Assembly: GCF_016937535.1 (NCBI RefSeq)
Contig: NZ_JAFHKK010000020.1
Location: 1 to 46,766 of the forward strand
Direction: 5' to 3'
DNA length: 46,766 nucleotides
Origin: Sulfurospirillum tamanense
GTDB lineage: Bacteria > Campylobacterota > Campylobacteria > Campylobacterales > Campylobacteraceae
Shown here in pieces: positions 1 to 46,766 of this stretch. The position numbers and the translations under genes were made by a program. The number at the start of each line of letters is the position of its first letter. Positions within the stretch are counted from its first letter, which is position 1. The notes beneath the pieces were generated by a model, which saw nothing but the letters and a program-made list of their open reading frames with translations, made no database searches and was not told where the DNA came from.

Positions 1-662
1 CTCCCCAATTCCAGCGCGCATTAACTTTACGCTCTCAAGGATATTGTTACGAATCAACATTCCTAACGCCACACAAGCAACTGCAACACCCAAAAACAAC
101 AACAACATCGTTAGCACGGCTTTATCTTTTTCTGCTATGGCAATCTGTGCTTCTTCGTTTGCTTTTTCTTGATTGTACCGCATATGGGCATCTAGCGCTC
201 TTGTAAAAGCAAGTAGAACCGGTCTGTTTTCGTTGAGAAGATTTTCCGCTACACTTTTTTGCCCCGAAGCCGAAAGTGCCATAACGCGCTCTATTACCTC
301 AGTAGCGTTTTTAAAGGCTACTGAGTTTTTTACCAAATGTTCCTTGTCTTTATCACTACTGAGCATCGCCTCGTAGGCTTTTAGGTTTGTAGTTATACGC
401 CCTTTGACGGTTTCGATGGCTTTTTTTGCCCCTTCTTTTTTCTCCGCCTCCTCAAAAGAGATGTGCTCCCACAAGTTAAGACGTAGGCGGTAACCATCTT
501 GAAGTGTATCAACCAGTAACATAATACTAGGAATGGAATTAACATTTGCGTAATTGGTTTGGTGATACACCTGTTCCAATTTTACATAACTGATGCCAAA
601 AATGGCGCCAAGGCCAAGAACAGTCATGCCAATCATGGCAAGTAGTTGTTTTGAGAGGTTCA
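1..662 (-). CDS. Methyl-accepting chemotaxis protein, N-terminal part (runs off left edge)
   Basis: The frame is open from an ATG at 662 to the window edge, giving 220 codons. It starts with a short cytoplasmic stretch and a membrane segment (about residues 7-27). A mostly helical periplasmic region of some 155 residues follows, of the four-helix-bundle (4HB_MCP) kind. A second membrane segment lies at about 183-203, and the frame then enters what should be a HAMP linker (LIRNNILESVKLMRAG). Such receptors pass ligand binding to CheA/CheW; the signalling domain is outside the window, so the class rests on architecture only. An AAAGG ribosome site precedes the ATG. The upstream region 663-800 carries a sigma-54-like element and a palindrome resembling those before arrC, which suggests shared control. 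The ligand is unknown. Confidence 0.85.
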
Positions 663-707
663 TGGAAAACCCTTTCGTTGAAATGAAGTTTAAAAACTTC
701 TAAGGGT

Positions 708-731
708 ATTATAGGCAAAAATTGTTGCATT
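708..731 (-). promoter_or_regulatory. Candidate promoter of the left-edge chemoreceptor
   Basis: Read on the minus strand, this stretch contains TTTTTGCCTATA, identical to the -12 region of the arrC promoter. TGCAAC lies at the -24 position, where arrC has TGGAAC. It overlaps a perfect TATAAT (713-708), so either a sigma-54 or a sigma-70 reading is possible. The -24 GG is replaced by GC, which weakens the sigma-54 reading. Confidence 0.45.
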
Positions 732-764
732 TATGTGGCAAATTAATCGTTGAAAATAGTTATC

Positions 765-786
765 AAATCCCTAGGTTCAGAGATTT
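765..786. promoter_or_regulatory. Imperfect 22-bp palindrome, similar to the arrC upstream site
   Basis: The site begins AAATCCCTA and ends AGATTT. It matches the perfect palindrome at 11135-11156 in 18 of 22 positions and lies about 60 bp upstream of the -12 element of the chemoreceptor promoter. It could be a binding site for the same regulator. It is also in the right place to be a weak stem downstream of bioD, which cannot be excluded. Confidence 0.4.
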
Positions 787-800
787 TAATGTAAATTTAA

Positions 801-1442
801 TTACATTTTGGAAAGCGTTGTGAAGTGCGTTTGAGGAAAATAGGTGTTAAGGTAATGTTGAAGGTATGCCTTGGTGTTATTTGCAACTTCATCATCTTCG
901 CCCGAGCATACTTCATTAAAAACCAAAGTGTGTAATTTTAACCCACGACTGCGCAACGCTTCCAAGCTCAACAACGTGTGATTAATACTCCCAAGGCGCC
1001 CTGAGGTCACCAAGATGACCTCATACCCTCGTTGGGCGATGAAATCTATCTGCAAAAAAGTCGGCGTTAAAGGCACCATCAACCCGCCCGCACCTTCAAG
1101 CAACAACCGCTCGCAACGCAACGCAAGCTGTGCCGTCGCCGCGTCGATGGCCTCCACATCCACCTCCTTGCCCTCTTGTTGCGCCGCAAAATGGGGCGAA
1201 GCAGGGTAGGCAAACACTTGGGGCAACCGCAACGCCGCCTCTTCGCCACTAGGCAAAGGCGTTCCCATGAGCGCGCAATGGGTCGCAATATCCCCAAGCC
1301 CCTCTTCCACCCCCGTTTGCACAGGTTTTTGTGTCAAGGTCACGATGCCCTCATCATTCCACAACCGCGCCAAATAGCCCGTCGCATAGGTCTTTCCGAT
1401 GTCCGTGTCAATCCCGCTCACAAAAAATACACGCGCACTCAT
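801..1442 (-). CDS. bioD: Dethiobiotin synthetase
   Basis: The 213-residue protein carries the P-loop GIDTDIGKT at residues 10-18 near the N-terminus and the family's nucleotide-binding features (EGAGGLMVPL). Its length is normal for BioD. The enzyme is cytoplasmic and uses ATP and CO2 to close the ureido ring of 7,8-diaminopelargonate, giving dethiobiotin, the penultimate step of biotin synthesis. It is the last gene of a minus-strand run bioA-F-G-C-D. A 63-bp gap separates it from bioC and contains a perfect TTACATGTAA whose last bases merge with the AAAGGA ribosome site. The start is supported by that site nine bases before ATG. Confidence 0.95.
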   Translation of the reverse strand: MSARVFFVSGIDTDIGKTYATGYLARLWNDEGIVTLTQKPVQTGVEEGLGDIATHCALMGTPLPSGEEAALRLPQVFAYPASPHFAAQQEGKEVDVEAIDAATAQLALRCERLLLEGAGGLMVPLTPTFLQIDFIAQRGYEVILVTSGRLGSINHTLLSLEALRSRGLKLHTLVFNEVCSGEDDEVANNTKAYLQHYLNTYFPQTHFTTLSKM

Positions 1443-1451
1443 GAACTTCCT

Positions 1452-1461
1452 TTACATGTAA
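1452..1461. repeat. TTACATGTAA palindrome, intergenic bioC-bioD
   Basis: Perfect copy. On the minus strand it runs straight into the bioD ribosome binding site (TTACATGTAAAGGA). Confidence 0.9.
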
Positions 1462-1505
1462 GGGTAAGGCAAAACGCCTCAAAATAAAAAGAGGGTCGAG
1501 AGACT

Positions 1506-2246
1506 TTATCTCGAACGTGTCGGCTTTCTCCGTGCGATGACATACACCGGATGGTACGTCAAGGGCACTTTTCCTTTGTCTTCAAACGCCTCAACATACG
1601 CCGTGCAAAACGCCCCAAGTGCCTCTTTACCCCAACGCACACGCGCTACGCCGCCCACGCCCGTAGCTTTGATGTGGCGCAACACGTCTAAGGGCGTGTC
1701 AAACCACAAGGTGAGCCGTTCTTCTTCGCACACGAGTACTTCAAAGTCTTCGGGCACCATCCTCGCCCACGCTTTTTTAGTGGGATACGAAAGCCCCACC
1801 CCCGAAACCGCTTTGATTTCGCGCATGTTACCTTCTCCAAAAGCGCAAAAAGCTATCCACGTCAGTTCAGGCTCCGCCATGCGCGCCAAAAAGTCCCCAG
1901 GTGCTTCAAACCACTGCAAAGCTGAACACGACACGAGGGCGTCATAGGAGGGTTCAAAAGCCAAACGTTCCGCGTCCCCCGCCTTAAACTGGGTGCGCGC
2001 GTCGCACAAGGAGGCTACTTTTTCTTCCACGGAAGGGCAAATGTCATTGAGTGTCAACGCGCTTGGGGAAAACATCTCTTGAAACGGGCGCGAAAACAGC
2101 CCCGTTCCACACCCCACTTCTAGCACGCGCACGCCTTTGGGAAATCCCTTTACATGTAAGCGTTCAAGAAAACGCTCTGCGATGGCCTCTTGGGCTTTTG
2201 CGGCACCCTCGTAAGAGGTGGTCGCCTTGGCAAAACGCTGGGTCAT
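1506..2246 (-). CDS. bioC: Malonyl-ACP O-methyltransferase
   Basis: A class I SAM-dependent methyltransferase of 246 residues; motif I is VLEVGCGTGLF (41-51). BioC methylates the free carboxyl of malonyl-ACP so that the fatty-acid machinery can extend it to pimeloyl-ACP methyl ester. The frame is open further upstream, inside bioG, but the ATG at 2246 is preferred: it lies seven bases after the bioG stop, and translation from it begins MTQRFAKATTSYEG, a typical BioC N-terminus. The coding sequence contains a perfect TTACATGTAA at 2150-2159, read as Leu-His-Val-Lys. Pairing with bioG is the usual arrangement for this pathway branch. Confidence 0.92.
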   Translation of the reverse strand: MTQRFAKATTSYEGAAKAQEAIAERFLERLHVKGFPKGVRVLEVGCGTGLFSRPFQEMFSPSALTLNDICPSVEEKVASLCDARTQFKAGDAERLAFEPSYDALVSCSALQWFEAPGDFLARMAEPELTWIAFCAFGEGNMREIKAVSGVGLSYPTKKAWARMVPEDFEVLVCEEERLTLWFDTPLDVLRHIKATGVGGVARVRWGKEALGAFCTAYVEAFEDKGKVPLTYHPVYVIARRKPTRSR

Positions 2247-2253
2247 GAGGTCT

Positions 2254-2886
2254 TTAAGCGCGCGCAAGCAAATCCTCCAAGACAGTTTTGTCGTAATGGC
2301 TCGCGTCCACGTCATAAACCTTGGCCAACCCTTCCCATCCTGCGCGTTGGTTTTGCGGGGTAAAAATGCGGTCTTTTCGCCCCACCATCGCCTCATCCCA
2401 CGGACAAGGTACGCACTCTTGCGCCCCTATCCACGCTAACTCTTCGCGCAAACTCTCCAAGGAACGCTTTGGTGCGTGTGCCTTAAACTTTTCGTACCCA
2501 TTCCCGCACATGCGACGGGTAAATTTCTCTAACGTGATTTCATTTAGCCCTGCTAAGGTTCCCTCAAAGACGGCACTCGCGATGCCTTTGGCATCATCCA
2601 CAGGGGTAGGCGTGCCATTAAAGGCTAGGGAACGCACCACACGCGGGTCATCCAACACACCACACGCGCACGCCGCCCACACACCCATCGACCACCCCAC
2701 CACGCCGATGCTCTCATAGGGTGTTAACAAGGCTTCATCAAATGCCACACTGCGGTAATCAAAACACACCAGCAGGTCTTTTCCCAAGGGGTTAAAGGCT
2801 TCAAAAGGGCGCTCATCCATCCCCCATCCCGCAAAAAAGACCGCCACATGGCTCCCTTGTCCTTTGGCTAAAAACCGCGTTTGCAT
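2254..2886 (-). CDS. bioG: Pimeloyl-ACP methyl ester esterase, BioG type
   Basis: A small alpha/beta hydrolase (210 residues) with an early GWGMDERPF motif and a nucleophile elbow GWSMG (Ser66). A C-terminal VDASHYD segment supplies the presumed catalytic His (about 197). It belongs to the BioG (DUF452) family rather than BioH. It removes the methyl group from pimeloyl-ACP methyl ester, ending the disguised fatty-acid cycle begun by BioC. Its ATG overlaps the bioF stop by one base (TGATG), so the two are translationally coupled. Assignment rests on motifs and on the bioF-G-C order. Confidence 0.9.
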   Translation of the reverse strand: MQTRFLAKGQGSHVAVFFAGWGMDERPFEAFNPLGKDLLVCFDYRSVAFDEALLTPYESIGVVGWSMGVWAACACGVLDDPRVVRSLAFNGTPTPVDDAKGIASAVFEGTLAGLNEITLEKFTRRMCGNGYEKFKAHAPKRSLESLREELAWIGAQECVPCPWDEAMVGRKDRIFTPQNQRAGWEGLAKVYDVDASHYDKTVLEDLLARA

Positions 2887-4001
2887 CAGAGCACGTCCAA
2901 GATTGCGCGAATGTCCGCTTCTTGCACTAATGAAGTCAAGGAAAAACGGATACGCGACGTGCCCTTGGGCACCGTGGGCGGACGAATGGGCAAGGCGTAA
3001 AACCCAAGGGCTTGCAAGGCGCGCGCTTTTTTGAGGGTCGGAGCATTCTCCCCTACCATGAGCGGGATGATATGACTCGAAGAAGGATGCGCGTACCCTT
3101 TTTGCACAAGCCCTTCACGAAGCAGTGTGCTTACCTTCGCCAACTGGGCGCGCGCATTCTCAAATCCGCTTAGACGTTCCAACACAAACGTACTCCACAG
3201 CAAGTTGATAGGTGGCAAAGCGGTCGTAAAGATGAGGGTGCGCATGTGGTTGACTAAAAACTCCCGCATGAGCGCCGAACACGCGATGTACCCGCCCACC
3301 GAAGCCAACGCCTTGCCAAAGGTTCCTGCCAAGATGTCAATCTCCCCCATGCACCCGCACCCTTGCACACACCCTAGCCCACTCTCGCCGCGCACGCCCA
3401 CGCCATGGGCTTCATCTACGTACAACACCATCTTTTCGTAGCGGTGTTTTAGGGCCACCAACCCTTTCAAATCCGCCTCGTCTCCGTCCATGCTAAAGAT
3501 GCTCTCCGTCACCACAATGATGTGCTCATAGGCCTCATGATGGGTGCGCAACAAGGTTTCGAGGTGATTTAAGTCGTTGTGGGCGTAACGCAAAAATTTG
3601 CCCTTAGAGAGGCGAATACCATCTATCAAGCTCGCATGGACCAGTTTGTCCGCAAGGATGAGGGTTTTGTCGGTACAAAGAGCGGGCAAAATACCCACGT
3701 TCATGTGGTACCCACTGTTAAAGACCAAGGCGCTTTGGGTGCCAAAAAGGCGCGCTAGCGTGGTTTCAAGCACTTCATACGCCGCCACATTACCCGTTAA
3801 AAGGCGCGAAGAAGAGGCCGAAAAAAGCGGCGGTTTGTCTTCTAGGGTACGTAAAAATTCCTGTTGCAAAGGGATGTTGCTAGCTAGGCCCAAGTAATCA
3901 TTAGAAGCCAGATTCAGCCCCTGTGCTTTGTGTACATGTAAGGTGCGTTTGCCGCCACTTAGCTCCAGCGCGTCAAGACGCTCTTGCAAAAATCTTTCCA
4001 T
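2886..4001 (-). CDS. bioF: 8-amino-7-oxononanoate synthase
   Basis: A PLP-dependent alpha-oxoamine synthase of 371 residues. It condenses pimeloyl-ACP with L-alanine, releasing CO2. Visible landmarks are LNLASNDYLGLA near the N-terminus, VDEAHGVGVRG at about 195-205 and the PLP lysine in GTFGKALAS (Lys230). The open frame extends about 49 codons upstream into bioA, but those residues look nothing like the family. The ATG at 4001, two bases after the bioA stop, gives a normal-length protein. A one-mismatch copy of the palindrome (3932-3941) encodes Leu-His-Val-His. Confidence 0.95.
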   Translation of the reverse strand: MERFLQERLDALELSGGKRTLHVHKAQGLNLASNDYLGLASNIPLQQEFLRTLEDKPPLFSASSSRLLTGNVAAYEVLETTLARLFGTQSALVFNSGYHMNVGILPALCTDKTLILADKLVHASLIDGIRLSKGKFLRYAHNDLNHLETLLRTHHEAYEHIIVVTESIFSMDGDEADLKGLVALKHRYEKMVLYVDEAHGVGVRGESGLGCVQGCGCMGEIDILAGTFGKALASVGGYIACSALMREFLVNHMRTLIFTTALPPINLLWSTFVLERLSGFENARAQLAKVSTLLREGLVQKGYAHPSSSHIIPLMVGENAPTLKKARALQALGFYALPIRPPTVPKGTSRIRFSLTSLVQEADIRAILDVL

Positions 4002-4003
4002 GC

Positions 4004-5311
4004 CTATTCCCCCAAGAAACGCACTACACGCGCGATGGCGTTGGCAAGGTGGAGGAGTTCGTGTTTTTTCATAATAAAAGGCGGCATCACGTATATGAGC
4101 TTTCCAAAAGGCCGTACCCAAACGCCCTCTTTTAAAAACCGCGCGCACGTCTTTTCCACGTCCACGTTCGCATGCAGTTCCACCACACCAATCGCTCCAA
4201 GCACCCGCACATCGGCCACATGAGGCAACGCACTAAGAGGGGAAAGATGCTTGCGCAGTACCGCCTCAATGCCCTGCACCCGCTTGGCCCATGGGCTCTC
4301 CACCAAGAGTTTCACCGACGCAGCGGCCACCGCGCACGCAAGCGGATTGGCCATAAACGTAGGGCCGTGCATGAATACGCCTGGGGGTTTGCTTGAAATG
4401 CCCTCGGCCACCTTTGCGGTTGAGAGCACCGCGGCGAGGGTCATGTACCCGCCCGTCAAGGCTTTGCCAATGCACATAATGTCGGGTTCTACTTGCGCGT
4501 GTTCACAGGCAAATAGCCTGCCCGTGCGCCCAAATCCTGTAGCAATCTCATCAAAAATGAGCAACACCTCATACGCCTCGCACAAGGCTTTGGCGCGTTT
4601 GAGGTAGGTGGGGTGGTAAAAGCGCATCCCGCCCGCCCCTTGGACGATGGGCTCTAAAATAAACGCGGCAATCTCGCGGTGGTGGGCTTTTAAAAAGGTT
4701 TCAAGCTCATGGGCGTCTTCTTCAAACCACGCGCCCCCAAACACCGACTGGGGTGCCGGAGCAAACAAGCGTTTTGGAAGTGCGGGGCCAAAGATGCGGT
4801 GCATTCCTGTTTCGGGGTCACTCACCGACATGGTGTTCCACGTGTCACCGTGGTAGCCTTGGCGCAGGGTAAGAAAGTTGTTCTTGTGAGGGCGGTCTTT
4901 GGCAAACCAATACTGCACCGCCATTTTAAGCGCTACTTCCACCGCCACCGAACCCGAATCCGCGTAAAAAATCTTCTCCAACGAAGGCGGCGTGATGGCA
5001 AGGAGCACTTTGCCTAGTTCAATAGCAGGCCCGTGGGTCAACCCCCCAAACATCACATGCGCCATGAAAGAGAGCTGGGTTTTGATAGCGCGGTTAAGCA
5101 CAGGATGGTTGTACCCATGAATAGCACACCACCACGAGGCCATCCCATCAATGACGCGGGTGTCATCTTCCAAAACCAAAGAACACCCCTTTGCGCCTTT
5201 AACAAACGTAGCAGGAAGAGGCTTGACCATGGACGTGTACGGGTGCCACAAATGGGCCTTGTCAAAGGCCAAATCGGCTGAAATTTCGGGAGTTTTGGCT
5301 AGGCTTTTCAT
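4004..5311 (-). CDS. bioA: Adenosylmethionine-8-amino-7-oxononanoate aminotransferase
   Basis: A class III PLP aminotransferase of 435 residues that converts 8-amino-7-oxononanoate to 7,8-diaminopelargonate with SAM as amino donor. The N-terminal HLWHPYTSM and [16 protein letters not shown] are hallmarks of Bio[15 protein letters not shown] (Asp254) and the PLP lysine in [12 protein letters not shown] (Lys283) are present. It is the first gene of the operon. The ATG at 5311 was chosen over an in-frame TTG six bases upstream. No strong ribosome site is visible, and no convincing BirA operator was found in 5312-5409. Confidence 0.95.
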
Positions 5312-5396
5312 GGGCAAAAGTGTAACTAAAGCGGTGTTAAAATGAGGTTAATACAACGCCTTCTCTGTGCCCAAACAGGACCGACCCAAAGAGGCG

Positions 5397-5406
5397 TTAC
5401 ATGTAA
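5397..5406. repeat. TTACATGTAA palindrome between the rhodanese gene and bioA
   Basis: Perfect copy, four bases beyond the stop codon of the rhodanese gene. The rest of 5312-5409 (98 bp) shows no clear terminator or promoter. Confidence 0.9.
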
Positions 5407-5409
5407 GGC

Positions 5410-5856
5410 TTACTTACGGCTTTGTCTGTACGCTTCTAAAAACTCTTTGGCGTTTTCTCCACGTAAAAAATCAGCGGTTTTTAAAAGCCCGTCGCTGAGG
5501 TATTTTGCATTGTATCCATTAAGGGTTAAAACCATATTGGACCTGTCGTTGTGGGGACAAGCAGTAACGATTAGCTTCTCTTTAGGGAGTTCGTGCATGC
5601 GCTTTGGCAAATCGTTTAGCGGAATGTTAACAGACCCCTTAATATGCCACGCTTCGTACTCATCAGGAAAACGAATGTCCACCAAAACCGCGTCGTTTTC
5701 TTCTAACGCAACCAACATCTCTACGGTTCTTATTTTCATGTTGCTACGCTCTTCGTAGTCAAAATGCTCAAGGTATGTTTCAAAGTCTACCGTTGTTGTC
5801 TCTTTAGCAAACAAAGCCCCAAAAGCCAACACCAATGCCACTATTATATTTTTCAT
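5410..5856 (-). CDS. Exported single-domain rhodanese-like protein
   Basis: A 148-residue protein with a signal peptide (about residues 1-17, ending ALFA-KE) and one rhodanese domain: DAVLVDIRFPDEYEAWHI followed by the active-site loop ACPHNDRSN with Cys100. Rhodaneses carry persulfide sulfur on this Cys, and a periplasmic copy could handle sulfane sulfur or bind thiophilic oxyanions. It lies 44 bp downstream of the saccharopine-dehydrogenase-like gene and after the three regulatory genes of the arr region, so it may be transcribed with them. Its own AAGGAG site sits before the ATG. The catalytic residue is visible; the substrate is not known. Confidence 0.85.
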   Translation of the reverse strand: MKNIIVALVLAFGALFAKETTTVDFETYLEHFDYEERSNMKIRTVEMLVALEENDAVLVDIRFPDEYEAWHIKGSVNIPLNDLPKRMHELPKEKLIVTACPHNDRSNMVLTLNGYNAKYLSDGLLKTADFLRGENAKEFLEAYRQSRK

Positions 5857-5885
5857 TATAATGTCTCCTTATGCGATAAAATCCT

Positions 5886-5895
5886 TTACATGTAA
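5886..5895. repeat. TTACATGTAA palindrome upstream of the rhodanese gene
   Basis: Perfect copy, 30 bp upstream of the rhodanese ATG and just after the stop of the preceding gene. Confidence 0.9.
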
Positions 5896-5900
5896 GCCCT

Positions 5901-7220
5901 CTACGAGGTGATGGCATGAAAAAGATTAAGTTTATAACTACCAAGTTCTCGCTTTATAACGTCACACAAAGCGGGTCCAAAAAGCTGTGGCAGGGCTTCA
6001 GTTACCAACACCCCTTTTAAGGGGTGGGTTTGGGCGTACATTAACCCATGAAACAACAACACCGCTGCGCCAATACCCGTAGGATACGAGATGTACGTCG
6101 CTCCTGAAAACGGAGTCTTAACAAGGCTTGTTACTTCCGAAAAGCTCACGCCTACTGACTCAGAAGAGGTTACTTTTTTGGGATTATTAGGGTAACGCAC
6201 CTCCAAGGTCAAATCAGCCACGGCACAAAACTGCGCATGTTTAATAGTGCCATTATGAATGTACTCTTCAATGGCTTCAGGGGATTTCATCTTGGGAATG
6301 ACCTCTTTAATGATAGAACTAAGAGAAATTTCCGAATCCTTATAGCCGTAACAGTAGCGATTAGAGAGCAAGTTAAGCTGGTAGAGGTTTTTCATTAGCT
6401 CAACCTCATTGCCTCCCACATGTATGCGGATTTCAGGCACCTCAGGAAAGCTTTGCTTGAGAGAAATCACCTCTTCTTGAAACACGGGATACACCTCCAC
6501 GCTGTTTTGAAAATAGGGAAAAGCGTAAGTTTTGGATTCAGAAAAGGGTGCAAGGGTTTCAAGCGCGTGGTTTTTAAAATAAGCAGGTTTAAAAGAAATC
6601 TCTTCAATGGCCACATGGGGCGCCCACGAAAAGACCAACTCTTTAGAGCAGATCTCTTCGAGCAGTGCAAGGGTAATTTTTTTGACCCGCGTTTTGTAGG
6701 GAAAGTTATGAAAATGAGCAATGCGCTCCCCAATGAGAAAATTGCTCACACCAGGTGAAATGCCCAGATTTATAAGTCCAAAAAGTCCCTTAGTCTCAAA
6801 GGCCTCAGCATGGTCTTGCTGGGTAAAGCGTTGGGTTTTTAGCAACGTTTTGGTGTAAATATCACTAGCCAAATCCGCATAATGAGCCCCAAAAACAAGG
6901 GAAAGCTCCATGATAGGAAGATTAAAAGAGGGCACTGAAGCATTGATAAGCACATCGCAGTTTTTAAAGGTTTTAGCGTAGGCATCGGGGTTTTTAAACA
7001 CACCCTCAAAATCCTCTACCTCCACAAACGTGCTACATTCCAAAAGCTCAGGGTTCCTAAAAAAAAGCGCCTCCGCCCGCTCTTTTGAGCGCACCACAAA
7101 GACAAAAGAAGGCGTCCCAAGAGCATTTTTGTGACACAGTTCAAACAAGGCACGCGCCATGACCACGCCCACTGCACCTACCCCAAAAAAGGCGATGTTC
7201 ATGCTTTGTTTACTCTTCAT
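5901..7220 (-). CDS. Saccharopine-dehydrogenase-like NAD(P)-binding protein
   Basis: A 439-residue protein with an N-terminal Rossmann motif (NIAFFGVGAVGVVMA) followed by a long catalytic/dimer domain of saccharopine-reductase type (INLGISPGVSNFLIGE). Members of this superfamily oxidise or reduce C-N bonds of amino-acid adducts; the substrate here cannot be read from sequence. The ATG at 7220 overlaps the end of the upstream regulator gene by 11 bases and has an AGGA site seven bases before it. A second ATG at 7202 is also possible. It is a distant relative of the carboxynorspermidine dehydrogenase at 41728-42942, but the sequences differ clearly. Its place after a sensor/kinase/regulator set is unexplained. 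Confidence 0.75.
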   Translation of the reverse strand: MKSKQSMNIAFFGVGAVGVVMARALFELCHKNALGTPSFVFVVRSKERAEALFFRNPELLECSTFVEVEDFEGVFKNPDAYAKTFKNCDVLINASVPSFNLPIMELSLVFGAHYADLASDIYTKTLLKTQRFTQQDHAEAFETKGLFGLINLGISPGVSNFLIGERIAHFHNFPYKTRVKKITLALLEEICSKELVFSWAPHVAIEEISFKPAYFKNHALETLAPFSESKTYAFPYFQNSVEVYPVFQEEVISLKQSFPEVPEIRIHVGGNEVELMKNLYQLNLLSNRYCYGYKDSEISLSSIIKEVIPKMKSPEAIEEYIHNGTIKHAQFCAVADLTLEVRYPNNPKKVTSSESVGVSFSEVTSLVKTPFSGATYISYPTGIGAAVLLFHGLMYAQTHPLKGVLVTEALPQLFGPALCDVIKRELGSYKLNLFHAITS

Positions 7221-8577
7221 TGTAAAGTCCTGCTTCTTTGAGGCGCTTGCGCAAGGTAAGCCGCGCCACACCCAAGGCTTCGGCCAACTTAGAGAGATTA
7301 GGAGTTGCCTCGTAGGCAACTTTAAGCCAAATTTGATTTAAAGCCCTATCGATTTCTCCATAAGCAATCCCTTGGTCCAATCCTTGGCGTAACGCCACTT
7401 CAAGCTGTTGTGTCCAGTCTTCCACCATGCTCTCTTTTTGCGCAAAATCTTTAACTTTGAGCATCCCTTTTTGGCGGTTCAAGCACGCCCCAAAGACAGC
7501 ATTGCGAAGCTCGCGAATGTTGCCGCTCCACACACGGCGCTGTAGAGTTTCAAGGGTTTCAGCGCTTATGCCCGCTATCTCTACATGTAAGCTTTCGTTA
7601 GCCTTGGCAATAAAATGCGACACCAAAATAGGAATGTCTTGCGCACGCTCTTTTAAAGAGGGTACTTCGATGCTAAGCATCGCCAAGCGAAAGTACAAAT
7701 CCTCCCGAAATACCTTAGCCTCTATTTTTTCACGCAAATCAATGTTTGTGGCACTCACAATGCGCCCTGAAAAGACTTTATCTTCCTTTCCCCCCATACG
7801 ACGAAATTGGCGTGTCTCTAAAAAACGCAGTAATTTCCCCTGCGCCAAAGGCTCTAACTCCCCAATCTCATCCAAAAAAAGCGTCCCCTCGCCCACTTGC
7901 TCCGCGTAGCCTACGTGCTGGGTTTCTGCGCTGGTAAACGATCCTTTTTCATGCCCAAACAGCTGGCTTTCAAAAAGTTCCAGTGGAATGGCCGCGCAGT
8001 TAAGGGCTACAAAAGGATGTTTTGCCCGTGAAGAATTTTGGTGGATAAGTCCTGCAATGAGCTCTTTGCCTGTCCCTGTTTGCCCGTGGACGAGCACACT
8101 TAGATCATTGTTGGCCGCCAAGCCAATGCGCCGATAAATCTCTTTCATGGTCTCATAGGAACCTATGAAACTTTCTCCGTCGCGCTCGTGCACAGGAGAG
8201 GCTTCTTCTTTGGCGTGCTCTTCATAAGGCGCCACAAGCTCCATGAGTGCCTCTTCGTCAAAGGGTTTTTTTAAGATGTTTTGCACCCCGAGCTTAGACG
8301 CTTCGATCATGTTTTGCGCGGTGGTATACGCGGTCATCAAAATGATAGGCATTTGGGAAGTTTTTTTAAGCTCACGAATAATGTCGATGCCACTAAGCTC
8401 CACCCCCAACTGCACATCCACAATCAGTAGTTCAATCCCCTGTGAGCTCAGGGTTTCGCACAACTCTGCTTCGGTACCATCAAAGGCAATGGATTCGTGC
8501 CCGTGGCGTTTTAAAATCTTTGCAACCGAATACCGAATATCAGGCTGGTCATCAATCACTGCTATGCGCACGTGCAC
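7210..8577 (-). CDS. Sigma-54-dependent response regulator, probable arr activator (ArrR-like)
   Basis: A 455-residue NtrC-type regulator. Receiver domain 1-120 has phosphoacceptor Asp54 (LLIVDVQL). The AAA+ domain (about 137-370) has Walker A GQTGTGKE (165-172) and Walker B GTLFLDEIGE. The C-terminus carries a Fis-type helix-turn-helix (LSKLAEALGVARLTLRKRLKEAGL). The loop that contacts sigma-54, normally GAFTGA, reads GSFTSA (212-217): the Phe and Thr are kept, two positions are altered. It overlaps the kinase gene by 16 bases. The divergent arrC gene has a GG-N10-GC promoter, so the obvious target is arrCAB. The specific role is inference from context and from known Aio/Arr systems. Confidence 0.85.
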   Translation of the reverse strand: MHVRIAVIDDQPDIRYSVAKILKRHGHESIAFDGTEAELCETLSSQGIELLIVDVQLGVELSGIDIIRELKKTSQMPIILMTAYTTAQNMIEASKLGVQNILKKPFDEEALMELVAPYEEHAKEEASPVHERDGESFIGSYETMKEIYRRIGLAANNDLSVLVHGQTGTGKELIAGLIHQNSSRAKHPFVALNCAAIPLELFESQLFGHEKGSFTSAETQHVGYAEQVGEGTLFLDEIGELEPLAQGKLLRFLETRQFRRMGGKEDKVFSGRIVSATNIDLREKIEAKVFREDLYFRLAMLSIEVPSLKERAQDIPILVSHFIAKANESLHVEIAGISAETLETLQRRVWSGNIRELRNAVFGACLNRQKGMLKVKDFAQKESMVEDWTQQLEVALRQGLDQGIAYGEIDRALNQIWLKVAYEATPNLSKLAEALGVARLTLRKRLKEAGLYNEE

Positions 8578-10241
8578 TCCTCTAAAGGTAAAAAAAGATG
8601 AAAGGTAATGGTATTTTCTTGTTGTTCCACTTCCATGAATCCGTGGTTAAGATAAACGATTTTATACACCGTAAAAAGTCCTAATCCCGAGCCCTCTTTT
8701 TTGGTGGTGAAAAAGGGTTTGAAAAAGTTTTTACGCACTGCTTCAGGGACAGGATTGCCCGTATTTGAGACACCGACGTGCACTTGCTTTCTTCCTTTTC
8801 GCTCCAACACTACAAAAATGGTTGTCCCCTCAAAGGCGGCTTCAATCGCATTGGAAAGAAGGTTCACAAAAATCAAATGCAACGCCTCGGGGTCAAAGGG
8901 CACACAAAAGGCCTCTGTTGCATTCACCTCTACATGTAAGGCTTTTTGTTTTATCTTTTTAGAAAGCCGCTCGCGCACTTCACGCACAATGGGATTGATG
9001 GAACTCACTACCCCTGAAGCCGCCACAGGCCGCCCCAAAGAGAGAAAATCACTCACTTGGCCATCCATCCGCGCCAAGGTAGTATGGATGATAGGCAAAT
9101 CTTCTTTGTCGGGCAAACTTTCTCTAGGCAACAGCAATTTCAAAGGCTGAAGCAGGTTTTTAATCTCATGGGCAAAGGAGGCACTAATCTCGCCAATTGC
9201 ATGCAATGAGTGCAAAATCCGCGCATCTTTTTCCTCTTTTTTTAAGGTCGTGATGTCTAAAATGGTCGCCACATAGTTTTCCTGAATGTGCTCAATGCGC
9301 AAAAGTAGCGATAATGTACTTTTGCCATCATTGTATGCCGAAGGGATGGCAATGGTTTGCACCTCTTCTTCCATAATTTCTTTAATTTTTTCTGCGATTT
9401 TAGGAAAAAATGTTTGATTTTCCAATACGTTTACACGTAGAGGATGGTTGTTGTGAAACTGCACGTGCATCTGCTTGTCAAAAATGATGATAAGTGTGTC
9501 TACCTTTGATAGGATAGAATGGTAAAACTCTTTGAGTTTCTCCTCGTGTTCTATGGCGTTTCGGATGTCGTGCATCAACGCCGTAGTCGTCTCTAAAAGC
9601 ACAGTGATTTCATCTTTTTCATCGCCTTCATAGGGAAGAATCTTCTCCCACGTTTTATCGGCAACAGCTTGGGTGTTATTAACCACCAAATTCAAACGGT
9701 CAATGGTCTTGACAACAAAATACCGCGCAATCACAAGCGCAACAACCCCAAATCCAATCATCAATAAAATCTGCACAAAAAACATCTCGACAATGAGTTC
9801 AAATAACGACTGTTTTTTAAGCTTTAACGCAAAAAAACCCAACATGACCCCGTCTTTATAAAGCGGTATCATTTCGTATTGAGGCTGGTTAACAAATTCA
9901 CTTCCCATCCGAAAGTTTTCCGTATCCGTATGGGCAACCACTATTTTATCAGGCTTAGTGAATCCTGCTTGCTCAATGAGCTCAGAGCCCGTGAGACTTT
10001 TGAGAAATTTAAAAATCTCCCAACGGTTGTCGGTCAAAATAAAATCACCCACATACGCAGAATTAGAGAGAATGGTAGTTTGAATCAAATCATCAATGAG
10101 CCTATCGGCTTGGTTTTTGGCCATATCTAGCGAGAGCACGATGGCGATAGAAGAGATACACCCCACCAAAAAAGTAATCAGTACAGCCAGCTTGATTTTA
10201 AGCGAAAAGCTCTGGACAAACCGGATAAACCGTTTTACCAT
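8562..10241 (-). CDS. NtrB-like membrane histidine kinase (probable arr sensor kinase)
   Basis: A 559-residue kinase. A membrane segment (about 17-38), a periplasmic sensor of some 110 residues and a second membrane segment (about 150-173) come first. A HAMP-like and PAS-like linker follows, then the dimerisation/phosphorylation helix SFAHEIKNLLQPL (His358), an N box (NLLSNAIEAA) and G boxes (GSGLGLFTVYKI) of the ATPase domain. The H-box sequence is NtrB-like, matching a sigma-54 regulator partner. The ATG at 10241 lies one base after the binding-protein stop and is preferred to an upstream TTG. The neighbouring periplasmic protein probably docks on its sensor domain, as in AioX-AioS. Confidence 0.85.
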   Translation of the reverse strand: MVKRFIRFVQSFSLKIKLAVLITFLVGCISSIAIVLSLDMAKNQADRLIDDLIQTTILSNSAYVGDFILTDNRWEIFKFLKSLTGSELIEQAGFTKPDKIVVAHTDTENFRMGSEFVNQPQYEMIPLYKDGVMLGFFALKLKKQSLFELIVEMFFVQILLMIGFGVVALVIARYFVVKTIDRLNLVVNNTQAVADKTWEKILPYEGDEKDEITVLLETTTALMHDIRNAIEHEEKLKEFYHSILSKVDTLIIIFDKQMHVQFHNNHPLRVNVLENQTFFPKIAEKIKEIMEEEVQTIAIPSAYNDGKSTLSLLLRIEHIQENYVATILDITTLKKEEKDARILHSLHAIGEISASFAHEIKNLLQPLKLLLPRESLPDKEDLPIIHTTLARMDGQVSDFLSLGRPVAASGVVSSINPIVREVRERLSKKIKQKALHVEVNATEAFCVPFDPEALHLIFVNLLSNAIEAAFEGTTIFVVLERKGRKQVHVGVSNTGNPVPEAVRKNFFKPFFTTKKEGSGLGLFTVYKIVYLNHGFMEVEQQENTITFHLFLPLEECTCA

Positions 10242-10242
10242 C

Positions 10243-11109
10243 CTAATGCCGTTCCAAGTACTCAATCATCTGGCGCACGGGTTCATAATCTTGCGTTGAG
10301 GGCACGTCAAAACGGTCAAGCCCCATTTTGGCTAAAATTTCTCGCCCTTGCTGGCTCATGTGCATCGTAGAGAGGGTTTTTTGAAGCTCTTGAAAGACCG
10401 CTTCACTCAACCCTTGGCGCACTGCAATGGGCGAATTAGCAAAAGGTCCCAAAATCTGAATCACTTTGAGCTTTCCTTTAGCCTCAGGGTATTTTTCCAT
10501 AAATGTGTGGTACACAATACTATCCACACTGGCTCCATCCACAAAACCTTCCAACACTGCTTTAATGGACTCACCGTGTTCAAAGGTGTAAATGGAGCGG
10601 TGAAAAAAATCATCAACACCAAAGCCATTGGTATAAAGGTAGTATTTAGGCGCAATGGAACCCGAATTTGAATCTGGATCTGTAAAGGCAAAAATCTTGC
10701 CTTTAAAATCATCCAATTTTGTAAAAGGTGCCTCTTTTTTAACAATCGTATACGAATAGTACTGGTCTGCCCCTGCCACAATAGGAATCACCAAAAGCTT
10801 GCCTGTATTGTTTTGTTCAAGCTTTGTATAGGTGGAATTGCACACGTACGCCACATCTACGGTTTTATTTTCCATTAACGAAACCATTTGGGCGTAGGTT
10901 TTGGAAAAAATTACCGATACCCCAAGAGGAGTGTGTTCCTCCAAATACTGCTCTAACTTCATAAAATTTTCCAAATCATCCTTAAAGACCGTGCCCGTGA
11001 GCCCTAGGGTAATATTGGGCGCAGCACTTGCCAATACTGGAACAAAAAGGCACAAGAGTGCCATGGTAAGTTTTTTACAGGTGGTGGTAAATTTTTTACC
11101 GATTTTCAT
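10243..11109 (-). CDS. PhnD-family periplasmic oxyanion-binding protein (ArrX/AioX-like sensor)
   Basis: A 288-residue protein with a signal peptide (cleavage near ASA-AP, residue 30) and the PhnD/PtxB binding fold. No ABC permease or ATPase genes accompany it; instead it heads an operon with a histidine kinase and a sigma-54 regulator. Known AioX (arsenite) and ArrX-type proteins work this way: they bind the arsenic species and signal through the kinase. The oxyanion loop DPDSNSGSIAP is present. Cys90 (VAYVCNSTY) is the only cysteine of the mature protein and falls where the family lines its ligand pocket. An AAGGGG ribosome site precedes the ATG. Ligand identity is inferred from context. 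Confidence 0.82.
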   Translation of the reverse strand: MKIGKKFTTTCKKLTMALLCLFVPVLASAAPNITLGLTGTVFKDDLENFMKLEQYLEEHTPLGVSVIFSKTYAQMVSLMENKTVDVAYVCNSTYTKLEQNNTGKLLVIPIVAGADQYYSYTIVKKEAPFTKLDDFKGKIFAFTDPDSNSGSIAPKYYLYTNGFGVDDFFHRSIYTFEHGESIKAVLEGFVDGASVDSIVYHTFMEKYPEAKGKLKVIQILGPFANSPIAVRQGLSEAVFQELQKTLSTMHMSQQGREILAKMGLDRFDVPSTQDYEPVRQMIEYLERH

Positions 11110-11134
11110 GAAATTTTCCCCTTAAGGTGACTTT

Positions 11135-11156
11135 AAATCCCTAAATTTAGGGATTT
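11135..11156. promoter_or_regulatory. Perfect 22-bp palindrome in the arr divergent region
   Basis: The half-site AAATCCCTAAA is followed directly by its exact reverse complement. It lies between the divergent sensor operon and arrC, centred about 32 bp upstream of the arrC -12 element. It is a good candidate for a dimeric regulator's operator or enhancer. A related site (18/22) lies at 765-786. Confidence 0.7.
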
Positions 11157-11163
11157 GAATTTT

Positions 11164-11180
11164 TGGAACGCTTTTTGCCT
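11164..11180 (+). promoter_or_regulatory. Sigma-54 promoter of arrCAB
   Basis: TGGAAC, five bases, TTGCC: the invariant GG (11165-11166) and GC (11177-11178) are separated by exactly ten bases, as sigma-54 requires. Transcription should begin near 11190, about 40 bases before the arrC ATG. A sigma-54 activator is encoded in the divergent operon. Confidence 0.75.
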
Positions 11181-11231
11181 ATAGGAGATTGTACATGAGA
11201 TTGTGTTTATCTTTCTTTAAAGGAGTCCACG

Positions 11232-12068
11232 ATGGAATTATTGTGGGATGTTCGGGTTTCACTCGACGTGTTTTTGGGAGGATTGGGCGTAGGCGCCTTT
11301 ATCTTTGGTGCGATTTTGTTCTATATGGGATCGCAAAAGTATGCTTCTACCATCAAAAAAGCGATGGTAATTGCACCCGTGTTGGTCATTGCAGGGCTAC
11401 TACTACTCCTAACGGAGCTTGGAAGACCCCTTAACATTATCATGACGGCAATTCACATTAATCCAACGTCAGTAATGTCCATTGGTATCTTCTTGCAAGG
11501 TATTTTTACTGCTTTGGCTGTATGGATTGCTTTTCTTGCGCTCACCAAAGGTGTTGAAGCAGTTTCGAGCACACTAATGTATGTAGGTGCAACACTAGCT
11601 GGCCTTATTGGTTTTTACCACGGCATGTTGCTTGCAGGTATTGGCATTGAGCCTTGGAATGGTGCAATTCCTGTAATGTTTATGGTCTCTTCTATGCTAG
11701 GTGGCGCGATGGTGGCGCTCTTGTTGGCTTTTGGAAGCGATGAGTTTGATGCTATTTTGGAAAACTTTAAAGTTGCCGTTATTGGAAACGCACTCATCAC
11801 CCTTAACCTTGCCATTATCGTAGCGTGGATCTATTCCCTCGCACTCAATGACTTAGCCTCTAAAACCATGTACAGCACTTTGTTTGGTAGCTTTGGCATG
11901 GAGCTTTTCATTGCGATTGCAGGTTTAGTGATTCCTCTTGTGCTTTTCACGATGGCACTAATGAAAAAAGCGACCCTCAAATCTGTCGTTATCCCAGCGA
12001 GTGTTCTTTTCCTTGTGGGAAGTTTTGTATTAAAAAATCTAATTGTCTATCTCGGGCAAGCGGTCTAA
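11232..12068 (+). CDS. arrC: NrfD-family membrane subunit of the arsenate respiratory reductase
   Basis: A 278-residue integral membrane protein with eight predicted helices (about 10-32, 43-61, 79-103, 113-135, 145-167, 181-203, 218-241, 247-268) and the conserved ELGRP motif after helix 2. NrfD/PsrC-type subunits oxidise menaquinol in the membrane and pass electrons to the Fe-S subunit. An AAAGGAG site precedes the ATG. It is the first gene of an operon C-A-B, with ten bases to arrA. The order matches arr clusters described in Campylobacterota. Identity as ArrC rests mainly on its partner ArrA. Confidence 0.82.
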   Translation: MELLWDVRVSLDVFLGGLGVGAFIFGAILFYMGSQKYASTIKKAMVIAPVLVIAGLLLLLTELGRPLNIIMTAIHINPTSVMSIGIFLQGIFTALAVWIAFLALTKGVEAVSSTLMYVGATLAGLIGFYHGMLLAGIGIEPWNGAIPVMFMVSSMLGGAMVALLLAFGSDEFDAILENFKVAVIGNALITLNLAIIVAWIYSLALNDLASKTMYSTLFGSFGMELFIAIAGLVIPLVLFTMALMKKATLKSVVIPASVLFLVGSFVLKNLIVYLGQAV

Positions 12069-12078
12069 GGAGTCAATA

Positions 12079-14628
12079 ATGAGTATGAATCGACGTGATT
12101 TTATCAAAACCTCTGCAGCAACAGCAGCAGTTGCGGCAAGCACCTCTGTTTTTACCCCCAAAGCGGAAGCAAAAACAGGTGAATTGGCGTATGAAGGCGA
12201 AGCAGGAAAATGGGTAGGCTCTACCTGTCAAGGCTGTACAAGTTGGTGTGCAGTCCAAGGACTAGTCGTGGATGGCAAAGTCGTCAAGATGCGCGGCAAC
12301 CCCAATTCTGCCAACGGCGGACGCATCTGTCCTCGCCCACACCTTGCCCTTCAGCAAGTGTACGACCCAGACCGTGTCAAACAACCTATGAAACGCACCA
12401 ACCCCAAAAAAGGACGTGGTGTTGACCCTCAGTTTGTACCTATCTCTTGGGATGAGGCCATTAACACCATTGCAGATAAAATTATGGACCTTGTTAAAAC
12501 CGACGAAACCCATAAATTTTGTCTTTTCCGTGGTCGCTATACCCACATGAACGACATTCTTTACGGAAGTTTCCCTAAACTTATTGGAAGCCCAAACAAC
12601 ATCTCGCACAGTTCCATCTGTGCTGAAGCGGAAAAATTTGGCCGTATGTATACCCGAGGCTACTGGGGATACGCCGATGCAGACCTTAACAACACCGAAT
12701 ACTTTCTTGCATGGGGATGGGACGGGGTTGCTTCTAACCGCCAAACCCCTTGGTTTATGAAAAAACTGGGCGAACTTAACAAAAATGGTCGTATGACTGT
12801 CATTGATCCCCGCATGTCTGCCACAGCTGCAAAAGCGAGCCGATGGCTACCCATCATCCCAGGAACTGATAGCGCCTTAGCAGTTGCCATTGCCCACGTT
12901 ATCATGAGCGAAGGTTTGTGGAACAAAGGGTTTGTAGGTAACTTTGCGGACAATAAAAACTACTTTGTTTCTGGAGAGCTTGTGCCTGAAACCGCAGGCG
13001 AAGAAAACACGCCTGTTGTCTTCAACGAAATCCACACCCACGGCGTAGTGAAGTGGTGGAATCTTGAAGTGTTTAACCGCACTCCTGAGTGGGCAGAACC
13101 CATCACAGGAATTAGTGCAGAAGACATCCGTAAAGTAGCGCGCGAATTTGCCGCAGCAGGAAGCAAAGCAATCTCTTGGGTAAGCCCAGGGGCGTGCATG
13201 CAAGTACGTGGGGCGTATGGATCTTTTGCTGGCGAAGCCCTTAATGGTCTTGTAGGCTCCATTGAGTCCGTCGGGGGTATGTTTGATGGCTCTGGTGCCC
13301 CTTCTAAAGGTGCGGCCAAGGTGGATGGCTACCAATCAGAACAAATTGCAGCGGCTGCTAAACGCAAAAAAATCGACAAACGCGGCACACCACAGTTTGC
13401 TGCCCTTAACAAAAAAAGTGGTGGCGGGGTTGTTACCCAGCGTGTGGCTAGCTCAATCCTAGAAGAAGATCCGTATGATTTGAAGCTTGCAATGGGGTAC
13501 TGGAATAACTTTGTATTCTCTATTAATGGTGCAGACGTGTGGGAAAAAGCGATGGAAAAATTGCCTTTTTACATCCACATTACCCCTAACTTTGCTGAAA
13601 TGACCATGTACGCTGACATCGTACTTCCTACTAAACTTCACATGTTTGAACGCTGGGGATATACCAAAGGCAGCCAAAACATGCGTGGCTATCTTACCAT
13701 GCACCAACCCATGATTAAATCCCATGTGGATGGCCGCACGGATGAGACAGAAATTCCGTTCATGATTGCCCAAGCACTGGCTAAAAAAGGGTTTACTGAC
13801 CCCCTTCGCTGGATGCAAGACAACTTTAAAGACCCCGTTACGGGCAAAACCCCTGAAACGCCTGAAGAGTTTGACCTTTTTGCCGTAAAACGTGCCACAC
13901 AACCCATTTGGGATGGCAGCAGCAACAGCAAAGGCGACACCATCAACAGCTGGGAAGAGTTGCTTGAAAAAGGGGTGTGGACATCTAAGCCTTATCCTAT
14001 TGGCAAAAAAATTGACAATTTCAAAACCGCTACAAAGAAATTTGAGTTCTACAGCGAAACCTTGAAAAAAGTCATGGAAGACCATGCAGAGAAAAATGGC
14101 ATCACAGTGGATGAAGCTTTTGAAGCGGCGAACTATACATGTAGAGGTGAGCTTGGCTATGTAGCCCACTATGAGCCACCTGTGCGTCACGGGGACGCGG
14201 CAACGTATCCTCTCATTTTTGCTGAACACCGCTCACGCCTTAACCGTGAAGGCCGAAGCCAAAATACTCCTTGGTACTACGAAATGAAAGACGTAGACCC
14301 AGGTGATGAAGCGTTTAAAGATGTCACCAAACTTAACCCAATCGATGCGAAAAAATACGGCCTCAAAGATGGCGATAAAATTCGCATCACCTCCGTACAA
14401 GGCAGTATCGAGAGCGAAGTAAAGCTTTGGGAAGGCACACGTCCTGGCGTTGTCATTAAATGCTACGGCCAAGGACATTGGGCATACGGACGGGTCGGTT
14501 CTGAAGTATTTGGTTCGAAGCCACGCGGTGGCAACAATAACGAAATTCACGCGTACGATTACGAGCGCTTGAGTGGCTCTACGCCACGACACGGTGGTGT
14601 TTCACGTGTTAAAATCGAAAAGATTTAG
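12079..14628 (+). CDS. arrA: Arsenate respiratory reductase, molybdopterin catalytic subunit
   Basis: An 849-residue member of the DMSO-reductase family. It begins with a Tat signal (NRRDFIKTSA), so it is folded in the cytoplasm and exported. A [4Fe-4S] motif follows (Cys50, 53, 57 and 84). The likely Mo ligand is Cys181 in HSSICAEAEK. Two stretches that ArrA-specific primers target are recognisable: YTRGYWGY (about 191-198) and KWWNLEVFNRT. These separate it from plain polysulfide or thiosulfate reductases, although a related substrate is not excluded. Length is close to Shewanella ArrA. It reduces arsenate to arsenite in the periplasm. The ATG at 12079 has an AAGGAG site; an upstream in-frame TTG inside arrC is unlikely. 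Confidence 0.82.
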   Translation: MSMNRRDFIKTSAATAAVAASTSVFTPKAEAKTGELAYEGEAGKWVGSTCQGCTSWCAVQGLVVDGKVVKMRGNPNSANGGRICPRPHLALQQVYDPDRVKQPMKRTNPKKGRGVDPQFVPISWDEAINTIADKIMDLVKTDETHKFCLFRGRYTHMNDILYGSFPKLIGSPNNISHSSICAEAEKFGRMYTRGYWGYADADLNNTEYFLAWGWDGVASNRQTPWFMKKLGELNKNGRMTVIDPRMSATAAKASRWLPIIPGTDSALAVAIAHVIMSEGLWNKGFVGNFADNKNYFVSGELVPETAGEENTPVVFNEIHTHGVVKWWNLEVFNRTPEWAEPITGISAEDIRKVAREFAAAGSKAISWVSPGACMQVRGAYGSFAGEALNGLVGSIESVGGMFDGSGAPSKGAAKVDGYQSEQIAAAAKRKKIDKRGTPQFAALNKKSGGGVVTQRVASSILEEDPYDLKLAMGYWNNFVFSINGADVWEKAMEKLPFYIHITPNFAEMTMYADIVLPTKLHMFERWGYTKGSQNMRGYLTMHQPMIKSHVDGRTDETEIPFMIAQALAKKGFTDPLRWMQDNFKDPVTGKTPETPEEFDLFAVKRATQPIWDGSSNSKGDTINSWEELLEKGVWTSKPYPIGKKIDNFKTATKKFEFYSETLKKVMEDHAEKNGITVDEAFEAANYTCRGELGYVAHYEPPVRHGDAATYPLIFAEHRSRLNREGRSQNTPWYYEMKDVDPGDEAFKDVTKLNPIDAKKYGLKDGDKIRITSVQGSIESEVKLWEGTRPGVVIKCYGQGHWAYGRVGSEVFGSKPRGGNNNEIHAYDYERLSGSTPRHGGVSRVKIEKI

Positions 14629-14641
14629 GGAAGGATAAACT

Positions 14642-15358
14642 ATGGCAAAAAAATATGCAATGATTATCGACCTCCACCAATGTGTAGGTTGTGGCGCGTG
14701 TGACCTCGCGTGCAAAAGTGAAAACAATACGCCCGAGGGAATTAACTGGGCCCACCATTTTACAGAAATGTCAGGAACCTTCCCTAAGGTGACCTACAAG
14801 CACGTGCCTACGCTGTGCAACCACTGTGAAGACGCGCCGTGTGTGCGTGTGTGTCCTACACTGGCGATGCATTATGGCAAAGACGGTCTTGTAACGCACG
14901 ATCCAAGCATTTGTATCGGGTGCAAAAGCTGTATGTTGGCCGATCCTTATGGGGTTATTAGCTATAACCCTAAAGACGCCTTTAGTGACTACACAAGTGA
15001 CACAAGCGTGGCTATCAAGGGTGGCTCGTTCTCCAAAAAAGAACTTAGCGACCGCACCAACGCACCATTCCCTAACTTCAACGCGGCGCGTGGGGCGAAT
15101 GATTATGAAGCCATTCGTGGCAAAGGGGCCGTTGAAAAATGTACCTTCTGTGACCACCGTGTTGAAAAGGGCCTTGCCCCTGCGTGCGTAGTAGCGTGTC
15201 CAGCGGATGCGCGTATTTTTGGCGACATGAATGACGCTAAAAGCGAAGTGGCTACCATTCTTGCGGCTAACAAACCGACGGTATTGCTTCCTGAAAAAGG
15301 AACAAAACCCAAGGTATTTTATGTGGGCAACTACAGCCAAGGAAGTTACAACCGCTAG
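14642..15358 (+). CDS. arrB: Four-cluster ferredoxin-type electron-transfer subunit of the arsenate reductase
   Basis: A 238-residue NrfC/PsrB/ArrB-type protein with four cysteine groups: Cys14/17/20/24, Cys59/62/67/71, Cys91/94/97 and Cys167/170/182/186. It passes electrons from ArrC to ArrA. It has no signal of its own and presumably rides out with ArrA through Tat. The third group is odd: the fourth ligand, normally Cys in a CMLACPYG motif, is Asp101 (CMLADPYG), read directly from codon GAT. A stem-loop terminator follows the stop. An AAGGATAAACT leader precedes the ATG, 13 bases after arrA. Confidence 0.85.
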   Translation: MAKKYAMIIDLHQCVGCGACDLACKSENNTPEGINWAHHFTEMSGTFPKVTYKHVPTLCNHCEDAPCVRVCPTLAMHYGKDGLVTHDPSICIGCKSCMLADPYGVISYNPKDAFSDYTSDTSVAIKGGSFSKKELSDRTNAPFPNFNAARGANDYEAIRGKGAVEKCTFCDHRVEKGLAPACVVACPADARIFGDMNDAKSEVATILAANKPTVLLPEKGTKPKVFYVGNYSQGSYNR

Positions 15359-15366
15359 TTTTTTTC

Positions 15367-15392
15367 GCCTCCGATTTGTAAAAATCGGAGGC
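15367..15392 (+). terminator. Terminator after arrB
   Basis: An 11-bp perfect stem (GCCTCCGATTT with its complement) closed by a GTAA loop, a GNRA tetraloop. The run of T behind it is poor (ATCTTCTC); the T-run lies in front, so it may act better for reverse transcripts. Confidence 0.65.
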
Positions 15393-15459
15393 ATCTTCTC
15401 ATAATTGTGTTATGATTATTTTTACCTAGATTTGGGCAATCTTCTCAAAGGATTTTACG

Positions 15460-16266
15460 ATGCGCATTCTTCTCCTTGTGGCATGTTTTGTGTTTACGCT
15501 TTTTAGTGCTGAGCTTACCTATTCGGGTTCTTCCACCATCGGCCAGACATTTTTTCCCGTACTTGCCAAACAGTTTGAACAAAAATCATCCCACAAATTT
15601 ACCAGCATCGAAAGCCCAGGTTCTGGGCGAGGAGTTGCAAACCTCATCGCAGGACAAGCAGACATCGCTGGCATTTCTAGCCCCGTTTCTGCTGCCATGC
15701 GCGAAGCTAATTTGCGCTTTTTTATCGTCGGGTATGACGCCATTGCGGTCATCACCCATGCTTCTAATCCTGTTAAATCTCTGACTATGCAACAACTTGC
15801 CGACATCTTTGCAGGAAACATCACTAATTGGAAAGAGGTGGGTGGAAATGACCTCGCCATTGATGTAGTGGTGGAAATTTTAGCCGACAAGCGGGCAACA
15901 CAAATTGTCTTTACCGAAATCGTCTTTAACACCAAAACCCTCATTGGCACTTACGCGCCTACTATCACTGAAATTGATATGCCTGCCCAAATGGCCGAAT
16001 ATGTGGCCAAAACCCCTGGAGCTATCGCTCCGGTGAGCATGGTTTTTGCCACAAGCCAATCGGGGCTTTCGTTTGTGGCCGTAGGCGGGGCTGAACCCAC
16101 CAATGACGCCATCGCCAATGGCACCTACCCCATTTCACGTCCTTTGGTGCTTCTAACCAAAGGCAACCCCTCTTTACATGTAAAAGAATTTTTAAACTAC
16201 GTCTACACCAAAGAAGCACAAACCGAAATTAACAAATCCTTTGTGTCTGCTAGAGAAGGAGAGTAA
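15460..16266 (+). CDS. PstS-like periplasmic phosphate/oxyanion-binding protein
   Basis: A 268-residue protein with a short signal peptide (about 1-17) and the PstS fold. [15 protein letters not shown] and [20 protein letters not shown] are the phosphate-binding loops. No pst transport genes accompany it. A chemoreceptor starts one base after its stop, so it more likely feeds ligand information to that receptor than to an ABC transporter. Given the arr operon just upstream, arsenate as well as phosphate is a plausible ligand; this is inference. AAAGGA precedes the ATG. A perfect TTACATGTAA (16174-16183) encodes Leu-His-Val-Lys near the C-terminus. It is separated from arrB by a terminator. 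Confidence 0.8.
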
Positions 16267-16267
16267 C

Positions 16268-17944
16268 ATGGGGCTCAAACTTACACTGGTCACCAAAATC
16301 TTTTTGCTTGTGTTTTCTTTCTTTTTGATGTTTGGGCTTTATGGCACGGTTGTGACCGTCTCTTTTTTCTTTTCTGAGCGCCAAATCCAAAGCACGTTTA
16401 ATGCTATTGAAACAGAAGTAGAGAGCCAAATTAAAGAGCTAGAAGACCTCAATGAAGTCCAGCGCTCCATTACATACTACACAGGGTTAAAAGCTATTTT
16501 AGAGCGTATGCAAACCTCCCAACAACACTACGCTTCCTTGCAAGATGGAGCCTACTATCTTGATTTTGAACGCTTTTTGGCTAAAGCAAAAGAGTTCTCC
16601 CAGTGCGATACATGTAAAGCACAGCTTGACACTATCGCCAACGATTTTTCACAAATGGATAGCCTTATTATCCAAAACCAAGACGAACGGGCGCGCCAAA
16701 TTTCTCTGGTGACATTGCGTCCAAAACTTACCGCGCTTGTTGATGAGGTTGGCGCTATTATTCTTAACAATGAGGCGCACCGTACGGACGTTATCGCCAA
16801 AGCCCTTGTCATTCAGCGCCACACCTTGGAAGGAGTGGAAACTCTCAAAGAGCGCAACGATGCTCTCAATAAAACCATGACCATTTTAAATGTTTTGGCC
16901 ATGGGTGTGGCGGCTGTGATGCTCTTTTTGGCAGTCTTTTTCCCGCGGATTTTGGTTGCTCAGCTCAAAGTTTTTGCGAAAGCTTTTAGTGGCATGTCAC
17001 AGGGGGACTTTACAGGAAAGCTTGACTTTAAAGGAAGCGATGAAATCTCCAATCTTGGCACTTTGTTTAATACGATTGTCCAAACCCTCAGCTCAAAGCT
17101 GGGTCTTGTAGTCAACACCTCCAAAGAGGTCAAATCCGTAGCAACCGTGGTTGATAGCACGGCCAAAAACCTTGAAGCCACCGCTAAATCCATGCTAGAA
17201 CAAACCAAAACCATCACAACCCGCAACCATGCCATTGCCAACATTAGCGAACAAATCGACACCACTACCACCAAAACCATTCAAGAATCCCAAGAACTTC
17301 TTAAAACCAACGCGGCTTCCATTGTCAAAGTGACCGCTGCTCTTAAAGACTTAGAGCGCGTTTCGGTAGATTCGGCACAGATGATTGACCTCGCCCGCTC
17401 CTTGGAAAACGCCACCACCGAAGTGGCTACCATTTTACTAAGCATTGAAGACATTAGCGACCAAACCAACCTTCTCGCTCTTAATGCCGCCATCGAAGCC
17501 GCGCGCGCAGGAGAACACGGGCGCGGGTTTGCAGTTGTTGCCGATGAAGTGCGTCACCTAGCCGAAATGTCCCAAAAAGCTACCACCAACATCGAACACA
17601 TCGTCTCCATGATTCGCGCTTCGGCCAAAGACGTCTCATCCAACATTGAACAAAACGCATCAAGCTTACAGCACGTCATTGGCGACACCCAAGAAGCGTT
17701 ACAAGCCTTTGAAGTCACCAATGATGGCGTTAAGGCCCTTGAAAAAGACTTGCTTGGCGTGCAAGCGTACTCCAAAGACCAACGCACCCAAACCAGTGCC
17801 ATTGTTTCTGTGACCGAAGGACTTTCTAAAGAAGCTTCTTCCATGGAAAGCGTTACTTCCAAGATGCTTTCCCTAGCTTCCAATCTTAATGATTCTGCAG
17901 CACATCTTGAGGAAAACCTTCGCGCCTTTACCCTTTCTAAATAA
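16268..17944 (+). CDS. Methyl-accepting chemotaxis protein paired with the PstS-like protein
   Basis: A 558-residue transmembrane receptor. Membrane segment one lies at about 10-33, a helical periplasmic domain at 34-208, membrane segment two at about 209-231, then HAMP and a cytoplasmic signalling rod. The CheA/CheW-binding hairpin tip is typical ([32 protein letters not shown]). The periplasmic domain contains an unusual CxxC pair, Cys113 and Cys116 (QCDTCK), the latter encoded by a near-copy of the palindrome. Coupling by one base to a binding protein gene suggests the ligand is sensed through that protein. The upstream reading TTG at 16241 is rejected because AAGGAG sits just before 16268. 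Confidence 0.88.
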
Positions 17945-17950
17945 TCACTT

Positions 17951-17975
17951 CCCTCCTTGTGCTACACAAGGAGGG
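17951..17975 (+). terminator. Terminator after the chemoreceptor gene
   Basis: An 11-bp stem, CCCTCCTTGTG with its complement around a CTA loop, followed by CTTCTTTT. Six bases behind the stop codon. Confidence 0.8.
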
Positions 17976-17985
17976 CTTCTTTTGC

Positions 17986-17991
17986 TATAAT
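17986..17991 (+). promoter_or_regulatory. -10 box of the BCCT transporter gene
   Basis: TATAAT directly behind the terminator, 56 bp before the start codon; no clear -35, as is common in this phylum. Confidence 0.5.
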
Positions 17992-18047
17992 GACCTTCTT
18001 TCTTATCTCACAATATAAAACACTTAAAACAACACACAGGAGGCTTT

Positions 18048-20045
18048 ATGGACAGTAGTCCCAAAACAACAATGCTCAAACCGGTGTTTATCCCCTCGGT
18101 TGTCATTCTTTGTATTTTAGTGCTCTACGCCGCACTCATGCCCACCCACGCGGGCGAGGTATTTAACGGTGCAAAGGAACTCCTTGCAGAAAAATTTGGG
18201 TGGTTTTACATGCTCAGTGTGGGTATTTTCACCCTTTTTGTGGTTTTTTTGGCGGTCTCTCCCTATGGTCGGTTTAAATTAGGACCAGACCAATCAAAGC
18301 CAGCTTACTCTTACCTTTCGTGGTTTGCGATGCTCTTTTCAGCGGGCATGGGGATTGGTCTTATGTTTTGGAGTGTGGCCGAACCTGTGATGCACTACAC
18401 CTCTCCACCTGTGGGCGAAGGAAGTACCATAGAAGCCGCACGCGAAGCCATGCAGATCACCTTTTTTCACTGGGGGATGCATGCATGGGCTATTTATGCG
18501 GTTGTGGGGTTAGTGTTAGCCTACTTTTCCTTTCGCCACGGGCTTCCCCTTTCTATTCGTTCTGCGCTTTACCCACTCATTGGAGAGCGCATCTATGGAG
18601 GTATCGGACACAGCGTTGACACGGTTGCGGTCCTTGGCACCATCTTAGGTGTGGCCACGTCGCTAGGCTTTGGAGTCTTGCAAATCAACTCAGGGCTTAA
18701 TTATCTCTTTGATATTCCTGTGGGCATCACTACCCAAGTCATTCTCATTGCCCTTATCTCTGCTATTGCAACCGTATCGGTCATACTTGGCCTTGATGGG
18801 GGCGTTAAACGCCTTTCGGAACTCAATTTGTACCTCGCGGGGCTTTTGTTGCTCTTTGTTATTTTGGCGGGGCCAACCTTTTTTCTTTTTAGTGCCCTCG
18901 TGCAAAACATTGGAGCGTACCTCAGTGGTATAGTTTCCATGACTTTCAACCAACACGTCTACGACAGCACGCCATGGATGGGATGGTGGACGCTCTTTTA
19001 TTGGGCGTGGTGGATAGCGTGGGCCCCTTTTGTGGGCATGTTTATCGCCCGTGTTTCAAGAGGACGCACCATCCGTGAATTTATCGCGGGCGTGCTTTTT
19101 GTGCCTGTAGGCTTTACCTTTGTCTGGATGACTGTTTTTGGCAACAGCGCTCTTGACGCCATTATGAACAAAGGAGCCGATGCTCTTTCGGCTGCGGTTT
19201 CTGCGGATGTTTCCACTGCCTTGTTTCAATTTTTGGAACTGTTTCCTTTCTCGGGCATCACTTCAGTGTTGGCGGTGCTTTTAGTGGTGACATTTTTTGT
19301 GACTTCTTCGGATTCGGGCTCTTTAGTAGTGGACACCATCAGCTCAGGCGGTAAAGACAACAACCCTGTGTGGCAACGCATCTTTTGGGCCGTACTTGAA
19401 GGGGTTGTGGCCGCGGCCTTACTCATCGCTGGAGGGCTTGGAGCGCTGCAATCAGCGTCCATCGCCATCGCGCTGCCTTTTGCATTGATTATGCTTGTGG
19501 CGTGTTGGGGCTTGTGGCGCGCGTTGCACCTTGAGGCGATTCGCTATGAGAGTTTACAGCACCACATGAACGCAGGACGCCATGGCAAAATCAGTGGTAC
19601 GTGGAAATCACGGCTCAGTCGGCTTATCGAGTTTCCTTCCGTGGAAGAGACCAGACGTTACATTCGTAAAGATGTGGTCAAAGCCATGCTTTTGGTAGAA
19701 AAAGAGCTTGAAGACCACCACTGGGAAGTGGACATTAACCATGATGACACCAAAGGAGTTGCAACGTTTAGGGTTGAACACTCAGGTGATATGGATTTTA
19801 TTTATGAAGTGCGCATCAAAACGGGCGACACCCCCACCTTTGCCTTCCCTGATTCTGTTAATCCTTCAAGAGCCCAGAAAAAATACGGGCGCGCGGAAGT
19901 CTACTTGCAAGATGGCAACAAGGCGTACGACATCTACGGCTACGATGAAGACGTCATCGCCACGGACATCATCGACCAGTTTGAAAAACACCGCCACTTT
20001 TTACACAATACTTCCAGTCTTAATCCTGCTATTCCTATCGAGTGA
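18048..20045 (+). CDS. BCCT-family betaine/choline/carnitine transporter
   Basis: A 665-residue secondary carrier with about 12 membrane helices in the first 500 residues. The family signature is clear: FSAGMGIGLMFWSVAEP in the third helix region and FYWAWWIAWAPFVGMFIARVSRGRT in the eighth. The last 165 residues are soluble and acidic, giving the length of BetT-type carriers, where the tail senses osmotic state. Expected role: sodium- or proton-driven uptake of choline, betaine or a related compatible solute. AGGAGG precedes the ATG. It stands alone between two terminators. Substrate within the family cannot be settled from sequence. Confidence 0.92.
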   Translation: MDSSPKTTMLKPVFIPSVVILCILVLYAALMPTHAGEVFNGAKELLAEKFGWFYMLSVGIFTLFVVFLAVSPYGRFKLGPDQSKPAYSYLSWFAMLFSAGMGIGLMFWSVAEPVMHYTSPPVGEGSTIEAAREAMQITFFHWGMHAWAIYAVVGLVLAYFSFRHGLPLSIRSALYPLIGERIYGGIGHSVDTVAVLGTILGVATSLGFGVLQINSGLNYLFDIPVGITTQVILIALISAIATVSVILGLDGGVKRLSELNLYLAGLLLLFVILAGPTFFLFSALVQNIGAYLSGIVSMTFNQHVYDSTPWMGWWTLFYWAWWIAWAPFVGMFIARVSRGRTIREFIAGVLFVPVGFTFVWMTVFGNSALDAIMNKGADALSAAVSADVSTALFQFLELFPFSGITSVLAVLLVVTFFVTSSDSGSLVVDTISSGGKDNNPVWQRIFWAVLEGVVAAALLIAGGLGALQSASIAIALPFALIMLVACWGLWRALHLEAIRYESLQHHMNAGRHGKISGTWKSRLSRLIEFPSVEETRRYIRKDVVKAMLLVEKELEDHHWEVDINHDDTKGVATFRVEHSGDMDFIYEVRIKTGDTPTFAFPDSVNPSRAQKKYGRAEVYLQDGNKAYDIYGYDEDVIATDIIDQFEKHRHFLHNTSSLNPAIPIE

Positions 20046-20050
20046 GACAC

Positions 20051-20068
20051 TGGCCCTGTAAAGGGCCA
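20051..20068 (+). terminator. Terminator after the BCCT gene
   Basis: A 7-bp stem TGGCCCT/AGGGCCA with a GTAA (GNRA) loop, six bases after the stop. The following ATCTCCTTT is only weakly T-rich. Confidence 0.6.
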
Positions 20069-20075
20069 ATCTCCT

Positions 20076-20085
20076 TTACATGTAA
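20076..20085. repeat. TTACATGTAA palindrome upstream of the glycosyltransferase
   Basis: Perfect copy between the terminator and the start of the glycosyltransferase gene; no other promoter-like signal is obvious in 20046-20118. Confidence 0.9.
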
Positions 20086-20118
20086 GGGTTTAGTAACCCT
20101 TTTGCGTTACACTTTTTT

Positions 20119-21252
20119 ATGAAGATACTTCTCTTTACCGACACCCTATGCGACACCAACGGCGTGTCGCGCTTTTTGCAAGACCTTGGCACCCACTGCC
20201 CTGCCTTTCATCTTGTCACGGCAACGCGTAAATCTTGCAACCTTCCTTTTAAAAACTGGACAAACCTTCCTGTACGCCTACGCCTTGCCATGCCTTTTTA
20301 CCCCCAACTTGACCTTAGTTTTCCCTCTTACGCCCACGCCAAAACTTTGTTTGAAACCTTTGACCCCGACCTTGTGCATGTCTCCACGCCTGGCCCCGTT
20401 GGTTTGCTTGGACGCGCCTTGGCACGCAAATACCACAAACCCCTTGCAGGGGTGTACCACACCGATTTTCCTTCTTACGTGCACAACAACCTGCCCCTTT
20501 GGGGGTTAAAACGCCTCACCCAAATGTCTATGCGTTGGTTTTACAAACCCTTTTCTTTGCTCTTTGCCCGTAGTCAAAGTGAAATCCCCAAACTCCAACC
20601 CCTTCTTCACAAAACCCTCACACTATTTAAAGCCGGAGTAGACACACAGGTATTTACGCCCTTAGCCCTCCCCAAAGAAGCGCGCTTGACCCTGCTGTAC
20701 GTGGGGCGCATTAGTCCTGAAAAAAACATAGGATTTTTGTGGGAAGTGTGGGAAATCCTCCAAAACCTCTTAGGCCCTCAGGCGGTGCAGTTGTGGTGCG
20801 TAGGGGAATGTACCCATCCGCTTTTGCGCACCCAAGGAGAGGCGCTTGGGGTGCATTTTTTGGGAAAACAACCCAAAGAAGCGTTGCCTGCTTTGTATGC
20901 CAAAGCCCATTTGTTTGTTTTTCCCTCACTCACCGAAACCCTAGGGCAAGTGGTGCTTGAGTCGTTGTCCTGCGGCACGCCTGTTGTCGTTTCTGACCAA
21001 GGGGGCCCGCGCACTATTTTGGCAAGCACTACTCGCCCTTGTGGACTCATTCTTTCTACACGTTTTTCCTCCACGTGGGCACATGCCATTAAATCACTTT
21101 TATTAAATGAACCTAGGCTTTCTGCGATGGCAGAAGCAGCGCGTGCAGAAAATTACGACATTAAGACGAGTGTTGAAGATTTTTTAGCAGTACATGTAAG
21201 GATGCGCAAAGAAGAAGCCGAGCCCGAAGGCTCGACGAAAGAAGAAGGTTAG
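20119..21252 (+). CDS. GT4-family glycosyltransferase
   Basis: A 377-residue retaining glycosyltransferase of the GT-B fold. The N-terminal acceptor domain has FTDTLCDTNGVSRFL and HVSTPGPVGLLGRA. The C-terminal donor domain has LLYVGRISPEKN and the E-x7-E motif in SLTETLGQVVLESLSCGTPVV. Relatives transfer mannose or related sugars to lipids or polysaccharides (MgtA/SqdX-like); donor and acceptor are unknown here. No strong ribosome site is visible before the ATG at 20119. The last codons (residues rich in Glu and Lys) encode a hairpin that looks like the terminator of the convergent gene, with which it overlaps by four bases. Confidence 0.88.
   Translation: MKILLFTDTLCDTNGVSRFLQDLGTHCPAFHLVTATRKSCNLPFKNWTNLPVRLRLAMPFYPQLDLSFPSYAHAKTLFETFDPDLVHVSTPGPVGLLGRALARKYHKPLAGVYHTDFPSYVHNNLPLWGLKRLTQMSMRWFYKPFSLLFARSQSEIPKLQPLLHKTLTLFKAGVDTQVFTPLALPKEARLTLLYVGRISPEKNIGFLWEVWEILQNLLGPQAVQLWCVGECTHPLLRTQGEALGVHFLGKQPKEALPALYAKAHLFVFPSLTETLGQVVLESLSCGTPVVVSDQGGPRTILASTTRPCGLILSTRFSSTWAHAIKSLLLNEPRLSAMAEAARAENYDIKTSVEDFLAVHVRMRKEEAEPEGSTKEEG
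21219..21234 (-). terminator. UUCG-loop terminator of the DASS gene, inside the glycosyltransferase 3' end
   Basis: On the minus strand the stem CGAGCC/GGCTCG is closed by TTCG, the very stable cUUCGg tetraloop. GGCTTCTTCTTTG follows. It lies 15 bases beyond the stop of the DASS gene. Confidence 0.65.
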
Positions 21253-22661
21253 ACGAAAATAAACACACCCACCAATAAAACAGCGATGTAAAGGGCACCA
21301 AATACGCCACCAAGGAGCCAAAAAGTTCCTGTTGGAATAAAGCGTGAACCAAACCAAATCGGTGATGGTCCTGTAGCATACGGAGTTAAAATACCCATGA
21401 TACCCAAGGTACCAGCCATCAAGATACTAAAGGGAACCAATTGCTCAGGCGCAATCATCTGCACAGCAATCGCCATGAAAAGAGGCAAGAGTGCTGTAGT
21501 GTGTGCTGTAACAGAAGCAAAGAAGTAGTGAAGCACAAAGAAAATGAGAAGCATAGAAAGCATCAAGACGGTGGGTGTCATACCTACCAAGTAACCCTCA
21601 AGTCCTGTACCCATCCATTTAAGCACACCCGTTTTACTAAGCCCAGAGGCCATCGCCACCAAGGTCGCAAACCAAATCAAGATGTTAAAGGCTTCTTTAT
21701 TAGAAAGCACGTCATCCCATGTAATGACGTTAGTAAGTACCATCACCGCTACAATCGCAATCGCCGCGGTTGTACCATGAATACCCACTTCTTTTCCAAA
21801 AATCCACAACACAAGGGCCACAACGGCAAGTACACCCATCAAAATCTCTTTGCCTTTAATCCCGCCCAAGGTTTTAAGCTCAGCTGCTGCCCACGCTGGA
21901 GCCTCAGGAGAGGTTTTTTGGGTTGGTGGGTAAATCACATAAGTGATGAGTGGCACCAATAAAAACAAAGGCAACATTAAAGGAATCATAATTGAAGCCC
22001 ATTGTCCCCATGTAATGACCGCATTACCTGTGCCCTTAGCAATCAAATCGACCGCCAAAAGGTTGGGCGCAAGCGCGGTGAGAAACATAGAGCTTGTCAC
22101 ACACGTAGAGGCAAGAGCAACCCACGTAAGGTAAGCACCAAGTTTGCGTGGCTCATTATCTGGGGTAGAGTTAAAAATAGGAGGAATGTTGCTAGCCACT
22201 GGATAAATAGTACCCGCACTACGCGCTGTGTTAGAGGGCATAAAAGGGGCAAGGATTAAATCTGCAAAGGCGACCGCATAACCAAGACCCAAAGAGCTTT
22301 TGCCAAGGTATTTTACTAAAACCAGTGAAATACGTCGTCCAAGGCCCGTCTTTTTATAACCAAGGGCAAACATGAACGCCGCAAAAATGAGCCAAATAAC
22401 CGTGTTAGAAAAACCCGATAAAGCCCACTTGATATTTTCCGATGATTTTGGGTCAATAAGCCCAAGCACCGCCACAAGCGAAATTCCCGTAAAGCCCACA
22501 AGTGCGGCTGGAATAGGCTCAAGCACAAGACCCACTACCACACCCATGAAAATAGCGAAGAATTTCCACGCTTCAGGGGTTAGCCCTTCGGGTGTTGGCA
22601 TAAACCAAAACACCGCCACGACCGCCACAGGGGCGATCATCTTCCAAATTTTTGGTGACAT
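21249..22661 (-). CDS. DASS-family dicarboxylate/citrate carrier (CitT type)
   Basis: A 470-residue membrane carrier of the divalent anion:sodium symporter family. The first substrate/sodium motif SNT is present (APFMPSNTARSAG). The second, ILTPYATGPSPIWFGS, has the form found in CitT/TtdT and plastid 2-oxoglutarate/malate translocators, pointing to anion exchange. Likely substrates are C4-dicarboxylates, citrate or tartrate. The ATG at 22661 was chosen because AAAGGAG lies eight bases before it; a TATAAT box sits at 22701-22696. The 3' end overlaps the convergent glycosyltransferase by four bases. Confidence 0.9.
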   Translation of the reverse strand: MSPKIWKMIAPVAVVAVFWFMPTPEGLTPEAWKFFAIFMGVVVGLVLEPIPAALVGFTGISLVAVLGLIDPKSSENIKWALSGFSNTVIWLIFAAFMFALGYKKTGLGRRISLVLVKYLGKSSLGLGYAVAFADLILAPFMPSNTARSAGTIYPVASNIPPIFNSTPDNEPRKLGAYLTWVALASTCVTSSMFLTALAPNLLAVDLIAKGTGNAVITWGQWASIMIPLMLPLFLLVPLITYVIYPPTQKTSPEAPAWAAAELKTLGGIKGKEILMGVLAVVALVLWIFGKEVGIHGTTAAIAIVAVMVLTNVITWDDVLSNKEAFNILIWFATLVAMASGLSKTGVLKWMGTGLEGYLVGMTPTVLMLSMLLIFFVLHYFFASVTAHTTALLPLFMAIAVQMIAPEQLVPFSILMAGTLGIMGILTPYATGPSPIWFGSRFIPTGTFWLLGGVFGALYIAVLLVGVFIFV

Positions 22662-22695
22662 ACGATCTCCTTTAAAGATTTGCATTCTGGTGACC

Positions 22696-22701
22696 ATTAT
22701 A
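22696..22701 (-). promoter_or_regulatory. -10 box of the DASS gene
   Basis: TATAAT read on the minus strand, about 35 bp upstream of the ATG at 22661. Confidence 0.5.
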
Positions 22702-22781
22702 AATTAAGATATGGGATATTATTGAGACTTTTTTGGGGTTTTCTTCAGTAAAATCTTAAGAAAATATTTTAAAAAGTGCTT

Positions 22782-24665
22782 TTAATTATTTTGTTTTAAT
22801 GCCACCAACTGCTCTGGAGGCATGGGCTTGGCATATAAATAGCCTTGGACCAAATGGCATCCCTCCTTTTTCAAAAACAACGATTGCTCTGGTGTCTCTA
22901 CTCCCTCGCCAAGGACCTCCAAGTGAAGGTTCTTGGCTAAGGCTATAATGGCCTTCACAATCGCGCAATCTTCTTCGCTACGAGGGGTATCTTTAACAAA
23001 AGAACGGTCAATTTTGAGCTTATCAATGGGCAACTGTTTTAAGTAGCTTAAGGACGAATAACCCGTACCAAAATCATCTACTGAAAGCTTAAACCCTGCT
23101 TTTTTAAGAGCCAATAACTTACTGATACTCTCTTGGGTATTTTTCATAACAAAACTTTCTGTCACTTCTAGCTCTATGCACGAAGGTGCAATCTTTTCGT
23201 GTTTACATAGGGCTTGCATTGCTGAAACAAAGCTCTCTTCTTCGATTTGAAGGGTTGAGATGTTAATGGCAAGGGTTCCTTTAAACGCCCCAGTTTCTTG
23301 CCAAAGCGCTAATTGCTTTAAAGATTCTTCAATAATCCACCACCCAAGTGGCACGATAAACCCACTCTCTTCTGCCCTAGGGATAAACGCATAAGGCGAC
23401 AAAAGCCCTCGAGTAGGATGTTGCCATCGCACCAAAACCTCTGCCCCAACAACGCTTAAATCTGACAAATCAAATTGAGGCTGGTAATGCAACACAAAGG
23501 CATCTGATTCAAGGGCTTCTTGAAGCTCTTTATCTAAGGTATCCATGTTGATAATGTGTTCTGTCAAGGCTTTCGCATAAAGAGCAACCTGATTTTTGCC
23601 CAAATTTTTTGCCTCGTGCAAAGCGGTGTCAGCATTTCTAAAAAGCTCTTCGGTGCTCTTAGCATCAGAGGGAAACAACGAAACCCCGACACTTGCCTTT
23701 ACATGTATCACCCTTCCCTCAACCCTAAAAGGCGTTCTTAAACTCTCAAGCCAAGCAATCCCGTGTGCATAAGCATGGTCTGTATCTGAGGTGATCATTA
23801 CAAATTCATCTGCCCCCATACGCGCAAGAAAGCCCACGTCTTGGGCAAAATCCCTAAATCGAGCTGCCACCGCCTCGATGAGCTTATCTCCAAAACTGTG
23901 CCCATGCACATCATTGACCCGTTGAAAATGGTCCAAATCCAAAAACAACAGCGCCACTTTTTTGGTGTAAAAAGGCTTTGCAAGTTCGTCTTTTAGGCGA
24001 ATACGGTTTGGAAGTTTTGTTAGCGGGTCATAGTGGGCTAGAAAAGTGATGGCTTCTTGGGCTTCTTTACGCTCGCTGATGTCTTTATGTGTTCCTGCTA
24101 GGCGCAACGGTTCTCCTGTTTTTTCGTCACGTTTTACCACGGCACCTGAACTTTCAATCCACACCCAACGGCCATCACGGTGGCGCATCCGAAACTCAAC
24201 AACATAAGAGGCAAATCCTACCATCGCTTTGGCGATAGCCTCTTGGGCAAGGGTTTTGTCCTCCGGATGCAAGAGGCTTAACCAGTCCTCAACCTCGCCT
24301 TTTAAATTTTCTCGCGTAAGTCCCAACATACTCAGCCACGTCTCGTTAACAAAATGTTCTTTGGTCACACAATCATAATCCCAATACCCAAGCCCTGCCC
24401 CTTGAATGACGTATTCTAAGCGCTGTTTTTGCTCTTTGAGTTGGGATTGAATGTGTTGGAGTGAGCGAAAGTGAGAAAGAATTAATCCGTATAACAACAC
24501 CGTGGTTGTCACCACAAAAGCGAGGCCTTTGTACGTTTGCAAGACATTAAGCAGCGAAACATCATCAACAAAAAAGCCCAACACGGCATCGGAAAACAAA
24601 ATCCAAAGCACGGCAAAAAGCGCATATACTCCAACAATGCGAAGGGAACCATGGCGAAAATTCAC
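22782..24665 (-). CDS. Membrane PAS-GGDEF-EAL protein, probably a c-di-GMP phosphodiesterase
   Basis: A 627-residue protein: two membrane helices (about 10-32 and 46-66), a PAS domain (about 85-200, with WIESSGAVV), GGDEF (about 205-365) and EAL (about 380-620). The cyclase signature is degenerate, MGADEF at 283-288 instead of GGDEF. The phosphodiesterase residues look complete: EVLVRW (Glu409), NIS, ELEVTES, DDFGTGYSS, LKID, GEGVE and VQGYLY. It should therefore break down cyclic di-GMP, with the GGDEF domain regulatory. GTG start at 24665 is supported by AAGGAG seven bases upstream. A near-copy of the palindrome (23699-23708) encodes Ile-His-Val-Lys. Confidence 0.88.
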   Translation of the reverse strand: MNFRHGSLRIVGVYALFAVLWILFSDAVLGFFVDDVSLLNVLQTYKGLAFVVTTTVLLYGLILSHFRSLQHIQSQLKEQKQRLEYVIQGAGLGYWDYDCVTKEHFVNETWLSMLGLTRENLKGEVEDWLSLLHPEDKTLAQEAIAKAMVGFASYVVEFRMRHRDGRWVWIESSGAVVKRDEKTGEPLRLAGTHKDISERKEAQEAITFLAHYDPLTKLPNRIRLKDELAKPFYTKKVALLFLDLDHFQRVNDVHGHSFGDKLIEAVAARFRDFAQDVGFLARMGADEFVMITSDTDHAYAHGIAWLESLRTPFRVEGRVIHVKASVGVSLFPSDAKSTEELFRNADTALHEAKNLGKNQVALYAKALTEHIINMDTLDKELQEALESDAFVLHYQPQFDLSDLSVVGAEVLVRWQHPTRGLLSPYAFIPRAEESGFIVPLGWWIIEESLKQLALWQETGAFKGTLAINISTLQIEEESFVSAMQALCKHEKIAPSCIELEVTESFVMKNTQESISKLLALKKAGFKLSVDDFGTGYSSLSYLKQLPIDKLKIDRSFVKDTPRSEEDCAIVKAIIALAKNLHLEVLGEGVETPEQSLFLKKEGCHLVQGYLYAKPMPPEQLVALKQNN

Positions 24666-24689
24666 AGTGGACTCCTTGGAAAATAAGCT

Positions 24690-24699
24690 TTACATGTAA
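24690..24699. repeat. TTACATGTAA palindrome upstream of the GGDEF-EAL gene
   Basis: Perfect copy, 25 bp before the GTG start. It lies between that start and a TATAAT box at 24743-24738, so it would sit within the transcribed leader. Confidence 0.9.
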
Positions 24700-24737
24700 A
24701 GGTATTTTCTCTTTTTGCTTTTTAGCCGATAGGTTAA

Positions 24738-24743
24738 ATTATA
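24738..24743 (-). promoter_or_regulatory. -10 box of the GGDEF-EAL gene
   Basis: TATAAT on the minus strand, about 73 bp upstream of the GTG start. Confidence 0.45.
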
Positions 24744-24812
24744 GCCTAAATGGCAACATAAAAACATCCCTTATTGCACTAATACCGCCGTATCAATTCT
24801 TTTTTAGAAATC

Positions 24813-25019
24813 TCATTTCCCACATTTTTGTACCAGTTCGTCATACCATGCTTCGTTATTGCGTGTGCGCTTGGTGCGCTCAAGGTTATCGCGAATTGCC
24901 TTGAGCTCGGCCTCTTCCATCAACATCAACACTTCATAATCGAGCGGTGTTGCGTGAGGGTCCGACTCGACAAGTGCGGCTATTTCTTGGGCTATTTCTG
25001 TTTTTTTGGGGTTTTCCAT
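24813..25019 (-). CDS. Small uncharacterised protein (68 residues)
   Basis: A short, highly charged, probably helical cytoplasmic protein (MENPKKTEIAQEIAALVES, later NEAWYDELVQKCGK). No domain is recognised. AAGGAATCTCGC before the ATG at 25019 makes it a credible gene; an upstream in-frame start at 25040 lacks such a site. It is transcribed alone, divergent from the DsbC/DsbG-like gene. It has one cysteine near the C-terminus and no signal peptide. Base composition is like that of its neighbours. I cannot assign a function. Confidence 0.65.
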   Translation of the reverse strand: MENPKKTEIAQEIAALVESDPHATPLDYEVLMLMEEAELKAIRDNLERTKRTRNNEAWYDELVQKCGK

Positions 25020-25071
25020 GCGAGATTCCTTATAGAACACTAAAATTTAGCTTTGGTTTACTCAAGGCTTG

Positions 25072-25077
25072 TATAAT
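25072..25077 (+). promoter_or_regulatory. -10 box of the DsbC/DsbG-like gene
   Basis: TATAAT, 31 bp before the ATG at 25108. Confidence 0.5.
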
Positions 25078-25107
25078 GGGCGCATTTTAACATACGAAAG
25101 GTTCTTT

Positions 25108-25821
25108 ATGAAACACCTTAGTCTTGTCGCCCTTCTCGCCACGTCTTCGCTTTTTGCTGCCACCGATGCGCAAGTAATCGAATACTTCAAATCCCAAGTT
25201 CCCGAAAACATTAGCGTCACCATCGAAAGTCGCCAAACCCTTAGCGAACTTAAAGGCTACGACATAGTATCAACCAAGTTGAGTGATGGCACCCAAAGTC
25301 AGGTCATTACCTTATTTGCCAAAGACGGCTTGATGTTTCCTGACATCATTGACCTAAACTCTGGCGTCTCCATGAAACAATCTTTTGAACAAAAGCAATT
25401 GGGACAAAAGCTTGGCACCTTATACAAACAAGAGAGCAAAAACAACATTATTGCCCTTGGAAATGACAAAAACAAGCCCACTATGGTGGTTTTTTCTGAC
25501 CCAGAGTGCCCTTATTGCCGCAACGAACTGCAAACTGTGGAAGAGCGCCTAAAGACCCACAACCTCCGCCTTATCCTCACGCCCGTCCACGATACAACGG
25601 CATTGCAAAAAAGCTACCTCATCTACCAAGGTGTAGCAAAAGCCAAAGATGACGCCACCAAAATCGCTCTTTTGCGTAAGTATTTTGACGAAGCAGCAAC
25701 CGTAGATGCGACTGTTTCGGATGATAAGGTCGAACAAATGAACCAACTGCGCCGTAAGTACCTCCAAGCAGGCCTCAAAGGTGTTCCTTTTTATATCGAT
25801 GAAAAAGAGCTTCTACAATAA
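25108..25821 (+). CDS. Periplasmic DsbC/DsbG-like thiol:disulfide protein
   Basis: A 237-residue protein with a signal peptide (about 1-17, cleavage near LFA-AT). A short N-terminal domain, resembling the dimerisation domain of DsbC/DsbG, precedes a thioredoxin fold. The active site is DPECPYCRNE with Cys134 and Cys137. The cis-proline loop is KGVPFYI (Pro227). Such proteins isomerise or reduce disulfides in the periplasm and are kept reduced by DsbD-type partners. The start at 25108 follows a GAAAGG site; upstream codons back to 25069 lack a signal peptide. A stem-loop follows the stop. The partner and substrates are unknown. Confidence 0.85.
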   Translation: MKHLSLVALLATSSLFAATDAQVIEYFKSQVPENISVTIESRQTLSELKGYDIVSTKLSDGTQSQVITLFAKDGLMFPDIIDLNSGVSMKQSFEQKQLGQKLGTLYKQESKNNIIALGNDKNKPTMVVFSDPECPYCRNELQTVEERLKTHNLRLILTPVHDTTALQKSYLIYQGVAKAKDDATKIALLRKYFDEAATVDATVSDDKVEQMNQLRRKYLQAGLKGVPFYIDEKELLQ

Positions 25822-25827
25822 CTTCTT

Positions 25828-25852
25828 TTCTGTGGCTCAAAAGGCCACAGAA
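25828..25852 (+). terminator. Stem-loop after the DsbC/DsbG-like gene
   Basis: A 9-bp stem TTCTGTGGC/GCCACAGAA with a 7-base loop. No T-run follows, so a terminator role is only likely, not certain. Confidence 0.5.
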
Positions 25853-25889
25853 TCCGAACTTTGTTAACACTCCATCAACCCACCCGTGT

Positions 25890-25895
25890 TATACT
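25890..25895 (+). promoter_or_regulatory. -10 box of the OmpR-type regulator gene
   Basis: TATACT, 26 bp upstream of the ATG at 25921. Confidence 0.4.
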
Positions 25896-25920
25896 TTCCA
25901 AAACCTTTTAGGACCTTGCC

Positions 25921-26592
25921 ATGAAGATTGCGATGATTGAGGATGACACCGAACTCGCCGAACTGTTGTGTGCTTTTTTAGCCCAATACAACCTCCACGT
26001 CACCAACTACGAAGACCCTTATCTTGGCATTAGCGCTTTAGCCATCACTCCATACGATTTGCTGATTCTTGACCTCTCCTTACCAGGCATGGACGGGCTA
26101 GAGATTTGCCGCGAAGTGCGCCAAAAAAGCGACATCCCCATCATCATCTCTTCCGCACGCAGCGATTTGGATGATAAGGTCATTGGCCTCTCTTTGGGAG
26201 CGGATGATTATCTGCCCAAACCCTACGCCCCCAAGGAGCTTTATGCGCGCATCCTCAGTGTTGCAAGGCGCTACAAAAAAGGAGTTCAAGACACCCCTGC
26301 TCCTGCTTCTGTTTTTACTCTTGATGAAAAAGCGGGGCTTATATACTTTCGCCAAACGCCCTTGAAGCTTACCCGTGCCGAATTTGAAGTTCTAGGTGCG
26401 CTAGTACACCAACACGGATGTGTGGTATCACGGGAACAGCTCATCGGTGCCGCGCCAAGCCTTGGCGAAGAGAGCGAAAGCCGAAGCCTAGATGTGCTCA
26501 TCAGCCGTATTCGCGCTAAACTGGGCGAAAATTCTAAAGAACCCAAACACCTCCATTCGGTGCGCGGCATCGGGTACAGGCTAGCTGGATGA
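25921..26592 (+). CDS. OmpR-family response regulator
   Basis: A 223-residue regulator. The receiver (1-115) has phosphoacceptor Asp51 (LLILDLSLPGMDG) and the switch Lys in LPKPY. A winged-helix DNA-binding domain follows (LTRAEFEVLGALV, SRSLDVLISRIRAKLG, VRGIGYRL). Its ATG has an AGGACC site. The stop overlaps the ATG of the downstream kinase (ATGA), so the pair is coupled. The partner kinase resembles ArsS of Helicobacter, which makes an envelope, pH or metal stress role possible, but nothing here fixes the signal. Confidence 0.92.
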   Translation: MKIAMIEDDTELAELLCAFLAQYNLHVTNYEDPYLGISALAITPYDLLILDLSLPGMDGLEICREVRQKSDIPIIISSARSDLDDKVIGLSLGADDYLPKPYAPKELYARILSVARRYKKGVQDTPAPASVFTLDEKAGLIYFRQTPLKLTRAEFEVLGALVHQHGCVVSREQLIGAAPSLGEESESRSLDVLISRIRAKLGENSKEPKHLHSVRGIGYRLAG

Positions 26593-27827
26593 AGTGGTAC
26601 CATAGCCTTTTTTTTAAAATCACGCTGATTTTTGGCATCGCTCTAGCAGGGCTTGTGGCAGTGGGAACAAGCTTTACTTTGCACCAAAAAAAAGAGCAAT
26701 TGTTTGAAGTGCGCCGTTTTACCCAAAACCTCTTTCGTAGTGCCTACTCACCCCATTCTGGACAACTTGATACAGCTTTACTCGCTCAAGAGGGGTATGT
26801 AATCCCCGAAAATGCTGCATCTTTAGCACCCTTACTTAAAAACCTTTCTCCCACACCTTTTCGCCGCCAAGGAGAGATGGGACGGCGTATGCTTCCTTTG
26901 GAAATTGTTGCATTTAAAGGCAAACTCTATGCCTTGGTTTTTTCAAAAGAGGCATCCGTACACGTTTATGAGACTCCTTTTCACCCCTCACACCCCTTAC
27001 ATGTAAGTGTGTTTGGTCTCATTGGTCTGGCGTTGGTGTTTTTATATGTGTTAACTTTACGCAGCATTCGCCCCCTTTTGCCCCTGAAAGCGCGGATTGA
27101 AGCCTTGGCGGAGGGAGATTATACCCTACCTCCTCGCAGCCACAGCAAAGACGAGATTGGCGCCCTTGCTAATGCCTTTCATGACACGGTGCAAAAGATA
27201 AAAGACCTCAAAGAAGCGCGGCAACTGTTTTTGCGCAACATCATGCACGAACTTAAAACCCCCATCACCAAGGGGAAATTAGCCCTTGCCATGTTGGAAG
27301 ACTCTCCTTATAAAACCAAACTTGACGTACTTTTTGACACCCAAGAACAGATGCTGGAAGAGTTCGCGCGCATCGAAAAACTAGGGGCGGGAGAGCTCAC
27401 CCTCGTGCGTAAACCTTACCATTTGGATGACATTGTGGCCCAAGTGCGGGATTTGCTCCCTGATGAGTCCGCGCCTTTGGAGGTATCTGCCGACCCCCAA
27501 ACCTTACATGTAGACTTTGATTTGTTTTGTGTGGCCCTTAAAAACATCACAGACAATGCCCTGCGCTACAGTACCGATGGACGCGCGCGCCTTACATGTA
27601 AAGGCACAACCTTATCCATCTCCAACCACGGCGACCCTTTGCCTCACCCTCTTGATTCTTACGCCAAACCCTATTTTTTAGGAGGCTCCAAACAAAAAGA
27701 ATCCCGTGGCCTTGGCTTTGGACTTTACATCGCCCTAGCCGTTTTTCGCCTCCACGCTTTGCCTTACCACTACACCCACGAAGCAGGGGTTAGCACTTTT
27801 ACCCTTGAACTTACTCCGGTGCTTTAA
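26589..27827 (+). CDS. ArsS-like sensor histidine kinase
   Basis: A 412-residue kinase with membrane segments at about 10-30 and 139-158. They flank a periplasmic sensor of some 108 residues. A HAMP domain (158-210) and the H box FLRNIMHELKTPITKGKLAL (His220) follow, a form typical of the Campylobacterota ArsS group. The ATPase domain shows ITDNALRYS and SRGLGFGLYIALAVF. It contains two perfect palindrome copies (26997, 27592) and one near-copy (27504), encoding LHV, LTCK and LHV, the densest cluster in the window. Its 3' end overlaps the convergent methyltransferase gene by 17 bases. The signal is unknown. Confidence 0.9.
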   Translation: MKWYHSLFFKITLIFGIALAGLVAVGTSFTLHQKKEQLFEVRRFTQNLFRSAYSPHSGQLDTALLAQEGYVIPENAASLAPLLKNLSPTPFRRQGEMGRRMLPLEIVAFKGKLYALVFSKEASVHVYETPFHPSHPLHVSVFGLIGLALVFLYVLTLRSIRPLLPLKARIEALAEGDYTLPPRSHSKDEIGALANAFHDTVQKIKDLKEARQLFLRNIMHELKTPITKGKLALAMLEDSPYKTKLDVLFDTQEQMLEEFARIEKLGAGELTLVRKPYHLDDIVAQVRDLLPDESAPLEVSADPQTLHVDFDLFCVALKNITDNALRYSTDGRARLTCKGTTLSISNHGDPLPHPLDSYAKPYFLGGSKQKESRGLGFGLYIALAVFRLHALPYHYTHEAGVSTFTLELTPVL

Positions 27828-28602
27828 GTCCATGCACAAACTGGTACATGAGCACGGAAGCGGCCACGCCCACGTTGAAGCTTTTGATGCCTTCTTCCAT
27901 CTCGATTTGCACGCACGTATCGCACACGGCTAACACCTCAGGGGAAAGCCCTTCCCCTTCATTGCCCACTACTAACACCCAACGTTTTGGTACGCGCACT
28001 TGGGCCAAGGCCGTTGCCTTAGGCGTTACTTCCGCGCCAAATACGTGATACCCCAAGGTTTTTAACGCCAAAATCGTCGCCACTGTGTCGTCGTACACAT
28101 GGAACCTAAGCTGACTCACATGCCCCATGGAAACCCGAAGAACACGCCGCCCGTAAGGATGCGCACCTTGTGACGAACAGACTAATGAATCCACCCCAAG
28201 AGCCGCCGCACTACGCGCCATGACGCCTAGATTTTCACTCTTAGAGAGCATCGTACTCATGAGCACCCGCTCGCCCAGTGCATTAAGAGGCAAAGGTGAC
28301 GGGCGAAGGCCATGCATCATGACATGGTGGTGCACCGTGTGGCCCACGATGCCTTCCATTACTTCACGGCTTGCCACAAAAAACGTTACGCCTTGCAAAG
28401 GCTCCAAGAGCGCACGTTCTTGTGCGTAAAAAGTAGGAGTGGCTAGGAGGCTTAAGGCTTGCACCCCTTGCTTTAAGAGCATGCACACCACCTTGGGACT
28501 ATCGGCGATAAACTCTCCCTTGGCACTCACTGCCCCATCGCGCAAGGTGCGGTACAGGGCAAATTCGGGTGTGGCTAGGGTGGTGACTTCTGTGAGTTCC
28601 AT
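27811..28602 (-). CDS. SpoU/TrmH-family RNA 2'-O-methyltransferase
   Basis: A 263-residue protein with an N-terminal RNA-binding part and a C-terminal SPOUT knot domain. Three family motifs are seen: the segment around MSKSENLGVMARSAAALGV, VLVVGNEGEGLS, and IEMEEGIKSFNVGVAASVLMY, which binds SAM. It should methylate a ribose in rRNA or tRNA; which site cannot be told. The ATG at 28602 overlaps the tex stop (TGATG), indicating coupled translation; the GTG one codon upstream is less likely. The 3' end overlaps the convergent kinase gene. Confidence 0.88.
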   Translation of the reverse strand: MELTEVTTLATPEFALYRTLRDGAVSAKGEFIADSPKVVCMLLKQGVQALSLLATPTFYAQERALLEPLQGVTFFVASREVMEGIVGHTVHHHVMMHGLRPSPLPLNALGERVLMSTMLSKSENLGVMARSAAALGVDSLVCSSQGAHPYGRRVLRVSMGHVSQLRFHVYDDTVATILALKTLGYHVFGAEVTPKATALAQVRVPKRWVLVVGNEGEGLSPEVLAVCDTCVQIEMEEGIKSFNVGVAASVLMYQFVHGLKAPE

Positions 28603-30698
28603 CACCCTTCCTCCACAAGGCTCAAACTCACTTTGCCCCGCGCAAGGTCAATGCCGATGACACGGATGGCGGGCAAATACTGGTTCAAACTCACCACTTC
28701 CAAAGGATGCCCCACCCGCTTTGAGGAGAGTTTGGAGAGGTGAATCATCCCGTCATTTTTCAAGCCAATATCCACAAACACGCCAAAATCTACAATGTTG
28801 CGCACCACCCCTGAAACCACGCTCCCTTCTTCTAGCATCCCAATGTCGCTCACCCCCTCTTTAAACGGCAAGGGCGGCAAGGCCTCCCTGGGGTCAAAGC
28901 CTGGTTTTTGCAGCTCAAAAACGATGTCTTTGAGCGTTGCTTCGCCCGCGCCAAAGGTCGCCATAAGCCCTTCGGGCGAGGCATCTGGGTTTTTCAAGAG
29001 CGCCAGCGCAAGAGGGTAACTCTCAGGGTGCACGCCCGTGTTATCCAACGGACTTTTACCCTCTTTGATGCGCACAAATCCTGCGGCTTGCTCATAGGCT
29101 TTGGCCCCCAAGCCTTTTACCTTTAGTAAATCCGCCTTACATGTAAAGCGTCCATGGGCTTCGCGGTGAGCGACCATCGCCTTGGCGACTTTAGGGCCGA
29201 TGCCTGCCACATACCCCAACAAGGAAACCGAAGCGGAGTTAGCATCTACTCCCACGCGGTTGACCAAATCTTGCGTCACGTCTTGGAGCTTTTTTTCTAG
29301 CTGTTTTTGGTCCACATCGTGCTGATACTGCCCAATGCCAAGGGCTTTGGGGTCGATTTTCACTAACGCTGCCATAGGGTCACGCAACCGCTGGGCAATG
29401 GAAATGGCACCCCGAATACTCACATCAAGCTGCGGGTACTCTTCCGAGGCAATCTTAGAGGCCGAATAGACCGATGCACCCGCTTCTGAAACCACCGTGT
29501 AAGGCAACACCACCTCGCCTTTGGCGTTGAGCGCGGCAAAAAACTCTTGGGTTTCCCGCGAGGCTGTGCCATTGCCAATAGCCACCGCGGTGATGGCGTA
29601 GCGTTTGGCAAGTGCGACGACTTTAGCGGTCGCCCCTTGCGTGTCATTGTGGGGAGGCGTGGGGTAGATGACTTCATGGGCAAGGTAGGTTCCCTCCATG
29701 TCAATCACGGCAAGCTTACACCCCGTGCGAAAGGCGGGGTCAACGCCTAAAATGACCCGTTGTTGCACGGGCGGGCTCATGAGCAGTTGGTGGAGGTTTT
29801 TGCCAAACACGTCGATGGCGGCGGTATCGGCACGCGCTTTTAAAAGGCCGTGTACTTCGCGCTCTAAAGAGGGCAATAACAACCGCTTCAAGCCGTCTTT
29901 GTACGCCTCAAAAAGGAAGGGATTTTTGGCGTTTTTAGGAAGTTTGTACTGGTAAATGTTTGCTTCGATGCGCGCCACATCCACGACCATCTTGACGCTC
30001 AGTTGCTTTTCTTTGACCCCACGCATGAGGGCGAGGTAGCGGTGAGAAGGGATGAAGGCGACCTTTTCACGCGCATCGGCCAGAGAAACAAAAGCCCCTT
30101 TTTCGTCAAAGGTTTTGGTTTTTTTCACTTCCAAAACGCCGTGCTTTAGCATGAGCGTGCGCACCGCTTCACGCTCCCTTGGGGCATCCGCAAAACGTTC
30201 CGCGAGGATGTCCTGGGCTCCTGTCACGGCTTCTTCCACAGAAGCGACCTTTTCGCCCACGTAGGTTTTCGCCTTCTCGTAAAACATCGCCTCGTCGCCT
30301 TTTTCTAATACGTCTGCTAAGGGTTCAAGGCCTTTTTGGATGGCACTTTGGGCGCGGGAGTTCTTTTTTTCTTTAAAGGGGCGAAAAATGTCTTCCACTT
30401 CGCTGAGGGTTTGGGCAGCCTCTAAGCGGTGTTTGAGCGCGGAATCTAGCACACTGCGCTCGCTAATAAGCCTTGCCACGTCGGCTTTGCGCTCCAAAAG
30501 GTGCTTGGCACTTTCAACGATTTTTTCAAAATCGCGCAACGCTTCATCGCTCGCCCCCTCGGTCATCTCCTTGCGGTAGCGTGCGATGAAAGGCACCGTC
30601 GCCCCGCCTTCAAGGAGGGTTAAAATGTTGGTAACCGCGGTCGCACTAAGACCTGTTTGTTTGATAAGGATGTCTGTTAAGGTGTGCATCGTTTCCAT
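28602..30698 (-). CDS. tex: Tex-family transcription accessory / RNA-binding protein
   Basis: A 698-residue cytoplasmic protein matching Tex over its full length. It has an N-terminal helical domain (VPFIARYRKEMTEGASDEALRDF), a YqgF/RNase H-like domain (ILGVDPAFRTGCKLAVID), helix-hairpin-helix motifs (VAGIGPKVAKAMVAHRE) and a C-terminal S1 domain (GSVVSGVVRNIVDFGVFVDIG). Tex acts in transcription and RNA metabolism. The start may be the ATG at 30698, two bases after a TTACATGTAA, or the ATG at 30689. A perfect palindrome copy inside the gene (29137-29146) encodes Phe-Thr-Cys-Lys. A -10 box lies at 30732-30727. Confidence 0.93.
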   Translation of the reverse strand: METMHTLTDILIKQTGLSATAVTNILTLLEGGATVPFIARYRKEMTEGASDEALRDFEKIVESAKHLLERKADVARLISERSVLDSALKHRLEAAQTLSEVEDIFRPFKEKKNSRAQSAIQKGLEPLADVLEKGDEAMFYEKAKTYVGEKVASVEEAVTGAQDILAERFADAPREREAVRTLMLKHGVLEVKKTKTFDEKGAFVSLADAREKVAFIPSHRYLALMRGVKEKQLSVKMVVDVARIEANIYQYKLPKNAKNPFLFEAYKDGLKRLLLPSLEREVHGLLKARADTAAIDVFGKNLHQLLMSPPVQQRVILGVDPAFRTGCKLAVIDMEGTYLAHEVIYPTPPHNDTQGATAKVVALAKRYAITAVAIGNGTASRETQEFFAALNAKGEVVLPYTVVSEAGASVYSASKIASEEYPQLDVSIRGAISIAQRLRDPMAALVKIDPKALGIGQYQHDVDQKQLEKKLQDVTQDLVNRVGVDANSASVSLLGYVAGIGPKVAKAMVAHREAHGRFTCKADLLKVKGLGAKAYEQAAGFVRIKEGKSPLDNTGVHPESYPLALALLKNPDASPEGLMATFGAGEATLKDIVFELQKPGFDPREALPPLPFKEGVSDIGMLEEGSVVSGVVRNIVDFGVFVDIGLKNDGMIHLSKLSSKRVGHPLEVVSLNQYLPAIRVIGIDLARGKVSLSLVEEG

Positions 30699-30700
30699 TC

Positions 30701-30710
30701 TTACATGTAA
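30701..30710. repeat. TTACATGTAA palindrome at the tex start
   Basis: Perfect copy, directly upstream of the tex start codon, where the ribosome binding site would be expected. Confidence 0.9.
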
Positions 30711-30726
30711 GGGTTTTAAAGGGCGC

Positions 30727-30732
30727 ATTATA
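30727..30732 (-). promoter_or_regulatory. -10 box of tex
   Basis: TATAAT on the minus strand, about 30 bp upstream of the tex ATG at 30698. Confidence 0.5.
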
Positions 30733-30788
30733 CGCAAATTTTATTCTGGCGACCCAAAAGCCTTTCTTTTTATTCCATCAAAAAAATG

Positions 30789-30794
30789 TATAAT
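30789..30794 (+). promoter_or_regulatory. -10 box of the dicarboxylate symporter gene
   Basis: TATAAT, about 98 bp upstream of the chosen start, implying a leader of some 90 bases. Confidence 0.45.
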
Positions 30795-30891
30795 GCCTGT
30801 TACTTTAAAAAGAGGCTGTGCTGTTTTTATACACAAAAACCCGCTATTCTGGGCTCTTTTTGACTACCACTTCCACAACAAAGGATACATT

Positions 30892-32118
30892 TTGACCACA
30901 CAAAAGAAAGGCCTCATGCGTAACATCGGCGTTCAGATTGTTATTGCTATGGTCATCGGCACACTGGTTGGCGCCTTCATGGGCGAAAGTGCGGCAATCT
31001 TCGCGCCCCTTGGCACTATCTTTATTCATCTTATTAAGATGCTTGTTATCCCTTTGGTGGCCATCTCCATCATCGCTGGGGCTGCAGGGCTTGGAGACAG
31101 CCCCTCAGCGGGGAAAATTGGCGTGACTACCTTTGGGTTTTTCCTTGGAACCTCCGCGTTAGCCGTGGGGCTTGCGCTGTTTATGGGTGAAGTTTTTGGC
31201 CCAGGACGCGGGCTGGATTTGAGCAGTGTTGAGGGCATGTTTTCCACCAAATACGCCGACCAAGGGGCGCTTCCTGGGTTTTTTGACACCATCACGGGCA
31301 TGATTCCCACCAACGTGTTCCAGTCCCTCACCGATGCGAACATCTTACAAATCCTTGTCTTTTGTCTCTTTTTTGGCATCGCCATCTCTAAGCTAGAAAA
31401 AAGCAAAAGTGCGGCGGTACTTTCCCCGCTAAATGCCACCATTGACGCGTTTATTTGGATGATTCACGTGGTGATGCGCATCGCACCTCTGGGGGTTTTT
31501 GGCCTCATGGCTGACGCAGTAGGAACTTTTGGTTTTTCCATGCTAACTCTTGTGATGAAGCTTTTTATTGTTTATATAGTCGCTATTCTCATTTATGGGT
31601 TTGTATTTTACCCTTTGTTGGTCAAGTTTTTCTCCAACACCCCCGTGTTAGCATTCATGAGCGCCATGAAAAAACCCCAAGCCGTAGCCCTTTCCACCGC
31701 CTCTTCCATGGCAACCTTGCCTGTTACCATCGAAACATGTGAAAAAGAACTCGGCGTTGCCAAGTCTACCGCCGCCTTTGTCTTGCCTTTGGGGGCGACC
31801 ATCAACATGAGCGGCAATGCCATTTATTACGGTCTTGTGGCTATCTTTTTTGCCCAAGTCTTTGGGATGGAACTTGGCATGGGCGAATACATCGCCATCA
31901 TCCTCACCGCCACCATCGGTGCCATCGGCCAAGCGGGCGTGCCTGGGCCTACGTTTTTAGTCGTTGCGGTACTCATCGCCGCGGGAATTCCCATCGAGGG
32001 CTTACCCTTGTTGTTTGCCCTTGATCGCATCTTTGACATGATTCGCACCGCCCTAAACATCACCGGCGATGCCGCGTGCGCGGTTATTGTAGATAAATAC
32101 AACCCCGAATCTGCCTAA
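30892..32118 (+). CDS. Dicarboxylate/amino acid:cation symporter (DctA/GltP family)
   Basis: A 408-residue carrier of the glutamate-transporter fold. Landmarks are the serine-rich re-entrant loop ALSTASSMATLPVTIE, the sodium-site helix LPLGATINMSGNAIYY, the second hairpin GAIGQAGVPGPTFLVV, and the final helix FDMIRTALNITGDAACAV. Expected substrates are C4-dicarboxylates or acidic amino acids with Na+ or H+. The frame is open far upstream, but that extension lacks family likeness. TTG at 30892 has AAAGGA at ideal spacing; ATG at 30916 is an alternative. A terminator built from two palindrome copies follows. Confidence 0.9.
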   Translation: MTTQKKGLMRNIGVQIVIAMVIGTLVGAFMGESAAIFAPLGTIFIHLIKMLVIPLVAISIIAGAAGLGDSPSAGKIGVTTFGFFLGTSALAVGLALFMGEVFGPGRGLDLSSVEGMFSTKYADQGALPGFFDTITGMIPTNVFQSLTDANILQILVFCLFFGIAISKLEKSKSAAVLSPLNATIDAFIWMIHVVMRIAPLGVFGLMADAVGTFGFSMLTLVMKLFIVYIVAILIYGFVFYPLLVKFFSNTPVLAFMSAMKKPQAVALSTASSMATLPVTIETCEKELGVAKSTAAFVLPLGATINMSGNAIYYGLVAIFFAQVFGMELGMGEYIAIILTATIGAIGQAGVPGPTFLVVAVLIAAGIPIEGLPLLFALDRIFDMIRTALNITGDAACAVIVDKYNPESA

Positions 32119-32132
32119 GCATAAGCTTCTCT

Positions 32133-32170
32133 TGTGTCTTACATGTAAAAAAGCTTACATGTAAGACACA
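32133..32170 (+). terminator. Terminator built from two TTACATGTAA copies
   Basis: A perfect 16-bp stem whose arms each contain one full palindrome (32139-32148 and 32155-32164), extended by TGTGTC/GACACA. The loop is six bases, AAAAGC, and C plus eight T follow. A classic intrinsic terminator, 15 bases after the symporter stop. Confidence 0.9.
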
Positions 32171-32202
32171 CTTTTTTTTCTTAAAGTAACTCCCAGTATT
32201 TA

Positions 32203-32229
32203 TTTATAAATTGTTTATAAATTGTTTAC
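32203..32229 (+). repeat. Tandem 11-bp repeat in the promoter region of the envelope operon
   Basis: Two adjacent copies of TTTATAAATTG (32203-32213, 32214-32224) and the start of a third (TTTAC). The surrounding 32180-32294 is AT-rich. It also holds an ATACTT/AAGTAT inverted repeat (32237-32252) and TATGAT/ATCATA (32261-32279), the first of which may be the -10 box. Confidence 0.6.
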
Positions 32230-32294
32230 TTTTTTAATACTTTATTAAGTATGTCGGATATATGATGGCTTTTATCATACCATAAAGGCGTATT

Positions 32295-33863
32295 ATGCGT
32301 GTTATAAGTCCTTTAATCCCACCCCTCGTCCTCCTAAGCCTCTCCTCTCTTAGTGCCTCAGAAACTGTTTATCGTTTTACAAACGATTTTTACATTCAGC
32401 ATAATGAAATCACAGGCAACAGTCCCTCAAGCTCTATGCTCACTGAAGGATTTGTGTACCACAATCTTTTTACGCTCTACACTAAAGGTCAGTTTGAGGA
32501 CATAGACTACACCCTCAACGCAGGCCTCAAACTCACAGACGACAGACGAAAAGATGTTAAAAAAGCCTCTCTAATCACCCTTGCTGGCCACATCCAAAAA
32601 GGAGCGCATCAGTTACACTTGGGGGATTTTTTCAAATCCTACTCCAAATACTCCCTCAACACCTCCCTCAAAGGGGCGGCATACACCTATACCACCGAAC
32701 AAAAAGATACCTTTGAGGTTGTGTACGGTCTGGCCTATCCCCGCTGGGATAACTTCTGGGACAATGAAGTAGATTCTACGGAGCGCGAAGTTTTGGGGGT
32801 GCGTTTTAACAAAAACCTCAGCGATGCCCTTAGTATTGGAATTGACGCGGTAGCAACAGATGATTCAAACTCTGTTGTGACGGGTATCCCTTTGTATGAA
32901 ACGAAACTTTACACCATTAACTCCACCTATCGTCCCATTCCAGGGTTAAAGCTTTACGGGGAGTACTCTTACTCTGACAACGAGACACAAACCGCTACCG
33001 CTACTACCAAGCGCAACGGCACAGCGATTTTTCTTCAAGCCGTCGGCAACAAAAAGCCTAGCCGCGTACAGCTTGAATACGAGCGCATTTCACCTGATTT
33101 TAAAACCGTTACAGGCTCCGCCACGCCTGATCGCGAAAAATTCAAAGCCACATGGCGCTACATGATGACAGACACTATCACGATGAATACGGGGCTTTTG
33201 TGGTTTCGTGACAACCTTGATGGGGACAAAACAAACACTACGCACACCTATCGCCCTAACCTTGGTTTTACCTTTAAACAGGTTTTTGACAGGCGCTATG
33301 CAGTGGTGGATGTGAACTACAAATACAATCACATTGACAAAAAAACTTCCGTAACCAAAGACTCCGTTTACGACCTTAATTACCGTGACCGTTTTGGCAT
33401 TGTCCACTCAGATATGCAGGTTTCCTACACAGACTACCACACCAACAACAATACGCGCAACCAAGAAGAATGGCGTTTTAACTCTACTTTCAACACCCGC
33501 CACTCCTACAAAGACCTTGTGCTCAAACCCTCCATCATCTTTGGCACATGGGACGTAAACGATGAACTAAGCAACGGTGACAATACCTACACCCAAGCCG
33601 CCCTAGGGTTTGGTGTGGACATTCCTAAACACAAAATCGCCACCAACCTTCGCGTGGGAAAAAACCGCTCAAAAAGAGATGCAGGGGATGATTTGGACAA
33701 GGTTTTTGGGAGTTTTGATGCCCATTGGAATATGGGTGATAGGGGACAATTTAAGCGCATTATGGTCTACCTCAGGGCGCACATTAACGACCTAAGTTAT
33801 ACTACCTCCGCAAACGATTACCAAGAGCGCAGTGTGACGCTCGGTCTTCGTATGACCTTTTAA
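32295..33863 (+). CDS. Putative outer-membrane beta-barrel protein
   Basis: A 522-residue protein with a signal peptide (about 1-21, ending SLSA-SE). The mature part is rich in alternating polar/aromatic strands (for example GLKLYGEYSYSDNE and MQVSYTDYHTNN) and ends in a strand closing with Thr-Phe (LGLRMTF), the C-terminal aromatic signal for outer-membrane barrels. Some 18-22 strands look possible; this is a rough reading. AAAGG precedes the ATG. It is the first of three closely spaced genes, all with signal peptides. I do not recognise the family; such barrels in similar operons often serve export or pore functions, which is only a guess here. Confidence 0.7.
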   Translation: MRVISPLIPPLVLLSLSSLSASETVYRFTNDFYIQHNEITGNSPSSSMLTEGFVYHNLFTLYTKGQFEDIDYTLNAGLKLTDDRRKDVKKASLITLAGHIQKGAHQLHLGDFFKSYSKYSLNTSLKGAAYTYTTEQKDTFEVVYGLAYPRWDNFWDNEVDSTEREVLGVRFNKNLSDALSIGIDAVATDDSNSVVTGIPLYETKLYTINSTYRPIPGLKLYGEYSYSDNETQTATATTKRNGTAIFLQAVGNKKPSRVQLEYERISPDFKTVTGSATPDREKFKATWRYMMTDTITMNTGLLWFRDNLDGDKTNTTHTYRPNLGFTFKQVFDRRYAVVDVNYKYNHIDKKTSVTKDSVYDLNYRDRFGIVHSDMQVSYTDYHTNNNTRNQEEWRFNSTFNTRHSYKDLVLKPSIIFGTWDVNDELSNGDNTYTQAALGFGVDIPKHKIATNLRVGKNRSKRDAGDDLDKVFGSFDAHWNMGDRGQFKRIMVYLRAHINDLSYTTSANDYQERSVTLGLRMTF

Positions 33864-33873
33864 AGGATAAACC

Positions 33874-35175
33874 ATGCAAAAAAAACTCATACTAGTACTT
33901 TTAAGCCTCTTGTTTGCAAGTTCTCTTCATGCCAAATGGTGGATTTTTGGGGGCGGCGAAGAAGAGGTGGGATTTGACTACCTGTACGCCAACACTCTCT
34001 CTTTTGATGATGCGGGGCAAGAAGCCATCATGATGCGCGAAAGTTTAGACAATGGCTACTTACATGTAAGAGGCAAAGCGCGCACGGGCAAAAACCCCGT
34101 GGGTGACGTGTCAGTCTCTCTTGATGGAGGAAAAACATGGAACAAGGCCCGTTTTGAAAAAGACGGTGGGTTTAACTTCTCTTTTGAACCTGACCTTGCT
34201 CAGACCTACCATATCGTCGCCAAAGTCATCGACACCACAGGCAAAGCCAACACCCTTGAAGATGCACAAATTCGCCTAAGCTTTAGCGACCTTGATGCGT
34301 ACGGGATGATTCAAGAAACCCTCACACAGCTTAAAACCTTTTACGAGCAAGAAAACGATACAGGCTTCATGCAGTACGTGGACAGAAACTTTGAGGGCGA
34401 TGAGATGACTCTTGAACGCGCCTTGCGCAAGGATTTTTCTGCCCTTGATAACATTCAAATCGACTTTTCTATCAGTAGCGTAGCCTTTTCAAACAATCGC
34501 TACTACGCCTCCATTCTCTTTAACCGCAGCGTTTTGGCCACTAGTGATGGTACCCTCTACCAAGACAGGGGCGTTACAGAATTTTCCTTTAGTGTGGGCG
34601 AAAAAGGAGCGATGCTTCTTTCTATGAAAAATCCGCTCATCTTCGGCCTTTCTTACGCCGCAGATGTGGCAAGCGGCACAACCGCCAACGCGCAAAATAA
34701 CGAGAATTTTTTGGTAGTCAATGACAGCGGAGGAGTTTCCCAAACCTCTTTGGCAAACCTTGAAGAGGGCGGCGGGGATGATTATATGACGAGTGGAAGT
34801 TTTACCTTAAACAATAATCAAGGTTTTGATTTCACTGATGATTCCGTTACCCCAATAGACCATATGAATCTCGCTAGCTATACTGGTCATATAGGATTGT
34901 TTGAAGGAAATAGGTTTGAGACCTTAGGCGGAGCGGCGGCAAAAGAATATGGTTCTGTTAGCATTGATGGCCTCACAGTAGATGAAGCGGGATATAACGA
35001 ATTTTGGGTGGGCGACCTTGATACATTAAATTCGGACGACGTGTTGGCTATAAAATTACCAAACAATACTTATGCCCTTTTGAAAATAACCACTATTGTC
35101 AACCTAGGAGGAGGAAACTATACAATCTCCCTTGACTACAAATACAACCCCAACGGTTCGCGCTACTTCCCCTAA
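33874..35175 (+). CDS. Exported multidomain protein of unknown function
   Basis: A 433-residue protein with a signal peptide (about 1-20, SLHA-KW). Residues about 60-135 look like an Ig-type beta sandwich (VSVSLDGGKTWNKARFEKDGGF). Residues 140-222 form a mixed alpha/beta segment (FYEQENDTGFMQYVDRNF, DFSALDNIQIDF) closely resembling the C-terminal domain of the next gene product, perhaps NTF2-like. Residues 300-433 are a further beta-rich domain (SGSFTLNNNQGFDFTDD, NTYALLKITTIVN). There is no lipobox. Ten bases separate it from the barrel gene and ten from the next gene. A perfect palindrome at 34060 encodes Leu-His-Val-Arg. Confidence 0.65.
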   Translation: MQKKLILVLLSLLFASSLHAKWWIFGGGEEEVGFDYLYANTLSFDDAGQEAIMMRESLDNGYLHVRGKARTGKNPVGDVSVSLDGGKTWNKARFEKDGGFNFSFEPDLAQTYHIVAKVIDTTGKANTLEDAQIRLSFSDLDAYGMIQETLTQLKTFYEQENDTGFMQYVDRNFEGDEMTLERALRKDFSALDNIQIDFSISSVAFSNNRYYASILFNRSVLATSDGTLYQDRGVTEFSFSVGEKGAMLLSMKNPLIFGLSYAADVASGTTANAQNNENFLVVNDSGGVSQTSLANLEEGGGDDYMTSGSFTLNNNQGFDFTDDSVTPIDHMNLASYTGHIGLFEGNRFETLGGAAAKEYGSVSIDGLTVDEAGYNEFWVGDLDTLNSDDVLAIKLPNNTYALLKITTIVNLGGGNYTISLDYKYNPNGSRYFP

Positions 35176-35185
35176 GGAGAACCCT

Positions 35186-38074
35186 ATGCGCGCGCTCATT
35201 TGTCTAGCCATTGCATTTTGCCTTTGGCTTCTTCCTTTGCAAGCAGACGATGAGAGCGTGCTTCGCTCCCAACTGACTAACCAAATCCAAGATTTGGAAA
35301 ACCTCAAACCTGAGCTTTTTAAGATTATCCGTCACTGCGAAACCGAACTTCCCAACATCAGCAAAGCCAAAGGCGACATTATCAGCTATAAAGACGAGGT
35401 ACAAAGCCATCTCAACTCCAACATCGTCAAAGCCGTAGCCAGTGGCGGGATTAACCTCGCTGTAGAAATGTTTGGGGCACGCAATCAGGGCAAACTCATT
35501 GACCTAGGCACGTGGGTCGTAGGAAAAGTTGCCGAGTATGGCATGGGCAAGTCAGCTTTTTTTGCGGGTCGCCAAGCACACTACACAAGAAAGCTAGATG
35601 GCGTTAGTCAAAAACAACGAGGCATAAGCGAAAAAGTAGACATGCTTTACCGCGTTGCAAACTCTTCCGATGAGGCAATGCAAGCTTACTATAATGCAAA
35701 TGGCCGTTATCCCGAATGGGAATTAGGCGATGCGGGTGTTTTTATTCAGCGTATGCGCCTTGTTGTCCAGCATGCAAAAAGCGCCATTGCGGAGCTTGAG
35801 AGCCTTGAAGAATACTATAAAGACTTACTCAAAGACAGCCAAGAAGACCTTAAGGACTTACAAGAAGAGATTAATTTTCTACGGGATGAGCTTGCCAGAT
35901 TGCACGAAAAAGACAAGGAAGAACAACTTAAAAAACTTGAAGAACCCACCTTAACCCCAGAAGAAGAGGCGAAAGGCACATTACCAACAGCTAGCCCAAG
36001 CATTCCCTATCAGCCCGATAGAGACTGCCCTAAATTCGAGAGAGATATTTTCCAACGTCTTAGAGAAATCGGTGCTCGACTCAACAGTATGAAGTCCACA
36101 GTAGAAGCCCATAAACACCAACGTCAAGTGTATCTTCATGAATATAAAGAAAACGCCAACACGAGGTACAACGCTATTTTGGAGGAATTCAAACGCTTTA
36201 AATACCCAGAGGGTGCCGACTCTGTAGCTTTAAATGAAATCAGAAGCGGTAATTTTCCAATGATTCCCTTTGACAAACTTCTTTCAGACGCACAACGTAT
36301 ATACGAGGCATGGGAAGAGCACAATAGCTCCTACAAAGAAGCGTTACAGACTTTTGTGGAGGGCTTACTGGCAAACCTAGACACCCAACACTACGACAAC
36401 CTCATCGCCCAAGGCATAGCCAACACCCTTGTTGCAGAAAGAGAGTACGTAGCTTTCCACAACAAGTGTGTTTCACGGCCCCCTATTACCAACGCCATTG
36501 GCCACCATGATCTCTATTTTGTCTCTAATGCCGCCATTGATGACTTGCGCGCTTTTAGGATTAAACTTTTAAAACAGATTCAAAGCATCGAGCAACGCTT
36601 AGAAGTATCCGAGAAAGAGCACAAAGAAAAAATGGAAGCATTACCTAGGTACTTTGCCAAACGAAAATCAGAAATGCGGGATGAAATTTCCCGCTACCAA
36701 GACCATTTAAGCAGACTCGCGCAACGTCAAGCCGCTGTAGAAGCCCTCAAGCGAAAGCTTTTGGCCAAGTACAAAAGTGCTCGCTTTACGCCGGTTAAAA
36801 ATGGCGACCTTACCACGTACCAACTCACCTTTGATGTTTCCTTGGAAAAAGGGGTTTGTCAAGCCATTAGTGCCATCCATAAACAAACAGCAACGGGCGA
36901 TATCGCCCTTATTAGCGAACTCCAACATGAGTTTTCTATCGCCGTCAATGCCCTTTTACACACAGGAGTTCCTGGCTACTTCCCCCACCATGCCTTTTTT
37001 GAGCTCGAACCGTCAAATTTTGAGGAAGCATACAAAGCGCACAATGCCCTAAACCTCAACAGCACGAACAGTGGTTTAATACTTAACAACACTAACTACA
37101 TCCTTGAAAGCCTCGAAAAAGAAAACTTTTTTCTTCTTGCTTCTTTGTATCCCGATTCTGCGTTTAAGCGCATTTGGGACGCACAGCAAAAAGCCCTAGT
37201 GGAGATGAACAGCGCCCTAAAAAACCTCTCCAGTGAGCTTAAAAATGCCCTTTCTATGGAACGCATCCATGACCAATGGGCAGAATCTTATGAAACACAG
37301 TTCAAGAAAAGAAAAGAAGAATTTGAGAGAGACCTTATCTGTTTAACAAGCGACAACCCCGCCAAATCAACCCTTGAGGGGCTTCTTGAGGAAATCGAAG
37401 AGATGGCTGGAAAGGTGAAACTCAAACCAACTTTCCTAGACGCAAGTGCCTTGTTGGATGAGGTGCGCACCCTGCATCAAAATGTTGAAAATTTTTATAT
37501 CGACGACACCTCTGCGTATGTGGCGCAATACAAAGCCTACATGGAGCAGCATGAACAACTAGATACACGCATCAATGTAACCGATGCCAACAAGCTTTTA
37601 TCAAGCGACAAGCGCGACCTTAATACCTTGCTTCAAAAAATCCAAGCACGACTTTCAGCCCATACCGAACACATGGCAACCCGAAAGGAAATTGCCTCTA
37701 TTGAGCCTGTCGAAATCCTCTACCAATCTTTTGCCCAATATTACTCTAACAAAAACCTCTCTTCACTAATGGCCTTGCTTTCGGATGATTGGAGTAGTAG
37801 TAGCGACGGGACGACATTGATGGACTTAGAAGATACCTTAAGCAATAGTTTTTCTATATTCGATGACATTCAGTGCGTCATTGACAGCTTAAGTATTCAG
37901 CCCCAAGGGAAAGACCGTTTTTTTGTCTCCTACACCATCACTATTGAGGGGCACATGTATGCTAATGACATTCGCCATTTGGAAAAATCTTCCGTTATTG
38001 AAGAAGTAGGGATCGAGGAGGGAAAAGCCCGTATTCTTAAAACAACAGGTGGACGGTTTTGGCCCACGCGCTAA
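35186..38074 (+). CDS. Large exported coiled-coil protein of unknown function
   Basis: A 962-residue protein with a signal peptide (about 1-20, LPLQA-DD). Most of it is helical. A strong coiled coil lies at about 195-255 (ELESLEEYYKDLLKDSQEDL onward), followed by a Pro/Thr-rich hinge (255-280, PTLTPEEEAKGTLPTASPS). Further helical stretches lie around 285-350, 480-540 and 690-830. The last 120 residues resemble residues 140-222 of the preceding protein. The ATG at 35186 follows AAGGAGA and a ten-base gap; upstream codons within the previous gene are rejected. A terminator follows. I recognise no family. It could be an elongated periplasmic adaptor working with the barrel protein. Confidence 0.65.
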   Translation: MRALICLAIAFCLWLLPLQADDESVLRSQLTNQIQDLENLKPELFKIIRHCETELPNISKAKGDIISYKDEVQSHLNSNIVKAVASGGINLAVEMFGARNQGKLIDLGTWVVGKVAEYGMGKSAFFAGRQAHYTRKLDGVSQKQRGISEKVDMLYRVANSSDEAMQAYYNANGRYPEWELGDAGVFIQRMRLVVQHAKSAIAELESLEEYYKDLLKDSQEDLKDLQEEINFLRDELARLHEKDKEEQLKKLEEPTLTPEEEAKGTLPTASPSIPYQPDRDCPKFERDIFQRLREIGARLNSMKSTVEAHKHQRQVYLHEYKENANTRYNAILEEFKRFKYPEGADSVALNEIRSGNFPMIPFDKLLSDAQRIYEAWEEHNSSYKEALQTFVEGLLANLDTQHYDNLIAQGIANTLVAEREYVAFHNKCVSRPPITNAIGHHDLYFVSNAAIDDLRAFRIKLLKQIQSIEQRLEVSEKEHKEKMEALPRYFAKRKSEMRDEISRYQDHLSRLAQRQAAVEALKRKLLAKYKSARFTPVKNGDLTTYQLTFDVSLEKGVCQAISAIHKQTATGDIALISELQHEFSIAVNALLHTGVPGYFPHHAFFELEPSNFEEAYKAHNALNLNSTNSGLILNNTNYILESLEKENFFLLASLYPDSAFKRIWDAQQKALVEMNSALKNLSSELKNALSMERIHDQWAESYETQFKKRKEEFERDLICLTSDNPAKSTLEGLLEEIEEMAGKVKLKPTFLDASALLDEVRTLHQNVENFYIDDTSAYVAQYKAYMEQHEQLDTRINVTDANKLLSSDKRDLNTLLQKIQARLSAHTEHMATRKEIASIEPVEILYQSFAQYYSNKNLSSLMALLSDDWSSSSDGTTLMDLEDTLSNSFSIFDDIQCVIDSLSIQPQGKDRFFVSYTITIEGHMYANDIRHLEKSSVIEEVGIEEGKARILKTTGGRFWPTR

Positions 38075-38084
38075 CTCTTTTTAG

Positions 38085-38115
38085 GCCTTACATATAAACC
38101 CTTTACATGTAAGGC
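38085..38115 (+). terminator. Terminator of the envelope operon, using one TTACATGTAA copy
   Basis: A 9-bp stem GCCTTACAT/ATGTAAGGC with a 13-base loop, followed by five T. The right arm is part of a perfect palindrome copy (38103-38112); the left arm is a decayed copy (TTACATATAA). Confidence 0.8.
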
Positions 38116-38161
38116 TTTTTGAAAATATTTTAATTATTGCTTAAATTTAGATATATTTTGG

Positions 38162-38167
38162 TATAAT
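38162..38167 (+). promoter_or_regulatory. -10 box of the helicase gene
   Basis: TATAAT preceded by an AT-rich stretch; it implies a leader of about 57 bases, as is usual for cold-regulated helicase genes. No regulator is visible. Confidence 0.55.
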
Positions 38168-38230
38168 CGTTCAAATTTCGACCAATCTAGCCCGCGTGTT
38201 TGCTACATTGATCTACTAGGAACCCTTTAC

Positions 38231-39688
38231 ATGACTACCACATTCGAATCTTTTGCCTTAGATGCAGCTATTTTTAAAGCTGTTCAAGAAGCCGGCTTTA
38301 AAGAGCCAAGCCCTATCCAGCAACAAGCCATTCCCCTTGTTTTAGAAGGGCACGACATGGTTGCCCAAGCCCAAACAGGTACGGGAAAAACCGCTGCCTT
38401 TGCTCTACCTATCCTTAGCAAGGTTGACCCTCGTGAAAAAGGTGTTCACGTTCTTGTTATCACCCCTACCCGCGAACTTGCTACCCAAGTCAGTGATGAA
38501 ATCTACATGCTTGGACGTTTTAAAGGGTTCAAAACCGTTACCGTTTATGGAGGTAGCTCCTACACGCGCCAAATGAAGCTCATCGAAGCGGGTGCGAGTG
38601 TGGTTGTAGCAACCCCTGGACGAATGCTAGACCTTCTTAAAAACAACCGCCTCAAAGACTTCAACCCTTCTGTTGTAGTGTTAGACGAAGCAGATGAGAT
38701 GCTTGACATGGGCTTTTTGGACGATATTAAAGAGATTTTTACCTACCTCCCAAGCTCGCGCCAAACCATGCTTTTTTCGGCCACCATGCCTGAACCCATT
38801 AAACAATTGGCTAAAAAAATTCTCAAAGAACCAAAATTTGTCAGCGTGACACCTGCGAACATGACCACCAACGTGGACATCGAACAGTGCTATTACGTCA
38901 TTGAAGAGTGGGAGCGCGATGACGCGGTTATCCGCTTGCTTGACACCCTAGACCCCGACAAAGCCATCATGTTTTGCCGTACCAAAAAAGAGGTAGACAT
39001 GCTCACCACCAAGCTCACGGCTGGAGGTTTTGCAGTCAAAGGCTTGCACGGTGACATGGAACAACCTCAGCGCGAAGAAGTCATCAAAGCCTTCCGTTTT
39101 TCCAATATTGACTTGCTTGTCGCCACCGACGTAGCCGCGCGCGGACTCAACGTGAAAGAAATCAGCCACGTCATCAACGTGCACATTCCTTTTGACCCAG
39201 AAAGCTATGTGCACCGCATTGGCAGAACTGGACGTGCGGGCAAAAAAGGGATGGCCATCACCTTGTGTACACCCATGGAGTACAACTCTATCCAGCGCAT
39301 TGGTAAAAAAGTGGGTACCAACATTGAACACCGTGTGCTCCCCACCCGCGGAGAGCTTCAAAAAAGCCGTTTAAGTAACCTTGCGCGCACCATCGAACAA
39401 GCGCCCTTAAACGAAAATGCCCCTGCAGTACTGACGGTTCTTGAAAACGAAACGGACCTTGCCAACATCGCTCTTAAAGCTATCTCGCTTTTACTCGAAC
39501 AAGAAAAAGCCAATGGCCCCGAAAAAATCGGACTAGATGAGCAAACTTTTGCTAAGGTCATCAAACGCTTGGCTGGACGTACAGATTCTAAAAATCGCGG
39601 CGGCTTCCGCAACCGTCGCCCCTCAGGCGGTGGTGGAAGAAGTTCAAGCGGTGGACGCAGTGATTATAAAGGCGGGGGACGCCGCTAG
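38231..39688 (+). CDS. DEAD-box RNA helicase
   Basis: A 485-residue helicase with the full motif set: Q motif (FKEPSPIQQQAIP), Walker A AQTGTGKT (47-54), PTRELA, TPGR, DEAD (VVVLDEADEML), SAT (LFSATMP), and in the second domain ARGLNV and HRIGRTGRAGKKG. A Gly/Arg/Ser-rich tail (after about residue 455) should bind RNA. It unwinds RNA duplexes in ribosome assembly or mRNA decay. The CsdA/DeaD and RhlE groups cannot be separated by eye; the length and RGG-like tail fit either. AGGA lies nine bases before the ATG. Confidence 0.93.
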   Translation: MTTTFESFALDAAIFKAVQEAGFKEPSPIQQQAIPLVLEGHDMVAQAQTGTGKTAAFALPILSKVDPREKGVHVLVITPTRELATQVSDEIYMLGRFKGFKTVTVYGGSSYTRQMKLIEAGASVVVATPGRMLDLLKNNRLKDFNPSVVVLDEADEMLDMGFLDDIKEIFTYLPSSRQTMLFSATMPEPIKQLAKKILKEPKFVSVTPANMTTNVDIEQCYYVIEEWERDDAVIRLLDTLDPDKAIMFCRTKKEVDMLTTKLTAGGFAVKGLHGDMEQPQREEVIKAFRFSNIDLLVATDVAARGLNVKEISHVINVHIPFDPESYVHRIGRTGRAGKKGMAITLCTPMEYNSIQRIGKKVGTNIEHRVLPTRGELQKSRLSNLARTIEQAPLNENAPAVLTVLENETDLANIALKAISLLLEQEKANGPEKIGLDEQTFAKVIKRLAGRTDSKNRGGFRNRRPSGGGGRSSSGGRSDYKGGGRR

Positions 39689-39700
39689 GCCTCCCTTTCC

Positions 39701-39724
39701 ACCGACGCTAATTGCGGCGTCGGT
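39701..39724. terminator. Possible terminator hairpin between the helicase and nspC
   Basis: An 8-bp stem ACCGACGC/GCGTCGGT with an 8-base loop, overlapping the nspC stop codon. No T-run follows in either direction, so it is weakly supported. Confidence 0.4.
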
Positions 39725-40859
39725 ACTCCTCGTATCCAAACTCCTTCACCACTTCAAATCGCCCATCTTTTCGCAACACACCCAAGTCGGGTAATTTAAT
39801 GCCATTAAAGGTCGTATTTTTCACGATGGTGTAGTGAATCATGTCTTCAAAAATGAGTTTTTGCCCTACATGTAAAGGCGCGTCAAAACTGTAATCCCCC
39901 ATGATATCTCCCGCCAAACAGGTGTTACCTCCAAGACGGTACGTGTAAGCTTTCTCACCCGCCTCGCCCGCTCCTCGAATCTGCGCGCGGTAAGGCATGG
40001 CAAGGGTGTCAGGCATGTGGGCTTCGGCAGAGGTGTCTAGGATGGCGATGTTCATGCCGTTTTCCACGATGTCAAGCACTGATGCCACCAATGGCCCTGT
40101 TTGCCAGCCTACGGCTTCACCAGGTTCTAGGTAGACAGGGATGTTGTTGTACCGCGCGCGAAAGGCGCGAATAACGCGGATAAGCCCTTCCACGTCGTAA
40201 TCTTCGCGGGTGATGTGGTGCCCACCCCCAAAGTTAATCCAACGCATTTGCGGGATAAACGCACCAAAGTTTGCCTCAAACCCCTCCAATACCGCTTCGA
40301 GTGCGTCTACATTTTGCTCGCACAGTGCGTGAAAATGCAACCCTTCAATCCCTTCAAGTTGCTCAGGCCGAAACTGCGCACGGGTGATGCCAAGGCGACT
40401 GTAAAGCCCACACGGGTTGTACAAATCCGCAGGAGACGCCGAAACCTCAGGATTAACCCGCAAGCCACACGAGACCCTCTCCTTGGCAAGCGCGCGAAAT
40501 TTCTCCCACTGGGCGAAGGAGTTAAAAACCACATGGTCGCTGATGGAGAGAATTTCTTCAAATTCGCTTTCTTTAAACGCGGGCGAATAAGTGTGGGTTT
40601 CTTTGCCCATCACCTCATGGGAAAGTTTGGCTTCGTGAAGCCCACTCGCAGTACACCCGTGCAGGTATTTTCCCACCCTATCAAACAGGGGCGTAAAAGC
40701 AAAGCCTTTGAGTGCCAAAAGAATTTTTGCTCCCGTTTGTTCTTGCACGTAGGCTAAACGCTTGAGGTTTTCCTCCAAAAGCGCTTCTTCACACACGTAA
40801 CACGGCGTGGGGATTTGGTCTAGGACTTTAGCAATGGCAGAGTGTTTTTGGAGTTGCAT
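39708..40859 (-). CDS. nspC: Carboxynorspermidine decarboxylase
   Basis: A 383-residue PLP enzyme of the alanine-racemase-fold decarboxylase group. The PLP lysine is in LLALKGFAF (Lys51). Other landmarks are INFGGGHHI (phosphate site), YLEPGEAVGWQTG and a GNTCLAGDIMGDY segment that supplies the second-subunit catalytic Cys. It converts carboxynorspermidine or carboxyspermidine to norspermidine or spermidine. It lies downstream of the matching dehydrogenase gene and an SDR gene, and has its own TATAAT box 20 bp upstream. A near-copy of the palindrome encodes Leu-His-Val-Gly. Confidence 0.94.
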   Translation of the reverse strand: MQLQKHSAIAKVLDQIPTPCYVCEEALLEENLKRLAYVQEQTGAKILLALKGFAFTPLFDRVGKYLHGCTASGLHEAKLSHEVMGKETHTYSPAFKESEFEEILSISDHVVFNSFAQWEKFRALAKERVSCGLRVNPEVSASPADLYNPCGLYSRLGITRAQFRPEQLEGIEGLHFHALCEQNVDALEAVLEGFEANFGAFIPQMRWINFGGGHHITREDYDVEGLIRVIRAFRARYNNIPVYLEPGEAVGWQTGPLVASVLDIVENGMNIAILDTSAEAHMPDTLAMPYRAQIRGAGEAGEKAYTYRLGGNTCLAGDIMGDYSFDAPLHVGQKLIFEDMIHYTIVKNTTFNGIKLPDLGVLRKDGRFEVVKEFGYEEYRRRN

Positions 40860-40878
40860 AAGGGGCCTTTTTGGTCGA

Positions 40879-40884
40879 ATTATA
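40879..40884 (-). promoter_or_regulatory. -10 box of nspC
   Basis: TATAAT on the minus strand in the 39-bp gap between the SDR gene and nspC, suggesting an internal promoter. Confidence 0.45.
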
Positions 40885-40898
40885 ACGCAATTTTAGGA

Positions 40899-41723
40899 CT
40901 AAGTTGCCCTTTTAAGAAGCTTATCCAAAAGCAATGTAGGCAACAACCGCTTGGCATACCACAGCACCTTGGTGGGCGTAGTGACACGGTAGCGCGCTTT
41001 GGGTTTAGGTGCGGTGATGGCCTCCAAAAGAGCGTCATACACCGCTTCTGGCCCAAGGGTAAAAGGGGTGGGTTTGCTCCCTTGTAAGCGCGAAAGGGTG
41101 GCTTCGTAGGTGGTTTTATGGGGACTGTTTTGCACATCAATGTAGGCGCGAAATTTTTGCAACGCGTTGGTGCGAAAGGCGCTAGCAATAGGGCCAGGTT
41201 CAATGAGCACCACATGGATGCCGCTATCACTTAACTCTAAGCGCAAAGTGTCTGCCAACCCTTCGATGGCAAATTTACTGGCATTGTACGCCCCTCGGTA
41301 GCCCATGGCGGCAAAGCCCAAAACCGAACTGTTGTACACAATGCGCCCGCTTCCTTGAACGCGCATGGTTTTTAAAACGAGGTTGGTGAGGGCTTGGGTG
41401 CCAAAGACATTGGTTTGAAACTGGGCTTTTAGGGCTTCATCACTCAGGTCTTCCACGGCTCCGGGCTGTCCGTACGCACCGTTATTAAACAGCACATCAA
41501 GACGCCCACCGCTTTGTTCGAGCACTTGAGCCAAGCCCGCTTGGATGCTCTCATTGCTGTCCAAATCCAAGCGGCACGCCCACAGCCCCATCTCCCGCAA
41601 ACGCGCCACATCCTCCGCCTTTCGTGCAGTGGCATAGACACGAAAATCTTCCCTTACATGTAAGGCTTTCGCGCAGTAAAGACCGATGCCTGAAGAGCAG
41701 CCAGAGATAAGGACGTGGCGCAT
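40899..41723 (-). CDS. Short-chain dehydrogenase/reductase
   Basis: A 274-residue classical SDR. The cofactor motif is SGCSSGIG (7-14), the structural NNGAYG follows at about 80-85, and the catalytic triad is Ser132/133, Tyr146 and Lys150 (YNASK). ATARK at 31-35, with a basic residue after strand 2, suggests NADPH. The substrate is unknown. It lies four bases behind the carboxynorspermidine dehydrogenase stop and before nspC, so it is part of the polyamine operon by position, though no step in that pathway needs it. The ATG at 41723 was chosen over an upstream start inside the previous gene. Leu22-His-Val is encoded by a perfect palindrome. Confidence 0.88.
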   Translation of the reverse strand: MRHVLISGCSSGIGLYCAKALHVREDFRVYATARKAEDVARLREMGLWACRLDLDSNESIQAGLAQVLEQSGGRLDVLFNNGAYGQPGAVEDLSDEALKAQFQTNVFGTQALTNLVLKTMRVQGSGRIVYNSSVLGFAAMGYRGAYNASKFAIEGLADTLRLELSDSGIHVVLIEPGPIASAFRTNALQKFRAYIDVQNSPHKTTYEATLSRLQGSKPTPFTLGPEAVYDALLEAITAPKPKARYRVTTPTKVLWYAKRLLPTLLLDKLLKRAT

Positions 41724-41727
41724 GAAA

Positions 41728-42942
41728 TCAATCCACCTCGTAACTTTCACCCGGTTTCATTTCGATGAGTTTCCATGGCAAGCCTTGGGCGTTTAGCTCA
41801 TCCATGAAAGGCTTGGCATCAAACTGCTCCATGTTAAAGACACCTGCGCCTTTCCATTTGCCCTCAAGTATGAGTTTTGCCCCAATCATGGCAGGCACGC
41901 CCGTGGTGTAACTCACCGCTTGGGCGCCCGTTTCGCGGTAACATGCTTGGTGGTCGCAAGTGTTGTAAATGTACACTTTTTTGGGTTTGCCATCTTTAAG
42001 ACCTTCGATGACGCACCCGATGTTGGTCATGCCCACGGTGCGAGGCCCTAGGCTGGCTGGGTCTGGGAGTAAGGTTTTCAAAAACTCGATTGGCACGATT
42101 TTCATGCCCTTGTGCTCTACTTCTTTAATGCCCAACATGCCGATGTTTTCAAGGCATTTCATGTGGGTGAGGTAGCTTTGGCCAAAGGTCATAAAAAAGC
42201 GAATGCGTTTGAGGCCTTTGATGTTTTGCACCAACGACTCCAACTCTTCGTGGTAGAGCAAATAGCTGTCTTTTGGGCCAACTTCTGGGTAATCCCACAC
42301 CATTTTAATGGCCATTGGTTCGGTCTCAATCCACTTGCCCGCTTCCCAATACCGCCCCTTGGAGCTGACTTCGCGCAGGTTAATCTCGGGGTTAAAGTTC
42401 GTAGCAAAAGGGTAGCCGTGGTCGCCTGCGTTGCAGTCTAGGATGTCGATGGTGTGGATTTCATCGAACAAATACTGCTGAGCGTAGGCGCAAAACACAT
42501 TGGTCACACCAGGGTCAAACCCGCTTCCCAAAAGACCCATGATGCCCCTTGCCTTAAACGCGTCATGCTTGGCCCACTGGAGTTTGTACTCAAATTTAGC
42601 TTCATCAGGGTGTTCGTAGTTGGCAGTGTCAAGGTAATCCACGCCCGTTTCCACGCACGCATCCATGATGGTCAAATCTTGATAGGGAAGGGCCACATTG
42701 AGCACCAAATCAGGCTTGACGCTTTGGATGAGCGCGACGAGTTGAGGAACATCATCCGCATCAACGCTGGCGGTTTCAATGCTTACATGTAAACGCTCTT
42801 TAATCTCTGCGGCGATTTCATCACACTTGGATTTGGTGCGGCTAGCAAGGACGATGCGTCCGAAGGTTTGGGTATTCATAGCGCATTTGGTGGTCACGAC
42901 ACGGCTTACGCCGCCCGCGCCGATGATAAGAACGGTTTTCAT
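41728..42942 (-). CDS. Carboxynorspermidine dehydrogenase (saccharopine-dehydrogenase family)
   Basis: A 404-residue NADPH enzyme with Rossmann motif LIIGAGGVSRVV and the family's GSGFDPGVTNVF, DCNAGDHGYPFATNFNPEINLREV and TTGVPAMIGAKLILEG. It condenses aspartate semialdehyde with putrescine or diaminopropane reductively, giving carboxyspermidine or carboxynorspermidine, the substrate for NspC encoded downstream. Assignment to CASDH rather than lysine metabolism rests on these motifs and on the nspC neighbour. Its ATG overlaps the rdgB stop (ATGA). A perfect palindrome (42783-42792) encodes Leu-His-Val-Ser. Confidence 0.92.
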   Translation of the reverse strand: MKTVLIIGAGGVSRVVTTKCAMNTQTFGRIVLASRTKSKCDEIAAEIKERLHVSIETASVDADDVPQLVALIQSVKPDLVLNVALPYQDLTIMDACVETGVDYLDTANYEHPDEAKFEYKLQWAKHDAFKARGIMGLLGSGFDPGVTNVFCAYAQQYLFDEIHTIDILDCNAGDHGYPFATNFNPEINLREVSSKGRYWEAGKWIETEPMAIKMVWDYPEVGPKDSYLLYHEELESLVQNIKGLKRIRFFMTFGQSYLTHMKCLENIGMLGIKEVEHKGMKIVPIEFLKTLLPDPASLGPRTVGMTNIGCVIEGLKDGKPKKVYIYNTCDHQACYRETGAQAVSYTTGVPAMIGAKLILEGKWKGAGVFNMEQFDAKPFMDELNAQGLPWKLIEMKPGESYEVD

Positions 42943-43538
42943 TGGTTTCCTTTGAGGGTGTTTAGTAGGGTCATAGCGTGTTTGAGTGCCCTAGTTCGGT
43001 GGGAAATATCCCGCTTGCTTTGGGCGTCCATCTCGCCCAACGTGGTGGTGTAGCCCTCGGGGATAAACATCGGGTCGTACCCAAAACCGTTTTCGCCTCT
43101 GGCTTCGTTAATGGCGTGTCCGTGCATCCAACCGTGTACGCTAAACTCGCCCCACGGCGTGGCTAGCGCGATAGCGGCGGTGTAAAAAGCGGGAGTTTGG
43201 GCAACACCACGCGCACTAAGAGTAGCAATGAGCTTGGCGAGATTGTCTTTGTCGTTCGCGCCAATTCCCGCGTATCTGGCACTGTAAATGCCGGGTTCCC
43301 CGCCCAAAAGCGGCACGGAAATCCCGCTGTCATCAGAGAGCACAATGGCGTTTTTGTCTTCGAGCGCCTCGTGCACCGCGCGCGCTTTAATGAGGGCGTT
43401 TTCTTTAAACGTCGCGCCCGTTTCGTCGATGTCAAAAGGGGTCATAAGCTCATCAAACCCCACCACATCAAACCCTTCTAAAAAGGCTTTGATTTCGCGG
43501 ATTTTTCCCTTGTTGGAGGTAGCTAATACAATCTTCAA
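42939..43538 (-). CDS. rdgB: XTP/dITP pyrophosphatase (RdgB/HAM1)
   Basis: A 199-residue house-cleaning nucleotidase that hydrolyses dITP and XTP to the monophosphates and keeps deaminated purines out of DNA. The N-terminal SNKGKIREIKAFL, the acidic LSDDSGISVPLLGGEPGIYSARYAG and the C-terminal SHRTRAL are family signatures. Length is normal. It is the first gene of the minus-strand run leading into the polyamine genes. AAAGGAAG precedes the ATG, and a perfect TTACATGTAA lies 20 bp upstream. Confidence 0.95.
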   Translation of the reverse strand: MKIVLATSNKGKIREIKAFLEGFDVVGFDELMTPFDIDETGATFKENALIKARAVHEALEDKNAIVLSDDSGISVPLLGGEPGIYSARYAGIGANDKDNLAKLIATLSARGVAQTPAFYTAAIALATPWGEFSVHGWMHGHAINEARGENGFGYDPMFIPEGYTTTLGEMDAQSKRDISHRTRALKHAMTLLNTLKGNQ

Positions 43539-43557
43539 CGGCTTCCTTTATTGGGCT

Positions 43558-43567
43558 TTACATGTAA
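43558..43567. repeat. TTACATGTAA palindrome upstream of rdgB
   Basis: Perfect copy in the 159-bp divergent region between rdgB and the MFS gene, extended to a 14-bp palindrome (CTTTACATGTAAAG). Confidence 0.9.
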
Positions 43568-43655
43568 AGGTTTATAACAGAATTTTCTTGCACAGAGGTT
43601 ACATGGTGCGCAATTTTAACATAAAATGCGCAAGAAGTTTAAAGCATTAAGAGAG

Positions 43656-43661
43656 TAGAAT
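43656..43661 (+). promoter_or_regulatory. Possible -10 box of the MFS gene
   Basis: TAGAAT, 37 bp before the ATG. Weak evidence; nothing else in the divergent region stands out for this gene. Confidence 0.3.
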
Positions 43662-43697
43662 AGGACAAATTTTATCTTAACCATCGAAGGTGTTTGT

Positions 43698-45017
43698 ATG
43701 CTTCGCACCGTTGCGCCCTTGAGTGCTATTATTGCTTTACGTTTTTTGGGTTTGTTTATTGTTTTGCCTGTGCTTTCTGTGTACGCGCTTGAACTTCCAG
43801 GTGCTAATGAATGGCTTGTGGGCATCACCCTTGGCGGGTACGCGCTGACGCAAATGGTGTTGCAAGTGCCCTTTGGGATGCTCTCAGACAAGATTGGCCG
43901 CAAAGTGACCATCGCCATCGGGTTAGTGATTTTGATTATCGGCTCTTTGGTGTGTGCGGCGGCCACAGACATTTACATGCTTATGTTTGGGCGCTTTTTG
44001 CAAGGGGCTGGAGCCATTGGCGCAGTAGGTGCGGCATTGGTAAGCGACCTTGTCAAGGAAGAGATGCGTTCCCGCGCCATGGCGGTCATGGGCGGGAGTA
44101 TCGCGCTGAGCTTTGCGTTTTCCATGGGGCTTGGACCAGTTTTGGGGGGCTTGTATGGGGTTGGGGTGTTGTTTTTGCTCACCGCGGCCTGTGGAGTGCT
44201 TGCTATCATCGTGCTCTTTACCAAAGTGCCTAACCCGCCGCGCATCACCCACGCCTATGAACTGGACGAATCCGACATGCCCAAACTCATGAACAATTAC
44301 GCCCTTTTAAAGATGAATCTTACAAACTTTTTGCAAAAAGGGCTCATGACCTTGGCGTTTTTAGTCATCCCGCTCATGATGGTAGGCGAATTTGGCGTGG
44401 AAAAAGCCGCCCTGTGGAAAGTTTATCTTCCCGCACTGCTTCTTGGCGTCCTTGCCATGGGCGCTTCGGCGGTGTATGGAGAGAAAAAACAACAAAGTAA
44501 AGCCATGCTCATCCTTGGCGTCGTGCTCTTTGGCGCGAGCTACCTCATCATGGGCAACGCGCAAAGTGCGTGGGGGTTCATCGTGGGGGTGGCGGTGTTT
44601 TTCGTGGGTTTTAACATCCATGAACCGCTCATGCAATCTCTCGCTAGCAAATACGCCAGAGTCCACCAAAAAGGGACGGCCCTTGGGGTGTTTAACTCCT
44701 TTGGGCATTTGGGGACGTTTTTGGGCGGGGCGCTAGGCGGATGGCTATACCTGCATCTGGGCCTTGAGGGCATTAGTTGGATTGTAGTAGCGGTATGTGT
44801 GGCGTGGGTTGGATTGCTATTTACCCTGACAAATCCCCATCAGACCAAAAACCTCTACCTCCCTTTTGCAGACATTGCCTTAGCAAACCGCCCTAAACTG
44901 GCACAACTCGAAGGCGTGGTAGAGTGGTACCAAAACGAAACCGAAGCCTTGCTCATCGTCAAATATGACGCGAAAATGGTAGAAGAAGCCCGCATCGTGG
45001 AGCTGCTTAAGCCGTGA
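43698..45017 (+). CDS. MFS transporter, YajR-like
   Basis: A 439-residue major facilitator with 12 helices. Motif A is GMLSDKIGRKVTIAIG after helix 2, and RFLQGAGAIGAVGAALVSDL lies in helix 4. After the last helix a soluble tail of some 50 residues (LEGVVEWYQNETEALLIVKYDAKMV and on) resembles the ferredoxin-like YAM domain of E. coli YajR. It is probably a proton-driven exporter; substrate unknown. GAAGG lies before the ATG. The stop overlaps the start of the next gene (GTGA). Confidence 0.88.
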   Translation: MLRTVAPLSAIIALRFLGLFIVLPVLSVYALELPGANEWLVGITLGGYALTQMVLQVPFGMLSDKIGRKVTIAIGLVILIIGSLVCAAATDIYMLMFGRFLQGAGAIGAVGAALVSDLVKEEMRSRAMAVMGGSIALSFAFSMGLGPVLGGLYGVGVLFLLTAACGVLAIIVLFTKVPNPPRITHAYELDESDMPKLMNNYALLKMNLTNFLQKGLMTLAFLVIPLMMVGEFGVEKAALWKVYLPALLLGVLAMGASAVYGEKKQQSKAMLILGVVLFGASYLIMGNAQSAWGFIVGVAVFFVGFNIHEPLMQSLASKYARVHQKGTALGVFNSFGHLGTFLGGALGGWLYLHLGLEGISWIVVAVCVAWVGLLFTLTNPHQTKNLYLPFADIALANRPKLAQLEGVVEWYQNETEALLIVKYDAKMVEEARIVELLKP

Positions 45018-45433
45018 GTTACCTCGCTCTCTTTGCTGTGTGTTTTGGGGCGGCAACGTTTATCCCCATCCCCAGCGAAGTGCTGTTTGTGTACGAACTC
45101 ACCCAAGAGCGCTCTTGGGGGTTGTTGTTGTTTTTGGCTTCGGCAGGCAACACCCTTGGGTCGTTTGTGAACTATGGCATCGGGCGCTTTGCCATCGACT
45201 GGGCGCTTGGAAAAGGCTACATCAAGCCTGTGGTCTTTGAAAAAGGACGGCGCACCTTTGAGCGCTACGGCCCGTGGTCACTACTGCTCACATGGGCGCC
45301 CGTTATCGGCGGTCCAATCATGTTTGCCGCAGGCGCCGCGCGCTATGGGTGGTGGAAGTTTCTCATTCTTGTCGCCATCGCCAAAACCTTGCGTTATGGG
45401 GCGCTGATGCTTGGCGTGATGGGGTATGTGTAG
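45014..45433 (+). CDS. YqaA/DedA-like small membrane protein
   Basis: A 139-residue protein with about four hydrophobic segments. It carries the DedA/SNARE-associated signature in short form (FIPIPSEVLFVYELTQ, GNTLGSFVNYGIGRF, and WAPVIGGPIMFAAGAARYGWWKFL). DedA-type proteins have been linked to lipid flipping and membrane homeostasis; the short YqaA branch is uncharacterised. The start is GTG at 45014, coupled to the MFS stop. Only six bases separate its end from the convergent methyltransferase gene, leaving no room for a separate terminator. Confidence 0.85.
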   Translation: MSYLALFAVCFGAATFIPIPSEVLFVYELTQERSWGLLLFLASAGNTLGSFVNYGIGRFAIDWALGKGYIKPVVFEKGRRTFERYGPWSLLLTWAPVIGGPIMFAAGAARYGWWKFLILVAIAKTLRYGALMLGVMGYV

Positions 45434-45439
45434 GGGAGC

Positions 45440-46189
45440 TTAGAGTTTTTGAAAGACAAAAAGATGCTCGTGCATGATGAGTAAGAAATTGGCTTCTTTG
45501 GATTTTTTAACCCAAAATCCTGTGGCTTTGCAGTTGTGTTGGTGCTTGATGATGTCTTCTTTAAGGACAAAGCCTACATGTAAAAAGCGTTGCATAACCA
45601 TGAAAGCTAAGGGCTGATACATCTTCTTGCGTCTTGTATCCCCTATGAGAATAGTGCAAAATTTTCCCTCTTTTAAAACTCTGTAAAACTCTTGGGCTAC
45701 TTTCTCCATCTCGTCACAAAATTTTTCTAAATCGTGGATGTTAGATAAATCTTCGGGGATTTGCTTTTCAGAGTAGTTGATGATGTCGGCATAAGGTGGA
45801 TGATTGAGTATAAAGTCGATGCTCTCGTCTTTTAGCATTGAAAGGTTTCGTGCATCATTGAGTTTTATTTTTATCTTTGGGGCATATTCACTTTCAAATT
45901 CTAAAGCTTTACATGTAAGCTCTATAGCATTTGGATTAATGTCAAGTGCTAAAAGATTGCGATTTAAAAGCTTACATTCGACCGCTGTCGTTCCCCCGCC
46001 TATCATGGGGTCAAGCAGATAATCACCCTCGTTGGAGTAACGCAGAATCAGGTTTCGCACCACATCGGGCGACCAATTGCCGCGATACTTTGAGTTGTGT
46101 GTTGCCCAATTCCCCCGACGTGCAAAACTCCACACGGTGGTGCATTCTTGCTCAAAATTTTCTGGATTAAGGGGTTTTTTCTTGGCCAT
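45440..46189 (-). CDS. DNA methyltransferase (amino-methyltransferase type) of the restriction-modification locus
   Basis: A 249-residue enzyme with SAM motif I LDPMIGGGTTAVECKLL (59-75), a second acidic turn ALDINPNAIEL, and catalytic motif IV LNHPPYADI (128-136). This is the NPPY-like form of N6-adenine or N4-cytosine methyltransferases. The N-terminal HNSKYRGNWSPDVVRNLI is typical of small solitary-domain DNA methylases. The order I then IV and the small size leave little room for a recognition domain. The partner is the DpnII-like nuclease gene upstream. It holds two palindrome copies (45909 perfect, 45574 near), unlike the nuclease gene. Sequence specificity cannot be read. Confidence 0.82.
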   Translation of the reverse strand: MAKKKPLNPENFEQECTTVWSFARRGNWATHNSKYRGNWSPDVVRNLILRYSNEGDYLLDPMIGGGTTAVECKLLNRNLLALDINPNAIELTCKALEFESEYAPKIKIKLNDARNLSMLKDESIDFILNHPPYADIINYSEKQIPEDLSNIHDLEKFCDEMEKVAQEFYRVLKEGKFCTILIGDTRRKKMYQPLAFMVMQRFLHVGFVLKEDIIKHQHNCKATGFWVKKSKEANFLLIMHEHLFVFQKL

Positions 46190-46342
46190 AATTATTATAA
46201 TTTTTTCCTACATCAATTTTGATTTCTCGTAAATCTTTACCCATATTGTGAAAACCAAATTTATCATCCAACTCTTGATATATTTTTACTTTTTTCCACA
46301 TTTTGGACATTTGTGCGGCAATTTGATTTTTCCACTTACCAT
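46167..46342 (-). pseudogene. Small zinc-ribbon ORF broken at an A6 tract
   Basis: AAAGGAG precedes an ATG at 46342 that opens an 18-residue frame, MVSGKIKLPHKCPKCGKK, ending at TAA (46288-46286). In the next frame the reading continues as VKIYQELDDKFGFHNMGKD and on to 46167, overlapping the methyltransferase start. One extra A in the six-A run (46290-46295 on the plus strand) would join the two parts into one protein of about 58 residues. CPKCGK with a FGFHNMG segment is familiar from small zinc-binding proteins near restriction genes. It may be a true frameshift, a phase-variable tract, programmed slippage or an assembly error. Confidence 0.5.
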
Positions 46343-46361
46343 TTTGTAATCTCCTTTAAAT

Positions 46362-46766
46362 TTAATTATTGATATTGAACTCTTTTATAATAATATCTTC
46401 AAAATACCTTTCTTTTAGCATGTGGTAATTAATAATATAATCTATAGATTTAAATCCTTTAATTAATTGATTTTTATCAATATTTCCCCAACATCTAATA
46501 CCATCTGTTAGATATATGAATATAATTTTGTCTCTCTTTAATTCTATGTTTCTATTTAAATAAGAATCAATTATTTCTTCAGGTTTTGAACCCGCATCAA
46601 AATAAAAATTTGCTTCAATATTCATTACTATATTATCTTTTATTAAAATAAAATCAGCTTTTCTATTTGCCAAATCTTCATTAATCTCTAATCTATAGTT
46701 CTCTGTTAAATATTTAAATTGCTTTTGCACAAGCAACGTAATATTATATTTTGAACAAACCTTTTG
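46362..46766 (-). CDS. Type II restriction endonuclease, DpnII-like, C-terminal part (runs off right edge)
   Basis: The frame is open to the window edge and gives about 134 C-terminal residues. A PD-(D/E)xK-like core is visible: RKADFILIKDNIVMNIEANFY, followed by GSKPEEIIDSY and IIFIYLTDGIRCWG. This matches the DpnII/MboI group, where E-x-N-F-Y and the ITDG segment are conserved. The N-terminus is missing, so the TTG at 46736 is not a real start. The stretch is very AT-rich compared with the rest of the window, a sign of recent transfer. It lies just upstream of the broken zinc-ribbon ORF and the methyltransferase. Recognition site by family would be GATC or similar; unproven here. Confidence 0.75.
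   Translation of the reverse strand, partial: QKVCSKYNITLLVQKQFKYLTENYRLEINEDLANRKADFILIKDNIVMNIEANFYFDAGSKPEEIIDSYLNRNIELKRDKIIFIYLTDGIRCWGNIDKNQLIKGFKSIDYIINYHMLKERYFEDIIIKEFNINN

Follow-up and report, generated by a model that had tools for sequence, protein, structure and literature searches.

A conserved three-gene set of Sulfurospirillum tamanense encoding a predicted outer-membrane barrel: a candidate export or display platform with tail-sorted cargo

Among the described systems closest to the locus reported here, FimD of the chaperone-usher pathway (FimD/PapC) is a protein exporter, ushers working without an energy source (no ATP), and MtrB is a barrel that encloses another protein. 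In type IX secretion, which likewise employs a very large barrel (SprA), cargo is defined by a constant C-terminal domain carried on variable N-termini. Two-partner secretion (TpsB/TpsA) also has the gene for a barrel beside one for a giant cargo. The set described here, found in a window of 46,766 bp (the whole stretch of DNA analysed) from S. tamanense, may by analogy be said to resemble usher or type IX systems in its logic, that of a large barrel with tail-sorted cargo, but is a member of neither. What is new is the family of genes and how it is organised; its folds are already known and its function is predicted.

The set consists of three genes on the + strand, B (32295-33863), P2 (33874-35175) and P3 (35186-38074), whose products measure 522, 433 and 962 aa, with gaps of 10 bp between B and P2 and 10 bp between P2 and P3, and good ribosome-binding sites. 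Classical signal peptides, ending in ..SLSA, ..SLHA or ..LQA as judged by inspection of the sequence alone, are present on all three products, and neither an inner-membrane protein nor an ATPase is encoded within the set. The preliminary description had already delimited these tightly spaced genes correctly, and it was also right about the signal peptides and the missing inner-membrane component. For P3, the start was assigned to the ATG at 35186, preceded by AAGGAG, which yields 962 aa; the mechanical list of open reading frames runs back to a TTG. A symporter-like gene ending at 32118 lies on the 5' side of the set and a DEAD-box helicase gene starting at 38231 on the 3' side, both named by sequence inspection. 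The features of the locus are as follows.

32112-38084, no strand: segment absent from the congener G001, which has 26 bp in its place
32133-32178, + strand: terminator of the upstream symporter gene, with two copies of TTACATGTAA; the terminator scan gives 32133-32170
32179-32294, + strand: AT-rich leader (26% GC), presumed promoter region
32295-33863, + strand: B, outer-membrane beta-barrel, from the open reading frame, AF2 model, Foldseek and orthologues
32613-32675, + strand: conserved GD motif of B, LHLGDFFKSYSKYSLNTSLKG (alignment A8)
33874-35175, + strand: P2, adaptor candidate, with signal peptide, KWWIFGGGEEEV, Ig-like and NTF2-like domains, and a C-terminal beta domain ending in DYKYNPNGSRYF
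33934-33951, + strand: KWWIFG motif of P2, right behind the predicted signal peptide and kept in distant P2 proteins (alignment A9)
33970-34287, + strand: Ig-like domain of P2, residues 33-138, of the sulfite-oxidase dimerisation-domain type
34297-34632, + strand: NTF2-like domain of P2, residues 142-253, from AF2, Foldseek and homology to the P3 tail
34651-35172, + strand: C-terminal beta domain of P2 (AF2), common to the P2 proteins of loci L085, L086, L087 and L095
35186-38074, + strand: P3, helical protein with signal peptide, its N-terminal part of about 640 aa without detected relatives
37703-38071, + strand: C-terminal NTF2-like tail of P3, about 120 residues, the domain that stays constant across P3 proteins (alignment A6)
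38085-38120, + strand: probable terminator after P3, an inverted repeat GCCTTACATATAA-accct-TTACATGTAAGGC followed by TTTTT, seen by eye

The expression signals proposed earlier fared unevenly. The leader of B is AT-rich, as had been claimed, but the promoter scan returned no consensus site above chance and none upstream of B; similarly, the claimed terminator is visible downstream of P3, but the inverted repeat and T-run were missed by the terminator scan.

A separate feature of the region is the perfect palindrome TTACATGTAA, the commonest 10-mer of the window, with 19 sites in 46.8 kb against 0.07 expected (0 of 100 shuffles), for example at 1452, 2150, 5397, 32139, 32155, 34060 and 38103. 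About half of the sites are intergenic, and some pairs build terminators. In a count covering the window and the loci collected below, the palindrome was frequent in both G001 and Sulfurospirillum UBA2217 (with 10 copies in 20 kb for the latter), whereas most of the other loci examined had few copies or none. It may be analogous to HIP1 or to DNA-uptake sequences; a literature search recognised no paper describing it.

Fold predictions for B and P2 carry good confidence. For B, the AF2 model (pLDDT 88.4) comprises 26 strands in an uninterrupted series, with a C-terminal F and without a plug, periplasmic or other extra domain, in agreement with the outer-membrane barrel announced in the preliminary description; the model likely represents a single wide barrel. 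The top PDB matches retrieved by Foldseek were FimD (E 3.8e-9) and MtrB, with AlgE also among the matches, and the highest TM-score, 0.57, was obtained with MtrB (6r2q_B) at about 10% identity. The likeness to FimD and MtrB lies at the level of fold and not of sequence (about 10% identity), and large barrels resemble one another. None of the profiles in Pfam, NCBIfam, PADLOC and PHROGs claims B. The usher barrel is comparable in its large size and, as we assume, in carrying a GD-type motif early in the barrel, as B does, where G110, D111, Y119 and G127 are invariant across 24 barrels (alignment A8). However, B lacks the usher plug, N-terminal and C-terminal domains and has no usher match in Pfam/NCBIfam, and neither a periplasmic chaperone nor Ig-like donor-strand pilins occur in the sets, whose P3 cargo is helical; besides B, P2 and P3, the sets contain NTF2 and TPR proteins and a few small open reading frames without assignment. 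Two-partner secretion differs in that B has no POTRA domains and P3 no N-terminal TPS domain.

In P2, the Ig-like domain and the two further domains that had been proposed are supported by the AF2 model, by Foldseek and by a sub-threshold HMM match. The Ig-like domain resembles SorT (Foldseek 1.2e-6; HMM 6.2e-6, far below the model cut-off), the best sub-threshold profile match in Pfam/NCBIfam being the C-terminal Ig domain of sulfite dehydrogenases; apart from such weak Ig-type matches, P2 was assigned to no family in these collections, and PADLOC and PHROGs returned nothing. In the AF2 model the middle domain folds as three helices followed by a curved four-strand sheet, as in the NTF2-like superfamily, and superposes on 3hx8/3rob with TM-scores of 0.73-0.75 (Foldseek; several of the matched proteins span 120-130 aa). 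The overall P2 model (pLDDT 80, pTM 0.49) leaves the arrangement of the domains uncertain.

P3 has no profile match in Pfam, NCBIfam, PADLOC or PHROGs; with B and P3 both unclaimed by these four collections, the earlier failure to match the set to a known system stands. The length of 962 residues and the helical character of P3, earlier presented as a giant coiled coil, were borne out, the hydrophobic periodicity at 100 degrees lying 6.8 SD above shuffles, but the label itself goes too far: heptad bias exceeds the 99% shuffle level in just 8 of 130 windows, so that the coiled coil is patchy. No strongly hydrophobic segment follows the signal peptide in the P3 of the window; several of its relatives carry one hydrophobic Gly-rich stretch around residues 120-200.

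The set is patchily distributed. Single-protein searches of the 60 nearest genomes retrieved none of B, P2 and P3, a 19-bit P3 match and a short Ig match being noise. In G001, the single congener compared, one contig matches the window at 30310-32111 and 38085-40893 with 26 bp between, thus representing an empty site. Across 328 genomes of the class, P2 found one full orthologue, in Sulfurospirillum sp. UBA2217 (G262), whose locus L035 holds all three genes in the same order, B being 66% and P2 59% identical to the window proteins; most weak P2 matches of this search involve the Ig stretch alone, inside proteins of ~400 aa, as sulfite-oxidase-type proteins would be expected to show, and do not represent kin of P2. 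When 317 genomes from the phylum to which the Desulfobacteraceae MAG G421 belongs were searched with a profile, this recovered window-type sets in G728, G489 and G575 (barrel identity 38-41%) together with weaker barrel relatives, several of which adjoin Ig or NTF2 proteins. With the P3 tail as query, G764 and G884 were also recovered, as was a P3 of G697. Two genomes of the Sulfurospirillum family and four on the Desulfobacterota side were recorded as carrying homologous sets. A plasmid collection gave no match to the set, and the barrel, P2 NTF2 and P3 tail profiles found no relative among PDB sequences.

We term A-type those loci that combine an A-clade barrel, a P2 with a WWIFG-type motif, Ig and NTF2 domains, and a P3 with an NTF2-like tail. 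Seven loci have this composition, namely the window, L035, L118 (G884), L120 (G764), L085/L121 (G728), L086 (G489) and L087 (G575), and G697 is an eighth A-type genome with the parts split over two contigs (L095, L122). B adjoins P2 in 7 of 7 loci. The order B-P2-P3 is found in the window, L035, L118 and L087, one extra gene separates P2 from P3 in L120 and L086, and L085 reads P3-P2-B. Three protein families without a curated model thus form one conserved unit, which would hold even should the export proposal made below prove mistaken. Conserved gene order in relatives and co-occurrence of the three families had been set as tests in the preliminary description; the order is kept in another phylum-level group, and profile searches place the families together in the seven loci and the split one. 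Two further observations concern individual loci: a secreted TPR protein is encoded among the P3 genes of two Desulfobacterota-side loci (L085:803-2032 and L086:10551-11828), and the G884 barrel gene (L118:13584-15172, - strand) is frameshifted, possibly through a MAG assembly error.

P3 constitutes a modular family with a constant tail and a variable N-terminus. Four genomes hold two to four P3 copies per locus (four around the barrel in G489, three in G728, two each in G575 and G884), and the tails of same-locus pairs show identities of 58-80% within G489 and G728 and of 43% within G575. Some N-termini are related to one another, and others share nothing detectable: in G489, a 122-aa stretch covering the tails of L086:197 and L086:3345, 64% identical, is the sole detectable similarity of the pair. 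The UBA2217 P3, with 1226 aa, aligns to the window P3 over its last 333 residues (38%) and best over the last 120 (62%). When 11 genomes were tested together, the six with an A-type barrel all had the tail and the remaining five had none; its place was always the barrel locus except in G697, where it sits on a short contig apart. Two further searches found it in 2 of 155 and 2 of 44 genomes, all of them A-type. In G764 both tail matches fall at the ends of contigs, and a single P3 has probably been divided between them. The tail profile also matches the NTF2 domain of most P2 proteins (E 4e-5 to 2e-9), placing tail and domain in one fold family, as well as stand-alone NTF2 proteins in two loci.

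The barrel profile extends to further loci in Campylobacterota and Desulfobacteraceae MAGs, here termed B-type, some of which are cut by contig ends. Their barrel and NTF2-like domain are homologous to those of the A-type sets and they share the same kind of Ig-like domain, but a giant beta payload replaces P3, and a two-component system is often adjacent. The gene order is a secreted NTF2-CARDB protein, the barrel, a giant protein of 2.7-3.1k aa and an FN3 protein. Close to its N-terminus the giant carries an Ig-like domain, and it also has a DUF6603-like part whose match falls short of the Pfam cut-off; a literature search on DUF6603 turned up nothing. None of three B-type genomes tested contained a P3 tail. 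The barrel tree unites the eight P3-linked barrels in a single group (99/97; 0 of 500 shuffles were equally clustered), with the G697 barrel as a long branch at its base and the frameshifted G884 barrel entered as its two halves, and ten B-type barrels form a separate group (100/100). Payload type therefore follows barrel clade: the payload changes and the candidate platform remains.

Several features accompany these relatives. Giant secreted proteins with repeats adjoin the B-type barrel in L036:3518-11581 (- strand), L042:10826-19027, L047, L049, L052, L053 and L054, often accompanied by the FN3 protein. A histidine kinase/response-regulator-like pair, likely a regulator of B-type sets, lies 5' of several of them (L042:5698-8156, L049:6522-8971, L052:5785-8246 and L036:14834-17346). 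The weaker barrel relatives in L096, L097, L098 and L090-L092 adjoin NTF2- or Ig/NTF2-domain proteins, with genes resembling ECF sigma and anti-sigma factors nearby. The barrel match in L043 was a chance match to a two-partner secretion locus, and that in L044 is probably also due to chance.

We tentatively favour, at close to an even chance, a reading in which B, P2 and P3 constitute an undescribed outer-membrane export or display platform with cargo docking by a C-terminal tail. B would provide a wide, unplugged barrel in the outer membrane, and P2 would be placed at the periplasmic opening of this barrel or inside its lumen by way of the WWIFG-type N-terminus and the Ig-like domain, serving both as a plug and as an adaptor. 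The cargo would be P3, a long helical Sec-secreted protein whose NTF2-like tail is captured by the homologous domain of P2; members of this fold family often dimerise. P3 might then pass through B, or stay tail-anchored with its helical part outside, and the various N-termini on one tail would be various surface filaments or adhesins served by a single platform. Direct P2-P3 and P2-B contacts, the direction of transport and the surface exposure of P3 are thus predictions that we infer from the arrangement. A platform with cargo would account for the barrel beside P2 in every complete A-type locus, for multi-copy proteins of constant tail and variable body only where an A-type barrel occurs, for the common fold family of P3 tail and P2 domain, and for the other giant payload of the sister clade on a like barrel and domains. 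The set has no evident energy source. In type IX secretion the cargo is similarly built, but no type IX component was recognised in the set, the platform consists of two genes, and the P3 tail is NTF2-like and not the type IX sorting domain, models of which match neither the window P3 (Pfam/NCBIfam) nor its relatives (Pfam).

Other functions can be envisaged for the same genes. P3 might be a helical strut of a periplasmic scaffold, its tail resting on P2 under B and linking the outer membrane to peptidoglycan or the inner membrane, a proposal to which the helical nature of P3, the lack of a strongly hydrophobic segment after the signal peptide in the window protein and the TPR protein added in two loci would be congenial; the Foldseek matches of P2 with NTF2-like domains moreover include the peptidoglycan enzymes Pgp2 and Bd1075. 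A strut, however, is not expected to diversify its N-terminus among neighbours of the same locus or to give way to a giant beta protein in a sister clade, and the patchy distribution also speaks against it; we consider a scaffold unlikely although worth keeping in view, as it explains the helical shape but leaves the diversification of P3 unexplained. That diversification is equally unaccounted for if B is an AlgE/LptD-type conduit for polysaccharide or lipid with P3 as periplasmic guide, which we regard as improbable: AlgE is among the Foldseek matches and the LptD barrel has 26 strands as well (PMC11494523), but the A-type sets show no evident glycosyltransferase, no polymerase and no partner for the inner membrane.

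Contact-dependent effector delivery would readily explain the variable N-termini, as toxins or membrane-active parts shown by the constant tail, since this combination is typical of polymorphic cargo, and the Gly-rich stretch near residues 120-200 of several P3 proteins would suit it. It is nevertheless quite improbable, because no obvious immunity-like gene stands beside the P3 genes among the listed open reading frames; in addition, Pfam gives no toxin domain in the P3 relatives, PADLOC finds nothing and the window P3 lacks such a hydrophobic stretch. With MtrAB(C), B shares the 26 predicted strands and its best TM-score, making a barrel that encloses a partner a plausible idea, but a role as MtrB-like sheath of an electron conduit, or as uptake porin, is very improbable: B matches no MtrB/PioB profile and has no plug domain, sequence inspection detects no CXXCH haem motif in P2 or P3, and no multihaem protein belongs to the set. 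Toxin delivery, glycan export and electron transfer are disfavoured because each misses its defining genes.

The platform-plus-cargo proposal supports and refines the multi-gene undescribed system suggested earlier, in that the P3 tail is constant and the barrel family is a larger one, of which the trio makes up a single branch. It is possible, though short of an even chance, that this family represents an unrecognised class of outer-membrane protein export or display in Campylobacterota and Desulfobacterota, in which a 26-strand barrel lacking a plug, together with an adaptor of Ig and NTF2 domains, would serve interchangeable giant payloads, tail-sorted helical P3 proteins in one clade and Ig-headed beta giants in the other. 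Searching the literature by text turned up no account of a set like this one, an unnamed system being hard to find by words. The tail (alignment A6) and the barrel profile (A4/A8) offer handles for finding more cargo. If the proposal is true, sulfur-cycling lineages would possess a secretion or display route that consists of just two parts, barrel and adaptor, and has a defined sorting tail.
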